Source of the DNA: Pseudomonas sp. PSB18 | GTDB lineage: Bacteria; Pseudomonadota; Gammaproteobacteria; Pseudomonadales; Pseudomonadaceae | Direction of reading: 5' to 3' | DNA: 64,000 nt | Assembly: GCF_014596565.1 (NCBI RefSeq) | Contig: NZ_NOIN01000001.1 | Coordinates: 248,001-312,000 of the forward strand | Shown: positions 1 to 64,000 of the stretch, piece by piece | Numbering within the stretch: position 1 is the first letter of the stretch | Layout of the letters: each line of letters begins with the position of its first letter | The notes under the pieces: generated by a model | What the model was told of the DNA's origin: nothing | Databases searched by the model: none | Seen by the model: only the letters and a program-made list of their open reading frames with translations | Program-made: the position numbers and the translations under genes

Positions 1-428
1 ACGAAACGCGCCGGATGCCGATGGGAGATACCGTCGCGCTCGATCAGGTTGGTGCCGCTGGCGGCGACGTCCAGCAGCAGGTCCACCAGGTGATCCGGCA
101 GCAGGTTCACTTCATCGACGTACAATACGCCACCGTCGGCCTTGGCCAGCACACCGGGGGAGAACTGCGCGCGCCCTTCTCCCAGGGCAGCGTCCAGATC
201 GAGGGTGCCTACCAGCCGCTCTTCGGTGGCGCCCAGAGGCAAGGTGACGAACTGACCGCTGGCCAGCAAGTCCGCCAGCCCCCTGGCCAGGGTCGACTTG
301 GCCATGCCGCGAGGCCCTTCGATCAGCACGCCGCCAATTTTCGGATCGATGGCGGCCAGGCACAGCGCCAGTTTCAGGTCATCGGCGCCGACCACGGCGG
401 AGAGTGGGAAATGAGGGGTGTCGGTCAT
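1..428 (-). CDS. chlI: Magnesium-chelatase-type AAA+ ATPase ChlI (partial, 3' end outside window)
   Basis: Reading leftward from the ATG at 428, an open frame continues past the window edge, giving the first 142 residues. It has a Walker A motif GPRGMAKST (residues 38-46) and a Walker B motif [10 protein letters not shown] (about 101-110), the pattern of the BchI/ChlI/CobS AAA+ family. It follows cobN in the same direction, so it most likely energises cobalt insertion by CobN, replacing CobS as known in Pseudomonas. A matching ChlD-type partner would be expected just left of the window. The gap to cobN holds a REP pair, so transcription may be attenuated there. Confidence 0.9.
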
Positions 429-500
429 CGTGAGTTCTCGGGAGTGGTCGGTAAGTTCAGTTTGAACACAGCTCTGTGCCAAGGGGATTTATCCCCACAC

Positions 501-586
501 TGTGGGAGCAAAGCTTGCTCGCGAAAAGACGCCTCGATTTCTGAAGGACCGCACCGCCTGTATCGCGGGCAAGCCTTGCTCCCACA
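501..586. repeat. REP inverted pair (GTGGGAGC family)
   Basis: Two copies of the Pseudomonas repetitive extragenic palindrome face each other (tgtgggagcaaagcttgct ... agccttgctcccaca), each with an inner palindrome. A separate ggggatttatcccc motif precedes it at about 483-496. It separates cobN from chlI. Confidence 0.85.
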
Positions 587-632
587 GACGACCTTGGCAC
601 AGGTTCTGGGCATGGCCAACTGATGGTACCCA

Positions 633-3600
633 TCAACCATCTTCTTCAATGTCGAGCAACAGATTCTCCAGCGCCTCGCGATACGCTCCCGGCGCCTGCC
701 ACATCCCCCGCTGCTGGGCTTCCAGCATGCGCTCGGTCATGTCCCGCAAGGCATCGGGGTTGTGTTGGCGGACGAAGTCCCGGGTGTCCGGGTCGAGGAG
801 GTAGGCATCGGCCAGCAAGGCGTACTGGTGATCGTCGATCAGTTGCGTCGTGGCGTCGAAAGCGAACAGGTTGTCCACCGTCGCCGCCAGTTCGAACGCG
901 CCCTTGTAACCGTGACGCTTGACCCCGTCGATCCACTTCGGGTTGGCCGCCCGGGAACGGATGACGCGGTTGAGCTCTTCCTTGAGGGTGCGGATCCGGG
1001 GCAGGTCGGGTTGGCTGTGATCGCCGTGGTAGCTGGCCGCGGCGGTTCCACCGAGGGTCTCCACCGCCGCCAGCATACCGCCCTGGAACTGGTAGTAATC
1101 GTTGGAATCGAGCAGGTCGTGCTCGCGGTTGTCCTGGTTCTGCAACACCGCTTGTACCTGGCTCAAGCGCCGGGAAAACTGATCTCGCGCAGCGGTGCCT
1201 TCATCTGCGCCGCCGTAGGCGTAGCCGCCCCAGTTCAGGTACACCTCGGCCAGGTCTTCGCGGCTCTGCCACAGGCGACCGTCGATGGCGCCCTGCACGC
1301 CCGCGCCATAAGCACCGGGCTTGGCGCCGAAGATCCGCCAGCCGGCCTGGCGGGCAGCCGCGTCCGCCTCAAGGCCCGACGCCAGCAAAGCCTCTCGTTC
1401 GCTCCGCACCTTGGCCGCCAGGGGGTTCATGTCTTCCGGCTCGTCGAGCGCGGCAACGGCCTGCACCGCCGCATCGAACAGCCGGATCAGGTTGGCGAAG
1501 GCGTCCCGGAAGAACCCCGATACCCGCAACGTCACATCGACCCGGGGCCGATCCAACAGGCTCAGCGGCAGGATCTCGAAGTCATCCACCCGTTGGCTGC
1601 CCGTGGCCCATACCGGGCGCACGCCCATCAGCGCCATGGCCTGGGCGATGTCATCGCCGCCGGTGCGCATGGTGGCGGTGCCCCACACCGACAGGCCGAG
1701 CTGGCGCAGGTGATCGCCGTGATCCTGCAAGTGCCGCTCCAGAATCAGGTTCGCCGACTGGAAACCGATGCGCCACGCCGTGGTGGTGGGCAGGTTGCGT
1801 ACGTCCACCGAGAAGAAGTTGCGTCCGGTGGGCAACACGTCCAGGCGCCCACGACTCGGCGCACCGCTGGGGCCCGCCGGCACGAAGCGTCCGCTCAAGG
1901 CATCGAGCAGGCCGCGCATTTCCGCCGGGCCACAGGCATCCAGGCGCGGGGCCACGACGGAGCGCAGGCTCTCGATGATGCTGCTCACGTCCTGCCAACC
2001 CGGCGCTTCCAATTGCTCGACCCTGCCTTCCAAGGCCTGCTCGATCAAGCTTGCCGCAAACAGCTCCAGGCGCTCGCGGGTATCGCCGGCGGTACGCCAG
2101 GGCTCATCGCTGACCCGCCGCAACGCCTCGGGACAGTCGCCGGCCCACGGCTCGGCCAAGGCGCAATCCAACGGATCGAAGCCCAGCCCGAACGCCTTCG
2201 ACAGCGCTCGCAACAGGCTCGACTGCGCACCCTTGCCATCGCCCCGGGGAATGCGCAACAACGCCAGCAAGGTGTCGATGCGCAGCCGTCCGCTGGGCGA
2301 CTCGCCAAAAATGTGCAGACCGTCGCGGATCTGCGACTCCTTCAGATCGCACAGGTAGGTGTCCAGGCGCGGCAGCCAGATCGCCGCATCGGCGTCGGCA
2401 TCCAATTGCAGCTCGCGATCGATGTGGGTTTCGCGCACCAGGTTCAGGATGTCCCGCTGCAGCTCCCGGGCACGGCGCGGGTCCAGCAGTTGTGCCTCGT
2501 AATACTCGTCGGCCAGCAACTCGAGGTTACGCAACGGTCCGTAGGTTTCGGCGCGGGTCAGCGGCGGCATCAGGTGGTCGATGATCACGGCCTGGGTACG
2601 CCGCTTGGCCTGGGCACCCTCGCCCGGGTCGTTGACGATGAACGGATAGATATTCGGCAGCGGTCCCAGCAACGCATCCGGCCAACAGCTTTCCGACAAC
2701 CCGACGCCTTTGCCGGGCAGCCATTCGAGGTTGCCATGTTTGCCGACGTGGATCACGCAATGGGCACCATAGGTATGGCGCAACCAGAAATAGAACGCCA
2801 GGTAGCCATGGGGCGGCACCAGGTCCGGGTCGTGATAGACCGCACTCGGGTCAACCTGATACCCCCGGGCCGGTTGGATGCCGACGAACGTCAGGCCCAG
2901 GCGCAGGCCGGCGATCATCAGGCGACCGGCGCGGAACATCGGATCCGTCTCGGGCGCGCCCCAGCGCTCCAGCACCGCCTGGCGATTGGCCTCGGGCAGG
3001 GCGTCGAACATGGCCCGGTAAGCCTCCAGCGCCAGGCTTTGGTGGCACGGGCGCAGGTCGAGGCTGTCCAGGTCGTTGCTGACCCCGCCCAGCAACTGCT
3101 GGATCAGCGCGGTGCCACTGGCAGGCAGTTCGGCGGGCAGCGGATAGCCCTCGTCCCGCATGGCGCGCAGGATGTTCAATGCCGCCGCCGGGGTATCCAG
3201 GCCGACGCCGTTGCCGATGCGTCCATCCCGGGTCGGGTAGTTGGCGAGGATCAGCGCCACGCGCTTTTGCTCGTTGGGCAGGCGCGCCAGTGCGGTCCAG
3301 CGCCGGGTCAGGTGCGCAACGAAATCCATGCGCTCGGGCACCGCCCGGTAGCAGACCACGTCACTCTGGCTGCGCTCGCTGCGCCAAGCCATGTCCTTGA
3401 AGCTGATGGGGCGACTGATGATCCGCCCGTCCAGCTCCGGCAAGGCGATGTGCATCGCCAGGTCCCGCGGGCCCAGACCCTGCTCGCTGGCACGCCAACC
3501 GGGTTCGTTGTCCTGGGCGCAGATCGCCTGGATCACCGGAATGTCGCGACGAAACGGCCGCAAGTGCGGCGCTTCCGGGCTCGACTGGGCAAACCCGGTG

Positions 3601-4394
3601 GTGTTGAGGATCACCCCGGCCTCGACCTCGTCCAGCCAGTCTTCAACCTGCACCAGACAACCAGGCTCCTTGAGGCTCGCCACCGCTATCGGCAACGGAT
3701 TGAGCCCGGCCACTTGCAACCGCTGGCAGAACATATCGATGAACGCCGTGTTCGCCGCTTGCAGGTGGGAACGGTAGAACAGCACCGCCGCCACGGGTTG
3801 ATCGGCCTGCCAGTCAGCTCGCCAGTCGTCGAGGCTGGCACCGGTTTTTTGCGGATGGTAGATCGCCGTGCGTGGCAGGGTCTGCGGTTCAGCCCAGGGG
3901 TAGTCGCGCCCGAACCATTGACTGCCGAGGTTGTGAAACAGGTCCAGGGCATTGCCCAGCCCACCCTGGCGCAAAAACTGCCACAGCCGGTCGCGGTCAG
4001 CGGCGGGCACGTTGCTCAAGTCGCTGAGTTCCGGGTCCGGACGGTCGTCCCCCGGCACCAGGATCAATGTCACTCCGCGTCCGGCCAACTCCAGCAAGCG
4101 CTCGATGCCGTAGCGCCAATAGCCGATACCGCCGTGCAGCGACAACAGGATGACCTTGGCGTGACGCAGCACGTCCTCAACGTAAAGGTCCACCGAAGCA
4201 TGGTTCTGCACCTGCATCGGGTTGGCGAGGCGAAACTGCGGATAGTCGTCCGGCAACTGACGCGCGGCTTCGGCCAGCAGCGCCAGGCTGGAGTCGCCGC
4301 TGCACAGGATCACCAGCTCGGCGGGGGTTTGCCCCAGGTCGGCAATATTGTCGTCCGAAACGAAACCGCCGGGCTGGGTCCTGAGCAGGTGCAT
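633..4394 (-). CDS. cobN: Cobaltochelatase subunit CobN
   Basis: This 1253-residue protein is the large subunit of the aerobic cobalt chelatase, which inserts Co2+ into hydrogenobyrinic acid a,c-diamide in ATP-dependent fashion. Length and conserved blocks (HVGKHGNLEWLPGKGVGLSE; YYQFQGGMLAAVETLGG near the C terminus) fit the CobN/BchH superfamily. It starts three bases after the cobW stop, so the two genes are translationally linked and share the upstream cobalamin riboswitch. The neighbouring ATPase is ChlI-like rather than CobS, which fits the hybrid chelatase known in pseudomonads. It is full length, with no frameshift seen. Confidence 0.96.
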   Translation of the reverse strand: MHLLRTQPGGFVSDDNIADLGQTPAELVILCSGDSSLALLAEAARQLPDDYPQFRLANPMQVQNHASVDLYVEDVLRHAKVILLSLHGGIGYWRYGIERLLELAGRGVTLILVPGDDRPDPELSDLSNVPAADRDRLWQFLRQGGLGNALDLFHNLGSQWFGRDYPWAEPQTLPRTAIYHPQKTGASLDDWRADWQADQPVAAVLFYRSHLQAANTAFIDMFCQRLQVAGLNPLPIAVASLKEPGCLVQVEDWLDEVEAGVILNTTGFAQSSPEAPHLRPFRRDIPVIQAICAQDNEPGWRASEQGLGPRDLAMHIALPELDGRIISRPISFKDMAWRSERSQSDVVCYRAVPERMDFVAHLTRRWTALARLPNEQKRVALILANYPTRDGRIGNGVGLDTPAAALNILRAMRDEGYPLPAELPASGTALIQQLLGGVSNDLDSLDLRPCHQSLALEAYRAMFDALPEANRQAVLERWGAPETDPMFRAGRLMIAGLRLGLTFVGIQPARGYQVDPSAVYHDPDLVPPHGYLAFYFWLRHTYGAHCVIHVGKHGNLEWLPGKGVGLSESCWPDALLGPLPNIYPFIVNDPGEGAQAKRRTQAVIIDHLMPPLTRAETYGPLRNLELLADEYYEAQLLDPRRARELQRDILNLVRETHIDRELQLDADADAAIWLPRLDTYLCDLKESQIRDGLHIFGESPSGRLRIDTLLALLRIPRGDGKGAQSSLLRALSKAFGLGFDPLDCALAEPWAGDCPEALRRVSDEPWRTAGDTRERLELFAASLIEQALEGRVEQLEAPGWQDVSSIIESLRSVVAPRLDACGPAEMRGLLDALSGRFVPAGPSGAPSRGRLDVLPTGRNFFSVDVRNLPTTTAWRIGFQSANLILERHLQDHGDHLRQLGLSVWGTATMRTGGDDIAQAMALMGVRPVWATGSQRVDDFEILPLSLLDRPRVDVTLRVSGFFRDAFANLIRLFDAAVQAVAALDEPEDMNPLAAKVRSEREALLASGLEADAAARQAGWRIFGAKPGAYGAGVQGAIDGRLWQSREDLAEVYLNWGGYAYGGADEGTAARDQFSRRLSQVQAVLQNQDNREHDLLDSNDYYQFQGGMLAAVETLGGTAAASYHGDHSQPDLPRIRTLKEELNRVIRSRAANPKWIDGVKRHGYKGAFELAATVDNLFAFDATTQLIDDHQYALLADAYLLDPDTRDFVRQHNPDALRDMTERMLEAQQRGMWQAPGAYREALENLLLDIEEDG

Positions 4395-4397
4395 GGC

Positions 4398-5462
4398 TTA
4401 GACGCTGAGGGCGGCGCGCAGCTGCGCTTCGAGCAGCCCGGCATCCAGCGCCTGGCCGATCAACACCAGACGCGTCACCCGCGCTTCGTCAGCGCCCCAC
4501 TGGCGGTCGAAATGCTTGTCGAAACGCGTACCGACCCCTTGGATCAACAGGCGCATCGGCTTGTTCGGGATCGCCGCGAAACCCTTGACCCGCAGCACGC
4601 CGTGCTGGACCACCAACTGGGTCAGCGCGTCCAGCAGCAAGCTTTCGTCAGCCTGGGGCAGTTCGATGGAAATGGAATCGAAGGCGTCATGATCGTGGTC
4701 ATCCTCGTCGCCGTCATGGTGGTGGTCGTGATGGCTGTGGCGACTGTCGATGTGTTCTTCGGAACCGGCACCCAGGCCGATCAGCACCTCCAGCGGCAGG
4801 CGACCGTTGCTGGCTTCGATGACCTTGACCGCCGGTGGCAGTTCTTCGACCACTTCAAGACGGACTTTCGCCAGGTCTTCCGGGCTGATCAGGTCGGCTT
4901 TGTTGAGGATCACCAGGTCGGCGCTCGCCAACTGATCGGCGAACAGTTCGTGCAGCGGCGATTCGTGGTCCAGGTTCGGGTCGAGCTTGCGCTGGGCATC
5001 GACCTGGTCGGGGAAAGCGGCGAAGGTACCGGCGGCCACGGCCGGGCTATCGACCACGGTGATCACCGCGTCGACGGTGCAGGCACTGCGGATTTCCGGC
5101 CACTGGAAGGCCTGGACCAACGGCTTAGGCAAGGCCAGGCCGGATGTTTCGATGAGGATATGGTCGAGGTCGCCACGTCGGGCCACCAGCTCGCGCATCA
5201 CCGGGAAGAACTCTTCCTGCACGGTGCAGCACAGGCAGCCGTTGGCCAGTTCATAGACGCGACCGCTGGCTTCTTCTTCGGTGCAACCGATGGAGCACTG
5301 CTTGAGGATCTCGCCGTCGATGCCCAGCTCACCGAACTCGTTGACGATCACCGCGATACGCCGGCCCTGGGCGTTGTCGAGCATGTGCCGCAGCAACGTG
5401 GTCTTACCCGAACCGAGGAAACCGGTAACGATAGTGACGGGAAGTTTGGCCAGTGTTTTCAT
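4398..5462 (-). CDS. cobW: Cobalamin biosynthesis GTPase CobW
   Basis: COG0523-family G3E P-loop GTPase, a metallochaperone thought to supply cobalt for corrin synthesis. The ATG at 5462 gives 354 residues starting MKTLAKLPVTIVTGFLGSGK, with the P-loop GFLGSGKTT (residues 14-22) and the family CLCC metal motif at 76-79. A histidine/aspartate-rich stretch follows (HSHHDHHHDGDEDDHDHD, about residues 245-262), likely metal binding. An upstream in-frame start would add 28 residues that match nothing in the family. It is the first gene of the leftward cobW-cobN-chlI operon, 110 bases downstream of a B12 riboswitch. Confidence 0.95.
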   Translation of the reverse strand: MKTLAKLPVTIVTGFLGSGKTTLLRHMLDNAQGRRIAVIVNEFGELGIDGEILKQCSIGCTEEEASGRVYELANGCLCCTVQEEFFPVMRELVARRGDLDHILIETSGLALPKPLVQAFQWPEIRSACTVDAVITVVDSPAVAAGTFAAFPDQVDAQRKLDPNLDHESPLHELFADQLASADLVILNKADLISPEDLAKVRLEVVEELPPAVKVIEASNGRLPLEVLIGLGAGSEEHIDSRHSHHDHHHDGDEDDHDHDAFDSISIELPQADESLLLDALTQLVVQHGVLRVKGFAAIPNKPMRLLIQGVGTRFDKHFDRQWGADEARVTRLVLIGQALDAGLLEAQLRAALSV

Positions 5463-5572
5463 CGGATGCCCTTTGGCAAGATGGCGGGCAAACGGGACGA
5501 CAACCGCAGGCACAGGCGTGCACGGAAGATTTCGCCACCGGATCACCCCGCCCGGTTGTAGTGAGAATCTGT

Positions 5573-5761
5573 TTCGAGGCAGGTCTCCTGGCTGACGGCG
5601 GGCCGATCCCGGCTTTCATGGAAAGCCCTGGCAATTCCTGCGCCTTCCCGTGCGGCATGCACAGTGGCCTGGCAGGAACGTCACCGTTCACAGTTGCGGG
5701 GGCAGCCGCGGCTTGGACCGCGTTCCCTTCTTAGCTTCGGCGCAAACCGAAGAACCTCGAA
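5573..5761 (-). promoter_or_regulatory. Cobalamin riboswitch upstream of cobW
   Basis: On the minus strand the segment shows the landmarks of the B12 riboswitch: closing arms ttcgagg/cctcgaa, the block gcggctgcccccgcaactg, the core gccactgtgcatg followed by gggaaggc, and the 3' block gccgtcagccaggagacc. It lies in the cobW leader, about 110 bases before the start codon, so adenosylcobalamin is expected to switch off cobW-cobN-chlI. No clear intrinsic terminator was seen behind it, so translational control is possible. Confidence 0.93.
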
Positions 5762-5827
5762 GGCGCAAGGCTACGCAGGGTGTGCGGGCGGGTCAATGTC
5801 TGCAAGCAGGCTCAAGGACAACTCATA

Positions 5828-5920
5828 CCGTGGGAGCAAGGCTTGCCCGCGACAAACGATGACGCGGTTTGCTCCATAGCCCCGCGTCGTCTGGATCGCG
5901 AGCAAGCTTTGCTCCCACGG
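5828..5920. repeat. REP inverted pair between the two riboswitch leaders
   Basis: Opposed GTGGGAGCAAGGCTTGCCCGCGA and TCGCGAGCAAGCTTTGCTCCCAC copies, about 90 bp in total, sit between two divergently transcribed cobalamin riboswitches. Confidence 0.85.
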
Positions 5921-6019
5921 TAGGGTGTTCCCACATCAGATCCAGTTGCTGACAATTGACGCCCCACCCTGCCCCATGCTCTCCTGTGCACGGTCTGTGT
6001 CGCTACACAGACCATTTGT

Positions 6020-6216
6020 TACGGGTGCCCTTCACAGGGTGAAACGGGAAACCGGTGAATCGTGTGCTTTACTTCAAGGCCACGTCAGTCCGGTGCTGCC
6101 CCCGCAACGGTAAGCGAGCGAAGCGTCAGATCCACTGTGCCTCATGGCATGGGAAGGTGACGCTTGCAGGCAAGGCCAAGGCCCTGCCCCTCGTGAGCCC
6201 GGAGACCGGCCCGTAA
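6020..6216 (+). promoter_or_regulatory. Cobalamin riboswitch upstream of cbtB
   Basis: The plus strand carries acgggtgc, gggaaaccggtgaa, the diagnostic ggtgctgcccccgcaacgg, the core ccactgtgcctcatggcatg with gggaagg, and the 3' block gagcccggagaccggcccgt. The ends can pair (acgggtgc/gcccgt). A perfect 9-bp hairpin (ggtctgtgt-cgct-acacagacc, 5992-6013) precedes it, and a gacgggcttttgcccg stem follows at about 6262-6277. It should repress cbtB-cbtA-cobE-cobM when B12 is plentiful. Confidence 0.93.
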
Positions 6217-6333
6217 TTCAAACATCAACAAACCCGCGGTGGGCGGGCGCTGTTCGAATCCTGACGGGCTTTTGCCCGGGGTTTCATTGCGCTCGAGTAC
6301 CCACTGGCCAAGACAAGAACAGAGGGAAGCGCC

Positions 6334-6522
6334 ATGTCGACCATCAGCACCACCGCCCGCACCGCCAGCAGCACCACGACCCTGAGCCAGCGCCTGAGCG
6401 CGGCGATCCTCGCCTCGATCCTGGGTGCAGGCCTGGTCTATTTCGCCGGTTTCTCCCACATCGAAGCGGTGCACAACGCGGCCCACGACACCCGCCACAG
6501 CGCCGCCTTCCCGTGCCATTGA
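6334..6522 (+). CDS. cbtB: Cobalt transporter subunit CbtB
   Basis: A 62-residue protein with one membrane helix (about residues 20-43) and the CbtB C-terminal signature HIEAVHNAAHDTRHSAAFPCH, rich in histidine and probably cobalt binding. An AGAGGGA ribosome site precedes the ATG. It is followed 11 bases later by cbtA and lies directly behind a B12 riboswitch, the classic context for the predicted CbtAB cobalt importer. Confidence 0.93.
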   Translation: MSTISTTARTASSTTTLSQRLSAAILASILGAGLVYFAGFSHIEAVHNAAHDTRHSAAFPCH

Positions 6523-6533
6523 GACCTGCCGAC

Positions 6534-7241
6534 ATGATCAAGCGTATCGCGCAAACCGCCGGGTTCAGTGGTTTGCTGGCCGCCCTGCTGCTGACCCTTC
6601 TGCAAAGCCTATGGGTTTCGCCACTGATCCTGCAGGCCGAAACCTACGAAAAAGCCCCGGCCGCCGAAACCCCTGTCGAGGCCCATCAGCATGCCGACGG
6701 CGTCGCCCATACCCATGATGCCGAAGCCTGGGAGCCCGAAGATGGCTGGCAACGCGTGCTGTCCACCACCGGCGGCAATCTGGTCGTCGCTGTAGGTTTC
6801 GCCCTGATGCTGGCGGGCCTGTACACCTTGCGCGCCCCCACCCGCACCTCCCAGGGCCTGCTCTGGGGCCTGGCCGGTTATGCCACCTTCGTCCTCGCGC
6901 CAACCCTTGGCCTGCCGCCGGAACTGCCCGGCACCGCTGCGGCCGACCTGGCTCAACGGCAAATGTGGTGGATCGGCACCGCGGCGTCGACGGCCGTGGG
7001 CATCGCCCTGATCGCGTTCGGCAGGCATTGGCTGCTCAAGCTGCTGGGCGTGGCGACTTTACTGGTGCCTCATGTCATCGGCGCACCGCAACCGGAAGTC
7101 CACTCGATGCTGGCGCCCGAAGCCCTTGAAAGCCAATTCAAGATCGCCTCGCAATTGACCAACGTCGCGTTCTGGCTGGCCCTGGGCCTGATCAGCGCCT
7201 GGCTGTTCCGCCGCGACGGCCAAGCTCACCACGAGGCATGA
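6534..7241 (+). CDS. cbtA: Cobalt transporter subunit CbtA
   Basis: The ATG at 6534 gives 235 residues beginning MIKRIAQTAGFSGLLAALLL, with several hydrophobic segments and a histidine-rich loop (HQHADGVAHTHD, about residues 50-61) as in the CbtA cobalt transporter family. Longer in-frame versions run back through the riboswitch and cbtB and are not credible. The stop overlaps the cobE start as ATGA, showing translational coupling. Confidence 0.93.
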   Translation: MIKRIAQTAGFSGLLAALLLTLLQSLWVSPLILQAETYEKAPAAETPVEAHQHADGVAHTHDAEAWEPEDGWQRVLSTTGGNLVVAVGFALMLAGLYTLRAPTRTSQGLLWGLAGYATFVLAPTLGLPPELPGTAAADLAQRQMWWIGTAASTAVGIALIAFGRHWLLKLLGVATLLVPHVIGAPQPEVHSMLAPEALESQFKIASQLTNVAFWLALGLISAWLFRRDGQAHHEA

Positions 7242-7642
7242 GTAACGGGCAGGTGCTGGTCGTCGGCCTGGGCTGCCAGCGCGGTTGCCCGGCCAGTGTG
7301 TTGCGGGCGCTGCTGGATGAGACGCTGCTGACCCATGGCATCGCGCTTGAAGAGGTGACAGCCCTGGCCAGTATCGACCTGAAGCGTGACGAACCGGGCC
7401 TGTTGGAACTGGCGGGGCAACTGGCCCTGCCACTGACATTCTTCAGTGCCGGACAGTTGGCGGGTTACCTGGGACGCCTCAGCCACCGCTCGCAGATCGC
7501 TTTCGAGCGCACGGGTTGCTACGGCATCGCCGAAAGCGCGGCACTGGCCCTCGCCGAACAATTGGGGAAAACGACCGCCACCTTGCGGATTTCCCGTCAG
7601 AAGCGCGCCCACGCCACCCTGGCATTGGCGGTCGCCTCGTAA
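7238..7642 (+). CDS. cobE: Cobalamin biosynthesis protein CobE
   Basis: A 134-residue protein of the CobE/CbiG C-terminal family (opening VLVVGLGCQRGCPASVLRAL). CobE is needed for aerobic corrin-ring synthesis, and its fold is shared with the acetaldehyde-releasing CbiG domain; its exact biochemical role is not settled. It overlaps cbtA by four bases and precedes cobM, so it belongs to the riboswitch-controlled operon. Confidence 0.9.
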   Translation: MSNGQVLVVGLGCQRGCPASVLRALLDETLLTHGIALEEVTALASIDLKRDEPGLLELAGQLALPLTFFSAGQLAGYLGRLSHRSQIAFERTGCYGIAESAALALAEQLGKTTATLRISRQKRAHATLALAVAS

Positions 7643-7722
7643 AACCCGATAATCGCACTCCATGGATCATGAGCGATCTTCATTCAGGCGTCGCTCTCCC
7701 CTCTTTTTTCAGGAACCCGGTC

Positions 7723-8469
7723 ATGACCGTCTACTTCATCGGCGCCGGCCCCGGCGATCCGGAATTGATCACCGTCAAGGGCCAGCGGCTCGTGCGCAGC
7801 TGCGCGGTGATCATCTATGCCGGCTCCCTGGTGCCCGCTGCCGTGCTCGAGGGCCATTGCGCCGAACAGGTGATCAACAGCGCCGAACTGCATCTGGAAC
7901 AGATCATCGCGCTGATGGAGGCAGCCCATCGCAACGGCCAGGACGTCGCCCGGGTGCATTCCGGCGACCCGAGCCTGTACGGCGCCATCGGCGAGCAGAT
8001 TCGTTGCCTGCGCGAATTGGGCATCCCCTTCGAAATCATTCCCGGCGTGACCGCAACCTCAGCCTGCGCCGCCCTGCTGGGTGCCGAATTGACCTTGCCG
8101 GACATCGCCCAGAGCGTGATCCTCACCCGCTACGCGGACAAGACCGCGATGCCCGCCGGAGAGGAGCTCAGTAGCCTGGCGCAACATGGAACGACCATGG
8201 CGATCCACCTGGGAGTCAATCATCTGGAAAAAATCGTCGGTGAGCTGCTGCCCCATTACGGCGCGGATTGCCCGATTGCCGTGATTCACCGGGCGACTTG
8301 GCCGGATCAGGATTGGGTGGTGGGGACGTTGGCCGACATCGCAAAAAAGGTGCAGGCCAAGGGCTTTCGCCGCACGGCGCTGATTCTGGTGGGACGGGTG
8401 CTGGGCAACGAGGTGTTCAGCGAATCATCGCTCTACCGCGCCGGGCATGCGCATCTGTACAGGCCCTGA
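7723..8469 (+). CDS. cobM: Precorrin-4 C11-methyltransferase CobM
   Basis: The ATG at 7723 gives 248 residues opening MTVYFIGAGPGDPELITVKG, the SAM-binding signature of the uroporphyrinogen/corrin methyltransferase family. Internal blocks VHSGDPSLYGAIGEQ and ITLPD-like TLPDIAQSVILTRY are typical of CobM. It methylates precorrin-4 at C-11 in the aerobic pathway and is the last gene of the cbtB-cbtA-cobE-cobM run. A longer in-frame reading would overlap cobE and lacks family similarity. REP sequences follow. Confidence 0.94.
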   Translation: MTVYFIGAGPGDPELITVKGQRLVRSCAVIIYAGSLVPAAVLEGHCAEQVINSAELHLEQIIALMEAAHRNGQDVARVHSGDPSLYGAIGEQIRCLRELGIPFEIIPGVTATSACAALLGAELTLPDIAQSVILTRYADKTAMPAGEELSSLAQHGTTMAIHLGVNHLEKIVGELLPHYGADCPIAVIHRATWPDQDWVVGTLADIAKKVQAKGFRRTALILVGRVLGNEVFSESSLYRAGHAHLYRP

Positions 8470-8487
8470 TCGGGCAACACGCATTCC

Positions 8488-8625
8488 CTGTGGGAGCGGG
8501 CTTGCTCGCGATAGCGGTGGATCAGGCAGAAATGATGTTGAATGTACCGCCGCAATCGCGAGCAGGGCTCGCTCCCACAGAGTTATGGGTCCTTGTGGGA
8601 GCGAGCCCTGCTCGCGATTGCGGTA
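8488..8625. repeat. REP cluster (pair plus a third copy)
   Basis: An inverted REP pair at 8488-8580 (ctgtgggagcgggcttgct ... agggctcgctcccacag) is followed by a third copy at about 8594-8625. It fills the gap between the convergent cobM and nfuA genes and may act in transcript termination. Confidence 0.85.
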
Positions 8626-8641
8626 GCCCAGGCTGCAACAA

Positions 8642-9343
<702 letters not shown>

Positions 9344-11635
9344 TCAGAGGTTCTGGTAGCGATTCATGTCCAGCACGCCGGCCTCCAGGGGCTCGGTTTC
9401 CTCGATGTAACGGCTCAGGTCATGGAAGTAGTGCCAAAACTGCGGGTGACTGCGACGAATCCCCCAACGCTCGACAATCCGCTCGAACGCCTGTTCATCC
9501 TGGGCGTTTTCCATGGCGTCGACGAACGCCGGGACTTGCCCGGCGGGAATATTGAACATGAAGTTCGGGTAGCTGCTGAGCACGCCCGGATAGACCGTCA
9601 AGGTGTCCAGCCCCGGTTGGTAACGCAACTCCTCGCCCAGCAGGAACGCCACGTTGCTATGGGCACGGTTGCGCAGCAGGCTGTAGATCTCGCGATGACC
9701 GTCGGCGGTTTCGATGCGCAGCATCGTCGCTTCCGGCAACTGGTCGATGACCCGCAGCCCCGCCGCCGGGCGCGACACCAGGCGACTGAGGGCCTGCTCG
9801 GCATTTTGCAGGGCCGGATCGATGTTCGGGCGCGAGCAATAAGCGCCGTCGCAACGGTTGATCGGATCGGGCCGCGCATTCAGTTCGCCATAGCGGACCA
9901 GCAATTGCCGGGCGAAATCGCCCTTGGGGTCGCGTTCATCCAGCTTGAGGGCGGTCGGCTTGTCATTGTCGATGCTCTCGTAATCCAGCCACATCTTGAA
10001 TTTGCCGCCGGATTGGTACCAGTCGTCGAGGTAGCCTTCACGGGAGTCGGCCGGCATCAGGCGCAGGAAGTTCTGTTCCGCGCCATTGCGAATCAGGTCG
10101 AAGTACAGCCGCGTCTGGGCCTGATGGGAGACGTTGCCGAACACATCGAAATTCACCGCCAATTGGTAATAGGTGCGTTCCAGCAACGGGAAGTCGAACA
10201 GCCACATCGTCTGCGGTACTTCGCCGATCAGGCCCTTGGTGACCGAGGCGCTGTCGAAGTGCCGGAAAATACTCAGCAAGGCATTGTCGTTACCGGCCCA
10301 CAGCGTCGACCAGCTCGGTGCCGGCAATTCGGCGTAATTGTCCCGGCGCAGGGCCTCGTAGGCGTTGCGCTTGTCCCGGTAGTCGAGCCACAGGCTGACA
10401 ACGCTGCCCACATCGTCGTTCTGCCCCGGCATCGCCAGCAATGGCGTGGCCTGGCCGCGATAGTTCGGATCGGTGATGTACAGGTCGTGCTCAGGGGCCT
10501 GGAACAGCGCCCAGAAGTTGTCGCGGATCACATCCGTGGCGATCTGACCCCGGCATACCGGGCCGCGGATAAAGGTGCGCACGAAATACTCGGCGTTATC
10601 GAGCATGAATTGATAGCGGGCCTGGGCCGGGATCGCTTCAAAGGTGGAGAACGGGTTCGAGCGGCGCTCCGGCCCGTAGCCGGGCAACGCCGTGACCTGC
10701 CAGTTGCCCTTGTAGAACAGGCTCTTGATCCGCGCCATCTTGGCCGCACTCAGCCCGTAGGTGATGTGGGTCTTGTGCACGATCACCCCTTGCACCGCCC
10801 AGAGCCGGTAATAGACGCGGGTGCCGGGGTCGTCGTTCGGGCGACGGGTGTTGATCAGATCGATCGGCTGACCGCTGGGCGTGCGCGAGCGCACCCACTG
10901 GAAGAAATGCCCCGGCTCGCCGTCCTTGAAATAGATGTGCGCCAGGAACCAGTGCTCGAACAACCAGCGAGCCACCAGGCTTTCCCGAGCGCCGGGAGCG
11001 TTGAGCAGGTTTTCCCATTGCACCACCTGCAAGGCTTCGGCGGCGCTCGGGGCCAGGGCTTGCTGGTCGATGGGGGCGCCGGCAGCCAGCCAGCGCTGCA
11101 AGGTCTGGTATTGCTGATCGGTCAGGCCGGTGACCGCCAGGGGCATGCCCTCCCTGGGGTGCGCGGCGGCGTATCCATCGAATTGCCCCGGCATCGCGCA
11201 GCTGTTTTCACGCGCAAGGCCCAGCGCGATGTCTTCCGGCAGCTTGGCGTTGGGTTGCAGCGGCGCGCCGTGCCCCAGCGCCAGCATCTGCGCCATCAAC
11301 GCAGCCTGGCTCCCCTGGGCATCGAGCACCGAATAGAAGCCCTTACGCTGCCAGGCCTGCGGACCGGAAGCGTCATAGAACAAGCGGGTCGGGACGGCGG
11401 CCTGGCGGCGCTCACCGTCATACACCGACATCTTACTCGCGCCCCGGGCCGCGCCTTCGCCGCTGCCCAGGTTCAACTGGCAGGCAGAGTCATAGCAGGC
11501 GTGGCAGGCCACGCATTTCTCGGTGAAGATCGGCTGGATGTCCCGGGTATAGGACAGCGCGGGGACGGGATCCTTGGCGGCTGCGGTGAAAGACAACAGC
11601 AGCAACAGACTGCCGAATAAGACGCGGTACGGCAT
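9344..11635 (-). CDS. cti: Periplasmic fatty acid cis/trans isomerase Cti
   Basis: The ATG at 11635 gives 763 residues with a signal peptide (MPYRVLFGSLLLLLSFTAAA) and a heme c site CVACH soon after (TEKCVACHACYDSACQL). These match Cti, the haem protein of Pseudomonas and Vibrio that turns cis unsaturated acyl chains of membrane lipids into trans isomers during solvent or heat stress. An upstream in-frame start would add 22 residues before the signal peptide and is less likely. It is divergent from metH. Confidence 0.95.
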   Translation of the reverse strand: MPYRVLFGSLLLLLSFTAAAKDPVPALSYTRDIQPIFTEKCVACHACYDSACQLNLGSGEGAARGASKMSVYDGERRQAAVPTRLFYDASGPQAWQRKGFYSVLDAQGSQAALMAQMLALGHGAPLQPNAKLPEDIALGLARENSCAMPGQFDGYAAAHPREGMPLAVTGLTDQQYQTLQRWLAAGAPIDQQALAPSAAEALQVVQWENLLNAPGARESLVARWLFEHWFLAHIYFKDGEPGHFFQWVRSRTPSGQPIDLINTRRPNDDPGTRVYYRLWAVQGVIVHKTHITYGLSAAKMARIKSLFYKGNWQVTALPGYGPERRSNPFSTFEAIPAQARYQFMLDNAEYFVRTFIRGPVCRGQIATDVIRDNFWALFQAPEHDLYITDPNYRGQATPLLAMPGQNDDVGSVVSLWLDYRDKRNAYEALRRDNYAELPAPSWSTLWAGNDNALLSIFRHFDSASVTKGLIGEVPQTMWLFDFPLLERTYYQLAVNFDVFGNVSHQAQTRLYFDLIRNGAEQNFLRLMPADSREGYLDDWYQSGGKFKMWLDYESIDNDKPTALKLDERDPKGDFARQLLVRYGELNARPDPINRCDGAYCSRPNIDPALQNAEQALSRLVSRPAAGLRVIDQLPEATMLRIETADGHREIYSLLRNRAHSNVAFLLGEELRYQPGLDTLTVYPGVLSSYPNFMFNIPAGQVPAFVDAMENAQDEQAFERIVERWGIRRSHPQFWHYFHDLSRYIEETEPLEAGVLDMNRYQNL

Positions 11636-11790
11636 GTCTCGGTCCCTAAGAGATGGAACGGTGATTCTACCGGGCCAGCAGTCGCTTGCAAACATGAGCA
11701 AGATTCATGCAAAAGCCACCCGCGATCAAATCCGGCACAGGTTTGCTATGATTCCCGGCTTCGTAATGGTCTTTTTTTCCGGGTAGTCCT

Positions 11791-15501
<3,711 letters not shown>

Positions 15502-15508
15502 TCCTGAC

Positions 15509-15538
15509 GATCGCGGCCGGCAGCGGCCGCGATCTTTT
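15509..15538 (+). terminator. Rho-independent terminator after metH
   Basis: A strong GC stem (gatcgcggcc / ggccgcgatc) followed by tttt lies eight bases after the metH stop codon. Confidence 0.8.
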
Positions 15539-15587
15539 CCCAGGGGTTGTCTATGCTTGTCCCAAACCCATGGCAGACGAGGGATTT

Positions 15588-15806
15588 ATGGACGACCCAG
15601 TCGACAACAAGCCGCCAACCCTGCTGCAGATGATGCACAGCGTGCTGGCCGCCGCCTTCGGCGTGCAGAGCGGCAAGAACCGCGCCCGTGACTTCACCCA
15701 CGGCAAACCGAGTCACTTCGTGATACTGGGGATCGCGTTCACGGTGATCTTCGCCCTGACGCTGTTCGGCATCGTCAAGCTGGTGGTGCATCTGGCGGGA
15801 ATTTAG
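15588..15806 (+). CDS. DUF2970 small membrane protein
   Basis: From the ATG at 15588 (MDDPVDNKPPTLLQMMHSVL...) the product has 72 residues: an amphipathic N-terminal part containing the DUF2970 pattern HSVLAAAFGVQSGKNRARDF, and one C-terminal membrane helix (about residues 47-70). An alternative ATG at 15570 would add six residues; the GAGGGATTT site suits 15588 better. The function of DUF2970 is unknown. It is separated from metH by a terminator and so probably has its own promoter. Confidence 0.75.
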   Translation: MDDPVDNKPPTLLQMMHSVLAAAFGVQSGKNRARDFTHGKPSHFVILGIAFTVIFALTLFGIVKLVVHLAGI

Positions 15807-15842
15807 AACGATCTTCCTGCACATCCCCCTGCGGGAGCGAAC

Positions 15843-15942
15843 CTGTGGGAGCAAAGCTTGCTCGCGACGCAAACGACACGGTCGAGACCGCGTCATCGTT
15901 CATCGCGAGCAAGCTTTGCTCCCACAGGCTTTGCTCCCACAG
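15843..15942. repeat. REP inverted pair with a duplicated arm
   Basis: An opposed REP pair (15843-15927) is followed by a repeat of its last arm, gctttgctcccacagg, at 15927-15942. This looks like a small slippage duplication. Confidence 0.8.
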
Positions 15943-15967
15943 GTTTTTTATTGCGTTGGACGACCGA

Positions 15968-16081
15968 TTACTGATGACTGACCCAGAACACCGCCGTGCC
16001 TACCACCAGGATAATCAGGAACAGAATGGCCCAGGCATCAACAGTGCTGTCGCTTTTCCTTGCTTTGGTCGGATTGCTCAT
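15968..16081 (-). CDS. Tiny single-pass membrane protein (37 residues)
   Basis: From the ATG at 16081 the product MSNPTKARKSDSTVDAWAIL... has a short charged head and one membrane helix with sequence LFLIILVVGTAVFW. A GAGG ribosome site lies seven bases before the start. The charged-then-hydrophobic layout argues for a real small protein, but no function is recognised. It lies divergent from cysI. Confidence 0.5.
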   Translation of the reverse strand: MSNPTKARKSDSTVDAWAILFLIILVVGTAVFWVSHQ

Positions 16082-16372
16082 TGCATCGCCTCTTGTCGGT
16101 TTTTTAGGTGATTGCATAGGGACTCGACCACAGTTAAGACGATGATTGCCCATACGACAAATGTGGGTTCCGAGCCGATGGCCCCCATTAGGTCATTTGG
16201 TTCTTTACATATACTCAAACATCACTTTTGCGCATAACTCAAAACAGGTATCGTGCACCGGCTCCTTTAGGAGTGCGCGGCCGTGCGCGCAGAATTGCCG
16301 AGGCAGAACCCGATTCCAGCGAGCCAATACGCAGCTGTTTCTGATCGGCCCAAGCCTGAGACCGAGACTTAT

Positions 16373-18025
16373 ATGTACGTATATGACGAGTACGATCAGC
16401 GGATCATCGAGGACCGCGTCAAGCAGTTCCGTGATCAGACCCGACGCTATCTGGCAGGCGAGCTGAGCGAAGAAGAATTCCGCCCTCTGCGCCTGCAGAA
16501 CGGCCTGTATATCCAGCGTTTCGCCCCGATGCTGCGGGTGGCGGTGCCTTACGGCCAACTGACCTCGCGCCAGGTGCACAAGCTGGCCCAGATTGCCCGC
16601 GACTACGACAAGGGTTACGCCCACATCAGTACGCGGCAGAACGTCCAGTACAACTGGCCGGCCCTGGAAGACGTACCGGAGATCCTGGCTGAACTGGCCA
16701 CCGTGCAGATGCACGCGATCCAGACCAGCGGCAACTGCTTGCGCAACGTCACCACCGACCAGTTTGCCGGTGTCGCGGCCGATGAATTGATCGACCCGCG
16801 TCCGTGGTGCGAGATTGTCCGTCAGTGGACCACGTTCCACCCGGAATTCGCCTACCTGCCGCGCAAGTTCAAGATCGCCATCAACGGCTCGACCTCGGAC
16901 CGCGCCGCCATCGAAGTCCATGACATCGGCTTGGAGGCGGTCTACAACGCTGCAGGCGAGCTGGGCTTCCGCGTGCTGGTGGGCGGTGGCCTCGGTCGTA
17001 CGCCGGTGGTGGGTGCATTCATCAACGAGTTCCTGCCCTGGCAGGACCTGCTGAGCTACCTCGACGCCATCCTGCGGGTGTACAACCGCTATGGCCGTCG
17101 TGACAACAAGTACAAGGCGCGGATCAAGATCCTGGTCAAGGCCCTGACACCAGAAGTGTTCGCCGAGAAGGTCGAAGCCGAAATGGTTCACCTGCGTGGC
17201 GGCCAGACCACCCTGACCGAAGCTGAAGTCCACCGCGTGGCCAAACACTTCGTCGACCCGCAATACAAGGCCCTGGACAACCAGGACTTCGCGGCACTCG
17301 ACAAGGAACATCCGGGCTTTGCCCGCTGGCGTAGCCGCAACACCCTGACCCACAAGAAGCCTGGCTACATCGCGGTCACCCTGTCCCTGAAGCCGACCGG
17401 TGTTGCGCCGGGCGACATCACCGACAAGCAGCTGGACGCGGTGGCCGACCTGGCCGAGCGCTACAGCTTCGGTCAGTTGCGCACTTCCCACGAGCAGAAC
17501 ATCATCCTGGCGGACGTCGAACAGAGCCAGTTGTTCGCCCTGTGGGGCGAGTTGCGCGAGCAGGGTTTCGCCACGCCGAACATTGGCCTGCTGACCGACA
17601 TGATCTGCTGCCCGGGCGGCGACTTCTGCTCCCTGGCCAACGCCAAGTCGATCCCGATCGCCGAATCGATCCAGCGCCGTTTCGACGACCTGGACTACCT
17701 ATTCGACATCGGCGAACTGGACCTGAACATTTCCGGTTGCATGAACGCCTGCGGTCACCACCATGTCGGCCACATCGGCATCCTGGGCGTGGACAAGAAA
17801 GGCGAAGAGTTCTACCAGGTCTCCCTGGGTGGTAGCGGCAGCCGCGACGCCAGCCTGGGCAAGATCCTCGGGCCATCGTTTGCCCAGGACGACATGCCAG
17901 ACGTGATCGAGAAACTGATCGACGTGTACATCGAACAACGTACCGAAGACGAGCGTTTCATCGACACTTACCAACGTATCGGCATCGACCTCTTCAAGGA
18001 ACGCGTCTATGCAGCGAATCATTAA
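16373..18025 (+). CDS. cysI: Sulfite reductase hemoprotein CysI
   Basis: The ATG at 16373 gives 550 residues beginning MYVYDEYDQRIIEDRVKQFR. Both duplicated sulfite/nitrite reductase half-domains are present, and the siroheme/[4Fe-4S] ligands appear as CCPGGDFCSLA and ISGCMNACGHH near the C terminus. This is the ferredoxin-type assimilatory enzyme that reduces sulfite to sulfide for cysteine synthesis. The longer in-frame reading from 16283 lacks similarity. It overlaps the DUF934 gene by 17 bases, so the two are co-translated. Confidence 0.93.
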   Translation: MYVYDEYDQRIIEDRVKQFRDQTRRYLAGELSEEEFRPLRLQNGLYIQRFAPMLRVAVPYGQLTSRQVHKLAQIARDYDKGYAHISTRQNVQYNWPALEDVPEILAELATVQMHAIQTSGNCLRNVTTDQFAGVAADELIDPRPWCEIVRQWTTFHPEFAYLPRKFKIAINGSTSDRAAIEVHDIGLEAVYNAAGELGFRVLVGGGLGRTPVVGAFINEFLPWQDLLSYLDAILRVYNRYGRRDNKYKARIKILVKALTPEVFAEKVEAEMVHLRGGQTTLTEAEVHRVAKHFVDPQYKALDNQDFAALDKEHPGFARWRSRNTLTHKKPGYIAVTLSLKPTGVAPGDITDKQLDAVADLAERYSFGQLRTSHEQNIILADVEQSQLFALWGELREQGFATPNIGLLTDMICCPGGDFCSLANAKSIPIAESIQRRFDDLDYLFDIGELDLNISGCMNACGHHHVGHIGILGVDKKGEEFYQVSLGGSGSRDASLGKILGPSFAQDDMPDVIEKLIDVYIEQRTEDERFIDTYQRIGIDLFKERVYAANH

Positions 18026-18503
18026 GAACAACGAGGTCATCGACGAAACCTGGCACCTGCTGCCCAAGGACGCGACCCTCGATGGCATTTCCAACTGCGA
18101 CGACCTGATCGTGCCCCTGGCCCTGTGGCGTGACCATTCGCACTACCTCAAGGCCCGCGATGGCGGCCTGGGCGTGTGGCTGGACGCCGACGAGGAAGCT
18201 GAAGAGATCGGTGATGACGCCAACCAGCTCCAGGTCATCGCCCTGAACTTTCCGGCCTTCACCGATGGGCGCAGCTACTCCAATGCCCGCCTGCTGCGTG
18301 ATCGCTACGGCTTCAAGGGTGAATTGCGGGCCATTGGCGATGTACTGCGCGACCAGCTGTTCTACATGCGCCGCTGCGGTTTCGACGCGTTCGCCCTGCG
18401 TGCCGACAAGGACCCCTACGAAGCCCTCGAAAGCCTCAAGGACTTCTCGGTGACCTACCAGGCCGCCACTGACGAACCGCTGCCGCTGTTTCGTCGCCGC
18501 TGA
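18009..18503 (+). CDS. DUF934 protein, accessory to sulfite reduction
   Basis: A 164-residue DUF934 protein (MQRIIKNNEVIDETWHLLPK...; conserved LDADEEAEEIGDD and FPAFTDGRSYSNARLLRDR). The family is annotated as an oxidoreductase probably involved in sulfite reduction, and it almost always follows cysI, as here, where the genes overlap. Its biochemical role is not established; a small partner of the CysI hemoprotein is a reasonable inference. Confidence 0.88.
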   Translation: MQRIIKNNEVIDETWHLLPKDATLDGISNCDDLIVPLALWRDHSHYLKARDGGLGVWLDADEEAEEIGDDANQLQVIALNFPAFTDGRSYSNARLLRDRYGFKGELRAIGDVLRDQLFYMRRCGFDAFALRADKDPYEALESLKDFSVTYQAATDEPLPLFRRR

Positions 18504-18513
18504 ACCCGTTGCA

Positions 18514-18558
18514 TAAAAAAAGCCCTGACCCGGACATTCCGGTTCAGGGCTTTTTTTA
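18514..18558 (+). terminator. Rho-independent terminator after cysI-DUF934
   Basis: The stem agccctga / tcagggct is flanked by an A-run upstream and seven T downstream, so it can act in both directions, although the leftward sohB ends far from it. Confidence 0.9.
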
Positions 18559-18564
18559 TGGGCT

Positions 18565-19227
18565 CGATCGTTCCCACGCTCCGCGTGGGCACGCCTCAAC
18601 GGACGCTCTGCGTTCGGCTCTTTGGGACGCGGAGCGTCTCTGGCTGCATTCCCACGCGAAGCGTGGGAACGATCCGAGCGACCCGTTCTTACCAGAACCA
18701 CTGCTGTGTCAGGCGACTCCACCAGCTCAGCAGCACACGGTCCACTGAGCCGCTGGCCGCGATGCCGACGCGCTCCTGCAGGCTTCGATCGTTCCCACGC
18801 TCCGCGTGGGCACGCCTCAACGGACGCTTTGCGTTCGGCTCTTTGGGACGCGGAGCGTCTCTGGCTGCATTCCCACGCGAAGCGTGGGAACGATCCGAGC
18901 GACCCGTTCTTACCAGAACCGCTGCTGTGTCAGGCGACTCCACCAGCTCAGCAGCACACGGTCCACTGAGCCGCTGGCCGCGATGCCGACGCGCTCCTGC
19001 AGGCTTCGATCGTTCCCACGCTCTGCGTGGGCACGCCTCAACGGACGCTTTGCGTTCGGCTCTTTGGGACGCGGAGCGTCTCTGGCTGCATTCCCACGCG
19101 AAGCGTGGGAACGATCCGAGCGACCCGTTCTTACCAGAACCGCTGCTGTGTCAGGCGGCTCCACCAGCTCAGCAGCACACGGTCCACTGAGCCGCTGGCC
19201 GCGATGCCGACGCGCTCCTGCAGGCTT
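18565..19227. repeat. Three tandem 221-bp copies including the sohB 3' end
   Basis: Near-identical units start at 18565, 18786 and 19007, an exact 221-bp period with only a few base differences. Each unit holds a 109-bp three-hairpin palindromic element (for example 18566-18674, closed by gatcgttcccacgct / agcgtgggaacgatc) followed by about 97 bp of the end of sohB, including its stop codon. Only the third unit is joined to the full gene. The junction is at caggctt|cgatcg, with ggct shared by the sequence before the first unit, consistent with tandem duplication at microhomology. Confidence 0.95.
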
Positions 19228-20162
19228 TTGCGTTCGGCGTAGTGCAGGTGGTACAGCTCGGCGCTCTTGGCGCGCTCGGCCAGGTATTCGTCGCTGGTCT
19301 TCAGCTCGTCCACCAGATGCTTGCCAAGGGCTGCGACACCCAGCCAGACCTCGCCGGTCGCCACTTCATCAATGGCCAGTTGTGGGCGGTAATTGGACAC
19401 GAAGCTCTTGAACAAGTCATGGGTGATGTCCAGGTCCTGCTGGAATTTCTCCCGGCCTTTCTCGGTATTTTCGCCGAACACCGTCAGCGTGCGCTTGTAC
19501 TCGCCGGCGGTCAGGACTTCGAAGTCGATGTCGTGCTTCTTCAGCAGGCGATTGACGTTCGGCAACTGGGCCACGACGCCGATGGAGCCGAGGATGGCGA
19601 AAGGCGCGCTGATGATCTTCTCGCCGATGCAGGCCATCATGTACCCGCCACTGGCCGCGACTTTGTCGATGCACACGGTCAGTGGCACGCCGGCCTGGCG
19701 GATCCGCGCCAGTTGCGACGAAGCAAGCCCATAGCTGTGGACCATGCCGCCGCCGCTTTCCAGGCGCAACACCACTTCGTCCTTGGGCGTTGCCAGGGTC
19801 AGCAGCGCGGTGATCTCATGGCGCAGGCTCTCGGTGGCCGAGGCCTTGATGTCGCCGTCGAAATCCAGCACGAACACCCGGGGCTTGGCCGCCGGTTTTT
19901 CCTTCTGTTTCTTCTGCGCCTTCTCAGCCTTGCCTTCGCTCTTGCGCAGGGCTTTGAGCTGATCCTTGTCCAGCAGCGTCTGTTCGAGGCGCTCGCGCAG
20001 CCCCTTGTAGAAATCGTTGAGTTTGCTCACCTGCAACTGGCCGGCCGACTTGCGCCGCCCCTTGCTGCGCAGGGCAGCAAAACTGGCCAGCACCACCAGG
20101 ATGGCGATGACCAGCGTCACGGTCTTGGCCAGAAAACCGGCGTATTCGATAAAGAACTCCAC
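19131..20162 (-). CDS. sohB: Inner-membrane serine peptidase SohB
   Basis: The start is a GTG at 20162 with AGGAG five bases upstream, giving 343 residues, close to E. coli SohB. An N-terminal membrane helix (about residues 8-25) is followed by a charged linker and the S49 peptidase domain. The nucleophile serine lies in DKVAASGGYMMAC, and a lysine in AGEYKRTLTVFG fits the Ser-Lys dyad. Longer frames upstream lack a good ribosome site. The final 32 codons are copied twice more downstream in tandem repeats, but this gene is intact. Confidence 0.93.
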   Translation of the reverse strand: MEFFIEYAGFLAKTVTLVIAILVVLASFAALRSKGRRKSAGQLQVSKLNDFYKGLRERLEQTLLDKDQLKALRKSEGKAEKAQKKQKEKPAAKPRVFVLDFDGDIKASATESLRHEITALLTLATPKDEVVLRLESGGGMVHSYGLASSQLARIRQAGVPLTVCIDKVAASGGYMMACIGEKIISAPFAILGSIGVVAQLPNVNRLLKKHDIDFEVLTAGEYKRTLTVFGENTEKGREKFQQDLDITHDLFKSFVSNYRPQLAIDEVATGEVWLGVAALGKHLVDELKTSDEYLAERAKSAELYHLHYAERKSLQERVGIAASGSVDRVLLSWWSRLTQQRFW

Positions 20163-20394
20163 GATCACTCCTAATTGATTCTCGACTCGCCGCTCGACGG
20201 CGGACATTAAACGTTCCCAGCATACCCATGCGCCTGCATCGCTACCAGCCGGGAAACCTGTGGTTACCTTAAGCCCGGACCAGGCAGGACAAGGCTGTAA
20301 CGGACATTTCAAACAAGCGTATGTTTTTTCATTGACAGCTCACTGCCATCCTCATAACCTCGCCAGACCTTCAACGTACCGGGATGACGCGGAC

Positions 20395-21105
20395 GTGGGC
20401 AGTATCTATCTGATTCGACATGGCCAGGCCTCCTTTGGTGCGGACGACTACGATGTCCTTTCACCCAATGGCATACGCCAGGCACAGGTGCTGGGTAACC
20501 ACCTGGCGGAGCTGGGTGTCGTGTTCGATCGTTGCCTTTCGGGCGACCTGCGTCGCCAGCAGGATACCGCCACCGGCGCCTTGGGCCGGATGTCCGCCGC
20601 CGGGCTGCCGGTTCCCGAGGTGGAAACCGACTCGGCATTCAACGAATTCGATGCCGACGCAGTGATCCGCGCCCTGTTGCCGGACATGCTGCCCCAGGAA
20701 CCCGAGGCCCTGCACATCCTGCGCAATGCCGCACAGAACCGTGCCGAATTCCAGCGCATTTTCGCCCTCGTGGTCGAGCGCTGGCTCAGCGGCCAGTACG
20801 ACCCGCCCGGACTGGAGAGCTGGCAGGGTTTCGTCGAGCGGGTCCAGGCCGGCCTGCAGCGCATCCTGGAACAGGCCGACAACAGCCACAAGATTGCCGT
20901 CTTCACCTCCGGCGGCACGATTACCGCCCTGCTCCATCTGATCACCCGGATACCGGCCCGACAGGCCTTCGAACTCAACTGGCAAATCGTCAACACCTCG
21001 CTCAACCACCTGAAATTCAGGGGGCGCGACGTGGCCCTGGCTTCCTTCAACAGCCATGCTCATCTGCAACTGCTGAAGACCCCGGACCTCATCACCTATC
21101 GCTGA
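20395..21105 (+). CDS. Histidine phosphatase (phosphoglycerate-mutase-like) protein
   Basis: Starting at the GTG at 20395 the 236-residue protein opens VGSIYLIRHGQASFGADDYD, carrying the RHG phosphohistidine motif; a later acid site (SAFNEFD) and a second basic block near VFTSGGTITALL fit the family. Substrate unknown. The start is uncertain because no strong ribosome site is visible; upstream in-frame starts exist. It is divergent from sohB and followed after about 50 bases by an SCP2 gene, possibly one transcript. Confidence 0.8.
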   Translation: MGSIYLIRHGQASFGADDYDVLSPNGIRQAQVLGNHLAELGVVFDRCLSGDLRRQQDTATGALGRMSAAGLPVPEVETDSAFNEFDADAVIRALLPDMLPQEPEALHILRNAAQNRAEFQRIFALVVERWLSGQYDPPGLESWQGFVERVQAGLQRILEQADNSHKIAVFTSGGTITALLHLITRIPARQAFELNWQIVNTSLNHLKFRGRDVALASFNSHAHLQLLKTPDLITYR

Positions 21106-21157
21106 GGCCGAATTAATCGTAGACCCTTGCTGTATCAACCCGATAAGGATCGAAACC

Positions 21158-21475
21158 ATGACCTCCGTAGTCGACGCCGTACAAAAGATGAAAGAAAAAT
21201 TCAACCCATCCGCCGCTGCCGGCCTGGACCTGGTATTCGGTTTCAACGTCACCGACGAAGACAAGCAATACGCGCTGATCGTCAAGGACGGTACCTGTGA
21301 ATTGCAGGAAGGCGAAAATGCCGACGCCAACTGCACACTGGTGATGGACAGCGAAACCCTCAAGGGCATCGTCAGCGGTGAAACCGACGGCATGCAAGCG
21401 TTCATGGGCGGCAAACTGCGTGTCGAAGGCGACATGATGCTGTCGATGAAACTCTCCGAGCTGTTCCCGGCCTGA
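21158..21475 (+). CDS. SCP2 sterol-binding-domain protein
   Basis: A 105-residue single-domain SCP2 protein (MTSVVDAVQKMKEKFNPSAA ...; GGKLRVEGDMMLSMKLSELF at the end). The fold forms a hydrophobic tunnel that binds lipids or acyl-CoA. A TAAGGAT ribosome site precedes the ATG. Its bacterial role is poorly defined; a lipid carrier is the usual proposal. A terminator follows. Confidence 0.88.
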   Translation: MTSVVDAVQKMKEKFNPSAAAGLDLVFGFNVTDEDKQYALIVKDGTCELQEGENADANCTLVMDSETLKGIVSGETDGMQAFMGGKLRVEGDMMLSMKLSELFPA

Positions 21476-21510
21476 GCCTGTACGCCCTCTACGGGGTGCT
21501 GCTGGCTGCA

Positions 21511-21545
21511 ACGAATCCCGCCCTCGTGGCGGGATTCGTGTTTTT
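21511..21545 (+). terminator. Rho-independent terminator after the SCP2 gene
   Basis: The 12-bp stem acgaatcccgcc / ggcgggattcgt with a five-base loop is followed by gttttt. Confidence 0.9.
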
Positions 21546-21595
21546 CGGGCAGGCTTGGCAATTCTTTCATACCCACCTCCCGTATCGGCCAGCCC

Positions 21596-22459
21596 ATGGA
21601 CATCGACCTCGCTCGCACCTTCCTGGAAATTGTCCGCCACGGCAGTCTCGCCGCAGCGGCCGACAAGCTGCATGTCACCCAGACGGCGATTACCGCCCGG
21701 GTACAGAAACTGGAAAGCCAGCTCGGCTGCGCGCTGTTCGTGCGCAACCGTGCCGGTGCGCGACTGACCACCGACGGTGAAGCCTTCGTCGTCTACGCCA
21801 ACCAGCTCGTGCAGACCTGGGAAGCGGCCCGCCGGGACCTGCCGCTGCCCGAGGGCTATCGCAATGTGCTGCACATCGGTGGCGAGGTCAGCCTGTGCAA
21901 TCCCTTGATGCTCAGCTGGGCCCGAGAACTGCGTCGGACGATTCCCGGCCATGGCTTGCGCATGGACATCCGCGACGGCGAGAAACTGCTGCAACAGCTG
22001 GAGTTGGGCCTGTTGGACGCTGCGGTGGTGTATCAACCCGAATACTGGCCGAGACTGCAGGTTGAACAGCTACTGGAAGAGAAACTGATCCTGGTGCGCC
22101 TGGCCAGTTGCCCGGAGCCCTACGTGTACATCGACTGGGGTGTCGATTTCCGTCGCCAGCACGACACCGCCCTGCCGGACAAGGCCAAGGCTGCCGTCAC
22201 CTTCAATCTCGGCCCCCTGGCCTTGCAATACATCCTGGAAAACGGCGGCAGCGGCTACTTTCGCACACGCGTGGTGCAGAGCTACCTGGACAGCGGCATC
22301 CTGGAACGGGTGCCCAAGGCACCGGAGTTCAACTATCCGACTTACCTGGTCTATTCCCGGGACCGGGATTCGGCGCCGTTGCAACAGGCGTTCGAAGTGT
22401 TGAGGACAATCGTCAAGAGCGGCAGTGATTGGTCCCAGCGCTGGGATCCGCTGAGTTGA
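21596..22459 (+). CDS. LysR-family transcriptional regulator
   Basis: A 287-residue LysR-type regulator: winged helix-turn-helix at residues 1-60 (MDIDLARTFLEIVRHGSLAA, then VTQTAITARVQKLE), followed by a substrate-binding domain. The effector is unknown. No divergent partner lies next to it, since the gene upstream runs in the same direction and ends in a terminator, so its targets may lie elsewhere. An inverted repeat with 8-bp arms (gcgggggc / gcccccgc, 22476-22546) follows. Confidence 0.88.
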   Translation: MDIDLARTFLEIVRHGSLAAAADKLHVTQTAITARVQKLESQLGCALFVRNRAGARLTTDGEAFVVYANQLVQTWEAARRDLPLPEGYRNVLHIGGEVSLCNPLMLSWARELRRTIPGHGLRMDIRDGEKLLQQLELGLLDAAVVYQPEYWPRLQVEQLLEEKLILVRLASCPEPYVYIDWGVDFRRQHDTALPDKAKAAVTFNLGPLALQYILENGGSGYFRTRVVQSYLDSGILERVPKAPEFNYPTYLVYSRDRDSAPLQQAFEVLRTIVKSGSDWSQRWDPLS

Positions 22460-22555
22460 TGCATTGGGTTAAAGAGCGGGGGCCGTTTGCAGCCCGGCGG
22501 AGCGGTGCGACGTTTCGCTAAACCCCACCACAGAAACAGCCCCCGCGCCATCAGG

Positions 22556-22792
22556 TTACTTGCGCAAGTGCTCCATGATCTCGTCCTTTACCTGCAATCG
22601 TTTCTTCTTGAGCGTCTCCAGGGCAACGTCGGACAGTGCGGCGGACGTCGGCTTCTCGGCGTCTACCACCTCTGCATCAAGCTGGGAGTATTTTTGAAGC
22701 AGCGAGTCGAGTCTTGGATTCTCGCTGCGCTTTTGCTGGATGTGGTCTTTTTCGCACTTGAGATCCTGGCACAGATCATGGGACACCGGCAT
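22556..22792 (-). CDS. DUF465 / YdcH-family small coiled-coil protein
   Basis: The ATG at 22792, with GGAGG just upstream, gives 78 residues (MPVSHDLCQDLKCEKDHIQQ...). The DUF465 pattern is visible: a basic helical region NPRLDSLLQKYSQLDAEV and the ending LKKKRLQVKDEIMEHLRK. Members are short helical hairpins of unknown function, common and often stress-linked in pseudomonads. It is monocistronic. Confidence 0.85.
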   Translation of the reverse strand: MPVSHDLCQDLKCEKDHIQQKRSENPRLDSLLQKYSQLDAEVVDAEKPTSAALSDVALETLKKKRLQVKDEIMEHLRK

Positions 22793-23008
22793 GGAACACC
22801 TCCTTCTGACGGTCAATGACAGGCGCCTTTGAGGGGCGCCTCAACCATCAGGATGGCCTTGCCGACGGGGTTCTGTCGACCGCCAATCCGACCAGCGGTG
22901 ACCGTTCGTCGTACCGTATCGCTTTGCGATCAAACCTTTAGCCATACACCGCTCTCCATTGAACAGTGACACTCAAGATCACTTGTACAACCTGTACGGA
23001 GAATACCT

Positions 23009-23530
23009 ATGGACGGATTTACCCTGCGTCAACTCGGCCTGGCAGTTGCCCTGAGTACCAGCATGGGCATGGCATGGGCCGCGAGTTCCAACGACTTTGT
23101 CGACAACGCGGCGGCCGGTGGCATTGCGGAAATCGAAACCAGCAAACTGGCCCTGGAAAAAAGCGCATCGGCGGACGTCAAGGAGTTCGCCAACAAGATG
23201 ATCGCCGACCACACCAAGGCCAACCAGGAGTTGATGACCCTGGCTAAAAAGCACGACATCGAAGTGCCGGACGAAACCACTCTAGTGAAGAAGGCGAAGG
23301 CCAAGATTCTCGATATGCGCGATGAGTCCTTCGATGCCGCCTATGCCAATAATCAGGTCAAGGCCCACGAAGAAACCATCACCCTGTTCAAGAAAGAAGC
23401 CGAGACCGTCACCGACGACAAGAAGCCCGGCAACACCGAGCTCAAGGCGTTCGCCCAGAAGATGCTGCCGGATCTGCAGCACCACCTGGAAATGGCCAAG
23501 AAACTCCAGGCCGCACATCCCAGCAAGTAG
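23009..23530 (+). CDS. DUF4142 exported helical protein
   Basis: A 173-residue protein with a signal peptide (cleavage likely after MGMAWA, about residue 24) and a DUF4142 domain: ferritin-like helices with SNDFVDNAAAGGIAEIETSK and repeated KEFANKMIADHTKANQEL / KAFAQKMLPDLQHHLEMAK blocks. The family is periplasmic and of unknown function, often induced in stress or stationary phase. GGAG precedes the start and a terminator follows. Confidence 0.88.
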   Translation: MDGFTLRQLGLAVALSTSMGMAWAASSNDFVDNAAAGGIAEIETSKLALEKSASADVKEFANKMIADHTKANQELMTLAKKHDIEVPDETTLVKKAKAKILDMRDESFDAAYANNQVKAHEETITLFKKEAETVTDDKKPGNTELKAFAQKMLPDLQHHLEMAKKLQAAHPSK

Positions 23531-23555
23531 TGTTTCAGGCAGTACTGAAGGTCAG

Positions 23556-23592
23556 AAAAAGGCTCGTCCCCCCAGGAGGACGAGCCTTTTTT
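23556..23592 (+). terminator. Rho-independent terminator after the DUF4142 gene
   Basis: The stem ggctcgtcc / ggacgagcc is followed by six T; the A-run before it allows bidirectional use for the gene ending at 23604. Confidence 0.9.
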
Positions 23593-23603
23593 GCGTAGGT
23601 CGA

Positions 23604-23873
23604 TCAACCGCCGTCGGTGTCGATATCGGCGTCCGTGTCATCGCCGGATTTCGGCCGGTCAGGATCGGGCTTGAAACCCGGGCTGAAGGTGTTGTCGTTT
23701 TCCTGATGATGTTTTTTCTGATCGACCTCCTCGGCAGCGCTCTGGGCCTGGTCCGCGCCAGCCGGACTGATTGGCTTGGCATCGGGCAGTTGGGGATCGA
23801 TGGCCGGGTCGTTGCGGGGTGACGGGTTCTGCGTCTGACCTTGTTGCGCCGTGTTTGCGCGATCGTCGTTCAT
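23604..23873 (-). CDS. Acidic, probably disordered small protein
   Basis: The ATG at 23873 gives 89 residues (MNDDRANTAQQGQTQNPSPR...) dominated by D, E, Q, N, P and K, with no hydrophobic core and a D-rich tail (DDTDADIDTDGG). GAGGTGCCC lies before the start. Composition and isolation suggest an intrinsically disordered cytosolic protein of unknown function. It ends against a bidirectional terminator, which supports it being expressed. Confidence 0.6.
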   Translation of the reverse strand: MNDDRANTAQQGQTQNPSPRNDPAIDPQLPDAKPISPAGADQAQSAAEEVDQKKHHQENDNTFSPGFKPDPDRPKSGDDTDADIDTDGG

Positions 23874-23970
23874 GGGCACCTCTTCATGACAGAGGCCGGG
23901 GCGATGGACCGGCCTTGATCATTCGAAGGGAACGCAGCGGCTTCGGTTCCATTTGTTTGCGGCAGTGCGA

Positions 23971-26082
23971 TCAACCGCCGAGCACCGAGCGGACCATACG
24001 GGTCAAGGCATCCGGCCCATAGGGCTTGCTCAGCAGATGGGTGTCGGGGCTCAGTTGATGGTTGCGGGAAATGATGTCCCGTGTGTGACCGGACGTGAAC
24101 AGTACCGGCACCGGTGGCTTCTGCACCTTCGCCCAGGCCGCCAGGTCGGCACTCTTGATCAGGCCGGGCATGACCACGTCGGTGAAAATCAGGTCCACTT
24201 TGACGCCTTCGAGCAACAGCTTCATGGCCGCATCGGCGTTGGCGGCGGTGAGGGTTCGATAGCCGGATTGCTCGAGCAATTCCACCGATGCACTGCGCAC
24301 CGCATCGTTGTCCTCCACCACCAGGATCGTCTCGTGCCTGCCGGGCTGGGGCGTGTAGTCGTGGGTCTGTTCACCGGCTTCAGGTTGGTAGCTGCGAGGA
24401 AAGTACATCTGCGCCCGCGTGCCCTTGCCCAGGTCACTGGCGATCTCGATATGCCCGCCGCTCTGCTTGACGAACCCGAACACCATGCTCAGGCCTAACC
24501 CGGTGCCCTGGCCATCGGTCTTGGTGGTGAAAAACGGCTCGAATACCTGATTGAGAATGTCCGGCGGCATGCCGGTGCCACTGTCGACCACCGACAACCG
24601 CACATAGTCACCCGCCGGGATGCCTTTGCCGGCACAGGACGCTTCGTCGAGCAGGATGTTCTCGCCCAGTATCTGGATGGTGCCTTCGCCGCCCATGGCA
24701 TCGCGGGCATTGATCGCCAGGTTCAGCAGGGCATTTTCCAACTGGTTGCGATCCACATGGATGCACCAGGGCTCGTCGGGCAGGGTCACTTCGATCCGGA
24801 TGGTCTCGCCCAAGGCCCGTTGCAGCAATTCCTCCAGGTCGTCGTAGATACGCCGAGGGTTGTAGACCGCCGGTGACAGCGGCTGACGACGGGCAAAGGC
24901 CAACAGTTGCGATGACAACTTGGCGCCCCGCTCCACCGCCTCGATGGAAGCACTGATCCTGCGCTGCACATTGGCATTGTCCGGCTCGTGCCGTGCCAGC
25001 AAGTGCAGGTTGCCGGCGATCACTTGCAGCAGGTTGTTGAAGTCATGGGCGACGCCGCCGGTGAGCCCGCCAATGGCCTCGAGCTTCTGCGACTGGCGCA
25101 ACTGCTCTTCGGCCGCCAGCCGCGCCTGGACCTCATCGGCGACCCGCTGCTCCAGGTCTCGGGTGAACCTGAGCAGCGACGCTTCGGCGATCTTGCGTTC
25201 GTTGATGTCAATCAGCACACCGGGGAAACGCAGGGGCTTGCCCAACGCATCGAACTCGCATCGACCGCTGGCCTGCACCCACAGGTCATCGCCCTCGGGG
25301 CGACGTATCCGGTATTCGGCATTGAAGGCCGAACCGGTGCTCAAGGTCAGTTCAATGCGTTGCTTGAGCTCATCAAGGTCATCGGGATGAACACGCTGGC
25401 GGGCAATCTCGATGGGTAGCGCCTCCAGCGGCGTATCTGGCGGGTAGTCGAACGTGCGGGCGAAACGCTCGTCGCCGGACAGGGTGTCGGCCTGGACATC
25501 CCAGACAAACGAGCCCAGCAGTGGCCCTGCCGAAAGGGCCAGCTGGATGCGTTCATTGACGGCGCGATAACTGCGTTCCGCTGCCTGGCGAGCCCGCTCG
25601 GACAGGACCAGCTCGGTGGTTTCCACGACAATCGCCAGCACGCCGGCCGGTGCCTGGTCATTGTCGGGCACGGGGCTGTAGAAAAGATCCAACCACACAT
25701 CTTCGGGCTTGCCATCACGCAACAGGACCAGTTCCTTGCTGCGATAGGACAACGTGCCGCCGGCCAGGCATACGTCCAACACGTGGCGATTGAACTCGGC
25801 CACTTCCGGCCAGCCCAGTTCCACCGCGCATCCCAACAGATAGGGATGACGCCCGCCGGCGAACTCGGCGTAGGCATCGTTGTAGATCATGAAGCCCTGG
25901 CGGCCCCACAACATGACCATCGGCAAGGGCGAAGCCAGCAACACCTGAACGGCACTGCGCAGGCTGGCGGACCAATCTTCGATAGGGCCCAGCTCGGTCT
26001 GGCGCCAATCGTATGCCCGGATGCGCCGGGCCATTTCACCGTCCCATCCGGGACATCCGTGAGGCTGGGATAAGAACTCCAT
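23971..26082 (-). CDS. PAS-domain hybrid sensor histidine kinase
   Basis: From the ATG at 26082 the 703-residue protein shows a PAS domain (about 35-160), a second PAS/PAC (about 180-305), the HisKA phospho-acceptor HDFNN (about 345), an HATPase_c domain with N-box [21 protein letters not shown] and [10 protein letters not shown], and a C-terminal receiver domain (about 585-700) with ILVVEDND and phospho-accepting D in FTDVVMPG. No membrane helix is evident, so it is probably a cytosolic hybrid kinase. No DNA-binding partner is adjacent. Extending upstream adds 47 residues unlike the family. Confidence 0.92.
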
Positions 26083-26219
26083 GGGCGACTCTGAACCTCG
26101 AATGGCTGCGGGGAATCGGCATATCGCGAGCCCCTTGTGCTCAGACCTTCGAGCGCGAGGTTGGCATTTGGTTTCATGCCGGCCAAGCCAAAGACACCCG
26201 TGGCCAGACGACAACGGGC

Positions 26220-29200
26220 TCAACGAAAATCGCGGCTGCGCACGTTGATGCCCGCCAGCAACCCGGTCAGGTCGCTCAGACGTCCGGCAATCAGATGACG
26301 GACTTCACCAACGCTTTCCCAGCGCCCGTCGACCCGAAGCAACTGCGAACCCACCAGGACTTTGCGTTGGCGCTCGGCCAGGTCGCGCCAGACCACCACA
26401 TTGAGGTTGCCGAATTCATCCTCCAGGGTAACGAAGGTCACTCCACTGGCCGTACCCGGACGTTGGCGACCGGTCACCAGACCGGCCACGCTGACGTTGC
26501 GGCCATGCTCCACCTCCTGCAATTCCCGGGAGCTGCGACAGCGGCGGGCACGCAGTTCAGGGCGCAGCAAGGCCAGCGGATGAGGGCCCAGTGTTGTGCC
26601 GAGGGTGGCGTAGTCGGCAAACAGATCTTCCCCCAACGAGGGCTTGGGCAGATTCACCGGCGGTTCCTCCTGACTGGGCAAACCGGCAAACAGACCCAAT
26701 TGCTTCTGCACGCCGGCCACTTCCCAGCGTGCACGATGGCGATCACCGACCAGGCCACGCAAGGCCCCGGCGTCGGCCAATTGTTCCTGGGCCCGGGCAT
26801 CGAGTTGCGCGCGCTCGCCCAGGTCGGCCACGTCAGTGAATGCCCGCTGCCGACGAGCCGCCTCGATACGCCGGGCGTCGTCTTCACGAAAGCCCTTGAT
26901 CAGGCGCAAGCCCATGCGAATCGCCGGTTGCCGACCTTCCTGGGGTTCGAGACTGCAATCCCAATCGCTGGCGCGCACGTCCACCGGACGGATCTGCAAT
27001 TGGTGCCGGCGGGCATCCTGCAGGATCTGGTCCGGGCTGTAGAACCCCATGGGCCAGCTGTTGATCAGGGCGCAGGCGAACGCTGCCGGCTCGTGGCATT
27101 TGAGCCAACTGCTGGCGTAGGTCAGCAAGGCGAAGCTGGCGGCGTGGGACTCCGGAAAACCGTAGTTGCCGAAGCCCTTGATCTGCTCGAAGATCTGCGC
27201 GGCGAACTCGGGGGTGTAGCGGTTGCGCGCCATTCCCTCTGCCAGGCGTAGACGGTGCGGTTCAAGCCCGCCGTGACGTTTCCAGGCGGCCATGGAACGG
27301 CGCAACTGGTCCGCTTCGCCGGCGGTATAGTCGGCCGCCACGATGGCGATCTGCATGACCTGTTCCTGGAATAACGGAATGCCCAGGGTACGTCCGAGCA
27401 CCTCCTCCAATTGCGGCGAAGGGTACGTGACGGGCTCCTCTTTATTTCGCCGCTTCAGGTACGGATGCACCATGCCGCCCTGGATCGGCCCCGGGCGCAC
27501 GATCGCCACTTCGATCACCAGGTCATAGAAATTCTCGGGCCTGAGCCGGGGCAACATCGCCATCTGAGCCCGTGATTCGATCTGGAACACACCGATGGTG
27601 TCCGCACGGCTGATCATCTCGAAGGTGGCGGCATCTTCACGGGGCAGACTCGCCAAAGTGTATCGCTGCCCCCGGTAGTGCTGGATCAGGTCAAAACATC
27701 GGCGAATCGCGCTGAGCATGCCCAGGGCCAGGATATCCACTTTCAACAGCCCGACCGCATCCAGGTCATCCTTGTCCCACTGGATGATGGTGCGCTCGGC
27801 CATGGCGGCGTTTTCCACCGGCACCAGGGTGTCCAGCGGCTGCTCGGAAATCACGAAGCCGCCGGGGTGCTGGGACAGGTGCCGGGGAAAGCCGATCAGT
27901 TGCTGGGTCAGGCTCAGCACTCGGCGCAAGATCGGAGTGTCCGGGTCGAAACCGCCCTCGCGCAGACGCTCCACGGGTGGCGCCTCATCGCTCCAGCGAC
28001 CGCAACAGTCGGCCAACGCATTGACCTGATCCGGCGGCAGGCCCAGGGCCTTGGCGACGTCCCGCACCGCCCCGGCGCCGTGGTAACTGCTGACCACCGC
28101 CGTCAATGCCGCGCGATGGCGACCGTAGCGCTGGAAGACGTATTGCAGCACCTCTTCGCGGCGTTCATGTTCAAAATCCACGTCGATGTCCGGCGGCTCG
28201 TTGCGCTCTCGGGACAGGAAGCGTTCGAACAACAGGTTGGTTCGGCTCGGGTCGATTTCGGTGATGCCCAGGGCATAACACACCGCCGAGTTGGCCGCCG
28301 AGCCACGTCCCTGGCAAAGGATATTGCGCTGGCGGGCAAATCTGACGATGTCCTGCACGGTGAGGAAGTAGCTGTCGTAACCCAGCTCGGCGATCAATTC
28401 CAATTCTTTGTCGATCTGTTCCCGGACCTTATCGTCTCCCCCTTTTCCCCAACGCTCGCGCAGGCCCCGTTCGGTCAGTTCCCGCAACCACGACGTCGGA
28501 TCATGCCCCTCGGGCACCAACTCCCGGGGGTATTCATAGCGCAACTGACCCAGGTCGAAGGTACAACGCCGGGCGATCGCCAGGGTTTCATCGAGCAACC
28601 GGCGGGGATAGAGATCGGCCAGATCCTTACGGCTGCGCAGATGGCGCTCGCCGTTGGGGTGCAGGCGCTGGCCGGCCTCAGCCACCGTGACGTGATGCCG
28701 GATGGCGGTCATGGTGTCCTGCAAGGCGCGACGGCCACGCACGTGCATGTGCACATCGCCCGTGGCGACGGCAGGCAGCGCCAGGCGGTCCGCCAGCGCC
28801 AACAAGTCGGCCAGGCGACGCCGGTCGTCCTGGCCGCAATGCAACTGCACCGACAGCCACAGGCGCCCGGCGAAGATCGACTGAAGCCAGCGGCCCTGCT
28901 CCTCGACCTCGTTGCCATCGGGTACCCATAGTGCCAACAACCCCGGCCAGGGATCGTCGAAGTCTTCCCGCACGATACGATAGCGGCCCTTCTCGCTGCG
29001 ACGGCGGGCACGGGTGATCAACCGGCACAAGGCTTGATAGCCCTCAAGGTTTTCCACCAGCAGCACCAGTTTCGGGCCGTTCTCGATCCGGATCTCGCTG
29101 CCGACGATCAACGGCAGGTTCAATTCCTTGGCCGCTTGCCAGGCCCGAACGATGCCGGCCAATGTGCACTCGTCGGTGATCGCCAGGGCCCGGTAGCCTT

Positions 29201-29297
29201 GCTGGCTGGCCCGGCGACACAGTTCCAAAGCACTGGAAGCGCCACGCTGGAAACTGAAATTCGACAGGCAATGCAGCTCGGCATAGTCGACGTTCAT
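26220..29297 (-). CDS. dnaE2: Error-prone DNA polymerase III alpha subunit DnaE2 (ImuC)
   Basis: The ATG at 29297 gives 1025 residues with the N-terminal PHP domain ([20 protein letters not shown]), the C-family catalytic aspartates region ([16 protein letters not shown]) and an OB-fold domain near the C terminus. DnaE2 performs translesion synthesis with ImuA and ImuB. It overlaps imuB by four bases (ATGA). It is the last gene of the lexA2-imuA-imuB-dnaE2 mutasome operon, which is damage-inducible in Pseudomonas. Confidence 0.96.
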
Positions 29298-30715
29298 GCG
29301 AACCAGCCCTGCAACCACAGCGGGCCGCCCTCGCCCACCGGTCGATAGGCCCAGCCCCGTTGTCCCGCAAGGGTTTCGACCAGGTAGTAATCGCGGCGCA
29401 CGTCGGCACCGTCCCACCAACCGGTTTCGATGCGCTCAGGCCCCATGAGGACGCGCGCCTGGCCTTCCGGCAGCGCCTGGGGTTCGTCCAGCAGCCAGCC
29501 GGGACGCTGCACACCGTTGCGTATCGCGCAGGCCTGGGGCCGGGGCTGAGGCGTCATCTGCCAGGCGCACTCGGGCCGGTGGTCGTCGCGAAACCCCAGT
29601 CCCTGCACTGCGTCGTCCCCCAACCGTGTGCGCAACCGCTCCCGCAGTTGCTCCCAGGGCAAGGACTGTTGGGGACGCTCATCGAACAGCTCCAGGCGCT
29701 GGGGCACGAAGCTCGGCAGGTCCTCGGCACACAAGCGAAAGCCGCGCACCGGTGCCTCGACCTGCACCTGTTCCAAACGGCCACGGGCCAGTTCGAAGAG
29801 CATCGAGGGGTCCCGTTCGGCACTGAGCAGGCCGACCTTGATGATCGTGTCCGGCAACCCGGCGTGTTCCAGGTGCAGGTCAAAACGCTGCACACCACTG
29901 TCACGGCCGCACAGGAAAGCCGACAGGTCACCGGTCAACCGGCGTAACGGGAACAGCAGCGCCTGATGGGACTGGACGTCGTAGTTGAGTTCGATGCGCA
30001 CATCGAAACGGTCCGGCGGCAGATAGAACGACAGCGCCAGGGAGCGACTGCCGATCAATGCGTCGAGGTGCTTGAGGACCTGGGCTTCGAAGCGCCGTGC
30101 CAGCGTGTGCCGGGGCAATGCCTGGACCTGTTCCAGGCAGCGCAACCCCATGCGCGACAACGCCGTGGCGACGTCGGGGGGCAGGCCGATCCGATCCACC
30201 GGCATCTGTCCCAGGCGTTGTCGCAGGCTCTCGGCATCCGCTACCACCAGGGCATCATGGGCATTGGCGAGCACCCGCGCCGCCACCGGGTTCGGGGCCG
30301 CGACGATGCGATGACGAAAGCCCAGTTCCGTCAGTTCGGCCCGCAGCCGTGCCTCGAAGACCGGCCAGGGCCCGAACAGGCCCAGGCTCGACTCGATCTC
30401 GAACAGCACCGTGCGTGGGTAATGCACGCTGACCTGGGAGCTGAACCGGTAAGCCCAGGCCGCCAGGAATTGCTGCCAGTGCTCGATCTGCGCGGCGTCG
30501 TATTCGGCGGTGGCAAAGCCTTTGCTCAGGGCCTGGGCGGCGGTCATGGTCTGGCCGGGACGCAGGCCCAGGGCCCGGGCGGGCCCGTTGACCGCTTGCA
30601 GCACCCGGCGCTGGGCCGGGCCGGTCAAAAGCGCCAGGGGTTCCTCGGGATCGGGGCGCTGACGCAGCGCGGCGTCCAGCGCCAATTGCGGGAAGAGAAT
30701 GCAGACCCAGCGCAT
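29294..30715 (-). CDS. imuB: Y-family polymerase-like protein ImuB
   Basis: The ATG at 30715 gives 473 residues ([20 protein letters not shown]). The protein resembles Y-family polymerases but, as is known for ImuB, lacks the usual catalytic acidic triad; instead it acts as the clamp-binding hub that recruits ImuA and DnaE2 during mutagenic repair. Palm/finger-like and little-finger-like regions cover about residues 1-330. It starts seven bases after imuA and overlaps dnaE2. Confidence 0.93.
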
Positions 30716-30722
30716 CGCAACC

Positions 30723-31352
30723 TCAATGCCCTGTTGACGTGGCGTGGGCAAAGGCAATCGGTGCCGAACGGACCAACCCGCCCCGGCATTTAAGCACGCG
30801 CAGTTGTCCGGGCCCGGCATCGATGGCAATGCGCAGGGCCGCCGGCGACGGATTGATGGCTTCCTGGATCGGGCGCCAGGCGAACGCCAGGGTCTGACCG
30901 GTTTCCGCGGCCACTTGCAGGCGGCGCAAGGCACGGTCATCCGCCTGACGCGGCCAGCACAGGACCGCCCCGCAACTGCCCGAACGCAGGCATTGTTCAG
31001 TGGCCCACAGGGCATCGCGCTCATCGGCCCGGATCACCGACAGCTGGCTCAGGTCCACCCCGGCGCTCTGCCAGGCCTGGGGATAGGGCACGAACGGCGG
31101 TGCCACCAACACGATCCGTTCCCCCTGCGCAGACAGTCGCGCCAGGGTCGGCCACACCAGTTGCAACTCACCCAGGCCCGGCGCGGCGAGGAGGATTTCC
31201 GTCAGCGCCGCTTCCGGCCAGCCACCACTGGGCAACGCCGCGTCCAGTGCGGCATGGCCGGTGGGTTGCGGGCTGGCGGCCGGAGGCGCAGGCCGACCTT
31301 TCCAGACCTGGCCGCCATTGAACAGCGTGTCCAGCGCAACGACCGCGCCCAT
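30723..31352 (-). CDS. imuA: SOS mutagenesis protein ImuA
   Basis: A 209-residue RecA/SulA-like protein (MGAVVALDTLFNGGQVWKGR...), with the ALPSGGWPEAALTEIL and ERIVLVAPP blocks typical of Pseudomonas ImuA. It is an accessory factor of the ImuB-DnaE2 mutasome and interacts with RecA in related systems. The start overlaps the lexA2 stop by one base (TGATG). Confidence 0.92.
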   Translation of the reverse strand: MGAVVALDTLFNGGQVWKGRPAPPAASPQPTGHAALDAALPSGGWPEAALTEILLAAPGLGELQLVWPTLARLSAQGERIVLVAPPFVPYPQAWQSAGVDLSQLSVIRADERDALWATEQCLRSGSCGAVLCWPRQADDRALRRLQVAAETGQTLAFAWRPIQEAINPSPAALRIAIDAGPGQLRVLKCRGGLVRSAPIAFAHATSTGH

Positions 31353-31969
31353 CAGCCTTGCCTCAACAGGCCACAGAACACCCCTTCTATCGCCAGGTCC
31401 TGGTCGGCCTCGACGATGATCGGCTGATAGGCCGGATTGCGCGGCAACAAGCGCACCCGCTCGCCGATTTGCTCGAAACGCTTGATGGTGACTTCGCCGT
31501 CGAGCCGCGCCACCACGATTTGTCCGTTCGCGGCCTGGGGCGTGCGCTGGACACCCACCAGGTCGCCGTCGAGGATGCCGTCGCCGATCATCGAATCGCC
31601 CTGGACCCGCAGTAGATAATCCGGCGCCTTGGTGAAAATCGCCGGGTCCAGCATCAGGCGATCGTGGACCTCGGCATCGGCGCCGATCGGCCGACCGGCG
31701 GCCACACGCCCCAGCACTGGCACGTCCAGCAGCTCGGGACGCGGTGGCTGGTTCAGCAAACGGATGCCCCGGGCCTGGTGCGGATTGACTTCGATAAAGC
31801 CGGCCTCGGTCAACGCCAGCACATGCTTGCGCGCCACGCTGCGGGAGGCGAAACCGAACGCCTCGCTGATTTCAGCGAGGCTGGGAGGCTGGCCCTGGTC
31901 GGCGATGCGTTCGCGGATGAAGGTCAGGATGGCGGCGCGGCGGGGGGTGAGAGTCGTCATGGAGTACAT
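31352..31969 (-). CDS. lexA2: Second LexA repressor (LexA2)
   Basis: A 205-residue LexA: N-terminal winged helix (about 1-65, SLAEISEAFGFASRSVARKH), self-cleavage site Ala-Gly in VLGRVAAGRP, catalytic Ser in GDSMIGDGILDGD and catalytic Lys in DGEVTIKRF. The start at 31969 has AGGAG five bases away; an ATG three codons later (31960) is too far from it. An 18-bp palindrome covers the start codon, so it very probably represses itself and the downstream imuA-imuB-dnaE2 genes, as known for LexA2 of P. putida. Confidence 0.94.
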   Translation of the reverse strand: MYSMTTLTPRRAAILTFIRERIADQGQPPSLAEISEAFGFASRSVARKHVLALTEAGFIEVNPHQARGIRLLNQPPRPELLDVPVLGRVAAGRPIGADAEVHDRLMLDPAIFTKAPDYLLRVQGDSMIGDGILDGDLVGVQRTPQAANGQIVVARLDGEVTIKRFEQIGERVRLLPRNPAYQPIIVEADQDLAIEGVFCGLLRQG

Positions 31970-31978
31970 TTGTACTCC
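31961..31978. promoter_or_regulatory. LexA2-type operator over the lexA2 start codon
   Basis: Perfect palindrome ggagtaca-tt-tgtactcc, containing GTAC-N4-GTAC. The LexA2 motif reported in P. putida is GTAC-N4-GTGC, one base different. It covers the start codon and part of the ribosome site, so bound repressor would block both transcription and initiation. Confidence 0.75.
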
Positions 31979-32035
31979 TGTCGGTTTTTTCTGACAAGCA
32001 CCACCAGTCAGTTCACCGGTCGGCAGTGCCGTCGC

Positions 32036-32062
32036 TATCGCGAGCAAGCTCGGCTCCCACAG
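32036..32062. repeat. Single REP copy
   Basis: One half-unit (tcgcgagcaagctcggctcccacag) between the DUF971 stop and lexA2. Confidence 0.7.
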
Positions 32063-32067
32063 GGGAC

Positions 32068-32346
32068 TCAGTGTTCAAACGCTGCCAGGTAAGCCCACGG
32101 ATAGATCCCGCGCTCATGCCCATCACTGAAGACCAATTGAACCCCATACCCCTGGGCATTGACTTCAACCACCCGAATCCGCGAATCGACCAACACCGCC
32201 AGCCCTTGCAGGCGAAACGCTCGGCACTGGGAGCATGGGCATTGGCGGCGCAGTTCGGCGTGGTCCAGCCGTTGTTCGCGACCATCGGGCCAATCGAGCC
32301 GCAATTGTCCCTTGCCTTGGGAATTACCAATCGCCAGCGGGTTCAT
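32068..32346 (-). CDS. DUF971 (GBBH-like N-terminal) protein
   Basis: A 92-residue single-domain DUF971 protein. The domain is the N-terminal part of gamma-butyrobetaine hydroxylase and also occurs at the end of the plant Fe-S scaffold HCF101. The metal-type motif CPCSQC (residues 36-41) and the ending GIYPWAYLAAFEH fit. It overlaps the HEAT-repeat gene by four bases (ATGA), so it is the eighth and last gene of the GntR/AprAB-like/ABC operon. A role in Fe-S maturation of the flavoenzyme or ferredoxin there is only an inference. Confidence 0.88.
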   Translation of the reverse strand: MNPLAIGNSQGKGQLRLDWPDGREQRLDHAELRRQCPCSQCRAFRLQGLAVLVDSRIRVVEVNAQGYGVQLVFSDGHERGIYPWAYLAAFEH

Positions 32347-33305
32347 CGCAACTGCTCCAGGGCAATGCGCACGGCTTTGCGCACTTCGGGGTCGCCATCG
32401 TCCTGGGCAGCCTGCAAGGCCGCAATGGCGCCTGGATCATGCAACTCCCCCAACGCCAGGGCCGCCTCCTTGCGCAGGTTGCTGATGGGATGCCCCAGGG
32501 TATCGATCAAGGGTTGCAACGCCGGGGCGTAGCGCAAGCGGCCAAGGCTGCGGGTGGCCCGCAGGCGCACTTGCCAATAATCGTCACCCAGCGCATCGAT
32601 CAGGGCCGGACCGGCCTCGCTGTGGCCGACCTTGCCCAGGGTGGTGGCCGCCTCCTCGCGCACCGACCAGATCGGGTCTCGCAGCGCCCGGCACAGCGCC
32701 GGCAAGACCCGTGGGTCCGAAGCCAGGCCCAGGGCACCGGTGGCCACTCGGCGCACCTCATTGTCCGGATCCTCACTGGCAAGCCTTGCCAGGGCCGGCA
32801 AGGCCTCAAGGTGTTTGAGCCACCCCAGCACCCCGACGGCCTCTCGGCGCACGCCGGCATCGCTATCGGCCAGGGCCGCGATCGCAGCCGGTGCAGCGTC
32901 CATCAGACGCAACTCGCGCAAGGCCCTGAACGCCGCAATACGCACACCGATATCCCCGTGGGCAGTCCAAGGCAGGATCACCCTCCCCGCCGCTTCGCTC
33001 TTGAGCAGGCTCAGGCTCTGGGCAGCAGCGGCCTGAACGGTCGAAGACGGATCGATCAGGGCTTGGCACAGGCCCTCGACCACCACCGTCTCTTCCCAGG
33101 CCTCAAGCAGTCGCGCCGCTTCGGCCCGCACCTCGTCACTGGGGTCCCGGCCCAGGCGATCCACCAGCCACGACAGGCCTTCAGGTTCTTCCAGGTCAGC
33201 CAGTTCAATCAGGGCAATACGGCGCACACCGGGATCGGCGTCAGTCAACCGCGGTTGCAGGAGGAGAATATCGTCGTTGTCGGTGCTTTCGAATAGAGAG
33301 GTCAT
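32343..33305 (-). CDS. HEAT-repeat protein (PBS-lyase-like)
   Basis: This 320-residue protein consists of about nine or ten HEAT-like helical repeats of about 31 residues (pattern DADPGVRRIALIELADL, DPSDEVRAEAARLLE, DSDAGVRREAVGVLGWL, DPEVRKAVRIALEQL). Such solenoids serve as binding scaffolds; no catalytic residues are evident. It overlaps the ABC ATPase gene upstream and DUF971 downstream by ATGA junctions, so its synthesis is locked to the transporter. It may assist assembly of the Fe-S flavoenzyme, but this is not shown. Confidence 0.9.
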   Translation of the reverse strand: MTSLFESTDNDDILLLQPRLTDADPGVRRIALIELADLEEPEGLSWLVDRLGRDPSDEVRAEAARLLEAWEETVVVEGLCQALIDPSSTVQAAAAQSLSLLKSEAAGRVILPWTAHGDIGVRIAAFRALRELRLMDAAPAAIAALADSDAGVRREAVGVLGWLKHLEALPALARLASEDPDNEVRRVATGALGLASDPRVLPALCRALRDPIWSVREEAATTLGKVGHSEAGPALIDALGDDYWQVRLRATRSLGRLRYAPALQPLIDTLGHPISNLRKEAALALGELHDPGAIAALQAAQDDGDPEVRKAVRIALEQLR

Positions 33306-34147
33306 AAGGCAAATCGCGGCAAGGAGGTTTCAGGGAGACCGAGGGGATTGAGACGCGGCAACTGCCGGCCCTCTTCATGGCGCAACAACTCGAGGCAGTG
33401 GCGTTTCAAACGGGTGAACTCGGGGTGGGTCACCAGCGCCGTCGTCCGTGGACGCGCAAAATCCAGTCGCAGGTCCTCGATGATCCGGCCGGGGCGCGGG
33501 CTCATCACCAGCAAGCGGTCGGCCAGGAACAGCGCCTCATCGATGTCATGGGTGACAAACACCACGGTGGTACGGATCCGTGTCCAGATGTCCAGCAGCA
33601 GCTCCTGCATGTGCAACCGGGTCAGGGCGTCCAACGCGCCGAAAGGCTCGTCCATCAGCAGCAGTCGCGGGCGATTGACCAGCACCCGGGCGATTTCCAC
33701 CCGTTGCTGCATCCCCCCGGAGAGCTGGTCCGGCCAATGCCCGGCAAAGCCTTCCAACCCCACCAGCGCGAGGATTTCATCGGCGGCGCGGTATCGCTCG
33801 GCCTTGCCGAGGCCACGCATCTTCAGGCCGAAAGCGACGTTGTCGCGCACACTGCGCCAGGGAAACAACGTGTGTTGCTGGAACACCATGCCCCGTTGGG
33901 GCGACGGCCCGGACACCGGCACACCGTCGACATTCAGGGTGCCGGCACGCGGTTGCAGATGCCCGGCCAAGGCGCCGAGCAAGGTGGATTTTCCGCAGCC
34001 GGACGGTCCCAGGACACAGACGAACTGGCCCGCTTCGATCTGGCAATCGAGCCTCTGAACCGCTTCGAACGCCTGGGCTCCCAGGCCCAGGACAATGGAC
34101 AGTTGACGGATATCGATCCGTCCTTCGGGCGTTTGCATCGCGCTCAT
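33302..34147 (-). CDS. ABC transporter ATP-binding protein (nitrate/sulfonate/taurine type)
   Basis: A 281-residue ATPase with Walker A GPSGCGKST, Q-loop, signature motif LSGGMQQRVEIARVLV, Walker B LLLMDEPFGALD and H-loop FVTHDIDEAL, the pattern of SsuB/TauB/NrtD ATPases. It overlaps the permease gene (TGATG) and the HEAT gene (ATGA). It powers import of the ligand captured by the binding protein encoded upstream. The substrate is unknown. Confidence 0.93.
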   Translation of the reverse strand: MSAMQTPEGRIDIRQLSIVLGLGAQAFEAVQRLDCQIEAGQFVCVLGPSGCGKSTLLGALAGHLQPRAGTLNVDGVPVSGPSPQRGMVFQQHTLFPWRSVRDNVAFGLKMRGLGKAERYRAADEILALVGLEGFAGHWPDQLSGGMQQRVEIARVLVNRPRLLLMDEPFGALDALTRLHMQELLLDIWTRIRTTVVFVTHDIDEALFLADRLLVMSPRPGRIIEDLRLDFARPRTTALVTHPEFTRLKRHCLELLRHEEGRQLPRLNPLGLPETSLPRFAL

Positions 34148-34929
34148 CAGGCTTTTCCTCGGGGTCGATGCCAGGGCGTGAACAGCCCGCCCAGGCGCTT
34201 GATCAACATACTGCTACCCATGCCCAGCACACCGATGAGCAGCATGCCGACCACGATGTCGGCGTAGTTCTGCACGGTGTAGGAGGCCCAGGTGTAGTAG
34301 CCGATGCCGTACTGGCCGGCGATCATCTCCGCCGTCACCAGGCAGAACCAGGACGTGCCCATGCCGATGGCCAGGCCGGTGATGATGCTCGGCGCCGCCC
34401 CCGGCAGGATCACTTCCTGCAGGATCGCCCGGCTCCCGGCCCCCAGGCTTTTCGCCGACGCGATCAGCCGCCGGTCCACGCCTTCGACGCCGTGCACGGT
34501 GTTGAGCAGGATCGGAAACAACGCGCCGGTGAAGGTGATGAACACCATCGACAGTTCCGACGAGGGAAACATCAGGATTGCCAGGGGAATCCAGGCTACC
34601 GCCGGGATCGGGCGCAGGACTTCCAGCGGTGGCAACAGCAGGTCTTCCGCCCATTTCGAACGACCGATGGCGAGGCCCACAGCCACACCGACCAACACCG
34701 CCGCGCCATATCCGGCAAAGACCCGCCCCAGGCTGCTGCCCAGGTGCCGGGCGAGATGGCCCGACTGACCCAGCCCAAGCGCAGCCTGGGTCACGGCCAG
34801 GGGCGTCGGGACGTTGGCGAAGGTCACCAGGCCGAGGTCCCAATGGCCGTCGGCGGCGAATTGCCAGAACAGCAGGCAGAACAGCAACGAGGCGGCTCGC
34901 GGGAGCCAGCGCAGGTAAGCTCGATTCAC
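34147..34929 (-). CDS. ABC transporter permease (SsuC/TauC type)
   Basis: A 260-residue integral membrane protein with about six hydrophobic segments and the BPD_transp_1 EAA-type loop near LIASAKSLGAGSRAILQEVILPGAAPSIITG. N-terminal MNRAYLRWLPRAASLLFCLL is a positively charged start followed by a helix. It belongs with the ATPase downstream and the binding protein upstream, from which it is separated by a REP pair (34953-35043). Confidence 0.92.
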   Translation of the reverse strand: MNRAYLRWLPRAASLLFCLLFWQFAADGHWDLGLVTFANVPTPLAVTQAALGLGQSGHLARHLGSSLGRVFAGYGAAVLVGVAVGLAIGRSKWAEDLLLPPLEVLRPIPAVAWIPLAILMFPSSELSMVFITFTGALFPILLNTVHGVEGVDRRLIASAKSLGAGSRAILQEVILPGAAPSIITGLAIGMGTSWFCLVTAEMIAGQYGIGYYTWASYTVQNYADIVVGMLLIGVLGMGSSMLIKRLGGLFTPWHRPRGKA

Positions 34930-34952
34930 AATTCTTCCTCTCGGCCGAGATC

Positions 34953-35043
34953 CTGTGGGAGCGAGCCTGCTCGCGATGGCGGTGTTCCCGTCACATCAGT
35001 TCCAACTGATCTGACGCCATCGCGAGCAGGCTCGCTCCCACAG
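34953..35043. repeat. REP inverted pair inside the GntR operon
   Basis: Opposed ctgtgggagcgagcctgct and agcaggctcgctcccacag copies lie between the binding-protein and permease genes. Such structures can stabilise the upstream mRNA and so raise the amount of binding protein relative to the membrane parts. Confidence 0.85.
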
Positions 35044-35056
35044 GTCATTTGGCAGG

Positions 35057-36460
35057 TTATCGGGTGGCTACGGCTTGGGCCGTGGCTTCGCTGAAATCCA
35101 GAACCCTGCCGCCCTGCTGCACGGCAAACTGCTCGGCCTGGCCCTTAAGCAGGAACGCGCTGAGCCGCCCTTTGCCATCACTGGCGAACCACGCCTGCTC
35201 GGCCAGCAGCTTGATCCCGCTGTCACTGGCCTGGGCATAGACCGCACGGATGCCTTTGCCTTCCTGCTTGAGGCTCGCCAGGGCAGCGAAAGCCGATTGC
35301 GCCGAAGCGTAGTGACGCACTTTCGGCTCGCCGCGCACCCAGATTTCGGCCACATGGCTGAAGTCGGTAATCGCCTGCCCGGTCGAAGCATCGACGCCGC
35401 TCAACGGTGTCCGGGCGTAGTGGCCCAGTTGCGCGGCGTAATCCAGGTTCGAGGCCTTGAACGCGGCACGGATGTACTGGTCATCGATGAAGGTATTGAG
35501 GTCCAGGCCACGATCAGCTTTCTTCAATAGTTTGAGGGTGTCGATGGCGGTGCCGACGGCTTGTCGATATTCCGGCTTCCAGGTCAGGTCACGGGTCTGC
35601 ACACCCAGCGGCCCGTGGAACAGATAGTTGACTTCGGCATCCACCCCGGTGACCTGGGCGATCAGCTCGCTGTACTTCTCCGGCTCGGCGGCCAGCAGCT
35701 GGTTGGCCTCGAGGGTTGCACGCAAGTAAGCGACGACGATCTCCGGGTATTTCCTGGCGTAGGCCTGGTCCACCAACGCACCGTGGAACGTCGGCGCGCC
35801 GGCCTGGGCGCCGTCGTAGATCTTGCGGGCGAAACCCCGGCTGGGGAACAGTTCGGCGAACGGCACGAAGTCGGCGTGGGCGTCGATCTTGCCGGCCTGC
35901 AAAGCCGAGCCGGCGACTTCCGGCGGCTGGGCGATGATGTTCACATCCTTGAGCGGATCCCAGCCCTGGGCCGCCACGGCACGCAGCAACATGCCGTGGG
36001 CGGTGGACGCAAACGGCACGGAGATCGTCTTGCCCTTGAGTTCGGCCAGGGACTGCACGCCGGACGCGCTGGGGACGACGATGCCATTGCCGCTGCCCTG
36101 GATACTGCCCGACAGCACGCTGATAAACAGGCTGTGTTTGCCGGCGGTTTCAAATGCCACGCCGTTGAATGCGCCGGGGAAATCGGCCATGGCACCGAAG
36201 TCGAGCTTGCCGGCAACCATCTCGTTGGTCAGGGGCGCACCGCTGGTGAAGTTCTTCCACTGGATATCGTACCGGGCGTCTTTATAGGCGCCGTCATGGG
36301 GCAGGTATTTGTCCAGCAGGCCCAGCTCACGGATCAACAACCCGCCGGCGGCGCAATTGATGGTGGTGTCCTGGGTGCCGATGGCGATACGGATGGTTTC
36401 TGCCTGGGCAGACAAGGTCAATGAAGCCAGTACCAGACCGGCCAGCGCTGCACGCAACAT
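35057..36460 (-). CDS. ABC substrate-binding protein with C-terminal NosL-like domain
   Basis: The ATG at 36460 gives 467 residues: signal peptide MLRAALAGLVLASLTLSAQA, an NMT1/SsuA-like binding domain (about 22-355), then an extra region (about 375-465; VRHYASAQSAFAALASL, AVYAQASDSGIKLL, AEQFAVQQGGRVLDFSEA) that resembles NosL, the copper-chaperone family of nitrous-oxide reductase. The usual NosL cysteine/methionine ligands are not visible, so metal binding is doubtful. The protein is about 130 residues longer than ordinary SsuA/TauA proteins. Ligand unknown; the nearby Fe-S flavoenzyme suggests it may be processed redox-wise. Confidence 0.88.
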   Translation of the reverse strand: MLRAALAGLVLASLTLSAQAETIRIAIGTQDTTINCAAGGLLIRELGLLDKYLPHDGAYKDARYDIQWKNFTSGAPLTNEMVAGKLDFGAMADFPGAFNGVAFETAGKHSLFISVLSGSIQGSGNGIVVPSASGVQSLAELKGKTISVPFASTAHGMLLRAVAAQGWDPLKDVNIIAQPPEVAGSALQAGKIDAHADFVPFAELFPSRGFARKIYDGAQAGAPTFHGALVDQAYARKYPEIVVAYLRATLEANQLLAAEPEKYSELIAQVTGVDAEVNYLFHGPLGVQTRDLTWKPEYRQAVGTAIDTLKLLKKADRGLDLNTFIDDQYIRAAFKASNLDYAAQLGHYARTPLSGVDASTGQAITDFSHVAEIWVRGEPKVRHYASAQSAFAALASLKQEGKGIRAVYAQASDSGIKLLAEQAWFASDGKGRLSAFLLKGQAEQFAVQQGGRVLDFSEATAQAVATR

Positions 36461-36590
36461 GGGGATTCCCCTCGAATCATGTATGGGAGGTTTCGTCTCC
36501 GCCGTGATCTGGGCACGGTGGGAAACGAGGGGTGTTTTTGGATCAGGCGTCCGGGGGTGGCCGGATGGCTTTGTAGTGACTGGGCTGGCC

Positions 36591-36689
36591 CCATCGCGAG
36601 CAGGCTCGCTCCCACAGTTTTCTTCAACGTTCACAGATTCGGCGTACACCACACATCCCATGTGGGAGCGAGCCTGCTCGCGAAAGCGG
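36591..36689. repeat. REP inverted pair
   Basis: Inverted REP copies (catcgcgagcaggctcgctc at 36592 and tgtgggagcgagcctgctcg at 36661) lie between the ferredoxin and binding-protein genes. Confidence 0.8.
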
Positions 36690-36698
36690 TTCTGAATG

Positions 36699-36944
36699 TC
36701 AGCGCAGCAAGTAAGGAATCTCCACTTTCACGGCGCCGGTCGGGCAGTCCTTTTCACATGGCATGCAGTACCAGCATTCATCAAACGCCATATAGGCCTT
36801 CTGGGTAGCCGGGTTGATCGCCAGCAGGTCCATGGGGCAGACATCGACACACACGGTGCAGCCCTTGTGGGCGATGCATTTGTCCTCGTCCACGGTGACG
36901 GGGGCATTGGAGCGGAAAAAGATTTCCTGGGGTTGATAAGCCAT
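36699..36944 (-). CDS. AprB-like ferredoxin with two [4Fe-4S] sites
   Basis: An 81-residue ferredoxin with two full cluster motifs: CIAHKGCTVCVDVCP (C-x5-C-x2-C-x3-C-P) and CWYCMPCEKDCP (C-x2-C-x2-C-x3-C-P). The first, with its five-residue insertion, and the layout match the N-terminal ferredoxin part of adenylylsulfate reductase beta subunit AprB, but the AprB tail is missing. It starts 24 bases after the flavoprotein stop, so the two very likely form a complex in which electrons pass between the clusters and FAD. Confidence 0.92.
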   Translation of the reverse strand: MAYQPQEIFFRSNAPVTVDEDKCIAHKGCTVCVDVCPMDLLAINPATQKAYMAFDECWYCMPCEKDCPTGAVKVEIPYLLR

Positions 36945-36968
36945 GGGTATTCTCTCTGGGTGGACGGT

Positions 36969-38714
36969 TCACGCCGCATCGGCGCCGACCCGCAGCCGCT
37001 CGTAAGCCTGCAGTTCGTCGGCATCGAGGGCGATGATGTAGGGCTCGACCGCTTTCTTGAATGAGGTCATCACGCCGTCGCCGCCCTTCTTCAGGTGACA
37101 ATGGCAAAACCACTCACTGTCATTGCGTTGCGGGTGATCGACCCGATAGTGGTACAACCCCCAACGGCTTTCGGCGCGAAACAGCGAGGCCCGGGCGGCC
37201 ATTTCGGCGCAGTCGCGGATCACGCTGACCTCCATGGCACGCATCAGCTCGTGAGCGTTGTGAGCCTTGATCTGGTCCAGGTCGCGCTGGATATCGCTGA
37301 AGCGTTGCAGGCCGATCTGCATCTTTTTAGTGACCTTCGGTGGTTGCAGGTAATCGTTGACGAAGCGCCGCAGCTTGTATTCCACCTGGGCCGGCGGCAG
37401 ACCGTGTTCGCGCGTCAGTGGTGCGTAGACGCGGGCCTTTTCCCGCTCGATCTGCCCGGCATCCAGCGCCGTGAAATCCTTTTCGGCCACGAAATCCGCC
37501 GCGTTGTGGCCGGCAAACCAGCCGTAGGTGAACGCCCCGAGCATGTAGTTGTGCGGCACCGCCGCCATGTCGCCGGCCGAGTACAGGCCCTTGACCGACG
37601 TCTCGGCCCGCTCGTTCACCCACACGCCCGAGGCCGAATGGCCGCTGCAGAAACCGATTTCGGAGATGTGCATTTCCACCATCTGCGTGCGGTAGTCGGT
37701 GCCGCGGTTGGCGTGGAACTGGCCGCGGCTGGGCCGCTCGTTGCTGTGCAGGATGTCCTCGATGGTCTGGATGGTTTCCTCGGCCAGGTGATCGAGCTTG
37801 AGGAACACCGGACCATTGCCGCCCTCGAGTTCCTGGTGGAACTCCCACATCATCTGCCCGCTCCAGTAGTCGCACTCGATGAAGCGCTCGCCCTTGTTGT
37901 TGGCGGTATAGCCGCCCAGGGGGCCGGTGACGTAGGCGCAGGCCGGGCCGTTGTAGTCCTTGATCAACGGGTTGATCTGGAAGCATTCCAGGTTCGCCAG
38001 TTCGGCGCCGGCATGGTAGGCCATGGCATAGCCGTCCCCGGCATTGGTGGGGTTCTCATAAGTGCCCATCAGGTAGCCGGAACTCGGCAAGCCCAGACGC
38101 CCCGCCGCCCCGCAGCACAAAATGACGGCCTTGGCCTTGATCACATGGAAGTCGGCGGTACGGCAATCGAAGCCCATGACGCCGTTCACCGCGCCCTCTG
38201 CATCCGTCAGCAAGCGGGTGCAGACCAGCCGGTTGGTGATGCTCACCCGCGCCCGTTTCAACTGGCGATAGAGGACTTTCTTGATGTCGTGCCCTTCCGG
38301 CATCGGCAGCACATAGGCGCCCATGTGATGGACCTTCTTCACCGCGTAGTCGCCGGTTTCGTCCTTCTCGAACTTCACGCCCCAGCGGTCCAGTTGCGAG
38401 AGGGTTTCGAAGCTGTGGGTCGCGTAGGCGTACACCGCCGCCTGGTTGACGATGCCGTCGTTGGCGATGGTGATTTCCTTGGTGTACTGCTCGGGTGTCG
38501 AGTGGCCGGGAATGATCGCGTTGTTCAAGCCGTCCATGCCCATGCTGATGGCGCCGCTGCGCTTGACGTTGGCCTTGTCCACCAGCAGCACGCGCAAATC
38601 GCGGTTGCGCTCCTTGGCCTTGATCGCCGCCATGGGGCCGGCCGTGCCGCCGCCGATGACGACAATGTCGTATTCCTGTTCCAAAGTGCTTCCAGTCACA
38701 GCGCTGTCAGTCAT
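36969..38714 (-). CDS. AprA-like / fumarate-reductase-family flavoprotein
   Basis: At 581 residues it opens with a Rossmann FAD site (YDIVVIGGGTAGPMAAI), carries the family segments AISMGMDGLNNAIIPGH and SGVWVNERAETSVKGLYSAGDMA, and ends in the capping helical domain with MTSFKKAVEPYI. The combination with a C-x5-C AprB-like ferredoxin resembles adenylylsulfate reductase AprAB rather than succinate dehydrogenase (no membrane anchor genes are present). No sat, dsr or qmo gene is nearby, so sulfate respiration is unlikely. It overlaps the GntR gene by ATGA. The substrate is unknown. Confidence 0.9.
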   Translation of the reverse strand: MTDSAVTGSTLEQEYDIVVIGGGTAGPMAAIKAKERNRDLRVLLVDKANVKRSGAISMGMDGLNNAIIPGHSTPEQYTKEITIANDGIVNQAAVYAYATHSFETLSQLDRWGVKFEKDETGDYAVKKVHHMGAYVLPMPEGHDIKKVLYRQLKRARVSITNRLVCTRLLTDAEGAVNGVMGFDCRTADFHVIKAKAVILCCGAAGRLGLPSSGYLMGTYENPTNAGDGYAMAYHAGAELANLECFQINPLIKDYNGPACAYVTGPLGGYTANNKGERFIECDYWSGQMMWEFHQELEGGNGPVFLKLDHLAEETIQTIEDILHSNERPSRGQFHANRGTDYRTQMVEMHISEIGFCSGHSASGVWVNERAETSVKGLYSAGDMAAVPHNYMLGAFTYGWFAGHNAADFVAEKDFTALDAGQIEREKARVYAPLTREHGLPPAQVEYKLRRFVNDYLQPPKVTKKMQIGLQRFSDIQRDLDQIKAHNAHELMRAMEVSVIRDCAEMAARASLFRAESRWGLYHYRVDHPQRNDSEWFCHCHLKKGGDGVMTSFKKAVEPYIIALDADELQAYERLRVGADAA

Positions 38715-39475
38715 GCTTGCGTTCCTTTTTGCCGGTCGATCCGCAAGCGGTACTGGAAAGCATCGCCGCGGTAATAGAGGTGTTCGAAGTCCAACGGCCG
38801 GCCATCGGCGTCGTGGGTCAGGCGCTCGATGCGCATGATGGGCGATCCCGGCTCGACCTCCAGGGCCTGGCTCAGATCGCTGTCGGCCAGCACCGCATCG
38901 ATGGCGAGGTCCGCGTGCCCCAGGGCCAAGGCGCAGTCGTTTTCCAGGATAAGGAAAATGTCTCGGGTCACCAGGTCGGCCTTCTCCAGGCGCTCGCCAA
39001 GGACCTTGGGCAGGTAAGTGATTTCCAGGGATACCGGCTCGCGGTTGATCAACCGCACCCGTTTGATCTGCGCCACCGGCTCCCCTTCGATCAACCCAAG
39101 GCGCTCGGCCACTTGTTTGTCCGCCGGGACGAATTTGAAACTGCGCAGGCGGTTGATCACCTCGAAGCCGCGCCCGGTCATGGATTCGGCCAGGCCCTGG
39201 AGGGTGCTGACGTTCTGGAACGTCTTGGGCTTGGCGACGAAGGTGCCTTTGCCGTGGATCTTGAAAATCAGCCCTTCCTTCTGCAGATCGCCGAGGGCCT
39301 GGCGCACGGTGATGCGGCTGACGCGAAATAACGTACCGAGCTCGCTTTCCGAAGGCATCTGGCTGCCCTGGGGGTATTCACCGTCGAGAATGCGGGCGCG
39401 CAACACGTCACGCAGTTGGGTGTGCAGTGGAACGCTGCTGAGGGCAAGCACATTGTCGGACATGGGCTGGATCAC
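38711..39475 (-). CDS. GntR-family regulator with UTRA domain
   Basis: From the GTG at 39475 the product has 254 residues (250 from the ATG at 39463). N-terminal winged helix (LPSESELG-like MPSESELGTLFRVSRITVRQAL) and C-terminal HutC-type UTRA ligand domain (GRPLDFEHLYYRGDAFQYRL) are clear. It is the first gene of the flavoprotein/ABC operon, overlapping it by ATGA, and an 18-bp palindrome stands directly before it, so it probably represses its own operon and responds to the imported substrate or a product. Confidence 0.93.
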   Translation of the reverse strand: MIQPMSDNVLALSSVPLHTQLRDVLRARILDGEYPQGSQMPSESELGTLFRVSRITVRQALGDLQKEGLIFKIHGKGTFVAKPKTFQNVSTLQGLAESMTGRGFEVINRLRSFKFVPADKQVAERLGLIEGEPVAQIKRVRLINREPVSLEITYLPKVLGERLEKADLVTRDIFLILENDCALALGHADLAIDAVLADSDLSQALEVEPGSPIMRIERLTHDADGRPLDFEHLYYRGDAFQYRLRIDRQKGTQA

Positions 39476-39477
39476 TT

Positions 39478-39495
39478 GTCATAACGAGTTATGAC
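39478..39495. promoter_or_regulatory. Operator candidate for the GntR regulator
   Basis: Perfect inverted repeat gtcataac-ga-gttatgac just upstream of the GntR start, flanked by further symmetric ATCAC (39471-39475) and GTGAT (39496-39500). Only 77 bases separate the two genes here, so the promoter must overlap this site. Confidence 0.7.
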
Positions 39496-39552
39496 GTGAT
39501 CTTAGGGAAACTGTCCAAGGCATGAGAAATACTGTTTGGACATAACCTTAGA

Positions 39553-40593
39553 TTAGCGAGCGTCGACGCCCTCGCTGCGAAACGCGCTGGGGCTCATCCC
39601 GGTCCAGCGCCGGAAGGCCCGGCGGAAACTGCGCACGTCGCTGTAGCCAACCTCTTCGGTGATGCGCTCGATGGACAGCTCGGGGTTGGCCAGCAGGCTC
39701 AGCGTCCGGCCACGACGCACCTGTTCGAGCAAGGCTTCGAACGTCAGGTTGTGCTCGGTCAGGCGCCGTCGCAGGGTGCGGCTGCTCATGTTGAGGTCGC
39801 CGGCGATTTTCTCGATGTGGCTGCCCCGGGTCAGGTCCCGGGCAATCGCCCGCTCCACCGCCTGGATCAGGTCGATCTTCTGATGGACCTCGGCCGCCTC
39901 CTGGTCCAGCAAGGCCAATGCCTGACGCAGGGCCAGCGGGTGATGATTGGGCAGGCGCACGTCCAACCAGCGGATATCGATCAGCATGCGATTGTATCGG
40001 CAACCGAAGCGCACCTCCGGCCCCAGGATCCGTTGGTACTCCAGGGCATAGGACGGCGCCGCGTGCATGAACTCTACGGCCAGGGGCCTGAAATCCGGGC
40101 CAGCCAGCGCCCGGCCATACACCATCAGGCTGGCGAAGAACTCTTCGACCGCAAACACCTGGACGTCGGCGAAGGGCAAGCGGCAGGTTGCGTCGACCAT
40201 GATCCGATCGACAGCCTCTTCGACACTGGTCACTGCGATGCCGCCGGTGGTGTGCTGATAACGGATCCCCAGGGCGAAGGCATCGCGCAGGGTTTCGCAC
40301 AGTGACAACACATGCCCCAGCAGGCCCAGGGTACCGAGCACGTTGCGGTCGCCGACCCACAATCCGAGTCCCTGGTCCGGCACCAGCTTGAGCGCCCGCT
40401 GGATCATGACCACGGCCTGGCGATGGGAAATGCGCTGGGCCGGATCTTGCAGATCGTCGAGGCCGAACCCCAGGCCGCGACACAGGCTGGCGGCGTCGAA
40501 CCCCTTGTCCGCCACGACTTCGGCCAGGGTTTGCAGCAGAAATGGCGAGACCAGCGCCAGCTCATAGGTAGGGTCGATGACTTTCATCTGCAT
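39553..40593 (-). CDS. sphR: AraC-family regulator, likely SphR (sphingosine-responsive)
   Basis: A 346-residue AraC/XylS-type protein with an N-terminal arabinose-binding-like (OruR/Arabinose_bd) domain and the C-terminal double helix-turn-helix (IEKIAGDLNMSSRTLRRRLT, then SIERITEEVGYSDVRSFRRA). It is divergent from an SphA-like outer membrane gene, and a PLP/FAD/cytochrome c trio like P. aeruginosa sphBCD lies beyond. That neighbourhood matches sphR-sphA-sphBCD, whose SphR activates these genes with sphingosine. The name rests on synteny and family, not on a sequence comparison. Confidence 0.8.
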   Translation of the reverse strand: MQMKVIDPTYELALVSPFLLQTLAEVVADKGFDAASLCRGLGFGLDDLQDPAQRISHRQAVVMIQRALKLVPDQGLGLWVGDRNVLGTLGLLGHVLSLCETLRDAFALGIRYQHTTGGIAVTSVEEAVDRIMVDATCRLPFADVQVFAVEEFFASLMVYGRALAGPDFRPLAVEFMHAAPSYALEYQRILGPEVRFGCRYNRMLIDIRWLDVRLPNHHPLALRQALALLDQEAAEVHQKIDLIQAVERAIARDLTRGSHIEKIAGDLNMSSRTLRRRLTEHNLTFEALLEQVRRGRTLSLLANPELSIERITEEVGYSDVRSFRRAFRRWTGMSPSAFRSEGVDAR

Positions 40594-40798
40594 GGCGGGT
40601 TCCGGGGCACGTTAGGCGGCGTTTTTGTAACCGGTTGTTTCATAAACGTTAGCATGTCCCCCAGGGAAGAGGGACGCGAAATCTGGCCGCCCAAGTCCCC
40701 TGTGTGGCCGCCAATACCCTGCCCTGCCAGTCGCGAACGGCTTATTTGTATGGCTCGGACCTTCGGTGTACCTCCAACAATAATAATGAGCGCCTCAC

Positions 40799-41743
40799 AT
40801 GAACCCGATCCGCACGACGTTCGCTTTGCAAATGACCCTGGGCCTGGCCTGCAGCTACGCGCTGCCCGCCCTGGCCACCGAGAACGGAGTCGACAACATC
40901 GGCCCCGGCACCGACGGCTTTTTCGTGTTGCCGCTGGAGGTCGACAGCCTTCCGGACAACATGGTCGCGTTCAACCTCTACTACAACCATTACAAAGCCC
41001 GGACATTCAACATCAGCTCGCTGGGCGGCAAGGTGCCGGGGGTCGAAATCGAGTCCACTGCGGTGATCCCGCGCATCGACTACCTGAGTCCGTTGCGGTT
41101 CGCCGGCGGGCGACTGGGGATCTATGTTGCCCAGCCCTGGATCAAGCAGGAAGTCGCGCTGTTCGGCATGAGCGATACCCGCGAAGGCATGGGCGATACC
41201 ACCATTTCCCCCATCGTGCTCTGGGACATGGGCAAGAACCTGACCCTGGCCGCCGCCGTGGAGATCACCGTGCCCACCGGCGAATACAGTTCCGATCGAC
41301 TGGCCAACACCAGCAACAATTTCTACACCTACAAACCGCTGTTTTCCTTCACCTGGCTGCCCACGGAAAACACCGAGGTGTCGATGAAAACCACCTACAG
41401 CTTCAACCAGAAGAACAAGGACACCGACTACCGCTCGGGGCAGATTTTTCATTTCGATTATTCCGCCAGCTACCGACTGACCGACAACCTGAGGGTGGGG
41501 CTCAACGGCTACTACCTAAAGCAGATCACCGATGACAAACAGTTCGGCCACACCGTGCAATTCGCCGGTCAGGATGTGGACGATGGCGTGCGCGGCCAGG
41601 TCTTCGCCATCGGCCCGGCGCTGCACCTGACCTTCCTCAAGTACGCCAGCGCCGAGATCCGCTGGGCCAAGGAATTCGACGTGGAGAACCGTCCCGAAGG
41701 CGAGATGCTCTGGGCCAAGTTGAGTATTCCGTTTGAGCTATAA
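40799..41743 (+). CDS. sphA: SphA-like outer membrane beta-barrel protein
   Basis: A 314-residue protein with a signal peptide (MNPIRTTFALQMTLGLACSYALPALA) and alternating beta-strand pattern ending in phenylalanine-x-leucine (SIPFEL), typical of the MetA-pathway/phenol-degradation transporter family. It probably forms an outer membrane channel for hydrophobic compounds. Transcribed divergently from the AraC regulator; in P. aeruginosa SphR induces sphA in response to sphingosine. Confidence 0.82.
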   Translation: MNPIRTTFALQMTLGLACSYALPALATENGVDNIGPGTDGFFVLPLEVDSLPDNMVAFNLYYNHYKARTFNISSLGGKVPGVEIESTAVIPRIDYLSPLRFAGGRLGIYVAQPWIKQEVALFGMSDTREGMGDTTISPIVLWDMGKNLTLAAAVEITVPTGEYSSDRLANTSNNFYTYKPLFSFTWLPTENTEVSMKTTYSFNQKNKDTDYRSGQIFHFDYSASYRLTDNLRVGLNGYYLKQITDDKQFGHTVQFAGQDVDDGVRGQVFAIGPALHLTFLKYASAEIRWAKEFDVENRPEGEMLWAKLSIPFEL

Positions 41744-41754
41744 GCGCCTCTTCT

Positions 41755-41863
41755 GATTGTTCCCACGCTCTGCGTGGGAATGCAGCCAGGGACGCTCCGC
41801 GTCCCGAAGAGCCGAACGCGGAGCGTCCGTTGAGGCATTCCCACGCGGAACGCGGGAACGATC
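41755..41863. repeat. Three-hairpin palindromic element (same family as at sohB)
   Basis: A 109-bp element, closed by gattgttcccacgctc and gcgggaacgatc, with internal hairpins ccacgctctgcgtgg, acgctccgcgt and the pair ggacgctccgcgtcc/cggagcgtcc. Read from the other strand it matches the elements at 18566-18674. It lies between convergent sphA and sphB genes. Confidence 0.85.
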
Positions 41864-41877
41864 ACCGCCACACTGGA

Positions 41878-43161
41878 TCAGCCATAGACCGGCCACGTCT
41901 CGACAATCCGCCCCCCGCGCACCGCCAGCAGATCACCGAACTGCAACAGCACCGACTCGACCTGGGTCGGCCTCAGGAACACCTGGTCTTCCACCGTCAA
42001 CCCCACAGCCTCGGAGCCGTTGGCCATCTCCTGGTTGGAACTGCGACCATAAAGACTGTTGCTCTTCAGGCCGGGAGGGGATTCGAAATCGGCCATCCAG
42101 TTGCCACCGTAGAGAAAGAACGTCTCGCGCTGGTTCACGTCCCACCAGGAAATAATCCGCGACTTGTCGTCCAGCGCCGGAATGTTCACCGCGCCGGTGC
42201 GCTTGAGCACCGGGGTCGCAATGTAGGCCGCCGGCACATGCTCGCTCAAGGAGGGTAGGTCGTAATGACTGGGTTTGAGCATGGCCGTGCCCACCGACAC
42301 TTCGCTACTGAGCCGTTCCTGTTCATGCAGGCGATAGCTGGGGCTGCCCGCGGTGTTGAGGGTCAGGCCCGGATGCCACAGGTCGGGGTAGCGCAACCGG
42401 ACGAAATCCACCCGTGCGGTGTAGATCGCCATGACCCGCGCCAGCAGTGTTTCAGGGCTTGCCAACAGCTCGGGCACGCCCATGCCCACGAACGGGTCAT
42501 AGCCCATGAATCCGGCGAACTCCAGTTGCGCCGGATGGGCACGAATCAGCTTGAGCATCGCGTCCAGGCTCGCGTCATCGGCCACCCCGCCCCGGTGCAG
42601 GCCGACGTCCAGTTCGATGTTGACCCGCATGCGCGTGCCCAACCCTTGGGCCAGGGCCTGGTATTGCTGGACGCGCTCGGGGGTATCCAGCAGCCACTGC
42701 AACTGGCGGGACGGGTCAAACGGGCCTTTGTGAAGCTGATAGAACAGCTCGGCGGAACGCACCGGCAGCGGTTTGCCCAGCAGGATATCGACATCGGGAA
42801 ACTGCAGCGCATCGTGGTTGAGGAACGGCTGGTGAAACGACATCAACCGCCGGGTCTCGGCCCGCTCGCCGATGTACTTCAGCAATTGAGGCGAAGGCAG
42901 GGACTTCTCCACCAGCCGCAACTGCTTGCCCGCGCGCCGGACCGAAGCTTTCACCACGTCGATGTTGTGATCGAGGCGATCCAGGTCGATCAGCATCACC
43001 GGACGCATGGGGCCATGGGCCTTGAGCTCGCGGTTCAATTGACGGAAATAATCACTGTACGGTCCGCCCCGGTCATCCGGCCGCAGCCAGGCCCCGACGC
43101 CGGCCAGCAGCACCCCGGCACCCAACGTTCCCTTCAGCAAACCACGACGATTGAAAGCCAT
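41878..43161 (-). CDS. sphB: Exported PLP-dependent DSD1-family enzyme, likely SphB
   Basis: The ATG at 43161 gives 427 residues with a twin-arginine-like leader (MAFNRRGLLKGTLGAGVLLAG). The rest is an alanine-racemase-like N-terminal PLP barrel (lysine in RLVEKSLPSPQLLKY) with a D-serine-dehydratase-like C-terminal domain (LNTAGSPSYRL; VEDQVFLRPTQVESVLLQFG). A folded PLP enzyme exported through Tat is unusual. It overlaps the FAD enzyme gene by one base. In P. aeruginosa the equivalent gene sphB is required with sphC and sphD for survival on sphingosine; its exact reaction is not certain. Confidence 0.82.
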   Translation of the reverse strand: MAFNRRGLLKGTLGAGVLLAGVGAWLRPDDRGGPYSDYFRQLNRELKAHGPMRPVMLIDLDRLDHNIDVVKASVRRAGKQLRLVEKSLPSPQLLKYIGERAETRRLMSFHQPFLNHDALQFPDVDILLGKPLPVRSAELFYQLHKGPFDPSRQLQWLLDTPERVQQYQALAQGLGTRMRVNIELDVGLHRGGVADDASLDAMLKLIRAHPAQLEFAGFMGYDPFVGMGVPELLASPETLLARVMAIYTARVDFVRLRYPDLWHPGLTLNTAGSPSYRLHEQERLSSEVSVGTAMLKPSHYDLPSLSEHVPAAYIATPVLKRTGAVNIPALDDKSRIISWWDVNQRETFFLYGGNWMADFESPPGLKSNSLYGRSSNQEMANGSEAVGLTVEDQVFLRPTQVESVLLQFGDLLAVRGGRIVETWPVYG

Positions 43162-44555
43162 CAGCTCACCCCCAGGATCGTTGACAGATGCCCATTGAGG
43201 AACTTCCCAGCGGGATCCAGGGCCTGGCGCACCTGGATGAATTCGTTCCAGCGCGGGTACAGCGCCTGAAGCGCCCTGGCGTTCAGGGAATGCAATTTCC
43301 CCCAGTGCGGTCGGCCCTGGTATTTCCAGAAGATCGGCTCGATGGCAGCGAAGAAATTGTGATGATCCATCTGGTAATGCTGGTGGACGGAGATCGAACA
43401 ACTGTCCCGTCCTTCGAACATGCTCAAGGGGATATCGTCGGCCTTCACGTAGCGGTATTCGATGGGAAACCAGGTGCGCAGGTCCTTGTCGCGGATCAGC
43501 GCGAGGATCTCCCGCAGGCACGCCGGTCCATGCTCGGCCGGCACCGAATATTCCATTTCGTTGAAACGCACCGTGCGGGCATTGGCGTAGATGTCATGGG
43601 AATCACCGACCCGATCGTCGAAGTCGGCCACCAGTCTCAGGCTGTTGAGCAACGATCGACGGATCGCCGGGAAGTCGCTGCCGTACTTGTCGAGCTTCTC
43701 GATCAGGGTGACGAATTCGTTGCCACCCTCCTCCTCGGGGCTGATGGGCGGCGTGGCCGGATCGGTGGTTTCGTTCAAGGTGATCGACAACGCATAGTCG
43801 GAATGGGTGACCACCTGCATTTCCCAGTGCTGGTTGTCCCGGGTATTGGCATCCACGTCTTCCAGCAACTCTTCGGTTTTCGCCACCCATTGGCGCTCGC
43901 GCAACCGATAGGCGGCGCGGTTCTGCAAGCGCACACGGGTCACCAACCCCAGCGCTCCGAGCGACACACGCCCTGCCTTGAACACCTCGGGATGACGGTT
44001 GGCATCGCAATCGAACACCTCGCCGTTGGCGGTCACCAATTGCAGGCCGACGACCTGGGACGCATACGAGCCGAAGGTCTTGCCGGTACCGTGGGTCGAG
44101 GTGGCGATGGCGCCGGCCAGGGTCTGATAATCCACGTCGGCCATGTTCGGCAACGCCTGGCCGATGGCCTTGAGCGCCGGGCCAATGCGGGACATCGGCG
44201 TGCCACCGCCGAACTCGGCTTGCAGGCGGGCCGCGTCATGCTCCAGCAGGCCGCTGAAAAAACTCAGGGATAGCAAGGTTCCATCGGTGGGCACCAGGGC
44301 ACTGAAGGAATGACCGGAACCCACCGGACGGATCCGCCCTTCGGCGCGGATCACCACTTGCACCAGTTCATCGAGGTCCTTGGGTGCCAGGCGCGCGGCC
44401 GGCAGGCAACTCTGTGCACCGGACCAGTTGCGCCATGGGATCAATCGCGGCGCGCGTATCAAATCGGCCAGGGTGCACTGGCTGCCGAGTGCCGTGAATG
44501 CGGCAACCACACCGGCCCGCTGCAGCCATTGGCGTCGTGAGTAGTCCATCGTCAT
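43161..44555 (-). CDS. sphC: FAD-linked aldonolactone-oxidase-like protein, likely SphC
   Basis: A 464-residue VAO/PCMH-family flavoprotein: Tat-like leader (SRRQWLQRAGVVAAF), FAD-binding loop IRPVGSGHSFSALV, the substrate domain GAIATSTHGTGKTFG, and a C-terminal ALO domain ending RPHWGKLHSLNARALQALYPRWNEF. Such enzymes oxidise alcohol groups of lactones or alditols. Location between an exported PLP enzyme and a small cytochrome c suggests periplasmic oxidation with electrons passed to the cytochrome. Starts at 44555 or 44549 are both possible. Confidence 0.82.
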   Translation of the reverse strand: MTMDYSRRQWLQRAGVVAAFTALGSQCTLADLIRAPRLIPWRNWSGAQSCLPAARLAPKDLDELVQVVIRAEGRIRPVGSGHSFSALVPTDGTLLSLSFFSGLLEHDAARLQAEFGGGTPMSRIGPALKAIGQALPNMADVDYQTLAGAIATSTHGTGKTFGSYASQVVGLQLVTANGEVFDCDANRHPEVFKAGRVSLGALGLVTRVRLQNRAAYRLRERQWVAKTEELLEDVDANTRDNQHWEMQVVTHSDYALSITLNETTDPATPPISPEEEGGNEFVTLIEKLDKYGSDFPAIRRSLLNSLRLVADFDDRVGDSHDIYANARTVRFNEMEYSVPAEHGPACLREILALIRDKDLRTWFPIEYRYVKADDIPLSMFEGRDSCSISVHQHYQMDHHNFFAAIEPIFWKYQGRPHWGKLHSLNARALQALYPRWNEFIQVRQALDPAGKFLNGHLSTILGVS

Positions 44556-44562
44556 GCCCCTG

Positions 44563-44934
44563 CTATTGGAATTGTTGGCCGGACATGAAAGCGATCAACG
44601 CCATGAACTGCTCTTCGGAACAGTGCATGCACATGCCCATCGGCGGCATGCCGTTGTAGCCGTTGATCGCGTGGTCCAGCAGGGTGTCGGCGCCCTGGGC
44701 CAACCGCGGCGCCCAGGCATTGGCGTCACCGGTCAGCGGTGCCCCGGCACCGGGGTTGGCATGACAAAGCTTGCAACTGCTGTCATAGACCTGGGCCAGC
44801 GCCGCATCGGCGGGCATGGCGTTGAGGGTCGCGGGCGCAGGCGGCTTGGCCTCTTCGCCGCATCCGGCGAGCAGCGCACCAAGCAGCGTGAGGGTCGCGG
44901 TTTGAAGCAGGACAGAAGGAAAAGTTGCCGACAT
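44563..44934 (-). CDS. sphD: Lipoprotein cytochrome c5, likely SphD
   Basis: The ATG at 44934 gives 123 residues with a lipoprotein leader (LLGALLAGC), one haem-binding site CKLCH, and the c5-type axial region GYNGMPPMGMCMHCSEEQF with methionine ligand and a cysteine pair. It is the first gene of the sphD-sphC-sphB run and ends seven bases before sphC. It should accept electrons from the FAD enzyme at the outer face of the inner membrane. Confidence 0.85.
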   Translation of the reverse strand: MSATFPSVLLQTATLTLLGALLAGCGEEAKPPAPATLNAMPADAALAQVYDSSCKLCHANPGAGAPLTGDANAWAPRLAQGADTLLDHAINGYNGMPPMGMCMHCSEEQFMALIAFMSGQQFQ

Positions 44935-45084
44935 AAAGCCCCTCTCGGCGGCGCATGGGTGCGCCTTTCTTGTTGTGGGTCTGGCAGTTCCCACGTTAAG
45001 GCACGCCGGCGTGTCGGCTTGAGGTCATTGGGGGCCAGAAAAGGGGGCTTGGGCGGCCAGGGCTGATATCTGTCCATGAGGACC

Positions 45085-45207
45085 TGTGGCGAGGGGATTT
45101 ATCCCCGCTGGGGTGCGCAGCAGCCCCTGTGTTCGGCCTGATACTGCAGCGACAGATGAATTTTGGGGGCGCTTCGCACCCCAGCGGGGATAAATCCCCT
45201 CGCCACA
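45085..45207. repeat. Inverted GGGGATTTATCCCC-type repeat
   Basis: Outer arms tgtggcgaggggatttatcc and ggataaatcccctcgccaca enclose about 80 bp, with inner caccccagcggggata symmetry. It is the main content of the 345-bp gap between the cytochrome and the LysR gene; nothing else was recognised in that gap. Another copy is at 52482-52612. Confidence 0.85.
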
Positions 45208-45280
45208 AAAATCCCTTTGCCAGAGAAATTCCTTTGCCACAGAAATGCTTTGCATAGAGCCATGCCCACCCAATTCAGAA

Positions 45281-46165
45281 TCAGGGCAGCAATGTCCCCT
45301 GCTCCCGCTCGCACAGCTGCACCACGTAATCCCACAGCACCCGCAGCCGCACGGACTTGTGCAGTTCGCGCCGGGTGCTGATCCAGTAGCTGCGGCGCAG
45401 GGTTTCGTCGGGCAGCAAGGGCACCAGCGCCGGGTCGTTGCTGGCCATGTAGCAGGGCAGCACGGCGATCCCGAGGCCCGAGCGTGCGGCCTGTTGCTGG
45501 GCGATGACGCTGGTGCTGTGGAACACCACTCGCGGGTTGCGGCAAAAGCTGTTGAGGAACATCAGTTCCTGGCTGAACAGCAGGTCATCGACGTAACCGA
45601 TCCAGGCATGACGGGCCAAGTCCTCGCGACTGCGCAGCGGCGGCGAACGGTCCAGGTAAGCCTGGCTGGCATACAGCGCCAGGCTGTAGTCGGTGAGCTT
45701 GCGGGTCACCAGCAGGTCGGCCGCCGGGCGTTCGAGGTGAATGCTGATTTCCGCCTCGCGGTTGAGGATGCTGACGAATCGCGGCACCGCCACCAGCTCC
45801 ACCTCCAGCCCCGGATAGCGCTGGAACAAGCCGTCCATGCGACTGGCCAGGAACATGATGCCCAACCCCTCGGTCACGCCCAGGCGAATCTTGCCCAGGG
45901 GCGCGCTGGACTGGGTAATGTCCTCCTGGGCCAGCAGCGCCACGTTCTCCATGGCCTCAGCGTGCTTGAGCAGCGTCTCGCCAGCCGGAGTCAGTTCATA
46001 GCCCTGGGCGTGCTGGACAAACAGCGCGGTCCCCAGACTTTTCTCGATGGCCTCGATGTGCCGGGCCACGGTGGCATGGGTCGTGTTCAACCGCCGCGCC
46101 GCGGTCAACAGGCGGCCACTGCGTTGCAGCTCGAGAAAATACCGCAGGTCATTCCAGTCGAACAT
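45281..46165 (-). CDS. LysR-family regulator, divergent from GMC oxidoreductase
   Basis: The ATG at 46165 gives 294 residues: winged helix MFDWNDLRYFLELQRSGRLL ... THATVARHIEAIEKSLG and a LysR effector domain. The effector is unknown. It is divergent from the GMC oxidoreductase and MHS transporter genes, the usual arrangement for a local activator. In the 119-bp gap, aaaactaac occurs twice (46214 and 46235), a possible binding element. Confidence 0.88.
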   Translation of the reverse strand: MFDWNDLRYFLELQRSGRLLTAARRLNTTHATVARHIEAIEKSLGTALFVQHAQGYELTPAGETLLKHAEAMENVALLAQEDITQSSAPLGKIRLGVTEGLGIMFLASRMDGLFQRYPGLEVELVAVPRFVSILNREAEISIHLERPAADLLVTRKLTDYSLALYASQAYLDRSPPLRSREDLARHAWIGYVDDLLFSQELMFLNSFCRNPRVVFHSTSVIAQQQAARSGLGIAVLPCYMASNDPALVPLLPDETLRRSYWISTRRELHKSVRLRVLWDYVVQLCEREQGTLLP

Positions 46166-46284
46166 GAACGCTCCTTGCACATCGCTGTTTATAAACGCAC
46201 AGCCGTTGCGCAAAAACTAACATTCTTTTAACGAAAACTAACAACTACGATGGGTCAGACAAAAACAAAAAAATGAGGTCGCGG

Positions 46285-47928
46285 ATGCAACCTGTCGTCG
46301 ATGAATACGATTACGTGATCGTGGGCGCCGGCCCTGCCGGATGCCTGCTGGCCAACCGACTGTCGACCAATCCCCAACATCGGGTGCTGCTGCTCGAAGC
46401 CGGCGGACGCGACAATTATCCATGGATTCACATCCCGGTCGGCTACCTGTTCTGCATCGGCAATCCACGTACCGACTGGTGCTTCAAGACCGAAGCGCAA
46501 CCCGGCCTGCAGGGGCGTGCCTTGAGCTATCCGCGGGGCAAGGTACTGGGCGGCTGCTCCTCCATCAACGGCATGATCTACATGCGCGGCCAGGCCGCGG
46601 ACTACGACGGCTGGGCCGCCGAGGGCAACTCCGGTTGGGCCTGGAAAGATGTGCTGCCGCTGTTCCGGCAAAGCGAAAACCACTTCGCCGGGGATTCCGA
46701 ACTGCATGGCGCCAGCGGCGAATGGCGGGTCGAACGCCAGCGCCTGTCATGGCCGATCCTCGACGCCTTCCGCAACGCCGCCGAACAGAGCGGCATTGCC
46801 AATGTCGACGACTTCAACGGTGGCGACAATGAAGGCTGCGGCTACTTCCAGGTCAATCAGAAAGCCGGCGTGCGTTGGAACGCGGCCAAGGCCTTCCTGA
46901 AACCGATTCGGCAGCGCGCCAACCTGACGGTCCTCACCGAAGTCGAAGTCGACCGCGTGCTGCTGCGCGATGACCGGGCCCACGCCGTCAGCGCCCGTTG
47001 GCAAGGCAAAGGCATGACCTTCAAGGCGCGCAAGGAGATCGTCCTGTGCGCCGGCGCCATCGGCTCACCGGGGATCCTGCAGCGCTCCGGGATCGGTCCG
47101 CGCAACCTGCTACAGCGCTTGGGGATCGGCGTGGTGCATGAACTGCCGGGAGTGGGCGGCAACCTGCAGGATCACTTGCAACTGCGGCTCATCTACCAAT
47201 TGGAAAATGCGCGAACCCTGAACCAGATCGCCGGCACGCTGTGGGGCAAGATGGGCATGGGCCTGCGCTACCTTTATGACCGCAGCGGCCCCCTGTCCAT
47301 GGCGCCCAGCCAGCTCGGCGCGTTTGCCCGCTCAGGACCGGAGCAGACCTCGGCCAACCTCGAATACCACGTGCAGCCATTGTCCCTGGAACGCTTCGGC
47401 GAGCCCCTGCACAGCTTCCCGGCGTTCACCGCGTCAGTCTGTGACCTGCGTCCGCAAAGCCGTGGCCGGGTAGACATCCGCTCGGCCGACCCGCACGAGG
47501 CGCCGCTGATCCAGCCCAATTACCTGAGCCATCCCGAAGACCTGCGGGTCGCTGCCGACGCCATCCGCCTGACCCGACGCATCGTCGCCGCGCCCGCCTT
47601 GCAAGCCTTCAAGCCAAAGGAATACCTGCCGGGCCCAGGCCTGCAGAGCGAAGAAGAACTGCATCAGGCCGCCGCCCGCATCGGCACGACGATTTTTCAT
47701 CCGGTGGGCACCTGCCGCATGGGCCAGGACGGTGACGCGGTGGTGGACGCGCAACTACGGGTCCACGGCATCAAGGGCCTGCGCATCGCCGACGCCTCGA
47801 TCATGCCGCGCATCACCTCGGGCAATACCTGCTCGCCGACGCTGATGATCGCAGAGAAGGCGGCGCGGATGATGCTTGAGCCGAACGCTACGAACAACAT
47901 CGTTGCAAAGGAGCCTGCCACAGCCTGA
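46285..47928 (+). CDS. GMC-family flavin oxidoreductase (choline-dehydrogenase-like)
   Basis: The start at 46285 has TGAGG about seven bases away; the ATG at 46273 has no such site. The 547-residue protein carries the GMC Rossmann motif (DYVIVGAGPAGCLLANRLS), the GGCSSINGMIYMRG signature, second GMC signature GAIGSPGILQRSGIG, and active-site histidine in FHPVGTCRMG. It oxidises an alcohol with FAD; substrate unknown. It shares its direction with the MHS transporter downstream, suggesting uptake and oxidation of one compound. Confidence 0.9.
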   Translation: MQPVVDEYDYVIVGAGPAGCLLANRLSTNPQHRVLLLEAGGRDNYPWIHIPVGYLFCIGNPRTDWCFKTEAQPGLQGRALSYPRGKVLGGCSSINGMIYMRGQAADYDGWAAEGNSGWAWKDVLPLFRQSENHFAGDSELHGASGEWRVERQRLSWPILDAFRNAAEQSGIANVDDFNGGDNEGCGYFQVNQKAGVRWNAAKAFLKPIRQRANLTVLTEVEVDRVLLRDDRAHAVSARWQGKGMTFKARKEIVLCAGAIGSPGILQRSGIGPRNLLQRLGIGVVHELPGVGGNLQDHLQLRLIYQLENARTLNQIAGTLWGKMGMGLRYLYDRSGPLSMAPSQLGAFARSGPEQTSANLEYHVQPLSLERFGEPLHSFPAFTASVCDLRPQSRGRVDIRSADPHEAPLIQPNYLSHPEDLRVAADAIRLTRRIVAAPALQAFKPKEYLPGPGLQSEEELHQAAARIGTTIFHPVGTCRMGQDGDAVVDAQLRVHGIKGLRIADASIMPRITSGNTCSPTLMIAEKAARMMLEPNATNNIVAKEPATA

Positions 47929-47945
47929 AAAACAACCAAATCCCT

Positions 47946-48036
47946 TGTGGGAGCGAGCCTGCTCGCGATAGCGGTATGCCTGTTAGCGAATAGGTTGACT
48001 GACACACCGCCATCGCGAGCAGGCTCGCTCCCACAG
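47946..48036. repeat. REP inverted pair
   Basis: Opposed tgtgggagcgagcctgctcg and cgagcaggctcgctcccaca copies between the GMC and MHS genes. Confidence 0.85.
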
Positions 48037-48132
48037 GGAACAGCAGTCACCCGAGGAATGCGTCAAAGCAGGAGATGCCAATCCGGCATCGACAGTGGAA
48101 CAACAAAAACAATCACTGTGAGGGATACCGCT

Positions 48133-49755
48133 ATGTCCGAGCATGTTCAACCCCTGGAAGCCACGCACAGCGTCGGCACCAACCGGGATATCCAGAAAGT
48201 CATCTTCGCCTCGTCCCTGGGGACGGTGTTCGAGTGGTACGACTTTTTTCTCTATGGCGCCCTGGCGGCGGTGATCAGCAAACAGTTCTTCGCCGGTGTC
48301 AACGACACCACGGCATTCATCTTCGCCCTGATGGCGTTCGCCGCCGGCTTCGTCGTGCGGCCATTCGGTGCACTGGTGTTCGGACGGCTGGGAGACATGA
48401 TCGGGCGCAAATACACGTTTCTGGCGACCATCATCCTCATGGGCCTGGCGACGTTCTGCGTCGGCCTGCTGCCCAACTACGCCAGCATCGGCATCGCCGC
48501 GCCGATCATCCTGGTCGCGCTGCGCATGCTCCAGGGCCTGGCCCTGGGCGGTGAATATGGCGGCGCAGCAACCTACGTCGCCGAACACGCCCCCATCGGC
48601 AAGCGCGGCTTCCACACCAGCTGGATCCAGTCCACCGCTACCCTCGGGCTGCTGCTCTCGCTGTTGGTGATACTGGGCTGCCGCTACTTCACGGGGGATC
48701 AGTTCGAAGTCTGGGGCTGGCGCATTCCGTTCCTGCTGTCGATTCTGCTGTTGGGCATCTCCACCTGGATCCGCATGAGCCTGCACGAATCACCGGCCTT
48801 CGTGAAAATGAAAGAAGAAGGCAAGTGCTGCAAGGCGCCGATCCGTGAATCGTTCGGTCAATGGGAAAACCTCAAGGTCGTGCTGATCGCGCTGTTCAGC
48901 ATCAATGCCGGGCAAGCAGTGACCTTCTACGCCGCGCAATTCTATGTGCTGTTTTTCCTCACCCAGTTCCTGAAGATGGACCCGGCCCTGGCCAACAGCC
49001 TGCTGATCGTCAGCGTGGTGATCGGCGCGCCGTTCTTCGTCTTCTTTGGCTGGCTCTCGGATAAAGTCGGGCGCAAGCCGGTGCTGATGATCGGCCTGCT
49101 GCTGGCGACGGCGTTGTACTTCCCGATCTTCAAGACCCTGGCCCACTACGCCAACCCGGCCATCGACCTGGCAAGCCGCCAGGCACCGATCAGCGTGGTC
49201 GCCGACCCGGCCACCTGCACCTTCCAGTTCGACCCGGTGGGCAAGGCGCGTTTCGATAGCCCTTGCGACAAGGTCAAGACGTTCCTGGTCAAGCAAGGCC
49301 TGCCCTACAGCAGCGTCGCGGCACCGGCGGGCAGCACGGTACAGGTCAACGTCGGTGACGTGAAGATCGACGGATACGACGAAGCCGCCCTGCGCGGCGC
49401 GGTGACCCTGGCGGGTTACCCGCAGAAGGCCGATACCCAGCAGATCAACCGACCGATGATCGTCGCCTTGATCGTCGCGCTGATCATCATCTCGGCGATG
49501 TGCTACGGCCCGCTGGCGGCGCTGATGGTCGAACTGTTTCCGACCCGCATCCGCTACACCTCCATGTCCCTGCCCTACCACATCGGCAACGGCTGGTTCG
49601 GCGGGTTCCTGCCCACCGTGTCGTTCGCCCTGGTGGTCTATACCGGGGATATTTTCTACGGGCTGTGGTACCCCGTGGTGATCACCGGGGTGAGCCTGCT
49701 GGTGGGCATGCTCTGCCTGCGGGAAACCAGGCATGTGGACCTGGACAAGAACTGA
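48133..49755 (+). CDS. MHS-family (metabolite:H+ symporter) MFS transporter with inserted loop
   Basis: The ATG at 48133 gives 540 residues. The N-terminal part has the MHS signatures ASSLGTVFEWYDFFLYG and RPFGALVFGRLGDMIGRK, and LALGGEYGGAATYVAEHAP; about 12 membrane helices are expected. A roughly 110-residue soluble insertion (about residues 345-450, with two cysteines in DPATCTFQFD and FDSPCDKV) interrupts the C-terminal half. It probably imports a carboxylate or quaternary ammonium compound with protons. It follows the GMC gene across a REP pair. Confidence 0.9.
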   Translation: MSEHVQPLEATHSVGTNRDIQKVIFASSLGTVFEWYDFFLYGALAAVISKQFFAGVNDTTAFIFALMAFAAGFVVRPFGALVFGRLGDMIGRKYTFLATIILMGLATFCVGLLPNYASIGIAAPIILVALRMLQGLALGGEYGGAATYVAEHAPIGKRGFHTSWIQSTATLGLLLSLLVILGCRYFTGDQFEVWGWRIPFLLSILLLGISTWIRMSLHESPAFVKMKEEGKCCKAPIRESFGQWENLKVVLIALFSINAGQAVTFYAAQFYVLFFLTQFLKMDPALANSLLIVSVVIGAPFFVFFGWLSDKVGRKPVLMIGLLLATALYFPIFKTLAHYANPAIDLASRQAPISVVADPATCTFQFDPVGKARFDSPCDKVKTFLVKQGLPYSSVAAPAGSTVQVNVGDVKIDGYDEAALRGAVTLAGYPQKADTQQINRPMIVALIVALIIISAMCYGPLAALMVELFPTRIRYTSMSLPYHIGNGWFGGFLPTVSFALVVYTGDIFYGLWYPVVITGVSLLVGMLCLRETRHVDLDKN

Positions 49756-49778
49756 GAAACAGCAGCGTCACTCCTGTT

Positions 49779-49870
49779 TGTAGGAGCATAGCTTGCTCGC
49801 GATTACGGTAAGTCGGCCAACCACAATGTTGACGGGTCTACCGCTATCGCAAGCAAGCTATGCTCCCACG
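49779..49870. repeat. REP inverted pair
   Basis: Opposed copies (tgtaggagcatagcttgctc / gcaagcaagctatgctccca), slightly diverged from the main family. It sits between convergent genes. Confidence 0.8.
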
Positions 49871-49920
49871 GGGGCTCAACTGACTGGCATCAGGCTCCCA
49901 CAGATACTCATCTGTATCCG

Positions 49921-50328
49921 TCAATGGAGCTGGTGATCCTTTACCGTGCTCTCCACCAGGTCCAGCATCTGCCCAAGCGCCCATGGCTTGGCAATGAATG
50001 CGGCGTGGTGCTTGATCCCGGCGCTTTCCGGCGTTTCAAAGCCGGACATGATCAGCAACGGTATCTGTGGCCAGCGATCTCCGGTCAGGTTTGCCAGGTC
50101 CGCACCGTCCAACGTGCCCGGCATGGTGATATCGGTCAGCAACAGGTCGACAAAATCCGCGCTCTGCTCGAGGAATGTCAGCGCCGAATCGGCGCTTTCC
50201 CGAGGCTCAACGACAAACCCTTCGTCCTCCAGGATTTCGCACAGGAATTCCAGTATCGTCGGGTCATCCTCAACAACGAGAATCAGACGCGTGGTGGCCT
50301 GTCCGTCGCCCTTCGGCATCGAATTCAT
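49921..50328 (-). CDS. Orphan single-domain response regulator
   Basis: A 135-residue CheY-like receiver without an output domain. Conserved acid pair in LVVEDDPTI, phospho-acceptor aspartate in LLLTDITMPG, Ser/Thr in LLIMSGFE and lysine in FIAKPW are present. There is no adjacent kinase, so its partner may be distant, for example a hybrid kinase. It ends next to a REP pair and starts 230 bases from topB, on the opposite strand. Confidence 0.88.
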   Translation of the reverse strand: MNSMPKGDGQATTRLILVVEDDPTILEFLCEILEDEGFVVEPRESADSALTFLEQSADFVDLLLTDITMPGTLDGADLANLTGDRWPQIPLLIMSGFETPESAGIKHHAAFIAKPWALGQMLDLVESTVKDHQLH

Positions 50329-50470
50329 ACAGTGACTCTCCTTGATCCCGCCAATGGTTTACGCGGTTTCAGCCGCTCTGAAAGTTATGAGCGACGCCCT
50401 CGCGAGAAATTCATTCCAAGTACAAACCACCCGCCGAACGTCATCCCAGACGCTCCATGCAACGTTTTAT

Positions 50471-50486
50471 CTGTATATCCATACAG
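50471..50486. promoter_or_regulatory. LexA (SOS) box upstream of topB
   Basis: The sequence ctgtatatccatacag is a perfect CTG-N10-CAG LexA box, part of the larger palindrome tatctgtat-atcc-atacagata. It lies 71 bases before the topB start and 142 bases from the divergent response regulator start. Confidence 0.75.
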
Positions 50487-50557
50487 ATAAAGCTTGCTCC
50501 CGGGCCGATCCCTGACCATGCTATCGCCCCATGAAACCAGCTCAGGAAAAGGGCGTT

Positions 50558-52474
50558 ATGCGGTTGTACCTGTGTGAGAAACCGTCCCAGGCCAAGGACG
50601 TCGCTGCCGTGCTCGGCGCCACGCGGCGCGGCGACGGCTGTTGGTTGGGCGCGAACGTCACGGTGACCTGGTGCATCGGCCATCTGCTGGAAACCGCCCC
50701 GCCCGACGCCTACGATGCCCGCTACAAGCGCTGGGTACTGGCGGACCTGCCCATCGTGCCGGCGCAATGGAAAATGACCGTCAAGCCCAAAACCGCCAGC
50801 CAGTACAAGGCGGTCAAGCGCCTGCTGGGGGAAGCCAAGGAACTGGTGATCGCCACCGACGCCGACCGGGAAGGCGAAATGATCGCCCGGGAACTGGTGG
50901 AGTATTGCCGCTATCGCGGACCGATCCAGCGGCTATGGCTGTCGGCCCTCGATGAAGCCTCGATCCGCAAGGCCCTGGCGGCCCTCAAGCCGGGAGCCGA
51001 AACCTTCAACCTGTATCACTCGGCCTTGGGTCGCTCCCGGGCCGACTGGCTGATCGGCATGAACATGAGTCGCCTGTTCACGTTGCTGGGGCGTCAATCC
51101 GGCTACCAGGGCGTGCTGCCGGTGGGCCGGGTACAGACGCCCACCCTGCGACTGGTGGTGGACCGCGACCGCAGCATCGCTGACTTCGTACCGGTCGCCT
51201 ACTGGGCCATCGATGTGCAACTGCGCCACGATGGCACCGCCTTTACCGCCCAGTGGCGCGCCGATCCGGACGCCTGCGACGACCAGGAGCGCTGCCTGAA
51301 CCAGGCCCTGGCCCGTGATGCCGCCCAGGCCATGAGCAACGCCCATACCGCCCTGGTGACCAAGGTGCGCACCGAACGCCTGCGTGAAGCGGCACCGCTG
51401 CCATTCGACCTGGGCACCCTGCAGGAAGTCTGCTCGAAGAAACTCGGCCTCGGCGCCCAGGAAACCCTGGACATCGCCCAGTCGCTCTACGAAACCTACA
51501 AAGTCATCACCTATCCCCGCAGCGATTGCGGCTACCTGCCCTTGAGCCAGCACAGCGAAGCCCCCGCCATCCTGGCCGCCCTCGCCCAGGCCGACCCGGG
51601 CCTCGCGCCGCTGCGCGAACACCTGCAACCGCAACGCAAGTCCCGGGCCTGGAACGACGCCAAGGTCAGCGCCCACCACGGCATCATCCCCACCGCCGCG
51701 GCGAAGAACCTCGACAAGCTCGCCGGCAAGCAACGGGCCGTCTATACGCTGATCCGCGCACGCTATATGGCGCAGTTCCTGCCCAACCATGAGTACGACC
51801 GGACCCAGGCCGACTTCGATTGCGCCGGCCAGGCGCTGCGGGCCGTGGGCAAGCAGATCGTCGAGCCCGGCTGGAAACGTGCCTTGCCCGAAGCGCTGGC
51901 CCCCGCCAGGGGCCGTGAAGCCGTGCAGCCGCAAACCTTGCCGGCCCTGGTCGAAGGTCACGGCTGTGATGTGGACGAAGTGACACTCAAGGACCTGTGG
52001 ACCCAGCCTCCCAAGCCGTTCACCGAAGGCGACCTGATCAAGGCGATGAAGAACGTCGCCAAACTGGTGGATGATCCACTGCTCAAGCAGAAGCTCAAGG
52101 ACACCACCGGCATTGGCACCGAAGCGACCCGGGCTTCGATCATCCAGGGCTTGCTCGATCGCGGCTACCTGGTGAAGAACGGCAAGGCCTTGTCTGCCAC
52201 CGCGGCGGCCTGCAGCCTGATCGACGCTGTACCCCGCGCCATCGCCGACCCGGGCACCACCGCCATCTGGGAACAGGCGCTGGACATGGTGCAAAGCGGT
52301 GAGATGAGCCTGGAGGAATTCGTCACCCGACAAGCCGCCTGGATGAGCAAGCATGTCGCCCGCTGCCAGGGCATGAGCCTGACCATCAACGGCCCGGCCA
52401 GCCCTGCCGCAGCGCCCTGGAAGAAAAAGCGCAAGCCGGCCAAGCGCAAGCCCGCCAAAGCCAAAACAACCTGA
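50558..52474 (+). CDS. topB: DNA topoisomerase III
   Basis: The ATG at 50558, preceded by AGGAAAAGGG, gives 638 residues. The Toprim domain (MRLYLCEKPSQAKDVAAVLG; TDADREGEMIAREL) and the catalytic tyrosine motif YPRSDCGYL match bacterial TopB, a type IA enzyme that decatenates replication and recombination intermediates. The C-terminus lacks zinc fingers and ends in a lysine-rich tail (KKKRKPAKRKPAKAK), likely for DNA binding. An earlier in-frame ATG (50531) is less well placed. A perfect SOS box lies upstream. Confidence 0.95.
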   Translation: MRLYLCEKPSQAKDVAAVLGATRRGDGCWLGANVTVTWCIGHLLETAPPDAYDARYKRWVLADLPIVPAQWKMTVKPKTASQYKAVKRLLGEAKELVIATDADREGEMIARELVEYCRYRGPIQRLWLSALDEASIRKALAALKPGAETFNLYHSALGRSRADWLIGMNMSRLFTLLGRQSGYQGVLPVGRVQTPTLRLVVDRDRSIADFVPVAYWAIDVQLRHDGTAFTAQWRADPDACDDQERCLNQALARDAAQAMSNAHTALVTKVRTERLREAAPLPFDLGTLQEVCSKKLGLGAQETLDIAQSLYETYKVITYPRSDCGYLPLSQHSEAPAILAALAQADPGLAPLREHLQPQRKSRAWNDAKVSAHHGIIPTAAAKNLDKLAGKQRAVYTLIRARYMAQFLPNHEYDRTQADFDCAGQALRAVGKQIVEPGWKRALPEALAPARGREAVQPQTLPALVEGHGCDVDEVTLKDLWTQPPKPFTEGDLIKAMKNVAKLVDDPLLKQKLKDTTGIGTEATRASIIQGLLDRGYLVKNGKALSATAAACSLIDAVPRAIADPGTTAIWEQALDMVQSGEMSLEEFVTRQAAWMSKHVARCQGMSLTINGPASPAAAPWKKKRKPAKRKPAKAKTT

Positions 52475-52481
52475 AGCACCT

Positions 52482-52612
52482 TGTGGCGAGGGGATTTATC
52501 CCCGCTGGGGCGCGAAGCGGCCCTAAACACCAACACCTCGTATATCAGATAGATTGAGGCGACTCACTTGGGGCCGCTTCGCAGCCCAGCGGGGATAAAT
52601 CCCCTCGCCACA
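52482..52612. repeat. Inverted GGGGATTTATCCCC-type repeat
   Basis: Second copy of the tgtggcgaggggatttatcc / ggataaatcccctcgccaca element, with inner cgctggggcgcgaagcggcc / ggccgcttcgcagcccagcg symmetry, just after topB. Confidence 0.85.
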
Positions 52613-53149
52613 AATAATCCCAAGCCTGACCTGCCCCACTGCGCGCTCCAAGATTTTCATACCCAAACCATTTTGTCCGACAATATGTAGTGACCAAAAA
52701 TAATCACTACAAAACCGTTGACGCCTCCGATTTGCCCTTGCATGATGCAGACGTCTCCCCGATCGGGAGTACAAGCAACCGTTTGAGCAAGCTCGTCTGA
52801 CCGCCGAGCTGTTTTTTTGGATAAGGGACTGCCCACAAGGCAGATTGAAGGTGCTGACCTGGCATGACCGTCCGGTAACAAGGACGAGAAACGTCGGTGA
52901 AGGTCCTCATGACGCGCGTGGTCGACCCTCGAAAGTTGACACTGCCTTAAGGTTCTTCGCTGTTTCTCTTCGTTGTAGCGCATTTGCGTAGCAGCCCTTC
53001 GATAGCACTACACAACCGATGCACGACCCCGTTGAAGTCTGACGGACGAACGCTGACGGCCTGGTTTCGGTAGCAGGCAGGCACTTACCGAGAAGCGAAA
53101 TCTTTGCGAACCACCAGACAGATCAACCAAATGGTCAAGGGGCTTACAC
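52613..53149. other. Gene-poor stretch upstream of the 109-residue protein
   Basis: No convincing gene was found in these 537 bases on either strand; open frames here have irregular composition and no ribosome sites. A small inverted repeat (gtagtga ... tcactac, about 52687-52711) sits in an AT-richer patch. The stretch could hold a promoter, a long leader for the 53150 gene, or an unrecognised small RNA. Confidence 0.5.
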
Positions 53150-53479
53150 ATGAATCTGAACAATCAACCATCTATTGATGAACTGGCTCGCATGTTCGCA
53201 GCACACAAGGACACACTCGACAGCCATATCCTGTGGATCAGCAAGACTGGCCAGGTCCACATGGATTGCCTGTCGCCCTACGCGCATGAAGGCGAGTTCG
53301 AACAGCACCAACAAGACCTGTGCGCCCGGCTGAAGATGTACCGCCGCGGCCAAGGCTACGTGGGCAAGAAGGCTGCGGCCGACAAGGACTTTATCGGTCG
53401 CGTGCTGCAAACGCTGACCCAGGCCTGGCAGTCGATGCAAAACACTTCGCAAGTGCAGGTCATCGACCGCTTCTGCTGA
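53150..53479 (+). CDS. Small conserved-looking protein of unknown function
   Basis: A 109-residue soluble protein (MNLNNQPSIDELARMFAAHK...). The N-terminal half resembles a domain with a WISKTGQVHMDCL segment and a charged helical tail rich in Q, K and R. No catalytic motif was recognised. It is supported by gene-like codon use and a terminator ten bases after its stop. The long gene-free region before it may carry its control signals. Confidence 0.75.
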   Translation: MNLNNQPSIDELARMFAAHKDTLDSHILWISKTGQVHMDCLSPYAHEGEFEQHQQDLCARLKMYRRGQGYVGKKAAADKDFIGRVLQTLTQAWQSMQNTSQVQVIDRFC

Positions 53480-53488
53480 TGCGCAGTT

Positions 53489-53530
53489 GAAAAAAAGGCC
53501 CGTTCCTCCATCAGGAACGGGCCTTTTTTA
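53489..53530 (+). terminator. Bidirectional terminator between the small protein and glutaminase
   Basis: The stem ggcccgttcct / aggaacgggcc has an A-run before it and tttttt after it, fitting use by both convergent genes. Confidence 0.92.
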
Positions 53531-53557
53531 TGGCCTGGTGGCCTGCTCGAATTAACC

Positions 53558-54466
53558 CTAGAACACTGACCAGCCGATTCGCTGGCTGAGCAACTCCAGC
53601 GCCGCCATGCCCGCCAGGGAGTTGCCGGCGGCGTTGAGCTCTGGCGACCAGACGCACACCGTGAAGCGCCCCGGTACCACGGCGACAATCCCGCCGCCCA
53701 CGCCGCTCTTGCCAGGCAGGCCGACACGGTAGGCAAAATTACCCGCCTCGTCGTACAGCCCGCTGGTGGCCATGATGGAGTTGACCTGTTGGGTCTGGCG
53801 GGCACTCAGGATCTGTTCGCCGCTGTGCTTGCAAAAGCCGTCGTTGGCCAGGAAACAGAACGCCCGAGCCAGATCGATGCAGCTCATTCGCAGCGCACAG
53901 TGGCTGAAATAACTGCGCAACACCGCTTCCACGTCGTTATGGAAGTTACCGAACGATTGCATCAAGTAAGCCATCGCCGCATTCCGGGCGCGGTGCTGGT
54001 ACTCCGACTCAGCGACCTTGCCATCCACCATCACCTGGGGATTGCCCGACAGGCGTCGCACGAAATCACGCATCGACAACGCCGGGGCGGCGAAACGCGA
54101 CTGGTTGATATCGCAGATCACCAGGGCGCCGGCGTTGATGAACGGATTGCGTGGGCGACCGCGCTCGAACTCCAACTGCACCAGGGAGTTGAACGGCTGG
54201 CCGGACGGCTCATGGCCCAGGCGCTCCCAGATGGCTTCGCCGGAATGCTCGATGGCCTGCACCAGGCTGAATACCTTGGAAATACTCTGTACCGAAAACG
54301 GCGTTTCGGCATCACCTGCGCAATACATCTCGCCGTCGTTGCCATACACGGCAATGCCCAACTGATTGCCAGGCACGCTGCCCAGGGCCGGAATGTAGTT
54401 GGCCACCTTGCCCTGACCGATCAGGGGGCGAACCGCATCGAGGATCTCGTTCAACAGTGCTTGCAT
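53558..54466 (-). CDS. glsA: Glutaminase
   Basis: A 302-residue serine-dependent glutaminase that turns glutamine into glutamate and ammonia. The beta-lactamase-like SxxK active site lies in [12 protein letters not shown] (about residue 64), with family blocks [28 protein letters not shown] and [15 protein letters not shown]. It is cytosolic with no signal peptide, stands alone, and is followed by a terminator. Start ATG at 54466. Confidence 0.95.
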
Positions 54467-54585
54467 GTGCGGGGGTCCAGTGATTCCCCGTTCGAGTGCG
54501 GGGATACAGACCCTAGACGCTGGTGGACGGGATCAGAGCACACTCATGTATCAAGCCGCTCACCTTTCGCTGGGGAAGAGAGTAG

Positions 54586-54674
54586 CTGTGGGAGCAAGGC
54601 TTGCCCGCGATAAAGTCCATGCGGTCCGTCCTGGAACCGAGTCGCTGCCTCGCGGGCAAGCCTTGCTCCCACAG
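54586..54674. repeat. REP inverted pair
   Basis: Opposed copies (ctgtgggagcaaggcttgcc / ggcaagccttgctcccacag) between the divergent glutaminase and 64-residue-protein genes. Confidence 0.85.
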
Positions 54675-54724
54675 AGCACACAATCGAGGGTCTATAGTGA
54701 AAGACCAACCGGCAGGAGGACACG

Positions 54725-54919
54725 ATGCGCCAGATCATGCAGAAAGAACCCTGGTGGGCCTCGCCGCCCAGACCAGGGCAAGATGAAAGCGAGTTGGAAT
54801 GGGGCTGGCTGGTGATTTACAGCGAAGGTGAGCCACGCTTCGAATTCGTCAGGGAACGCCCTTCGGACGAACAGATCCGTCACCGCAAGGGCTGTCGCGT
54901 CACGCTCGGCGCAGAATGA
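54725..54919 (+). CDS. Small protein of unknown function (64 residues)
   Basis: A 64-residue charged protein (MRQIMQKEPWWASPPRPGQD...) preceded by a strong ribosome site (AGGAGGACACG ATG) and rich in W, E and R. No domain was recognised. It ends ten bases before the convergent lipoprotein gene. The good start signal and gene-like codon use favour a real gene. Confidence 0.65.
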   Translation: MRQIMQKEPWWASPPRPGQDESELEWGWLVIYSEGEPRFEFVRERPSDEQIRHRKGCRVTLGAE

Positions 54920-54928
54920 ACCCGCCCG

Positions 54929-55942
54929 TCATGGCTTGATGTCCGGCAACGCCACCGCCTGATTCGCCAACTCCGCCTCCACCAGGTTGCCTTCGATTTC
55001 TTCGTCCAGATAGTACACCGGTGCCAGCACACCACTGAGGGGATGCTTGAGTGACTTGAACCAGGCTTCATCGAACGCGGCGCTCAGGCTTTTGCGAATC
55101 TGCGCCTCCATTTCCGGCCGCTCGCCTTCGTGGATGACCGCGCGAACACCTGCCACGCCCACCGAAATCAGCGCCCCTACCGCCTTCCCGGCCACGGCTG
55201 CGGCCGCACTGGCCGCCCCTCGCGTGGCAAATTGGGCTTCGATCTTTTCACTGGTGCGTTGCGCCACCGTGGCAATCACCGCATCCGACGGGCCCGCCCC
55301 CGTGGCGGTGGCCTTGTTGACGTGGTCGATCAACGCGGCGTAGGCCGGAAGCGTATTCAGCGGCTCAGTGTGGACCATTTCATACAACGAAGCATTGCGC
55401 GCCGCCGGCGGTCCCAGGTTGATCGCAGTAATGCCGTGGAGGCGCCGGTTCATCAATTCGTCTGGAATTTGATGCCTCTGTGCGATCACCTGGACCTGCT
55501 GATTCAGCAGGCGTACGTAATAGCTTGTCGCGGCGGCCCTGATCGCTTCAGGATCGATCTCCACGGCCACCGGTTCCAGCACCCGCTCGCGATATTGCTC
55601 TTGAAGGTAGAGCGCCAGCCGGCTGGAGGGGGAATCCGCTTCGCCCTTGGCACTGGCGGCGTACCAGCTGACTTTCACCGCCATCCACTCCTGGGTCCAG
55701 TAGCTGCTGAACCACGGGATGAACTCAGCCTCAGTCCGTTCGTACACCAGCACCCGCCAATGCTCCATCGACCCGCGAGCATAGACCTCGGCTTGCCCGA
55801 CAGCGCTTTTGGAGGCGGCGATGATCTGCTGGTCGACCTGCCGCCAGGTGTCCGGGGCAACCGCGCTCGCCTGCTGGGCGCGCTGGGGCGTGGCGCACCC
55901 CGCCAGAGCGATCAAAACGGCCAGCACCAGCGAACGCAGCAC
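54929..55942 (-). CDS. Lipoprotein of unknown function
   Basis: A 337-residue protein with a lipoprotein leader (MLRSLVLAVLIALAGC, lipobox LAGC). The mature part is mainly helical and hydrophilic, with an alanine/glycine-rich hydrophobic patch (about residues 245-272, ASAAAAVAGKAVGALISVGVAG), possibly membrane-associating. No known domain was recognised. It ends next to the 64-residue gene and begins 50 bases from the homospermidine synthase stop; both lie on the minus strand. Confidence 0.85.
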   Translation of the reverse strand: MLRSLVLAVLIALAGCATPQRAQQASAVAPDTWRQVDQQIIAASKSAVGQAEVYARGSMEHWRVLVYERTEAEFIPWFSSYWTQEWMAVKVSWYAASAKGEADSPSSRLALYLQEQYRERVLEPVAVEIDPEAIRAAATSYYVRLLNQQVQVIAQRHQIPDELMNRRLHGITAINLGPPAARNASLYEMVHTEPLNTLPAYAALIDHVNKATATGAGPSDAVIATVAQRTSEKIEAQFATRGAASAAAAVAGKAVGALISVGVAGVRAVIHEGERPEMEAQIRKSLSAAFDEAWFKSLKHPLSGVLAPVYYLDEEIEGNLVEAELANQAVALPDIKP

Positions 55943-55992
55943 GATCGCGCCACCCCGGATTCATGTCATCCATGCAATTGAGTATAGGTGCG

Positions 55993-57378
55993 TCAGAGCT
56001 GGACGAAATGCTCGAACTGCCAATCAGCCGCCGCGCCCTCCCCGGCGGGTGTCCAGTCGGTACGTTTGCCCACCAGCGAGCCCAGGTAGGGCCTTGCCAC
56101 CTCCAGCACCCGCTCGTAGTCCATCTGTTCCGGCTCGACGATGCCGCGATCCGGATGTTCCACTGCCCAGACAAGCCCCGCCAACACACCGGCGGCCACT
56201 TGCAGGCTGGTGGCATTGTTGAAGGGCACCAGCGCCCGGGCTTCGTCGACGCTCAGCATCGAGCCGAACCAGTAAGCGTTCAATGCGTGCCCCATCAGCA
56301 GAACGCCCAGCGCGTCGACGCCACCGCTTTCGATTTCACCATTGAGGATCCGCTGTCGGTGCTGAGGCTGCCAGCCGCGACCGATCAGTTCGTGGACGGA
56401 CAGCAACGCGTCGTTGCAGGGGTGGTAGGCGTAGTGCAGCGTGGGTCGATAGAGCAGGACCTGCCGCTTTTTCAGTGTCAGCAGGTCTGCGGTGGACGCG
56501 GTTTCGTGGTGCGTGACCAATAACCCCAGACAGGGCCCGCCCAAGGGCGTCCAGGTCTTGACCCGTACGCTGGCGCTCGGTCGTTCGAGATAGATGGCAT
56601 TGCGGGTGCCGAAGCGATGGCGTCTGGCAGACGCCGGCCATGTTCGTTCATGGGTTCCCCAGCCCAACTCCGCCGGTTGGCTGCCCTCGCTGATGAACCC
56701 ATCCACCGACCACGTATTGACGAACTCATCGTCCTGCTTGAGCCAATGGGAACACTGGGTATCGCGTTCGGCAAAATGTATGACCTTGATGCCCATCTCC
56801 ATGCATAGCCTGGCCCAATCCACGGCTGTGCGGTGCAGCGGCAAGGGATGTTGCAGTTGCGTCGCCAGCTCCACCAGGCCGGCCTTGAGCAGATGAGTAA
56901 TCAAACCGGGATTGGCCCCGTGGGCCACCACTGCGGTAGGACCTTTACCCAATTTTCTGCGCAGCTTCAGCGCCTGGTCGCGCAACGCGTAGTTGCTGCG
57001 ACGCGACAGGTCCAGTCGCGGGTCACGGTAACCGCCCGCCCACGGTTCGACACACGTATCGAGGTACAGCGCTCCTTTATCGAATGCATACGCCATCAGC
57101 GCCAGCGAGCTGACATCCACCGACACATTGATGATGAAGTCCCCTGGTTTGACGATGCGTTCCAGGGTCTGGACAAAGGTAGGCTCGGTCAGCGCCTTGC
57201 GGACAAACCGAATTCCAAGCTCCTTGAACCAGATGTTATGGTCGATCACCGGCGCGATGACGGTGATGCGCTCGATCGGAATGTAGTCCTGCCCCAACAC
57301 CAGCGGAAGGAGGGCGCGGGCAATAGTGCCAAATCCGATAAAGACCAGATGACCGGTAAAAGTGGCCTGGTGTTCCAT
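55993..57378 (-). CDS. hss: Homospermidine synthase
   Basis: A 461-residue protein of the saccharopine-dehydrogenase fold with the N-terminal NAD site (LVFIGFGTIARALLPLVL) and conserved segments VAHGANPGLITH and TWTPLGGPCLGLLV. This family makes homospermidine from two putrescines (or putrescine and spermidine) with NAD+. The start ATG is at 57378. A 24-bp perfect palindrome 58 bases upstream suggests a dedicated regulator. Confidence 0.9.
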   Translation of the reverse strand: MEHQATFTGHLVFIGFGTIARALLPLVLGQDYIPIERITVIAPVIDHNIWFKELGIRFVRKALTEPTFVQTLERIVKPGDFIINVSVDVSSLALMAYAFDKGALYLDTCVEPWAGGYRDPRLDLSRRSNYALRDQALKLRRKLGKGPTAVVAHGANPGLITHLLKAGLVELATQLQHPLPLHRTAVDWARLCMEMGIKVIHFAERDTQCSHWLKQDDEFVNTWSVDGFISEGSQPAELGWGTHERTWPASARRHRFGTRNAIYLERPSASVRVKTWTPLGGPCLGLLVTHHETASTADLLTLKKRQVLLYRPTLHYAYHPCNDALLSVHELIGRGWQPQHRQRILNGEIESGGVDALGVLLMGHALNAYWFGSMLSVDEARALVPFNNATSLQVAAGVLAGLVWAVEHPDRGIVEPEQMDYERVLEVARPYLGSLVGKRTDWTPAGEGAAADWQFEHFVQL

Positions 57379-57435
57379 TGCTGTCTCTCCGGGCTACGAG
57401 TAGTCGAGCCATGAAATACCGGCGAGGGAACATTG

Positions 57436-57459
57436 GATACTGTCAGTCCTGACAGTATC
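57436..57459. promoter_or_regulatory. Long perfect palindrome upstream of hss
   Basis: An 11-bp inverted repeat separated by two bases, gatactgtcag-tc-ctgacagtatc. There is no T-run on either side, so it is more likely an operator than a terminator. No regulator gene is next to it. Confidence 0.6.
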
Positions 57460-57483
57460 GCGCCAAAACTGTCGCCAGGCCCT

Positions 57484-58413
57484 TCAGCCCAGCGCCGTGT
57501 CGAGGAACATCATGACCGCAAACCCCATCATCAACCCCAGGGTGGCCGGGGTTTCATGACCGTTGCGGTGGGTTTCGGGAATCACTTCATGGGACACTAC
57601 GAAGATCATCGCCCCGGCCGCCAGGCCCAGGCTGATGGGATAGGCCACGGCCACGCCCGACGACATGCCCAGGCCGATCACCGAGCCCAGCGGCTCCATC
57701 AGCCCCGAGCCTACCGCGATCAATGCGGCGCGCAAGGTGCTGATGCCGGTGACCCGCAGGGCCATGGCAATGGCGAGCCCTTCGGGTATGTCCTGGATGG
57801 CAATTGCCGTGGTGAGAGGCAGGCCGACCTTGAAGTCACCGTCGGCAAAACTGACGCCGATGGCCATGCCCTCCGGCAGGTTGTGCAAGGTAATCGCGAG
57901 CACGAACAGCCAGACGCGATTGATCCGCTCGGCTTGCGGCCCACGCCGGCCGCTCAATTCATGTTCGTGGGGAATAAACCGGTCAAGGCCGATCATCAGC
58001 GCAACGCCCAACCCCAGGCCGAGCACCACGACAAACGCGGCGAGCAACTGATTGCCGCAAATCACTCGGGCGGCTTCGATGCCGGGTAATATCAGCGAAA
58101 ACGAACTGGCGGCCAACATCATGCCCGCAGCGAAGCCCAACATGATGTCCTGGGTGCGAGAGGAGATATCCCGCAGCACCACGGCCATGATTGCGCCCAA
58201 GGCCGTGGCGGCAAATCCGGATACCCCGCCCAACACCGCATAGCCCAAGTGGTGACGGTCCGCGCCTACCAGTGCGTTATAACCGCTGTAAAGCAACAAC
58301 GCGGCGACAACCGCCAACCCGAGCCAGAAGCTCGCGCCCAGCAGCAGATTGCCTTGCAGAGGATCCAGCCAAGTACGCCAGGGCGATCGGATCCGGGAAG
58401 TCTGCTGGTCCAT
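57484..58413 (-). CDS. ZIP-family divalent metal transporter
   Basis: The ATG at 58413 gives 309 residues (a TTG just before it could add one). About eight membrane helices are visible, and the ZIP metal sites appear as ITLHNLPEGMAIG (helix IV) and IQDIPEGLAIAMAL (helix V). A histidine-containing loop follows helix III (IPHEHELSG). It probably imports zinc or another divalent cation. It ends upstream of the hss palindrome and starts 76 bases from the Mn-catalase stop. Confidence 0.93.
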   Translation of the reverse strand: MDQQTSRIRSPWRTWLDPLQGNLLLGASFWLGLAVVAALLLYSGYNALVGADRHHLGYAVLGGVSGFAATALGAIMAVVLRDISSRTQDIMLGFAAGMMLAASSFSLILPGIEAARVICGNQLLAAFVVVLGLGLGVALMIGLDRFIPHEHELSGRRGPQAERINRVWLFVLAITLHNLPEGMAIGVSFADGDFKVGLPLTTAIAIQDIPEGLAIAMALRVTGISTLRAALIAVGSGLMEPLGSVIGLGMSSGVAVAYPISLGLAAGAMIFVVSHEVIPETHRNGHETPATLGLMMGFAVMMFLDTALG

Positions 58414-58489
58414 CAAATATCCTTACAGGCTTTAGCCAGGCCCTATGGAAGGTTCAGCGAGGAAGCCAGGCCCCCTCGCCGCGTTGTGC

Positions 58490-59371
58490 CTACAGTTTGT
58501 CACCTTGCATCCCTGAACCCAAGTCGGCACCCGTGGTGGGATCGCTCTCGGGGTTGGACATCGTCCGCGCCTTCATGTCCATCAGCAGGGCTTCGTCTTG
58601 TTTACTCAGCTGTACGCTGGCCAAGCCGTCGCCGCCATCCACCGCCGGCGTGGGGTTTTCGACGAACTCCCAATCGTCACCCTGGTTCCAGGAGCCGCGC
58701 ACGGCAGGCTCGCCCTGAGACATGTTGAAGTACACGTTGGTGAACTCCGGCATGCCTGGCAACTTACCTTGAGGGAAATTGGGCTGAATGGAATGCAGGG
58801 CTTTTTCAAATGACAACTGGTGAGCGATTTCCCGAGTCATCAGGAAACCCAAGGCCTCTTTTACACCCGGATCGTCGGTGACGTTCATCAGCCGTTCATA
58901 GACGATTTTGGCCCGGGCCTCGGCTGCGATGTTGGAGCGCATGTCTGCGGTCGGCTCACCAATGGTGTCGATGTAGGCTGCGGTCCAAGGTACACCCGCC
59001 GAGTTGGTCAGGGGTGAACCGGCACCATACAGAAGGCTGGTGATATGGGAATCGTTGCCGGCACCGTTGATGTCCCGGTACAACTGCCCTTCCTTCTCCA
59101 CGCCTTCGGCCATCCTGCCTTTGGCGCCCTTGTTCAGCATCACGATGATCGAACCGATGATCTCCAGGTGGCTGAGCTCTTCGGTGGCGATGTCCATGAG
59201 CAGATCCTTGCGGCCCGGATCGTCCTCGGCCAGCGCCTGGGTGAAATAACGGGATGCCGCCGCCAGTTCTCCCTGGGCCCCACCGAACTGTTCCAGCAGC
59301 AAGTTGGCAAGACCTGGATTCGGCTCCGCCACACGCACGGTGTACTGCAGTCGCTTGTTATGTAGAAACAT
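58490..59371 (-). CDS. Manganese-containing catalase
   Basis: The ATG at 59371 gives 293 residues (MFLHNKRLQYTVRVAEPNPG). The di-manganese ferritin-like ligands are visible in LLLEQFGGAQGELAAASRY, IATEELSHLEIIGS and FLMTREIAHQLSFEKAL. This non-heme catalase breaks down hydrogen peroxide. It lies in a block of stress genes and next to a metal transporter, which could supply manganese. The AT-rich gap 59372-59617 (with gaattaaatttattttttat) probably carries its promoter. Confidence 0.93.
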   Translation of the reverse strand: MFLHNKRLQYTVRVAEPNPGLANLLLEQFGGAQGELAAASRYFTQALAEDDPGRKDLLMDIATEELSHLEIIGSIIVMLNKGAKGRMAEGVEKEGQLYRDINGAGNDSHITSLLYGAGSPLTNSAGVPWTAAYIDTIGEPTADMRSNIAAEARAKIVYERLMNVTDDPGVKEALGFLMTREIAHQLSFEKALHSIQPNFPQGKLPGMPEFTNVYFNMSQGEPAVRGSWNQGDDWEFVENPTPAVDGGDGLASVQLSKQDEALLMDMKARTMSNPESDPTTGADLGSGMQGDKL

Positions 59372-59617
59372 GATTTTGAACTCCTCGATCACGGCACAAC
59401 TTATGGGTCTACCGATAAACGGCAGACTGACAAGAGTCTGAATATATAAAAGGAATTAAATTTATTTTTTATTCAATAACGAAGACAGACGGTAAATACG
59501 GCCCCTTCCAACCTTCAGCTATCGAAATAAAGGGCCAATGCCCCCACGACCTGTCTTCTTGGATTTAACAATACAGGCCCCCGGCGTGGCGCCAAGGGGC
59601 CTGCATGTCATGGCGCA

Positions 59618-59995
59618 TTACGACTTACGACCACCGCCGTGGCTGCTGTCGCCGCCCTTCTTGCCGGCTTCCGAAGCTTTTTCCCGGTCGTTGGCGAAGT
59701 TGCCACCCGATGCCTGGCCACCTTTGCGACCGGCCTCCGAAGCGCGTTCAGGGTCGTTGGCAAAATTGCCGCCAGACGCCTGCCCGCCCTTGCGGCCAGC
59801 CTCTGCGGCGCGTTGAGGGTCATTGGCGAAATTGCCGCCGGACGCCTGGCCACCTTTGCGGCCGGCTTCTGAAGCACGTGCAGGATCGTTGGCAAAATTG
59901 CCCCCGGACGCTTGCCCGCCTTTTTTCCCGGCTTCCGATGCCTTTTCACGATCGTTAGCGAAATTGCCAGGGTTGTTATTGCCTGTATTAGCCAT
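59618..59995 (-). CDS. KGG-repeat stress protein with five repeats
   Basis: The ATG at 59995 (AGGTGA five bases upstream) gives 125 residues. It consists of five 22-residue repeats of the KGG motif (NFANDREKASEAGKKGGQAS pattern, variants PARASEAGR, PQRAAEAGR, PERASEAGR) and a glycine-rich tail. Such short KGG proteins (YciG, GsiB-like) are hydrophilic, disordered and stress-induced. Most carry one to three repeats; five is long. Confidence 0.93.
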   Translation of the reverse strand: MANTGNNNPGNFANDREKASEAGKKGGQASGGNFANDPARASEAGRKGGQASGGNFANDPQRAAEAGRKGGQASGGNFANDPERASEAGRKGGQASGGNFANDREKASEAGKKGGDSSHGGGRKS

Positions 59996-60426
59996 TTCAT
60001 TCACCTCGTTAGTTACTGTCATCGAACCTGTCGGCTCGTAGTATTCGGAGAACCCGACGCCGATAAGGTTTGAATAGAGTTCGGCAACCGGCGACGAACG
60101 GTCAGCACTTTGAAGTTCATTTAAAACAAACCATCAAACGCTATCGAACAAGCGGCAACCGATAAATTTACTTAAATAATCAAAGCTATCGACGGAGCTC
60201 AAACAGGCCCGCAAAAGCCCATTGAACAGTGCGTGTCTTTCCACGCCGTCCGCCAAAGGCCGGATGGCGCCGGCACCCCACTGCACCGGTCTCGTCACCC
60301 ATGCCTCGCGCCGTTCCAGGAAGCCAAAACCCGCGGGCTGCCGGCGTTATCTTGCACCACCGCACTGTCCGGCTTGCGGCGTCCGGACACCCTGTCGCCG
60401 CTGTCCGGATAAAGACGTGCCGTTAA
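59996..60426. other. AT-rich intergenic stretch upstream of the KGG gene
   Basis: No gene was recognised in these 431 bases. The part at about 60110-60200 is clearly poorer in GC than its surroundings, as expected for a promoter region of the KGG gene, and the part at 60340-60420 repeats tccgg motifs. No terminator was identified. Confidence 0.5.
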
Positions 60427-60681
60427 TCAGGGAGAAATCGGGTCGCTGGCCGGAAAGGTTTCCTCCAGTGCGTCGTCCAGTTGTTTATTGGTCACGTCCC
60501 GATCCCCGACCTTGCCACTACGCTCGCAATGGCAGTCAGGGGCCGGACAGGGTTCGCCGTTGGGGTGCTGTTCCGCGCAGGCCTGGCTGCAATACGCCTC
60601 GCCGTCGTGGTTGAACATCCGCTGCGGATCCACCTCGCATTGGCAATCGGGGCAGCCGCATTTCATCTTCGACTCGCTCAT
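60427..60681 (-). CDS. Bacterial metallothionein with C-terminal extension
   Basis: The ATG at 60681 gives 84 residues: a cysteine/histidine-rich metallothionein domain (CGCPDCQCEVDPQRMFNHDG, then YCSQACAEQHPNGEPC, PDCHC) resembling Pseudomonas metallothioneins such as PflQ2, followed by a conserved-looking tail (LDDALEETFPASDPISP). Ten cysteines should bind Zn or Cd clusters. The gene starts 10 bases after the stop of the upstream 60692 gene, so they are likely co-transcribed. Confidence 0.9.
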   Translation of the reverse strand: MSESKMKCGCPDCQCEVDPQRMFNHDGEAYCSQACAEQHPNGEPCPAPDCHCERSGKVGDRDVTNKQLDDALEETFPASDPISP

Positions 60682-60691
60682 GCTTTTTCTC

Positions 60692-60961
60692 CTAGGAGCC
60701 CACCAGCAACTGGACCTCCAGATTGGCTGCCGCGATACCGTGCTTGACCACATACACCTCGGCGTCCCAGCCTTTGGTCAGGTTGCGGTAGGACTGGATG
60801 CCAAGGGCCGTGCCGCTGCTCCACTCCATGACGTCACCGACGTCGATGTCGTTGGCAGAACGCAGTTCGAGCACGGTGTGGCCGTCCTCCTGCGCCACAT
60901 ACACACCCACCATTGCGCTCTGTCGGTTGATGGCGCGTACCTCACCACTGGTCTGATTCAT
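60692..60961 (-). CDS. Small beta-rich protein of unknown function
   Basis: An 89-residue protein (MNQTSGEVRAINRQSAMVGV ...) preceded by AGGAGG just upstream of its ATG. Alternating residues (VYVAQEDGHTVLELR, AEVYVVKHGI) suggest a compact beta domain, possibly an OB-like or cold-shock-like fold, but no family was recognised. It lies upstream of the metallothionein in the same direction. Confidence 0.7.
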   Translation of the reverse strand: MNQTSGEVRAINRQSAMVGVYVAQEDGHTVLELRSANDIDVGDVMEWSSGTALGIQSYRNLTKGWDAEVYVVKHGIAAANLEVQLLVGS

Positions 60962-61017
60962 ACACCTCCTCTATGCGCCGGGTTGGCGGACGGCCCTGGG
61001 TCGACCGCCCTCCACGT

Positions 61018-61527
61018 TCAGCGCTTGGCTTCGGTATGGGGATTGTCGGAGCGTTCCAGGAACGCCTGGGTGATTTCCGGCAAGTGGTCGCGCAGCCAAT
61101 CGGCCATGGCGATCTCCTGTGGCAGGATCTGTTCGCAGGCCCGCTGGGTATCGACGTCGCCGGCCGCTTTCGCCGCCGCGATCAGCACCGTGTAGGAAGC
61201 GATTTCCAGGTTTTCGAACACGTAGCCACTCATCGCGCCCTTGACCACTTCATCGCTCATGGTCATGCCACCCACCGCCTGACCGAAAGCCATGAGCTTG
61301 CCAGCCATGTCCTTGATCATCGACGTGCTGCCGCCCAGGCGCTGGATGCATTCCTCCACCAGCTTCTGTTGCCCGAGGGTTTCCTGCAGATGCTCTTCGA
61401 TGCGGGCCTTGAGCACCGGGTAGTGCTTCAGCCGCTCGGCCTGGGCCTTGAGCATTTTTTCCGCTTGCTGCTCCATGGCGTGGGCGTCGTTGAGCCAGTC
61501 CAGCAGGTTCTCTTTAGGCGTTGCCAT
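61018..61527 (-). CDS. DUF892 (YciE/YciF) ferritin-like stress protein
   Basis: The ATG at 61527, with AAGGAG six bases upstream, gives 169 residues of the DUF892 four-helix family (MATPKENLLDWLNDAHAMEQ; QETLGQQKLVEECIQRLGG; SGYVFENLEIASYTVLIAAAK). The fold resembles ferritin and rubrerythrin; YciE/YciF family members are stress- and stationary-phase-induced and of unclear function. It belongs to the local block of stress genes. Confidence 0.9.
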   Translation of the reverse strand: MATPKENLLDWLNDAHAMEQQAEKMLKAQAERLKHYPVLKARIEEHLQETLGQQKLVEECIQRLGGSTSMIKDMAGKLMAFGQAVGGMTMSDEVVKGAMSGYVFENLEIASYTVLIAAAKAAGDVDTQRACEQILPQEIAMADWLRDHLPEITQAFLERSDNPHTEAKR

Positions 61528-61697
61528 TTCCTTCTCCTTTTCCGTGGTCGAGACTGCAGCGCAGTGCGACGGTTCTGAAATACCGCACATAAAAGTGGAT
61601 GTTCCAGGCGGTGGGAAAGTTTGAAGAAACCGCGATGCAGGGCGACGAAAGGCACGGGTGGCGGTTCGGCTTGCATTTGTTTTGAATGTTCTGCCCC

Positions 61698-61767
61698 TTC
61701 GCGAGCAGGCTCGCTCCCACAGGAGGTCACCGCTGTCCCCTGTGGGAGCGAGCCTGCTCACGAAGGC
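61698..61767. repeat. REP inverted pair
   Basis: Opposed copies (ttcgcgagcaggctcgctcc and gtgggagcgagcctgctcac) between the DUF892 and LysR genes. Confidence 0.85.
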
Positions 61768-61813
61768 AATTTGTCAGCGACATCAATGTAAGCTGACGCC
61801 CGAAGGTCCAGGC

Positions 61814-62716
61814 TCAGTGCATACCCAATCGAGCACCCAGGTCCTGATCCTTGAGGGTATCGAACAGCGCCTGCGCGGCCGCTGAGAGTTCATGCCCCGG
61901 TTTGGTCAGTACACCGATGGCGCGCTCCACCACCGGATCGCCCAGGGTGATGCAACGGGCGCCCAACTCATGCATCTGCCCGACGCACAGCGCCGGCACC
62001 GCGCTCACACCCAGGCCGCTGGCAACCATGCGTCCGACTGTCGCCAGCTGATGGCTTTCGAACTCCACTGGCAGCTTCATGCCCCGGGCCTGGAGATGCT
62101 CCTCCAGCATCACCCGCACGGTGGAGGGCCGTTGCAAGGTGATGAACGGCTGTTCCAGCAACGTCTGCCACTGGATTTCGCTGCGTTGGGCCAACGGCGA
62201 GTCCAACGGTACCACCGCGACGAAACGATCCAGGTACAACGGCGTGAATGCCAGGGATGAACCCGGCAGCGGCTCGAACGCAACGCCCAGTTCGACGTGA
62301 CGGTCACGCACCATCTCCAGCACCTGTTCGTTGATCACATCGTTGACCGTGACGTTGACATTCGGATAGCGGACGCGGAAGGTCTTGAGGATCGGTGGCA
62401 GCAGGTTGCCAGCGAACGACGGCATCGCCGCCAGCGTCACCCGTCCGCGCTGCAAGGTGAAGCGCTGGCGCATCTCATCCTCGGCGTTGTCCCAGTCGGC
62501 GATCAGCCGTCGGGCCAGGGGCAACAGGGATTCACCCTCAGGCGTCAGGGCCACGTTGCGGGTGTTGCGGCTGAACAGGCGCCCGCCCAGGCCCTCTTCC
62601 AGGGCCTTGATGGTCAGGCTCAGCGCCGACTGGGACAGATGCAGTCGCTCACAGGCCACGGCGAAGCTCAGGCTCTGGGCCACGGCCAGAAAGGCACGGA
62701 TCTGCTTGAGGGTCAT
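61814..62716 (-). CDS. LysR-family regulator, divergent from CoA-transferase
   Basis: A 300-residue LysR-type protein: winged helix (MTLKQIRAFLAVAQSLSFAV ... LSQSALSLTIKALEEGLG) and effector domain (VTLAAMPSFAGNLLPPILKT). It is divergent from the 3-oxoacid CoA-transferase genes, with a T-N11-A type inverted repeat in the 144-bp gap, so it probably controls them. In P. aeruginosa a LysR-type regulator adjoins the dehydrocarnitine CoA-transferase genes; whether this is the same is not certain. Confidence 0.9.
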   Translation of the reverse strand: MTLKQIRAFLAVAQSLSFAVACERLHLSQSALSLTIKALEEGLGGRLFSRNTRNVALTPEGESLLPLARRLIADWDNAEDEMRQRFTLQRGRVTLAAMPSFAGNLLPPILKTFRVRYPNVNVTVNDVINEQVLEMVRDRHVELGVAFEPLPGSSLAFTPLYLDRFVAVVPLDSPLAQRSEIQWQTLLEQPFITLQRPSTVRVMLEEHLQARGMKLPVEFESHQLATVGRMVASGLGVSAVPALCVGQMHELGARCITLGDPVVERAIGVLTKPGHELSAAAQALFDTLKDQDLGARLGMH

Positions 62717-62754
62717 GGTCGCTCAGCTCCAAGCCGCAGAGGTGGGCGGCGATT

Positions 62755-62770
62755 ATTGAGATTTATCAAT
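62755..62770. promoter_or_regulatory. LysR-type operator candidate
   Basis: The inverted repeat attga-N6-tcaat contains the T-N11-A core of LysR-type binding sites and lies in the shared regulatory gap between the LysR and CoA-transferase genes. Confidence 0.6.
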
Positions 62771-62860
62771 CAATCCAATCTAAAAATCAACTTAACAAAT
62801 ATATGACTTGGCGCAACACTGCATTCCATTGCGACCCCATCAAGAATAAAAGAGGTGTCT

Positions 62861-63559
62861 ATGGCAGGTTTCGACAAACGCGTGAGTTCCTATGAGGAAG
62901 CACTGGCGGGCTTGAAGGACGGCATGACCGTCATCGCCGGTGGCTTCGGCCTGTGCGGCATTCCGGAAAACCTGATCGCCGAGATCAAGCGCAAGGGCAT
63001 CCGCGACCTCACCGTGGTGTCCAACAACTGCGGCGTCGATGGCTTCGGCCTCGGCGTGCTCCTGGAAGACCGGCAGATCCGCAAGGTGATTGCCTCCTAC
63101 GTGGGCGAGAACGCCCTCTTCGAGCAGCAGTTGTTGAGCGGCGAGATCGAAGTCCAGCTCACCCCCCAAGGCACCCTCGCGGAAAAAATGCGTGCCGGCG
63201 GTGCAGGCATCCCCGCGTTCTTCACCGCCACCGGCGTCGGTACACCGGTGGCCGAAGGCAAGGAAGTGCGTGAGTTCCATGGTCGTCAGTACTTGATGGA
63301 AGAATCCATCACCGGCGACTTCGCCATCGTCAAAGGCTGGAAAGCCGACCACTTCGGCAACGTGGTCTATCGCCACACCGCCCAGAACTTCAACCCGCTG
63401 GCCGCTACGGCGGGCAAGATCACCGTGGTCGAAGTCGAAGAGATCGTCGAACCCGGCGAGCTGGACCCGACGCAGATCCATACTCCTGGCATCTACGTCG
63501 ACCGGGTCATCTGCGGCACGTTCGAGAAGCGCATCGAACAGCGCACCGTACGCAAGTGA
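62861..63559 (+). CDS. 3-oxoacid CoA-transferase subunit A
   Basis: The ATG at 62861, with AAGAGG upstream, gives 232 residues ([20 protein letters not shown]). The family-I CoA-transferase block [16 protein letters not shown] and the ending [16 protein letters not shown] fit subunit A of succinyl-CoA:3-oxoacid (acetoacetate) CoA-transferase. It moves CoA onto acetoacetate or a related short-chain 3-ketoacid such as dehydrocarnitine. Subunit B follows 33 bases later. Confidence 0.93.
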
Positions 63560-63592
63560 TCCCCAGCCTCCAGCCAAAGAAGGAATAACTAC

Positions 63593-64000
63593 ATGGCACT
63601 TTCCCGCGAACAAATGGCTCAACGCGTCGCCCGCGAAATGCAGGACGGCTACTACGTGAACCTGGGCATCGGCATTCCCACCCTGGTTGCCAACTACATC
63701 CCCGAAGGCATGGAAGTCATGCTGCAGTCGGAAAACGGCTTGCTCGGCATGGGCGCGTTCCCCACCGAGGCCGAAGTCGATGCCGACATGATCAATGCCG
63801 GCAAGCAGACCGTCACCGCGCGTATCGGCGCATCGATCTTTTCTTCGGCCGAATCGTTCGCCATGATCCGCGGCGGCCACATCGACCTGACCGTGCTCGG
63901 CGCGTTCGAGGTAGACGTCGAAGGCAACATTGCCTCGTGGATGATCCCCGGCAAGCTGGTCAAGGGCATGGGTGGGGCGATGGACCTGGTGGCCGGTGCC
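63593..64000 (+). CDS. 3-oxoacid CoA-transferase subunit B (partial, 3' end outside window)
   Basis: The ATG at 63593 (AAGGAAT upstream) opens a frame running to the window edge (136 codons). It begins [20 protein letters not shown], and the active-site glutamate lies in [10 protein letters not shown], typical of the beta subunit of family-I CoA-transferases. It pairs with subunit A just before it; the rest of the gene lies beyond the right edge. Confidence 0.94.

Follow-up and report, generated by a model that had tools for sequence, protein, structure and literature searches.

Gene content, layout and putative control of the locus

The window, a 64,000-nucleotide stretch of the genome of Pseudomonas sp. 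PSB18, contains eight open frames in a single direction on the minus strand between 32068 and 39475, as called from the window itself. The first-pass annotation had described eight genes running in one direction; all of the frames are present, and Pfam agrees with the names given to them. The operon starts with a GntR/UTRA regulator of the HutC type (38711..39475; Pfam UTRA 134 bits, GntR 67 bits). It is followed by an FAD flavoprotein of the AprA/FRD superfamily, the predicted catalytic subunit (36969..38714; family NF006131/PRK08275), and by an AprB-like 2[4Fe-4S] ferredoxin, the predicted electron-transfer subunit (36699..36944; Fer4_7). An ABC importer comes next. It is composed of a SsuA/TauA-type substrate-binding protein with a NosL-like C-terminal domain (35057..36460; NMT1, TIGR01728, Foldseek), a permease of the SsuC/TauC/NtrB type (34147..34929; Pfam BPD_transp_1) and an ATPase (33302..34147). 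The last two genes encode a HEAT-repeat solenoid (32343..33305; Pfam HEAT_2) and a DUF971 (GBBH-like_N) protein (32068..32346; PF06155 76 bits). The longest frame of the binding protein extends from 35057 to 36661, and the alternative start at 36460 lies before a signal-peptide-like stretch. None of the eight operon genes is sat, qmo or dsr.

Four of the seven junctions overlap, by 4, 1, 4 and 4 bases. Therefore, the overlaps that had been reported for most neighbours are real, but "most" is only just true. The three other junctions have gaps of 24, 37 and 127 bases, the second of which grows to 238 with a binding-protein start at 36460. REP-like motifs in inverted orientation lie inside the second and third gaps. 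Promoter and terminator scans performed no better than shuffles.

A candidate GntR operator (39474..39495, no strand assigned) was found at the start of the regulator gene, where a perfect 8-2-8 inverted repeat (39478-39495) overlaps a conserved 16-mer, ACTYGTYATRACAAGT (39474-39489). The in-frame ATG at 39463, four codons on, is the likelier start of the regulator because the listed GTG start overlaps this candidate operator. The operator was surveyed at 97 loci, one of them without a GntR match. Of the 74 close loci, counting the window, 73 have it with one mismatch or none; with two mismatches allowed, it was present at 15 of the 19 loci that are more distant and at none of the three most distant. 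One shuffle of each upstream region gave none. At up to one mismatch, it is the single match in the whole PSB18 genome, and it occurs once per genome, beside the operon, in all seven genomes searched. A second PSB18 site appears at two mismatches, where a reversed control pattern yields more sites. The regulator thus points to no further gene, and a larger GntR regulon was rejected. The GntR protein is probably an autorepressor. In cyanobacteria, LysR regulators contain a copy of the binding protein that the operon itself encodes, so the inducer is plausibly the ligand that is imported. No cysteine cluster is present in three Crp-type regulators encoded next to rhizobial operons.

Conservation and distribution of the gene set

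The flavoprotein, the dicluster ferredoxin and the HEAT protein occurred together in all 111 usable loci among the matches listed. Per set, the ferredoxin and the HEAT protein accompany the flavoprotein at 74 of 74 genome loci (among the matches listed), at 20 of 20 loci of a second set and at 17 of 17 plasmid loci, and the three sets may share species. A usable locus has at least 6.5 kb downstream; this rule set aside 6 of 80 genome loci, 0 of 20 in the second set and, among the plasmid loci, 1 of 18, the 80 being the best of a longer list of matches. The joint conservation of these three proteins speaks against a chance assembly. All three importer parts were found at 65 of the 74 usable genome loci and the importer is missing at nine, again among the matches listed. 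A diverged importer was counted by chosen identity thresholds, below which two actinobacterial binding proteins fall, and at loci L068-L070 the ATPase scored is that of a neighbouring transporter. The core is the flavoprotein, the ferredoxin and the HEAT protein, and the importer, DUF971 protein and regulator are replaceable parts.

The gene set is present in 21 of 398 genomes drawn from Pseudomonadota and on plasmids of this phylum from soil, root nodules and clinical sources; cyanobacteria and actinobacteria have it too. Matches in a phage collection appear to be either bacterial DNA or a distant homologue. The literature searched gave no description of the complete set, in line with the earlier statement that none was known. 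The available portions of PMC2996968, PMC7661421, PMC8557817, PMC10433965, PMC12892962, PMC8792954, PMC3506598 and PMC10441942 deal with other sulfur genes or cite asf, and the operon was not found in them. The gene set is widespread among bacteria and uncharacterised.

The HEAT protein matches the C-terminal HEAT part of PRK13800 with 117 bits, and the flavoprotein and HEAT protein are fused in two actinobacteria, with the HEAT part recognised in both. At the DUF971 position, Mrp/NBP35 is annotated in all four cyanobacterial records (domains checked in one). The proposal that HEAT and DUF971 proteins help assembly is plausible because of this replacement and the HEAT-flavoprotein fusion. The DUF971 protein is probably an Fe-S maturation helper.

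Relation to known enzymes and transporters

The flavoprotein belongs to NF006131 (PRK08275), which it matches with 1134 bits over a curated cut-off of 587. The longer PRK13800 model (NF010374) matches the HEAT protein in its C-terminal part, and both models bear generic product names without a substrate. The present product label of the flavoprotein is fumarate reductase/succinate dehydrogenase, with which it shares the families of the FAD and C-terminal domains. However, in a profile alignment Asn248 stands at SdhA His242, and Arg286 and Arg399 of SdhA fall in insertions without counterpart. We take these three to be the catalytic residues of succinate dehydrogenase/fumarate reductase, and membership of that family was rejected.

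The first-pass annotation had named the pair AprAB-like. MtPAPSR and AprAB are indeed the closest solved relatives, with an FAD alpha subunit, a 2[4Fe-4S] beta subunit and a Trp between them; the nearest structure to the flavoprotein is 8a8o, a PAPS reductase alpha subunit (282 bits). However, the flavoprotein scores 193.4 bits against a cut-off of 641.75 for TIGR02061 and 291.9 against 557 for NF005331, the two AprA models. In the profile alignment, Leu250 and Tyr219 align with Arg265 and Trp234 of AfAPSR, presumably the essential APS-site residues, and 8a8o retains the Arg. Because of these low scores and the missing Arg and Trp, the name AprAB is not supported for the pair, and membership of AprAB was rejected. 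At AfAPSR Glu141-Gln145 the family has its own loop, KKVHHxGxYVLPMPEG, and further long stretches are strictly invariant and family-specific (alignment A1, which omits L096). The AlphaFold model of the flavoprotein (mean pLDDT 48.2) was too poor for use. The PSB18 genome also has its own CysH-type gene: it contains two PF01507 genes, which we take to be of the CysH/CysD type.

The ferredoxin carries C-x5-C-x2-C-x3-C and then a second site, C-x2-C-x2-C-x3-C, as the first reading of the sequence had it, and matches the APS reductase beta subunit 3gyx_B. Its one expression record found is zinc induction in P. putida (locus tags PP_0205-PP_0210), on the assumption that the induced ferredoxin is the ortholog. 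The Trp of its DECW motif is kept in all ten aligned family members, and it is equated with the electron-transfer Trp42 of MtPAPSR (PMC10322725) only via the 3gyx_B alignment.

The binding protein is nearest to SsuA/TauA on profile, sequence and fold, which agrees with the sulfonate-type importer proposed earlier, although the nine loci above show that it is not an obligatory part of the set. It reaches 125.3 bits against TIGR01728, the SsuA family (cut-off 163.5), and among the 50 Foldseek matches listed for its moderate AlphaFold model (63.0), TauA and SsuA were the best and strong; Thi5 and nitrate/bicarbonate-binding proteins were also found. The best listed NCBIfam match of the ATPase is taurine ATPase (265 bits, cut-off 357), and the permease has 16 matches, all under cut-off. 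SsuABC/TauABC are the nearest importer families by profile and fold, but none of the three proteins reaches the cut-off of any listed NCBIfam family (25 of the 186 ATPase matches were listed), and the binding protein has the extra NosL-like domain. Against a PF05573 cut-off of 24, its C-terminal piece scored 22.5 in the window, 22.7 in L094, 25.4 in L088 and 30.1 in L092; L090 and L096, the other two of six pieces compared, gave no NosL match. There was no NosL structure among the 50 listed fold matches.

The nearest functional precedent is asfRABC of P. putida S-313, with asfA/asfB in C. metallidurans CH34. According to the available parts of PMC4267179 and PMC2864759, asf is needed to obtain sulfur from aromatic sulfonates. 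Both systems serve or would serve sulfur acquisition and have an FAD flavoprotein of the same superfamily, and a flavoprotein, dicluster ferredoxin and SsuA-type importer were found here to be common to both. The position of the CH34 pair was interpolated from locus tags and does not come from its annotation, and its flavoprotein and ferredoxin are 23% and 32% identical to those of the operon. Moreover, the AsfB candidate is without the ferredoxin Trp, asf has a LysR regulator in contrast to the GntR here, and 20 kb around the CH34 pair gave no HEAT or DUF971 match. The best match of the AsfA candidate in the PSB18 genome is the operon flavoprotein (26%). At 23% identity the flavoprotein is not orthologous to the candidate, and its assignment as AsfA proper was rejected. 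Another FRD-type flavoprotein of CH34 (895 kb, ~30 kb away) was not taken as AsfA, since it is paired with an iron-sulfur protein other than a simple dicluster ferredoxin. The asfA primer sequences were not found in the available part of PMC9694294.

Sulfur-related neighbours and possible function

A YeiH exporter or TauD was found in the ~20-kb locus of 8 of 20 sampled genomes and in none of 37 control regions. The Fisher p value of 7.6e-5 overstates independence since the positives lie in only 3 of 10 genera; 12 of the 20 loci have neither neighbour. Six of the 24 YeiH copies in these genomes lie inside operon loci, against ~0.08 expected, a value worked by hand from the 20 genome sizes. A match had to cover at least half of the query at E 1e-8, and the queries were selected after inspection of plasmid loci. 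Of the forty control stretches requested, 37 could be drawn, including one of 13 kb, and there was none for G111. Three TauE queries and those for SfnB, NtaA, SsuD and a sulfate-binding protein matched at 0 of 20 sampled loci; metY and metX also had no match at the 20 loci, and each matched one of the 37 controls. In the window, the sulfur queries matched nothing beyond the operon's own genes. Elsewhere, TauE/SafE (a name from annotation only) lies next to the operon in Rhizobium N324, in Aquabacterium and in three of the four records from cyanobacteria. Sinorhizobium has TauD together with transporters for sulfate and sulfonate, Cupriavidus has SfnB- and NtaA/DmoA-type genes, and Nonomuraea has a SsuD-type gene, metY and metX. 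Among the neighbours compared with NCBIfam, only NtaA/DmoA exceeded its cut-off; YeiH (219/233), SsuD (453/518), TauD (224/313) and SfnB (223/431) scored below theirs (score/cut-off). Thiamine genes thiC/thiO/thiS adjoin the operon in Rhizobium N324, and an ammonium transporter/glnK pair is annotated at one plasmid locus.

The operon may serve organosulfur acquisition, through an importer and an FAD/Fe-S enzyme that frees sulfite, a reading to which we give a probability of about 0.52. The substrate class and the product are inferred. The reading as a whole is favoured by the SsuA/TauA-type binding protein, the sulfur neighbours in several lineages, the sulfite-forming nearest solved enzyme, the asfAB precedent, the constant triad, the HEAT fusion, the LysR copy of the binding protein and the ferredoxin Trp. 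The earlier idea of an FAD/Fe-S enzyme acting on a sulfur compound is plausible. A sulfonate-like compound would enter through the importer. Within the cytoplasm, the AprAB-related complex would pass electrons via two [4Fe-4S] clusters and the conserved Trp to FAD and free the sulfur as sulfite, which would enter cysteine synthesis or be exported when in excess. The HEAT protein would have a structural role in the complex, and DUF971 (or Mrp/NBP35) would assist Fe-S cluster loading. GntR, acting at a single operator, would keep the operon repressed as long as neither the substrate nor a derivative of it is bound.

Other functions were weighed against this. An AprAB-type APS/PAPS reductase in sulfate assimilation, like the Methanothermococcus enzyme, would fit 8a8o as the closest solved relative and the AprB-like ferredoxin with its Trp. 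Nevertheless, this function is very unlikely, given the scores far under both AprA cut-offs, the Leu and Tyr at the presumed APS site where 8a8o keeps its Arg, the two PF01507 genes already in the genome, and an importer that is needless for a nucleotide substrate. APS-reductase relatives bind sulfite at the FAD, and annotated sulfite/sulfate exporters (YeiH, TauE/SafE) adjoin the operon. The flavoenzyme might then oxidise or trap sulfite while the transporter serves another purpose, but all three importer parts at 65 of 74 usable genome loci (among the matches listed) and the binding protein duplicated in the cyanobacterial regulator make this quite improbable. A sulfur-free substrate, such as a thiamine/pyrimidine precursor, a nitrogen compound or a carboxylate, is also unlikely. 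The NMT1/THI5-like binding protein with its Thi5 and nitrate/bicarbonate-binding fold matches, the thiamine neighbours in one Rhizobium and the FRD superfamily would favour it; on the other hand, neighbours of the sulfur type are repeatedly present across several phyla, thiamine genes stand at one annotated locus, and the succinate/fumarate residues are missing.

Somewhat less doubtful is an electron supply to a separate SsuD- or TauD-like oxygenase, with no cleavage by the pair itself. This was proposed for asfAB, where the reductase/ferredoxin transfers electrons for oxygenation according to the available part of PMC4267179, and monooxygenase- or TauD-type genes adjoin some loci. However, there is no oxygenase among the eight genes, TauD, SfnB, NtaA and SsuD queries match beside only 2 of 20 sampled loci, and the long invariant family-specific stretches suggest that the flavoprotein has its own substrate. 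Within organosulfur acquisition, a bolder and tentative possibility is that the flavoprotein, ferredoxin and HEAT protein form a third branch of the AprA/fumarate-reductase superfamily, an O2-independent desulfonase. Its reduced FAD would attack the sulfur of the imported sulfonate (R-SO3) and free sulfite via the AprAB electron path, and cyanobacteria would sense the ligand through the regulator with the captured binding protein.

Sulfonates and sulfate esters are described as the major forms of soil organic sulfur in the available part of the review PMC4267179. If the operon releases sulfonate sulfur, it would supply a desulfurisation route that has been missing, its enzyme family would be misannotated, and the scaffold of APS reductase would have been reused for organic substrates.

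The operon and its conserved core

All eight frames named in the first-pass annotation are present on the minus strand (32068-39475), and Pfam agrees with the gene names. The coupling through overlaps that had been claimed for the operon was found in part. Four of the seven junctions overlap, and tight coupling is not operon-wide. It is interrupted around the binding-protein gene, because inverted REP-like motifs lie in two non-overlapping gaps flanking this gene (34930-35056 and 36590-36698). The start of the binding-protein gene is probably at 36460 rather than at the longest-frame start of 36661, since a signal-peptide-like stretch comes after 36460.

The minus-strand frames adjoining the operon (26220-32047), named by inspection, look like a dnaE2-imuB-imuA-lexA mutagenesis cassette, and related LexA genes are found near the operon in many relatives. 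An AraC-type regulator (39553-40593) lies upstream of the operon. Its nearest NCBIfam model is QhpR, with a score below the cut-off, and many Pseudomonas loci have a related gene close to the operon.

With 1134 bits, the flavoprotein scores above the NF006131 cut-off of 587 and is a member of that family. From the matches listed in a genome scan for the flavoprotein, the best 80 loci were retained, and 74 of them had enough downstream sequence. Among these, the ferredoxin and the HEAT protein were found in all 74, GntR in 73, DUF971 in 70 and the complete three-part importer in 65; the whole eight-gene set was present at 63. In a sample of 20 Pseudomonadota loci, the ferredoxin, HEAT and DUF971 genes were each present at every locus and the importer at 18, while the regulator was of the GntR type at nine and of the Crp type at ten. 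The usable plasmid loci all carried the ferredoxin and HEAT genes (17/17 each). The family is patchily distributed, being found in 21 of 398 genomes and in 10 of 212 genera (window genome counted), and plasmid records show that cyanobacteria and actinobacteria also carry it. In Tsukamurella and Nonomuraea, the flavoprotein and the HEAT protein are joined within a single frame. These counts and the fusion indicate that the core consists of flavoprotein, ferredoxin and HEAT protein, and that the importer, DUF971 and regulator are exchangeable. The DUF971 position is taken by an annotated Mrp/NBP35 protein in all four cyanobacterial records, and the one profiled contains FeS_assembly_P and ParA-type domains. 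These observations support a putative cluster-loading role for DUF971.

Several loci show other arrangements. On a plasmid of Acidithiobacillus caldus, of the mobilizable type (L091:6361-10425), the order is GntR-flavoprotein-ferredoxin-HEAT, and FdxA replaces the importer and DUF971. At a Variovorax locus (L145:11887-16922), the ferredoxin is directly followed by HEAT, and an FdxA-like frame lies ahead of the importer. FdxA-like genes also occur near the operon at four more loci (L127, L129, L135 and L136); their product is a possible electron partner. In Nostoc edaphicum (L089:10704-13885), five annotated genes lie between flavoprotein and ferredoxin (two HAD hydrolases, a methyltransferase, a GNAT and a VOC protein), and an amidase lies downstream. 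A flavoprotein homologue (98% coverage, 78.5% identity) was found in CAKLQF020000010.1 and CAKLQH020000018.1, both named Acinetobacter phage, which are probably bacterial contigs under a phage label.

The enzyme and the binding protein

The closest solved protein to the flavoprotein family profile is 8a8o (282 bits), the alpha subunit of Methanothermococcus PAPS reductase, which is described as a PAPS-reducing enzyme with APS-reductase architecture (PMC10322725). The next solved relatives are the A. fulgidus APS reductase (205 bits) and E. coli SdhA (134 bits). Residue correspondences were counted by hand on the profile alignment. Arg265 and Trp234 of the A. fulgidus enzyme correspond to Leu250 and Tyr219, whereas 8a8o retains the Arg. 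His242 of SdhA corresponds to Asn248, and its Arg286 and Arg399 fall within insertions. We take all five reference positions to be functional ones. Strictly invariant stretches peculiar to the flavoprotein family were seen in an alignment of 19 sequences, and the AprB-type Trp of the ferredoxin is kept in all ten aligned family members. The window genome has two PF01507 genes, presumably of the CysH/CysD type, so a further APS reductase would seem unnecessary. P. putida PP_0206 is presumably the orthologue of the operon ferredoxin. Zinc is reported to induce PP_0206 7.5- to 8.5-fold (PMC6066579). A Pseudomonas kribbensis flavoprotein and ferredoxin are listed as 30 and 34% identical to PAPS reductase subunits, with no comment in the portion available (PMC11485676).

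For the binding protein, the nearest profiles are SsuA and TauA, both below cut-off, and its matches by sequence are to 3e4r, TauA and E. coli SsuA. The entry 3e4r is labelled as a nitrate transport protein in the sequence search and as Xanthomonas SsuA in the fold search. TauA and SsuA were top-ranked in the fold search with the binding-protein model (pLDDT 63.0). The C-terminal domain (35060-35500) is marginally similar to NosL, a family of copper proteins, scoring 22.5 bits where the cut-off is 24; homologues at loci L092 and L088 pass this cut-off.

Regulation

A perfect 8-2-8 palindrome spans the GntR start region and overlaps the 16-base site ACTYGTYATRACAAGT. The candidate operator recurs with at most one mismatch at 73 of 74 loci whose GntR is at least 75% identical (window counted), with at most two mismatches at 15 of 19 loci with 55-75% identity, and at none of three loci with a more distant GntR. 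Shuffled upstream regions (one shuffle per region) gave no match. At up to one mismatch, the operon's own site is the sole match in the window genome, and six relatives have one site per genome, adjoining the operon. With a single site beside the operon, the GntR protein would seem to be a local regulator that controls its own expression.

In two cyanobacteria, an adjacent LysR (L088:6637-8652 and L097:6379-8415) is homologous over its C-terminal half to the binding protein of its own operon (pairwise identities of 32 and 37%, E values of 1e-51 and 1e-60). A third case was found by tblastn (L138:6652-8652). Judged by its sequence, the cyanobacterial LysR is a regulator that has acquired a copy of the ligand-binding domain of the transporter.

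Sulfur-related neighbours and comparison with asf

YeiH and TauE/SafE adjoin the operon in three of the four cyanobacterial records, and TauE/SafE lies beside it in Rhizobium and Aquabacterium. Nearby genes include TauD with sulfate/sulfonate transporters in Sinorhizobium, SfnB- and NtaA/DmoA-type genes in Cupriavidus, an SsuD-type gene with metY and metX (the latter two named by inspection) in Nonomuraea, and TauD plus a related ABC transporter at several P. putida-group loci. Among the neighbours profiled, only NtaA/DmoA passed its NCBIfam cut-off; YeiH, SsuD, TauD and SfnB were best matches, yet below their own cut-offs.

The 20 sampled loci were searched with nine organosulfur/sulfite queries, as were 37 control stretches from 19 of the same 20 genomes. 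Matches were found at 8/20 loci against 0/37 controls (Fisher p 7.6e-5), a value too strong as independent support because all eight positive loci belong to three of the ten genera. Six were positive through YeiH and two through TauD; the other seven queries matched none of the 20 loci. Six of the 24 YeiH copies in the sampled genomes sit inside operon loci. Against the sulfur reading, the queries match nothing in the 64-kb window beyond the operon itself, 12 of the 20 loci have no such neighbour, and metY and metX each gave one control match and none at the test loci.

The operon resembles asf in its parts list. P. putida S-313 needs its asfRABC cluster to obtain sulfur from aromatic sulfonates, and the cluster encodes a reductase/ferredoxin system together with a binding protein and an ABC transporter (PMC4267179). 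The asfA/asfB genes of C. metallidurans CH34 carry the tags Rmet_4334/5 (PMC2864759). These tags were placed near 924 kb through the six TauD tags given in that paper, assigned in order to six TauD positions. The region at 923-930 kb holds an SsuABC-type transporter and a flavoprotein-ferredoxin pair, and we infer this pair to be asfA/asfB. The pair is only distantly related to the window flavoprotein and ferredoxin (23% and 32% identity), and its AsfB candidate has Gln where the operon ferredoxins have the AprB-type Trp. The window genome has no AsfA match closer than the window flavoprotein itself. Identity with asf was therefore rejected: the operon is asf-like in parts, not asf.

Literature searches, in which subscription papers were only slightly covered, returned no description of the gene set. 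The operon is real and conserved, and apparently uncharacterised so far. We give the full proposed mechanism a probability of about 0.5, and the sulfur theme alone somewhat more. Most likely, the operon would serve organosulfur acquisition with a predicted AprAB-like enzyme.
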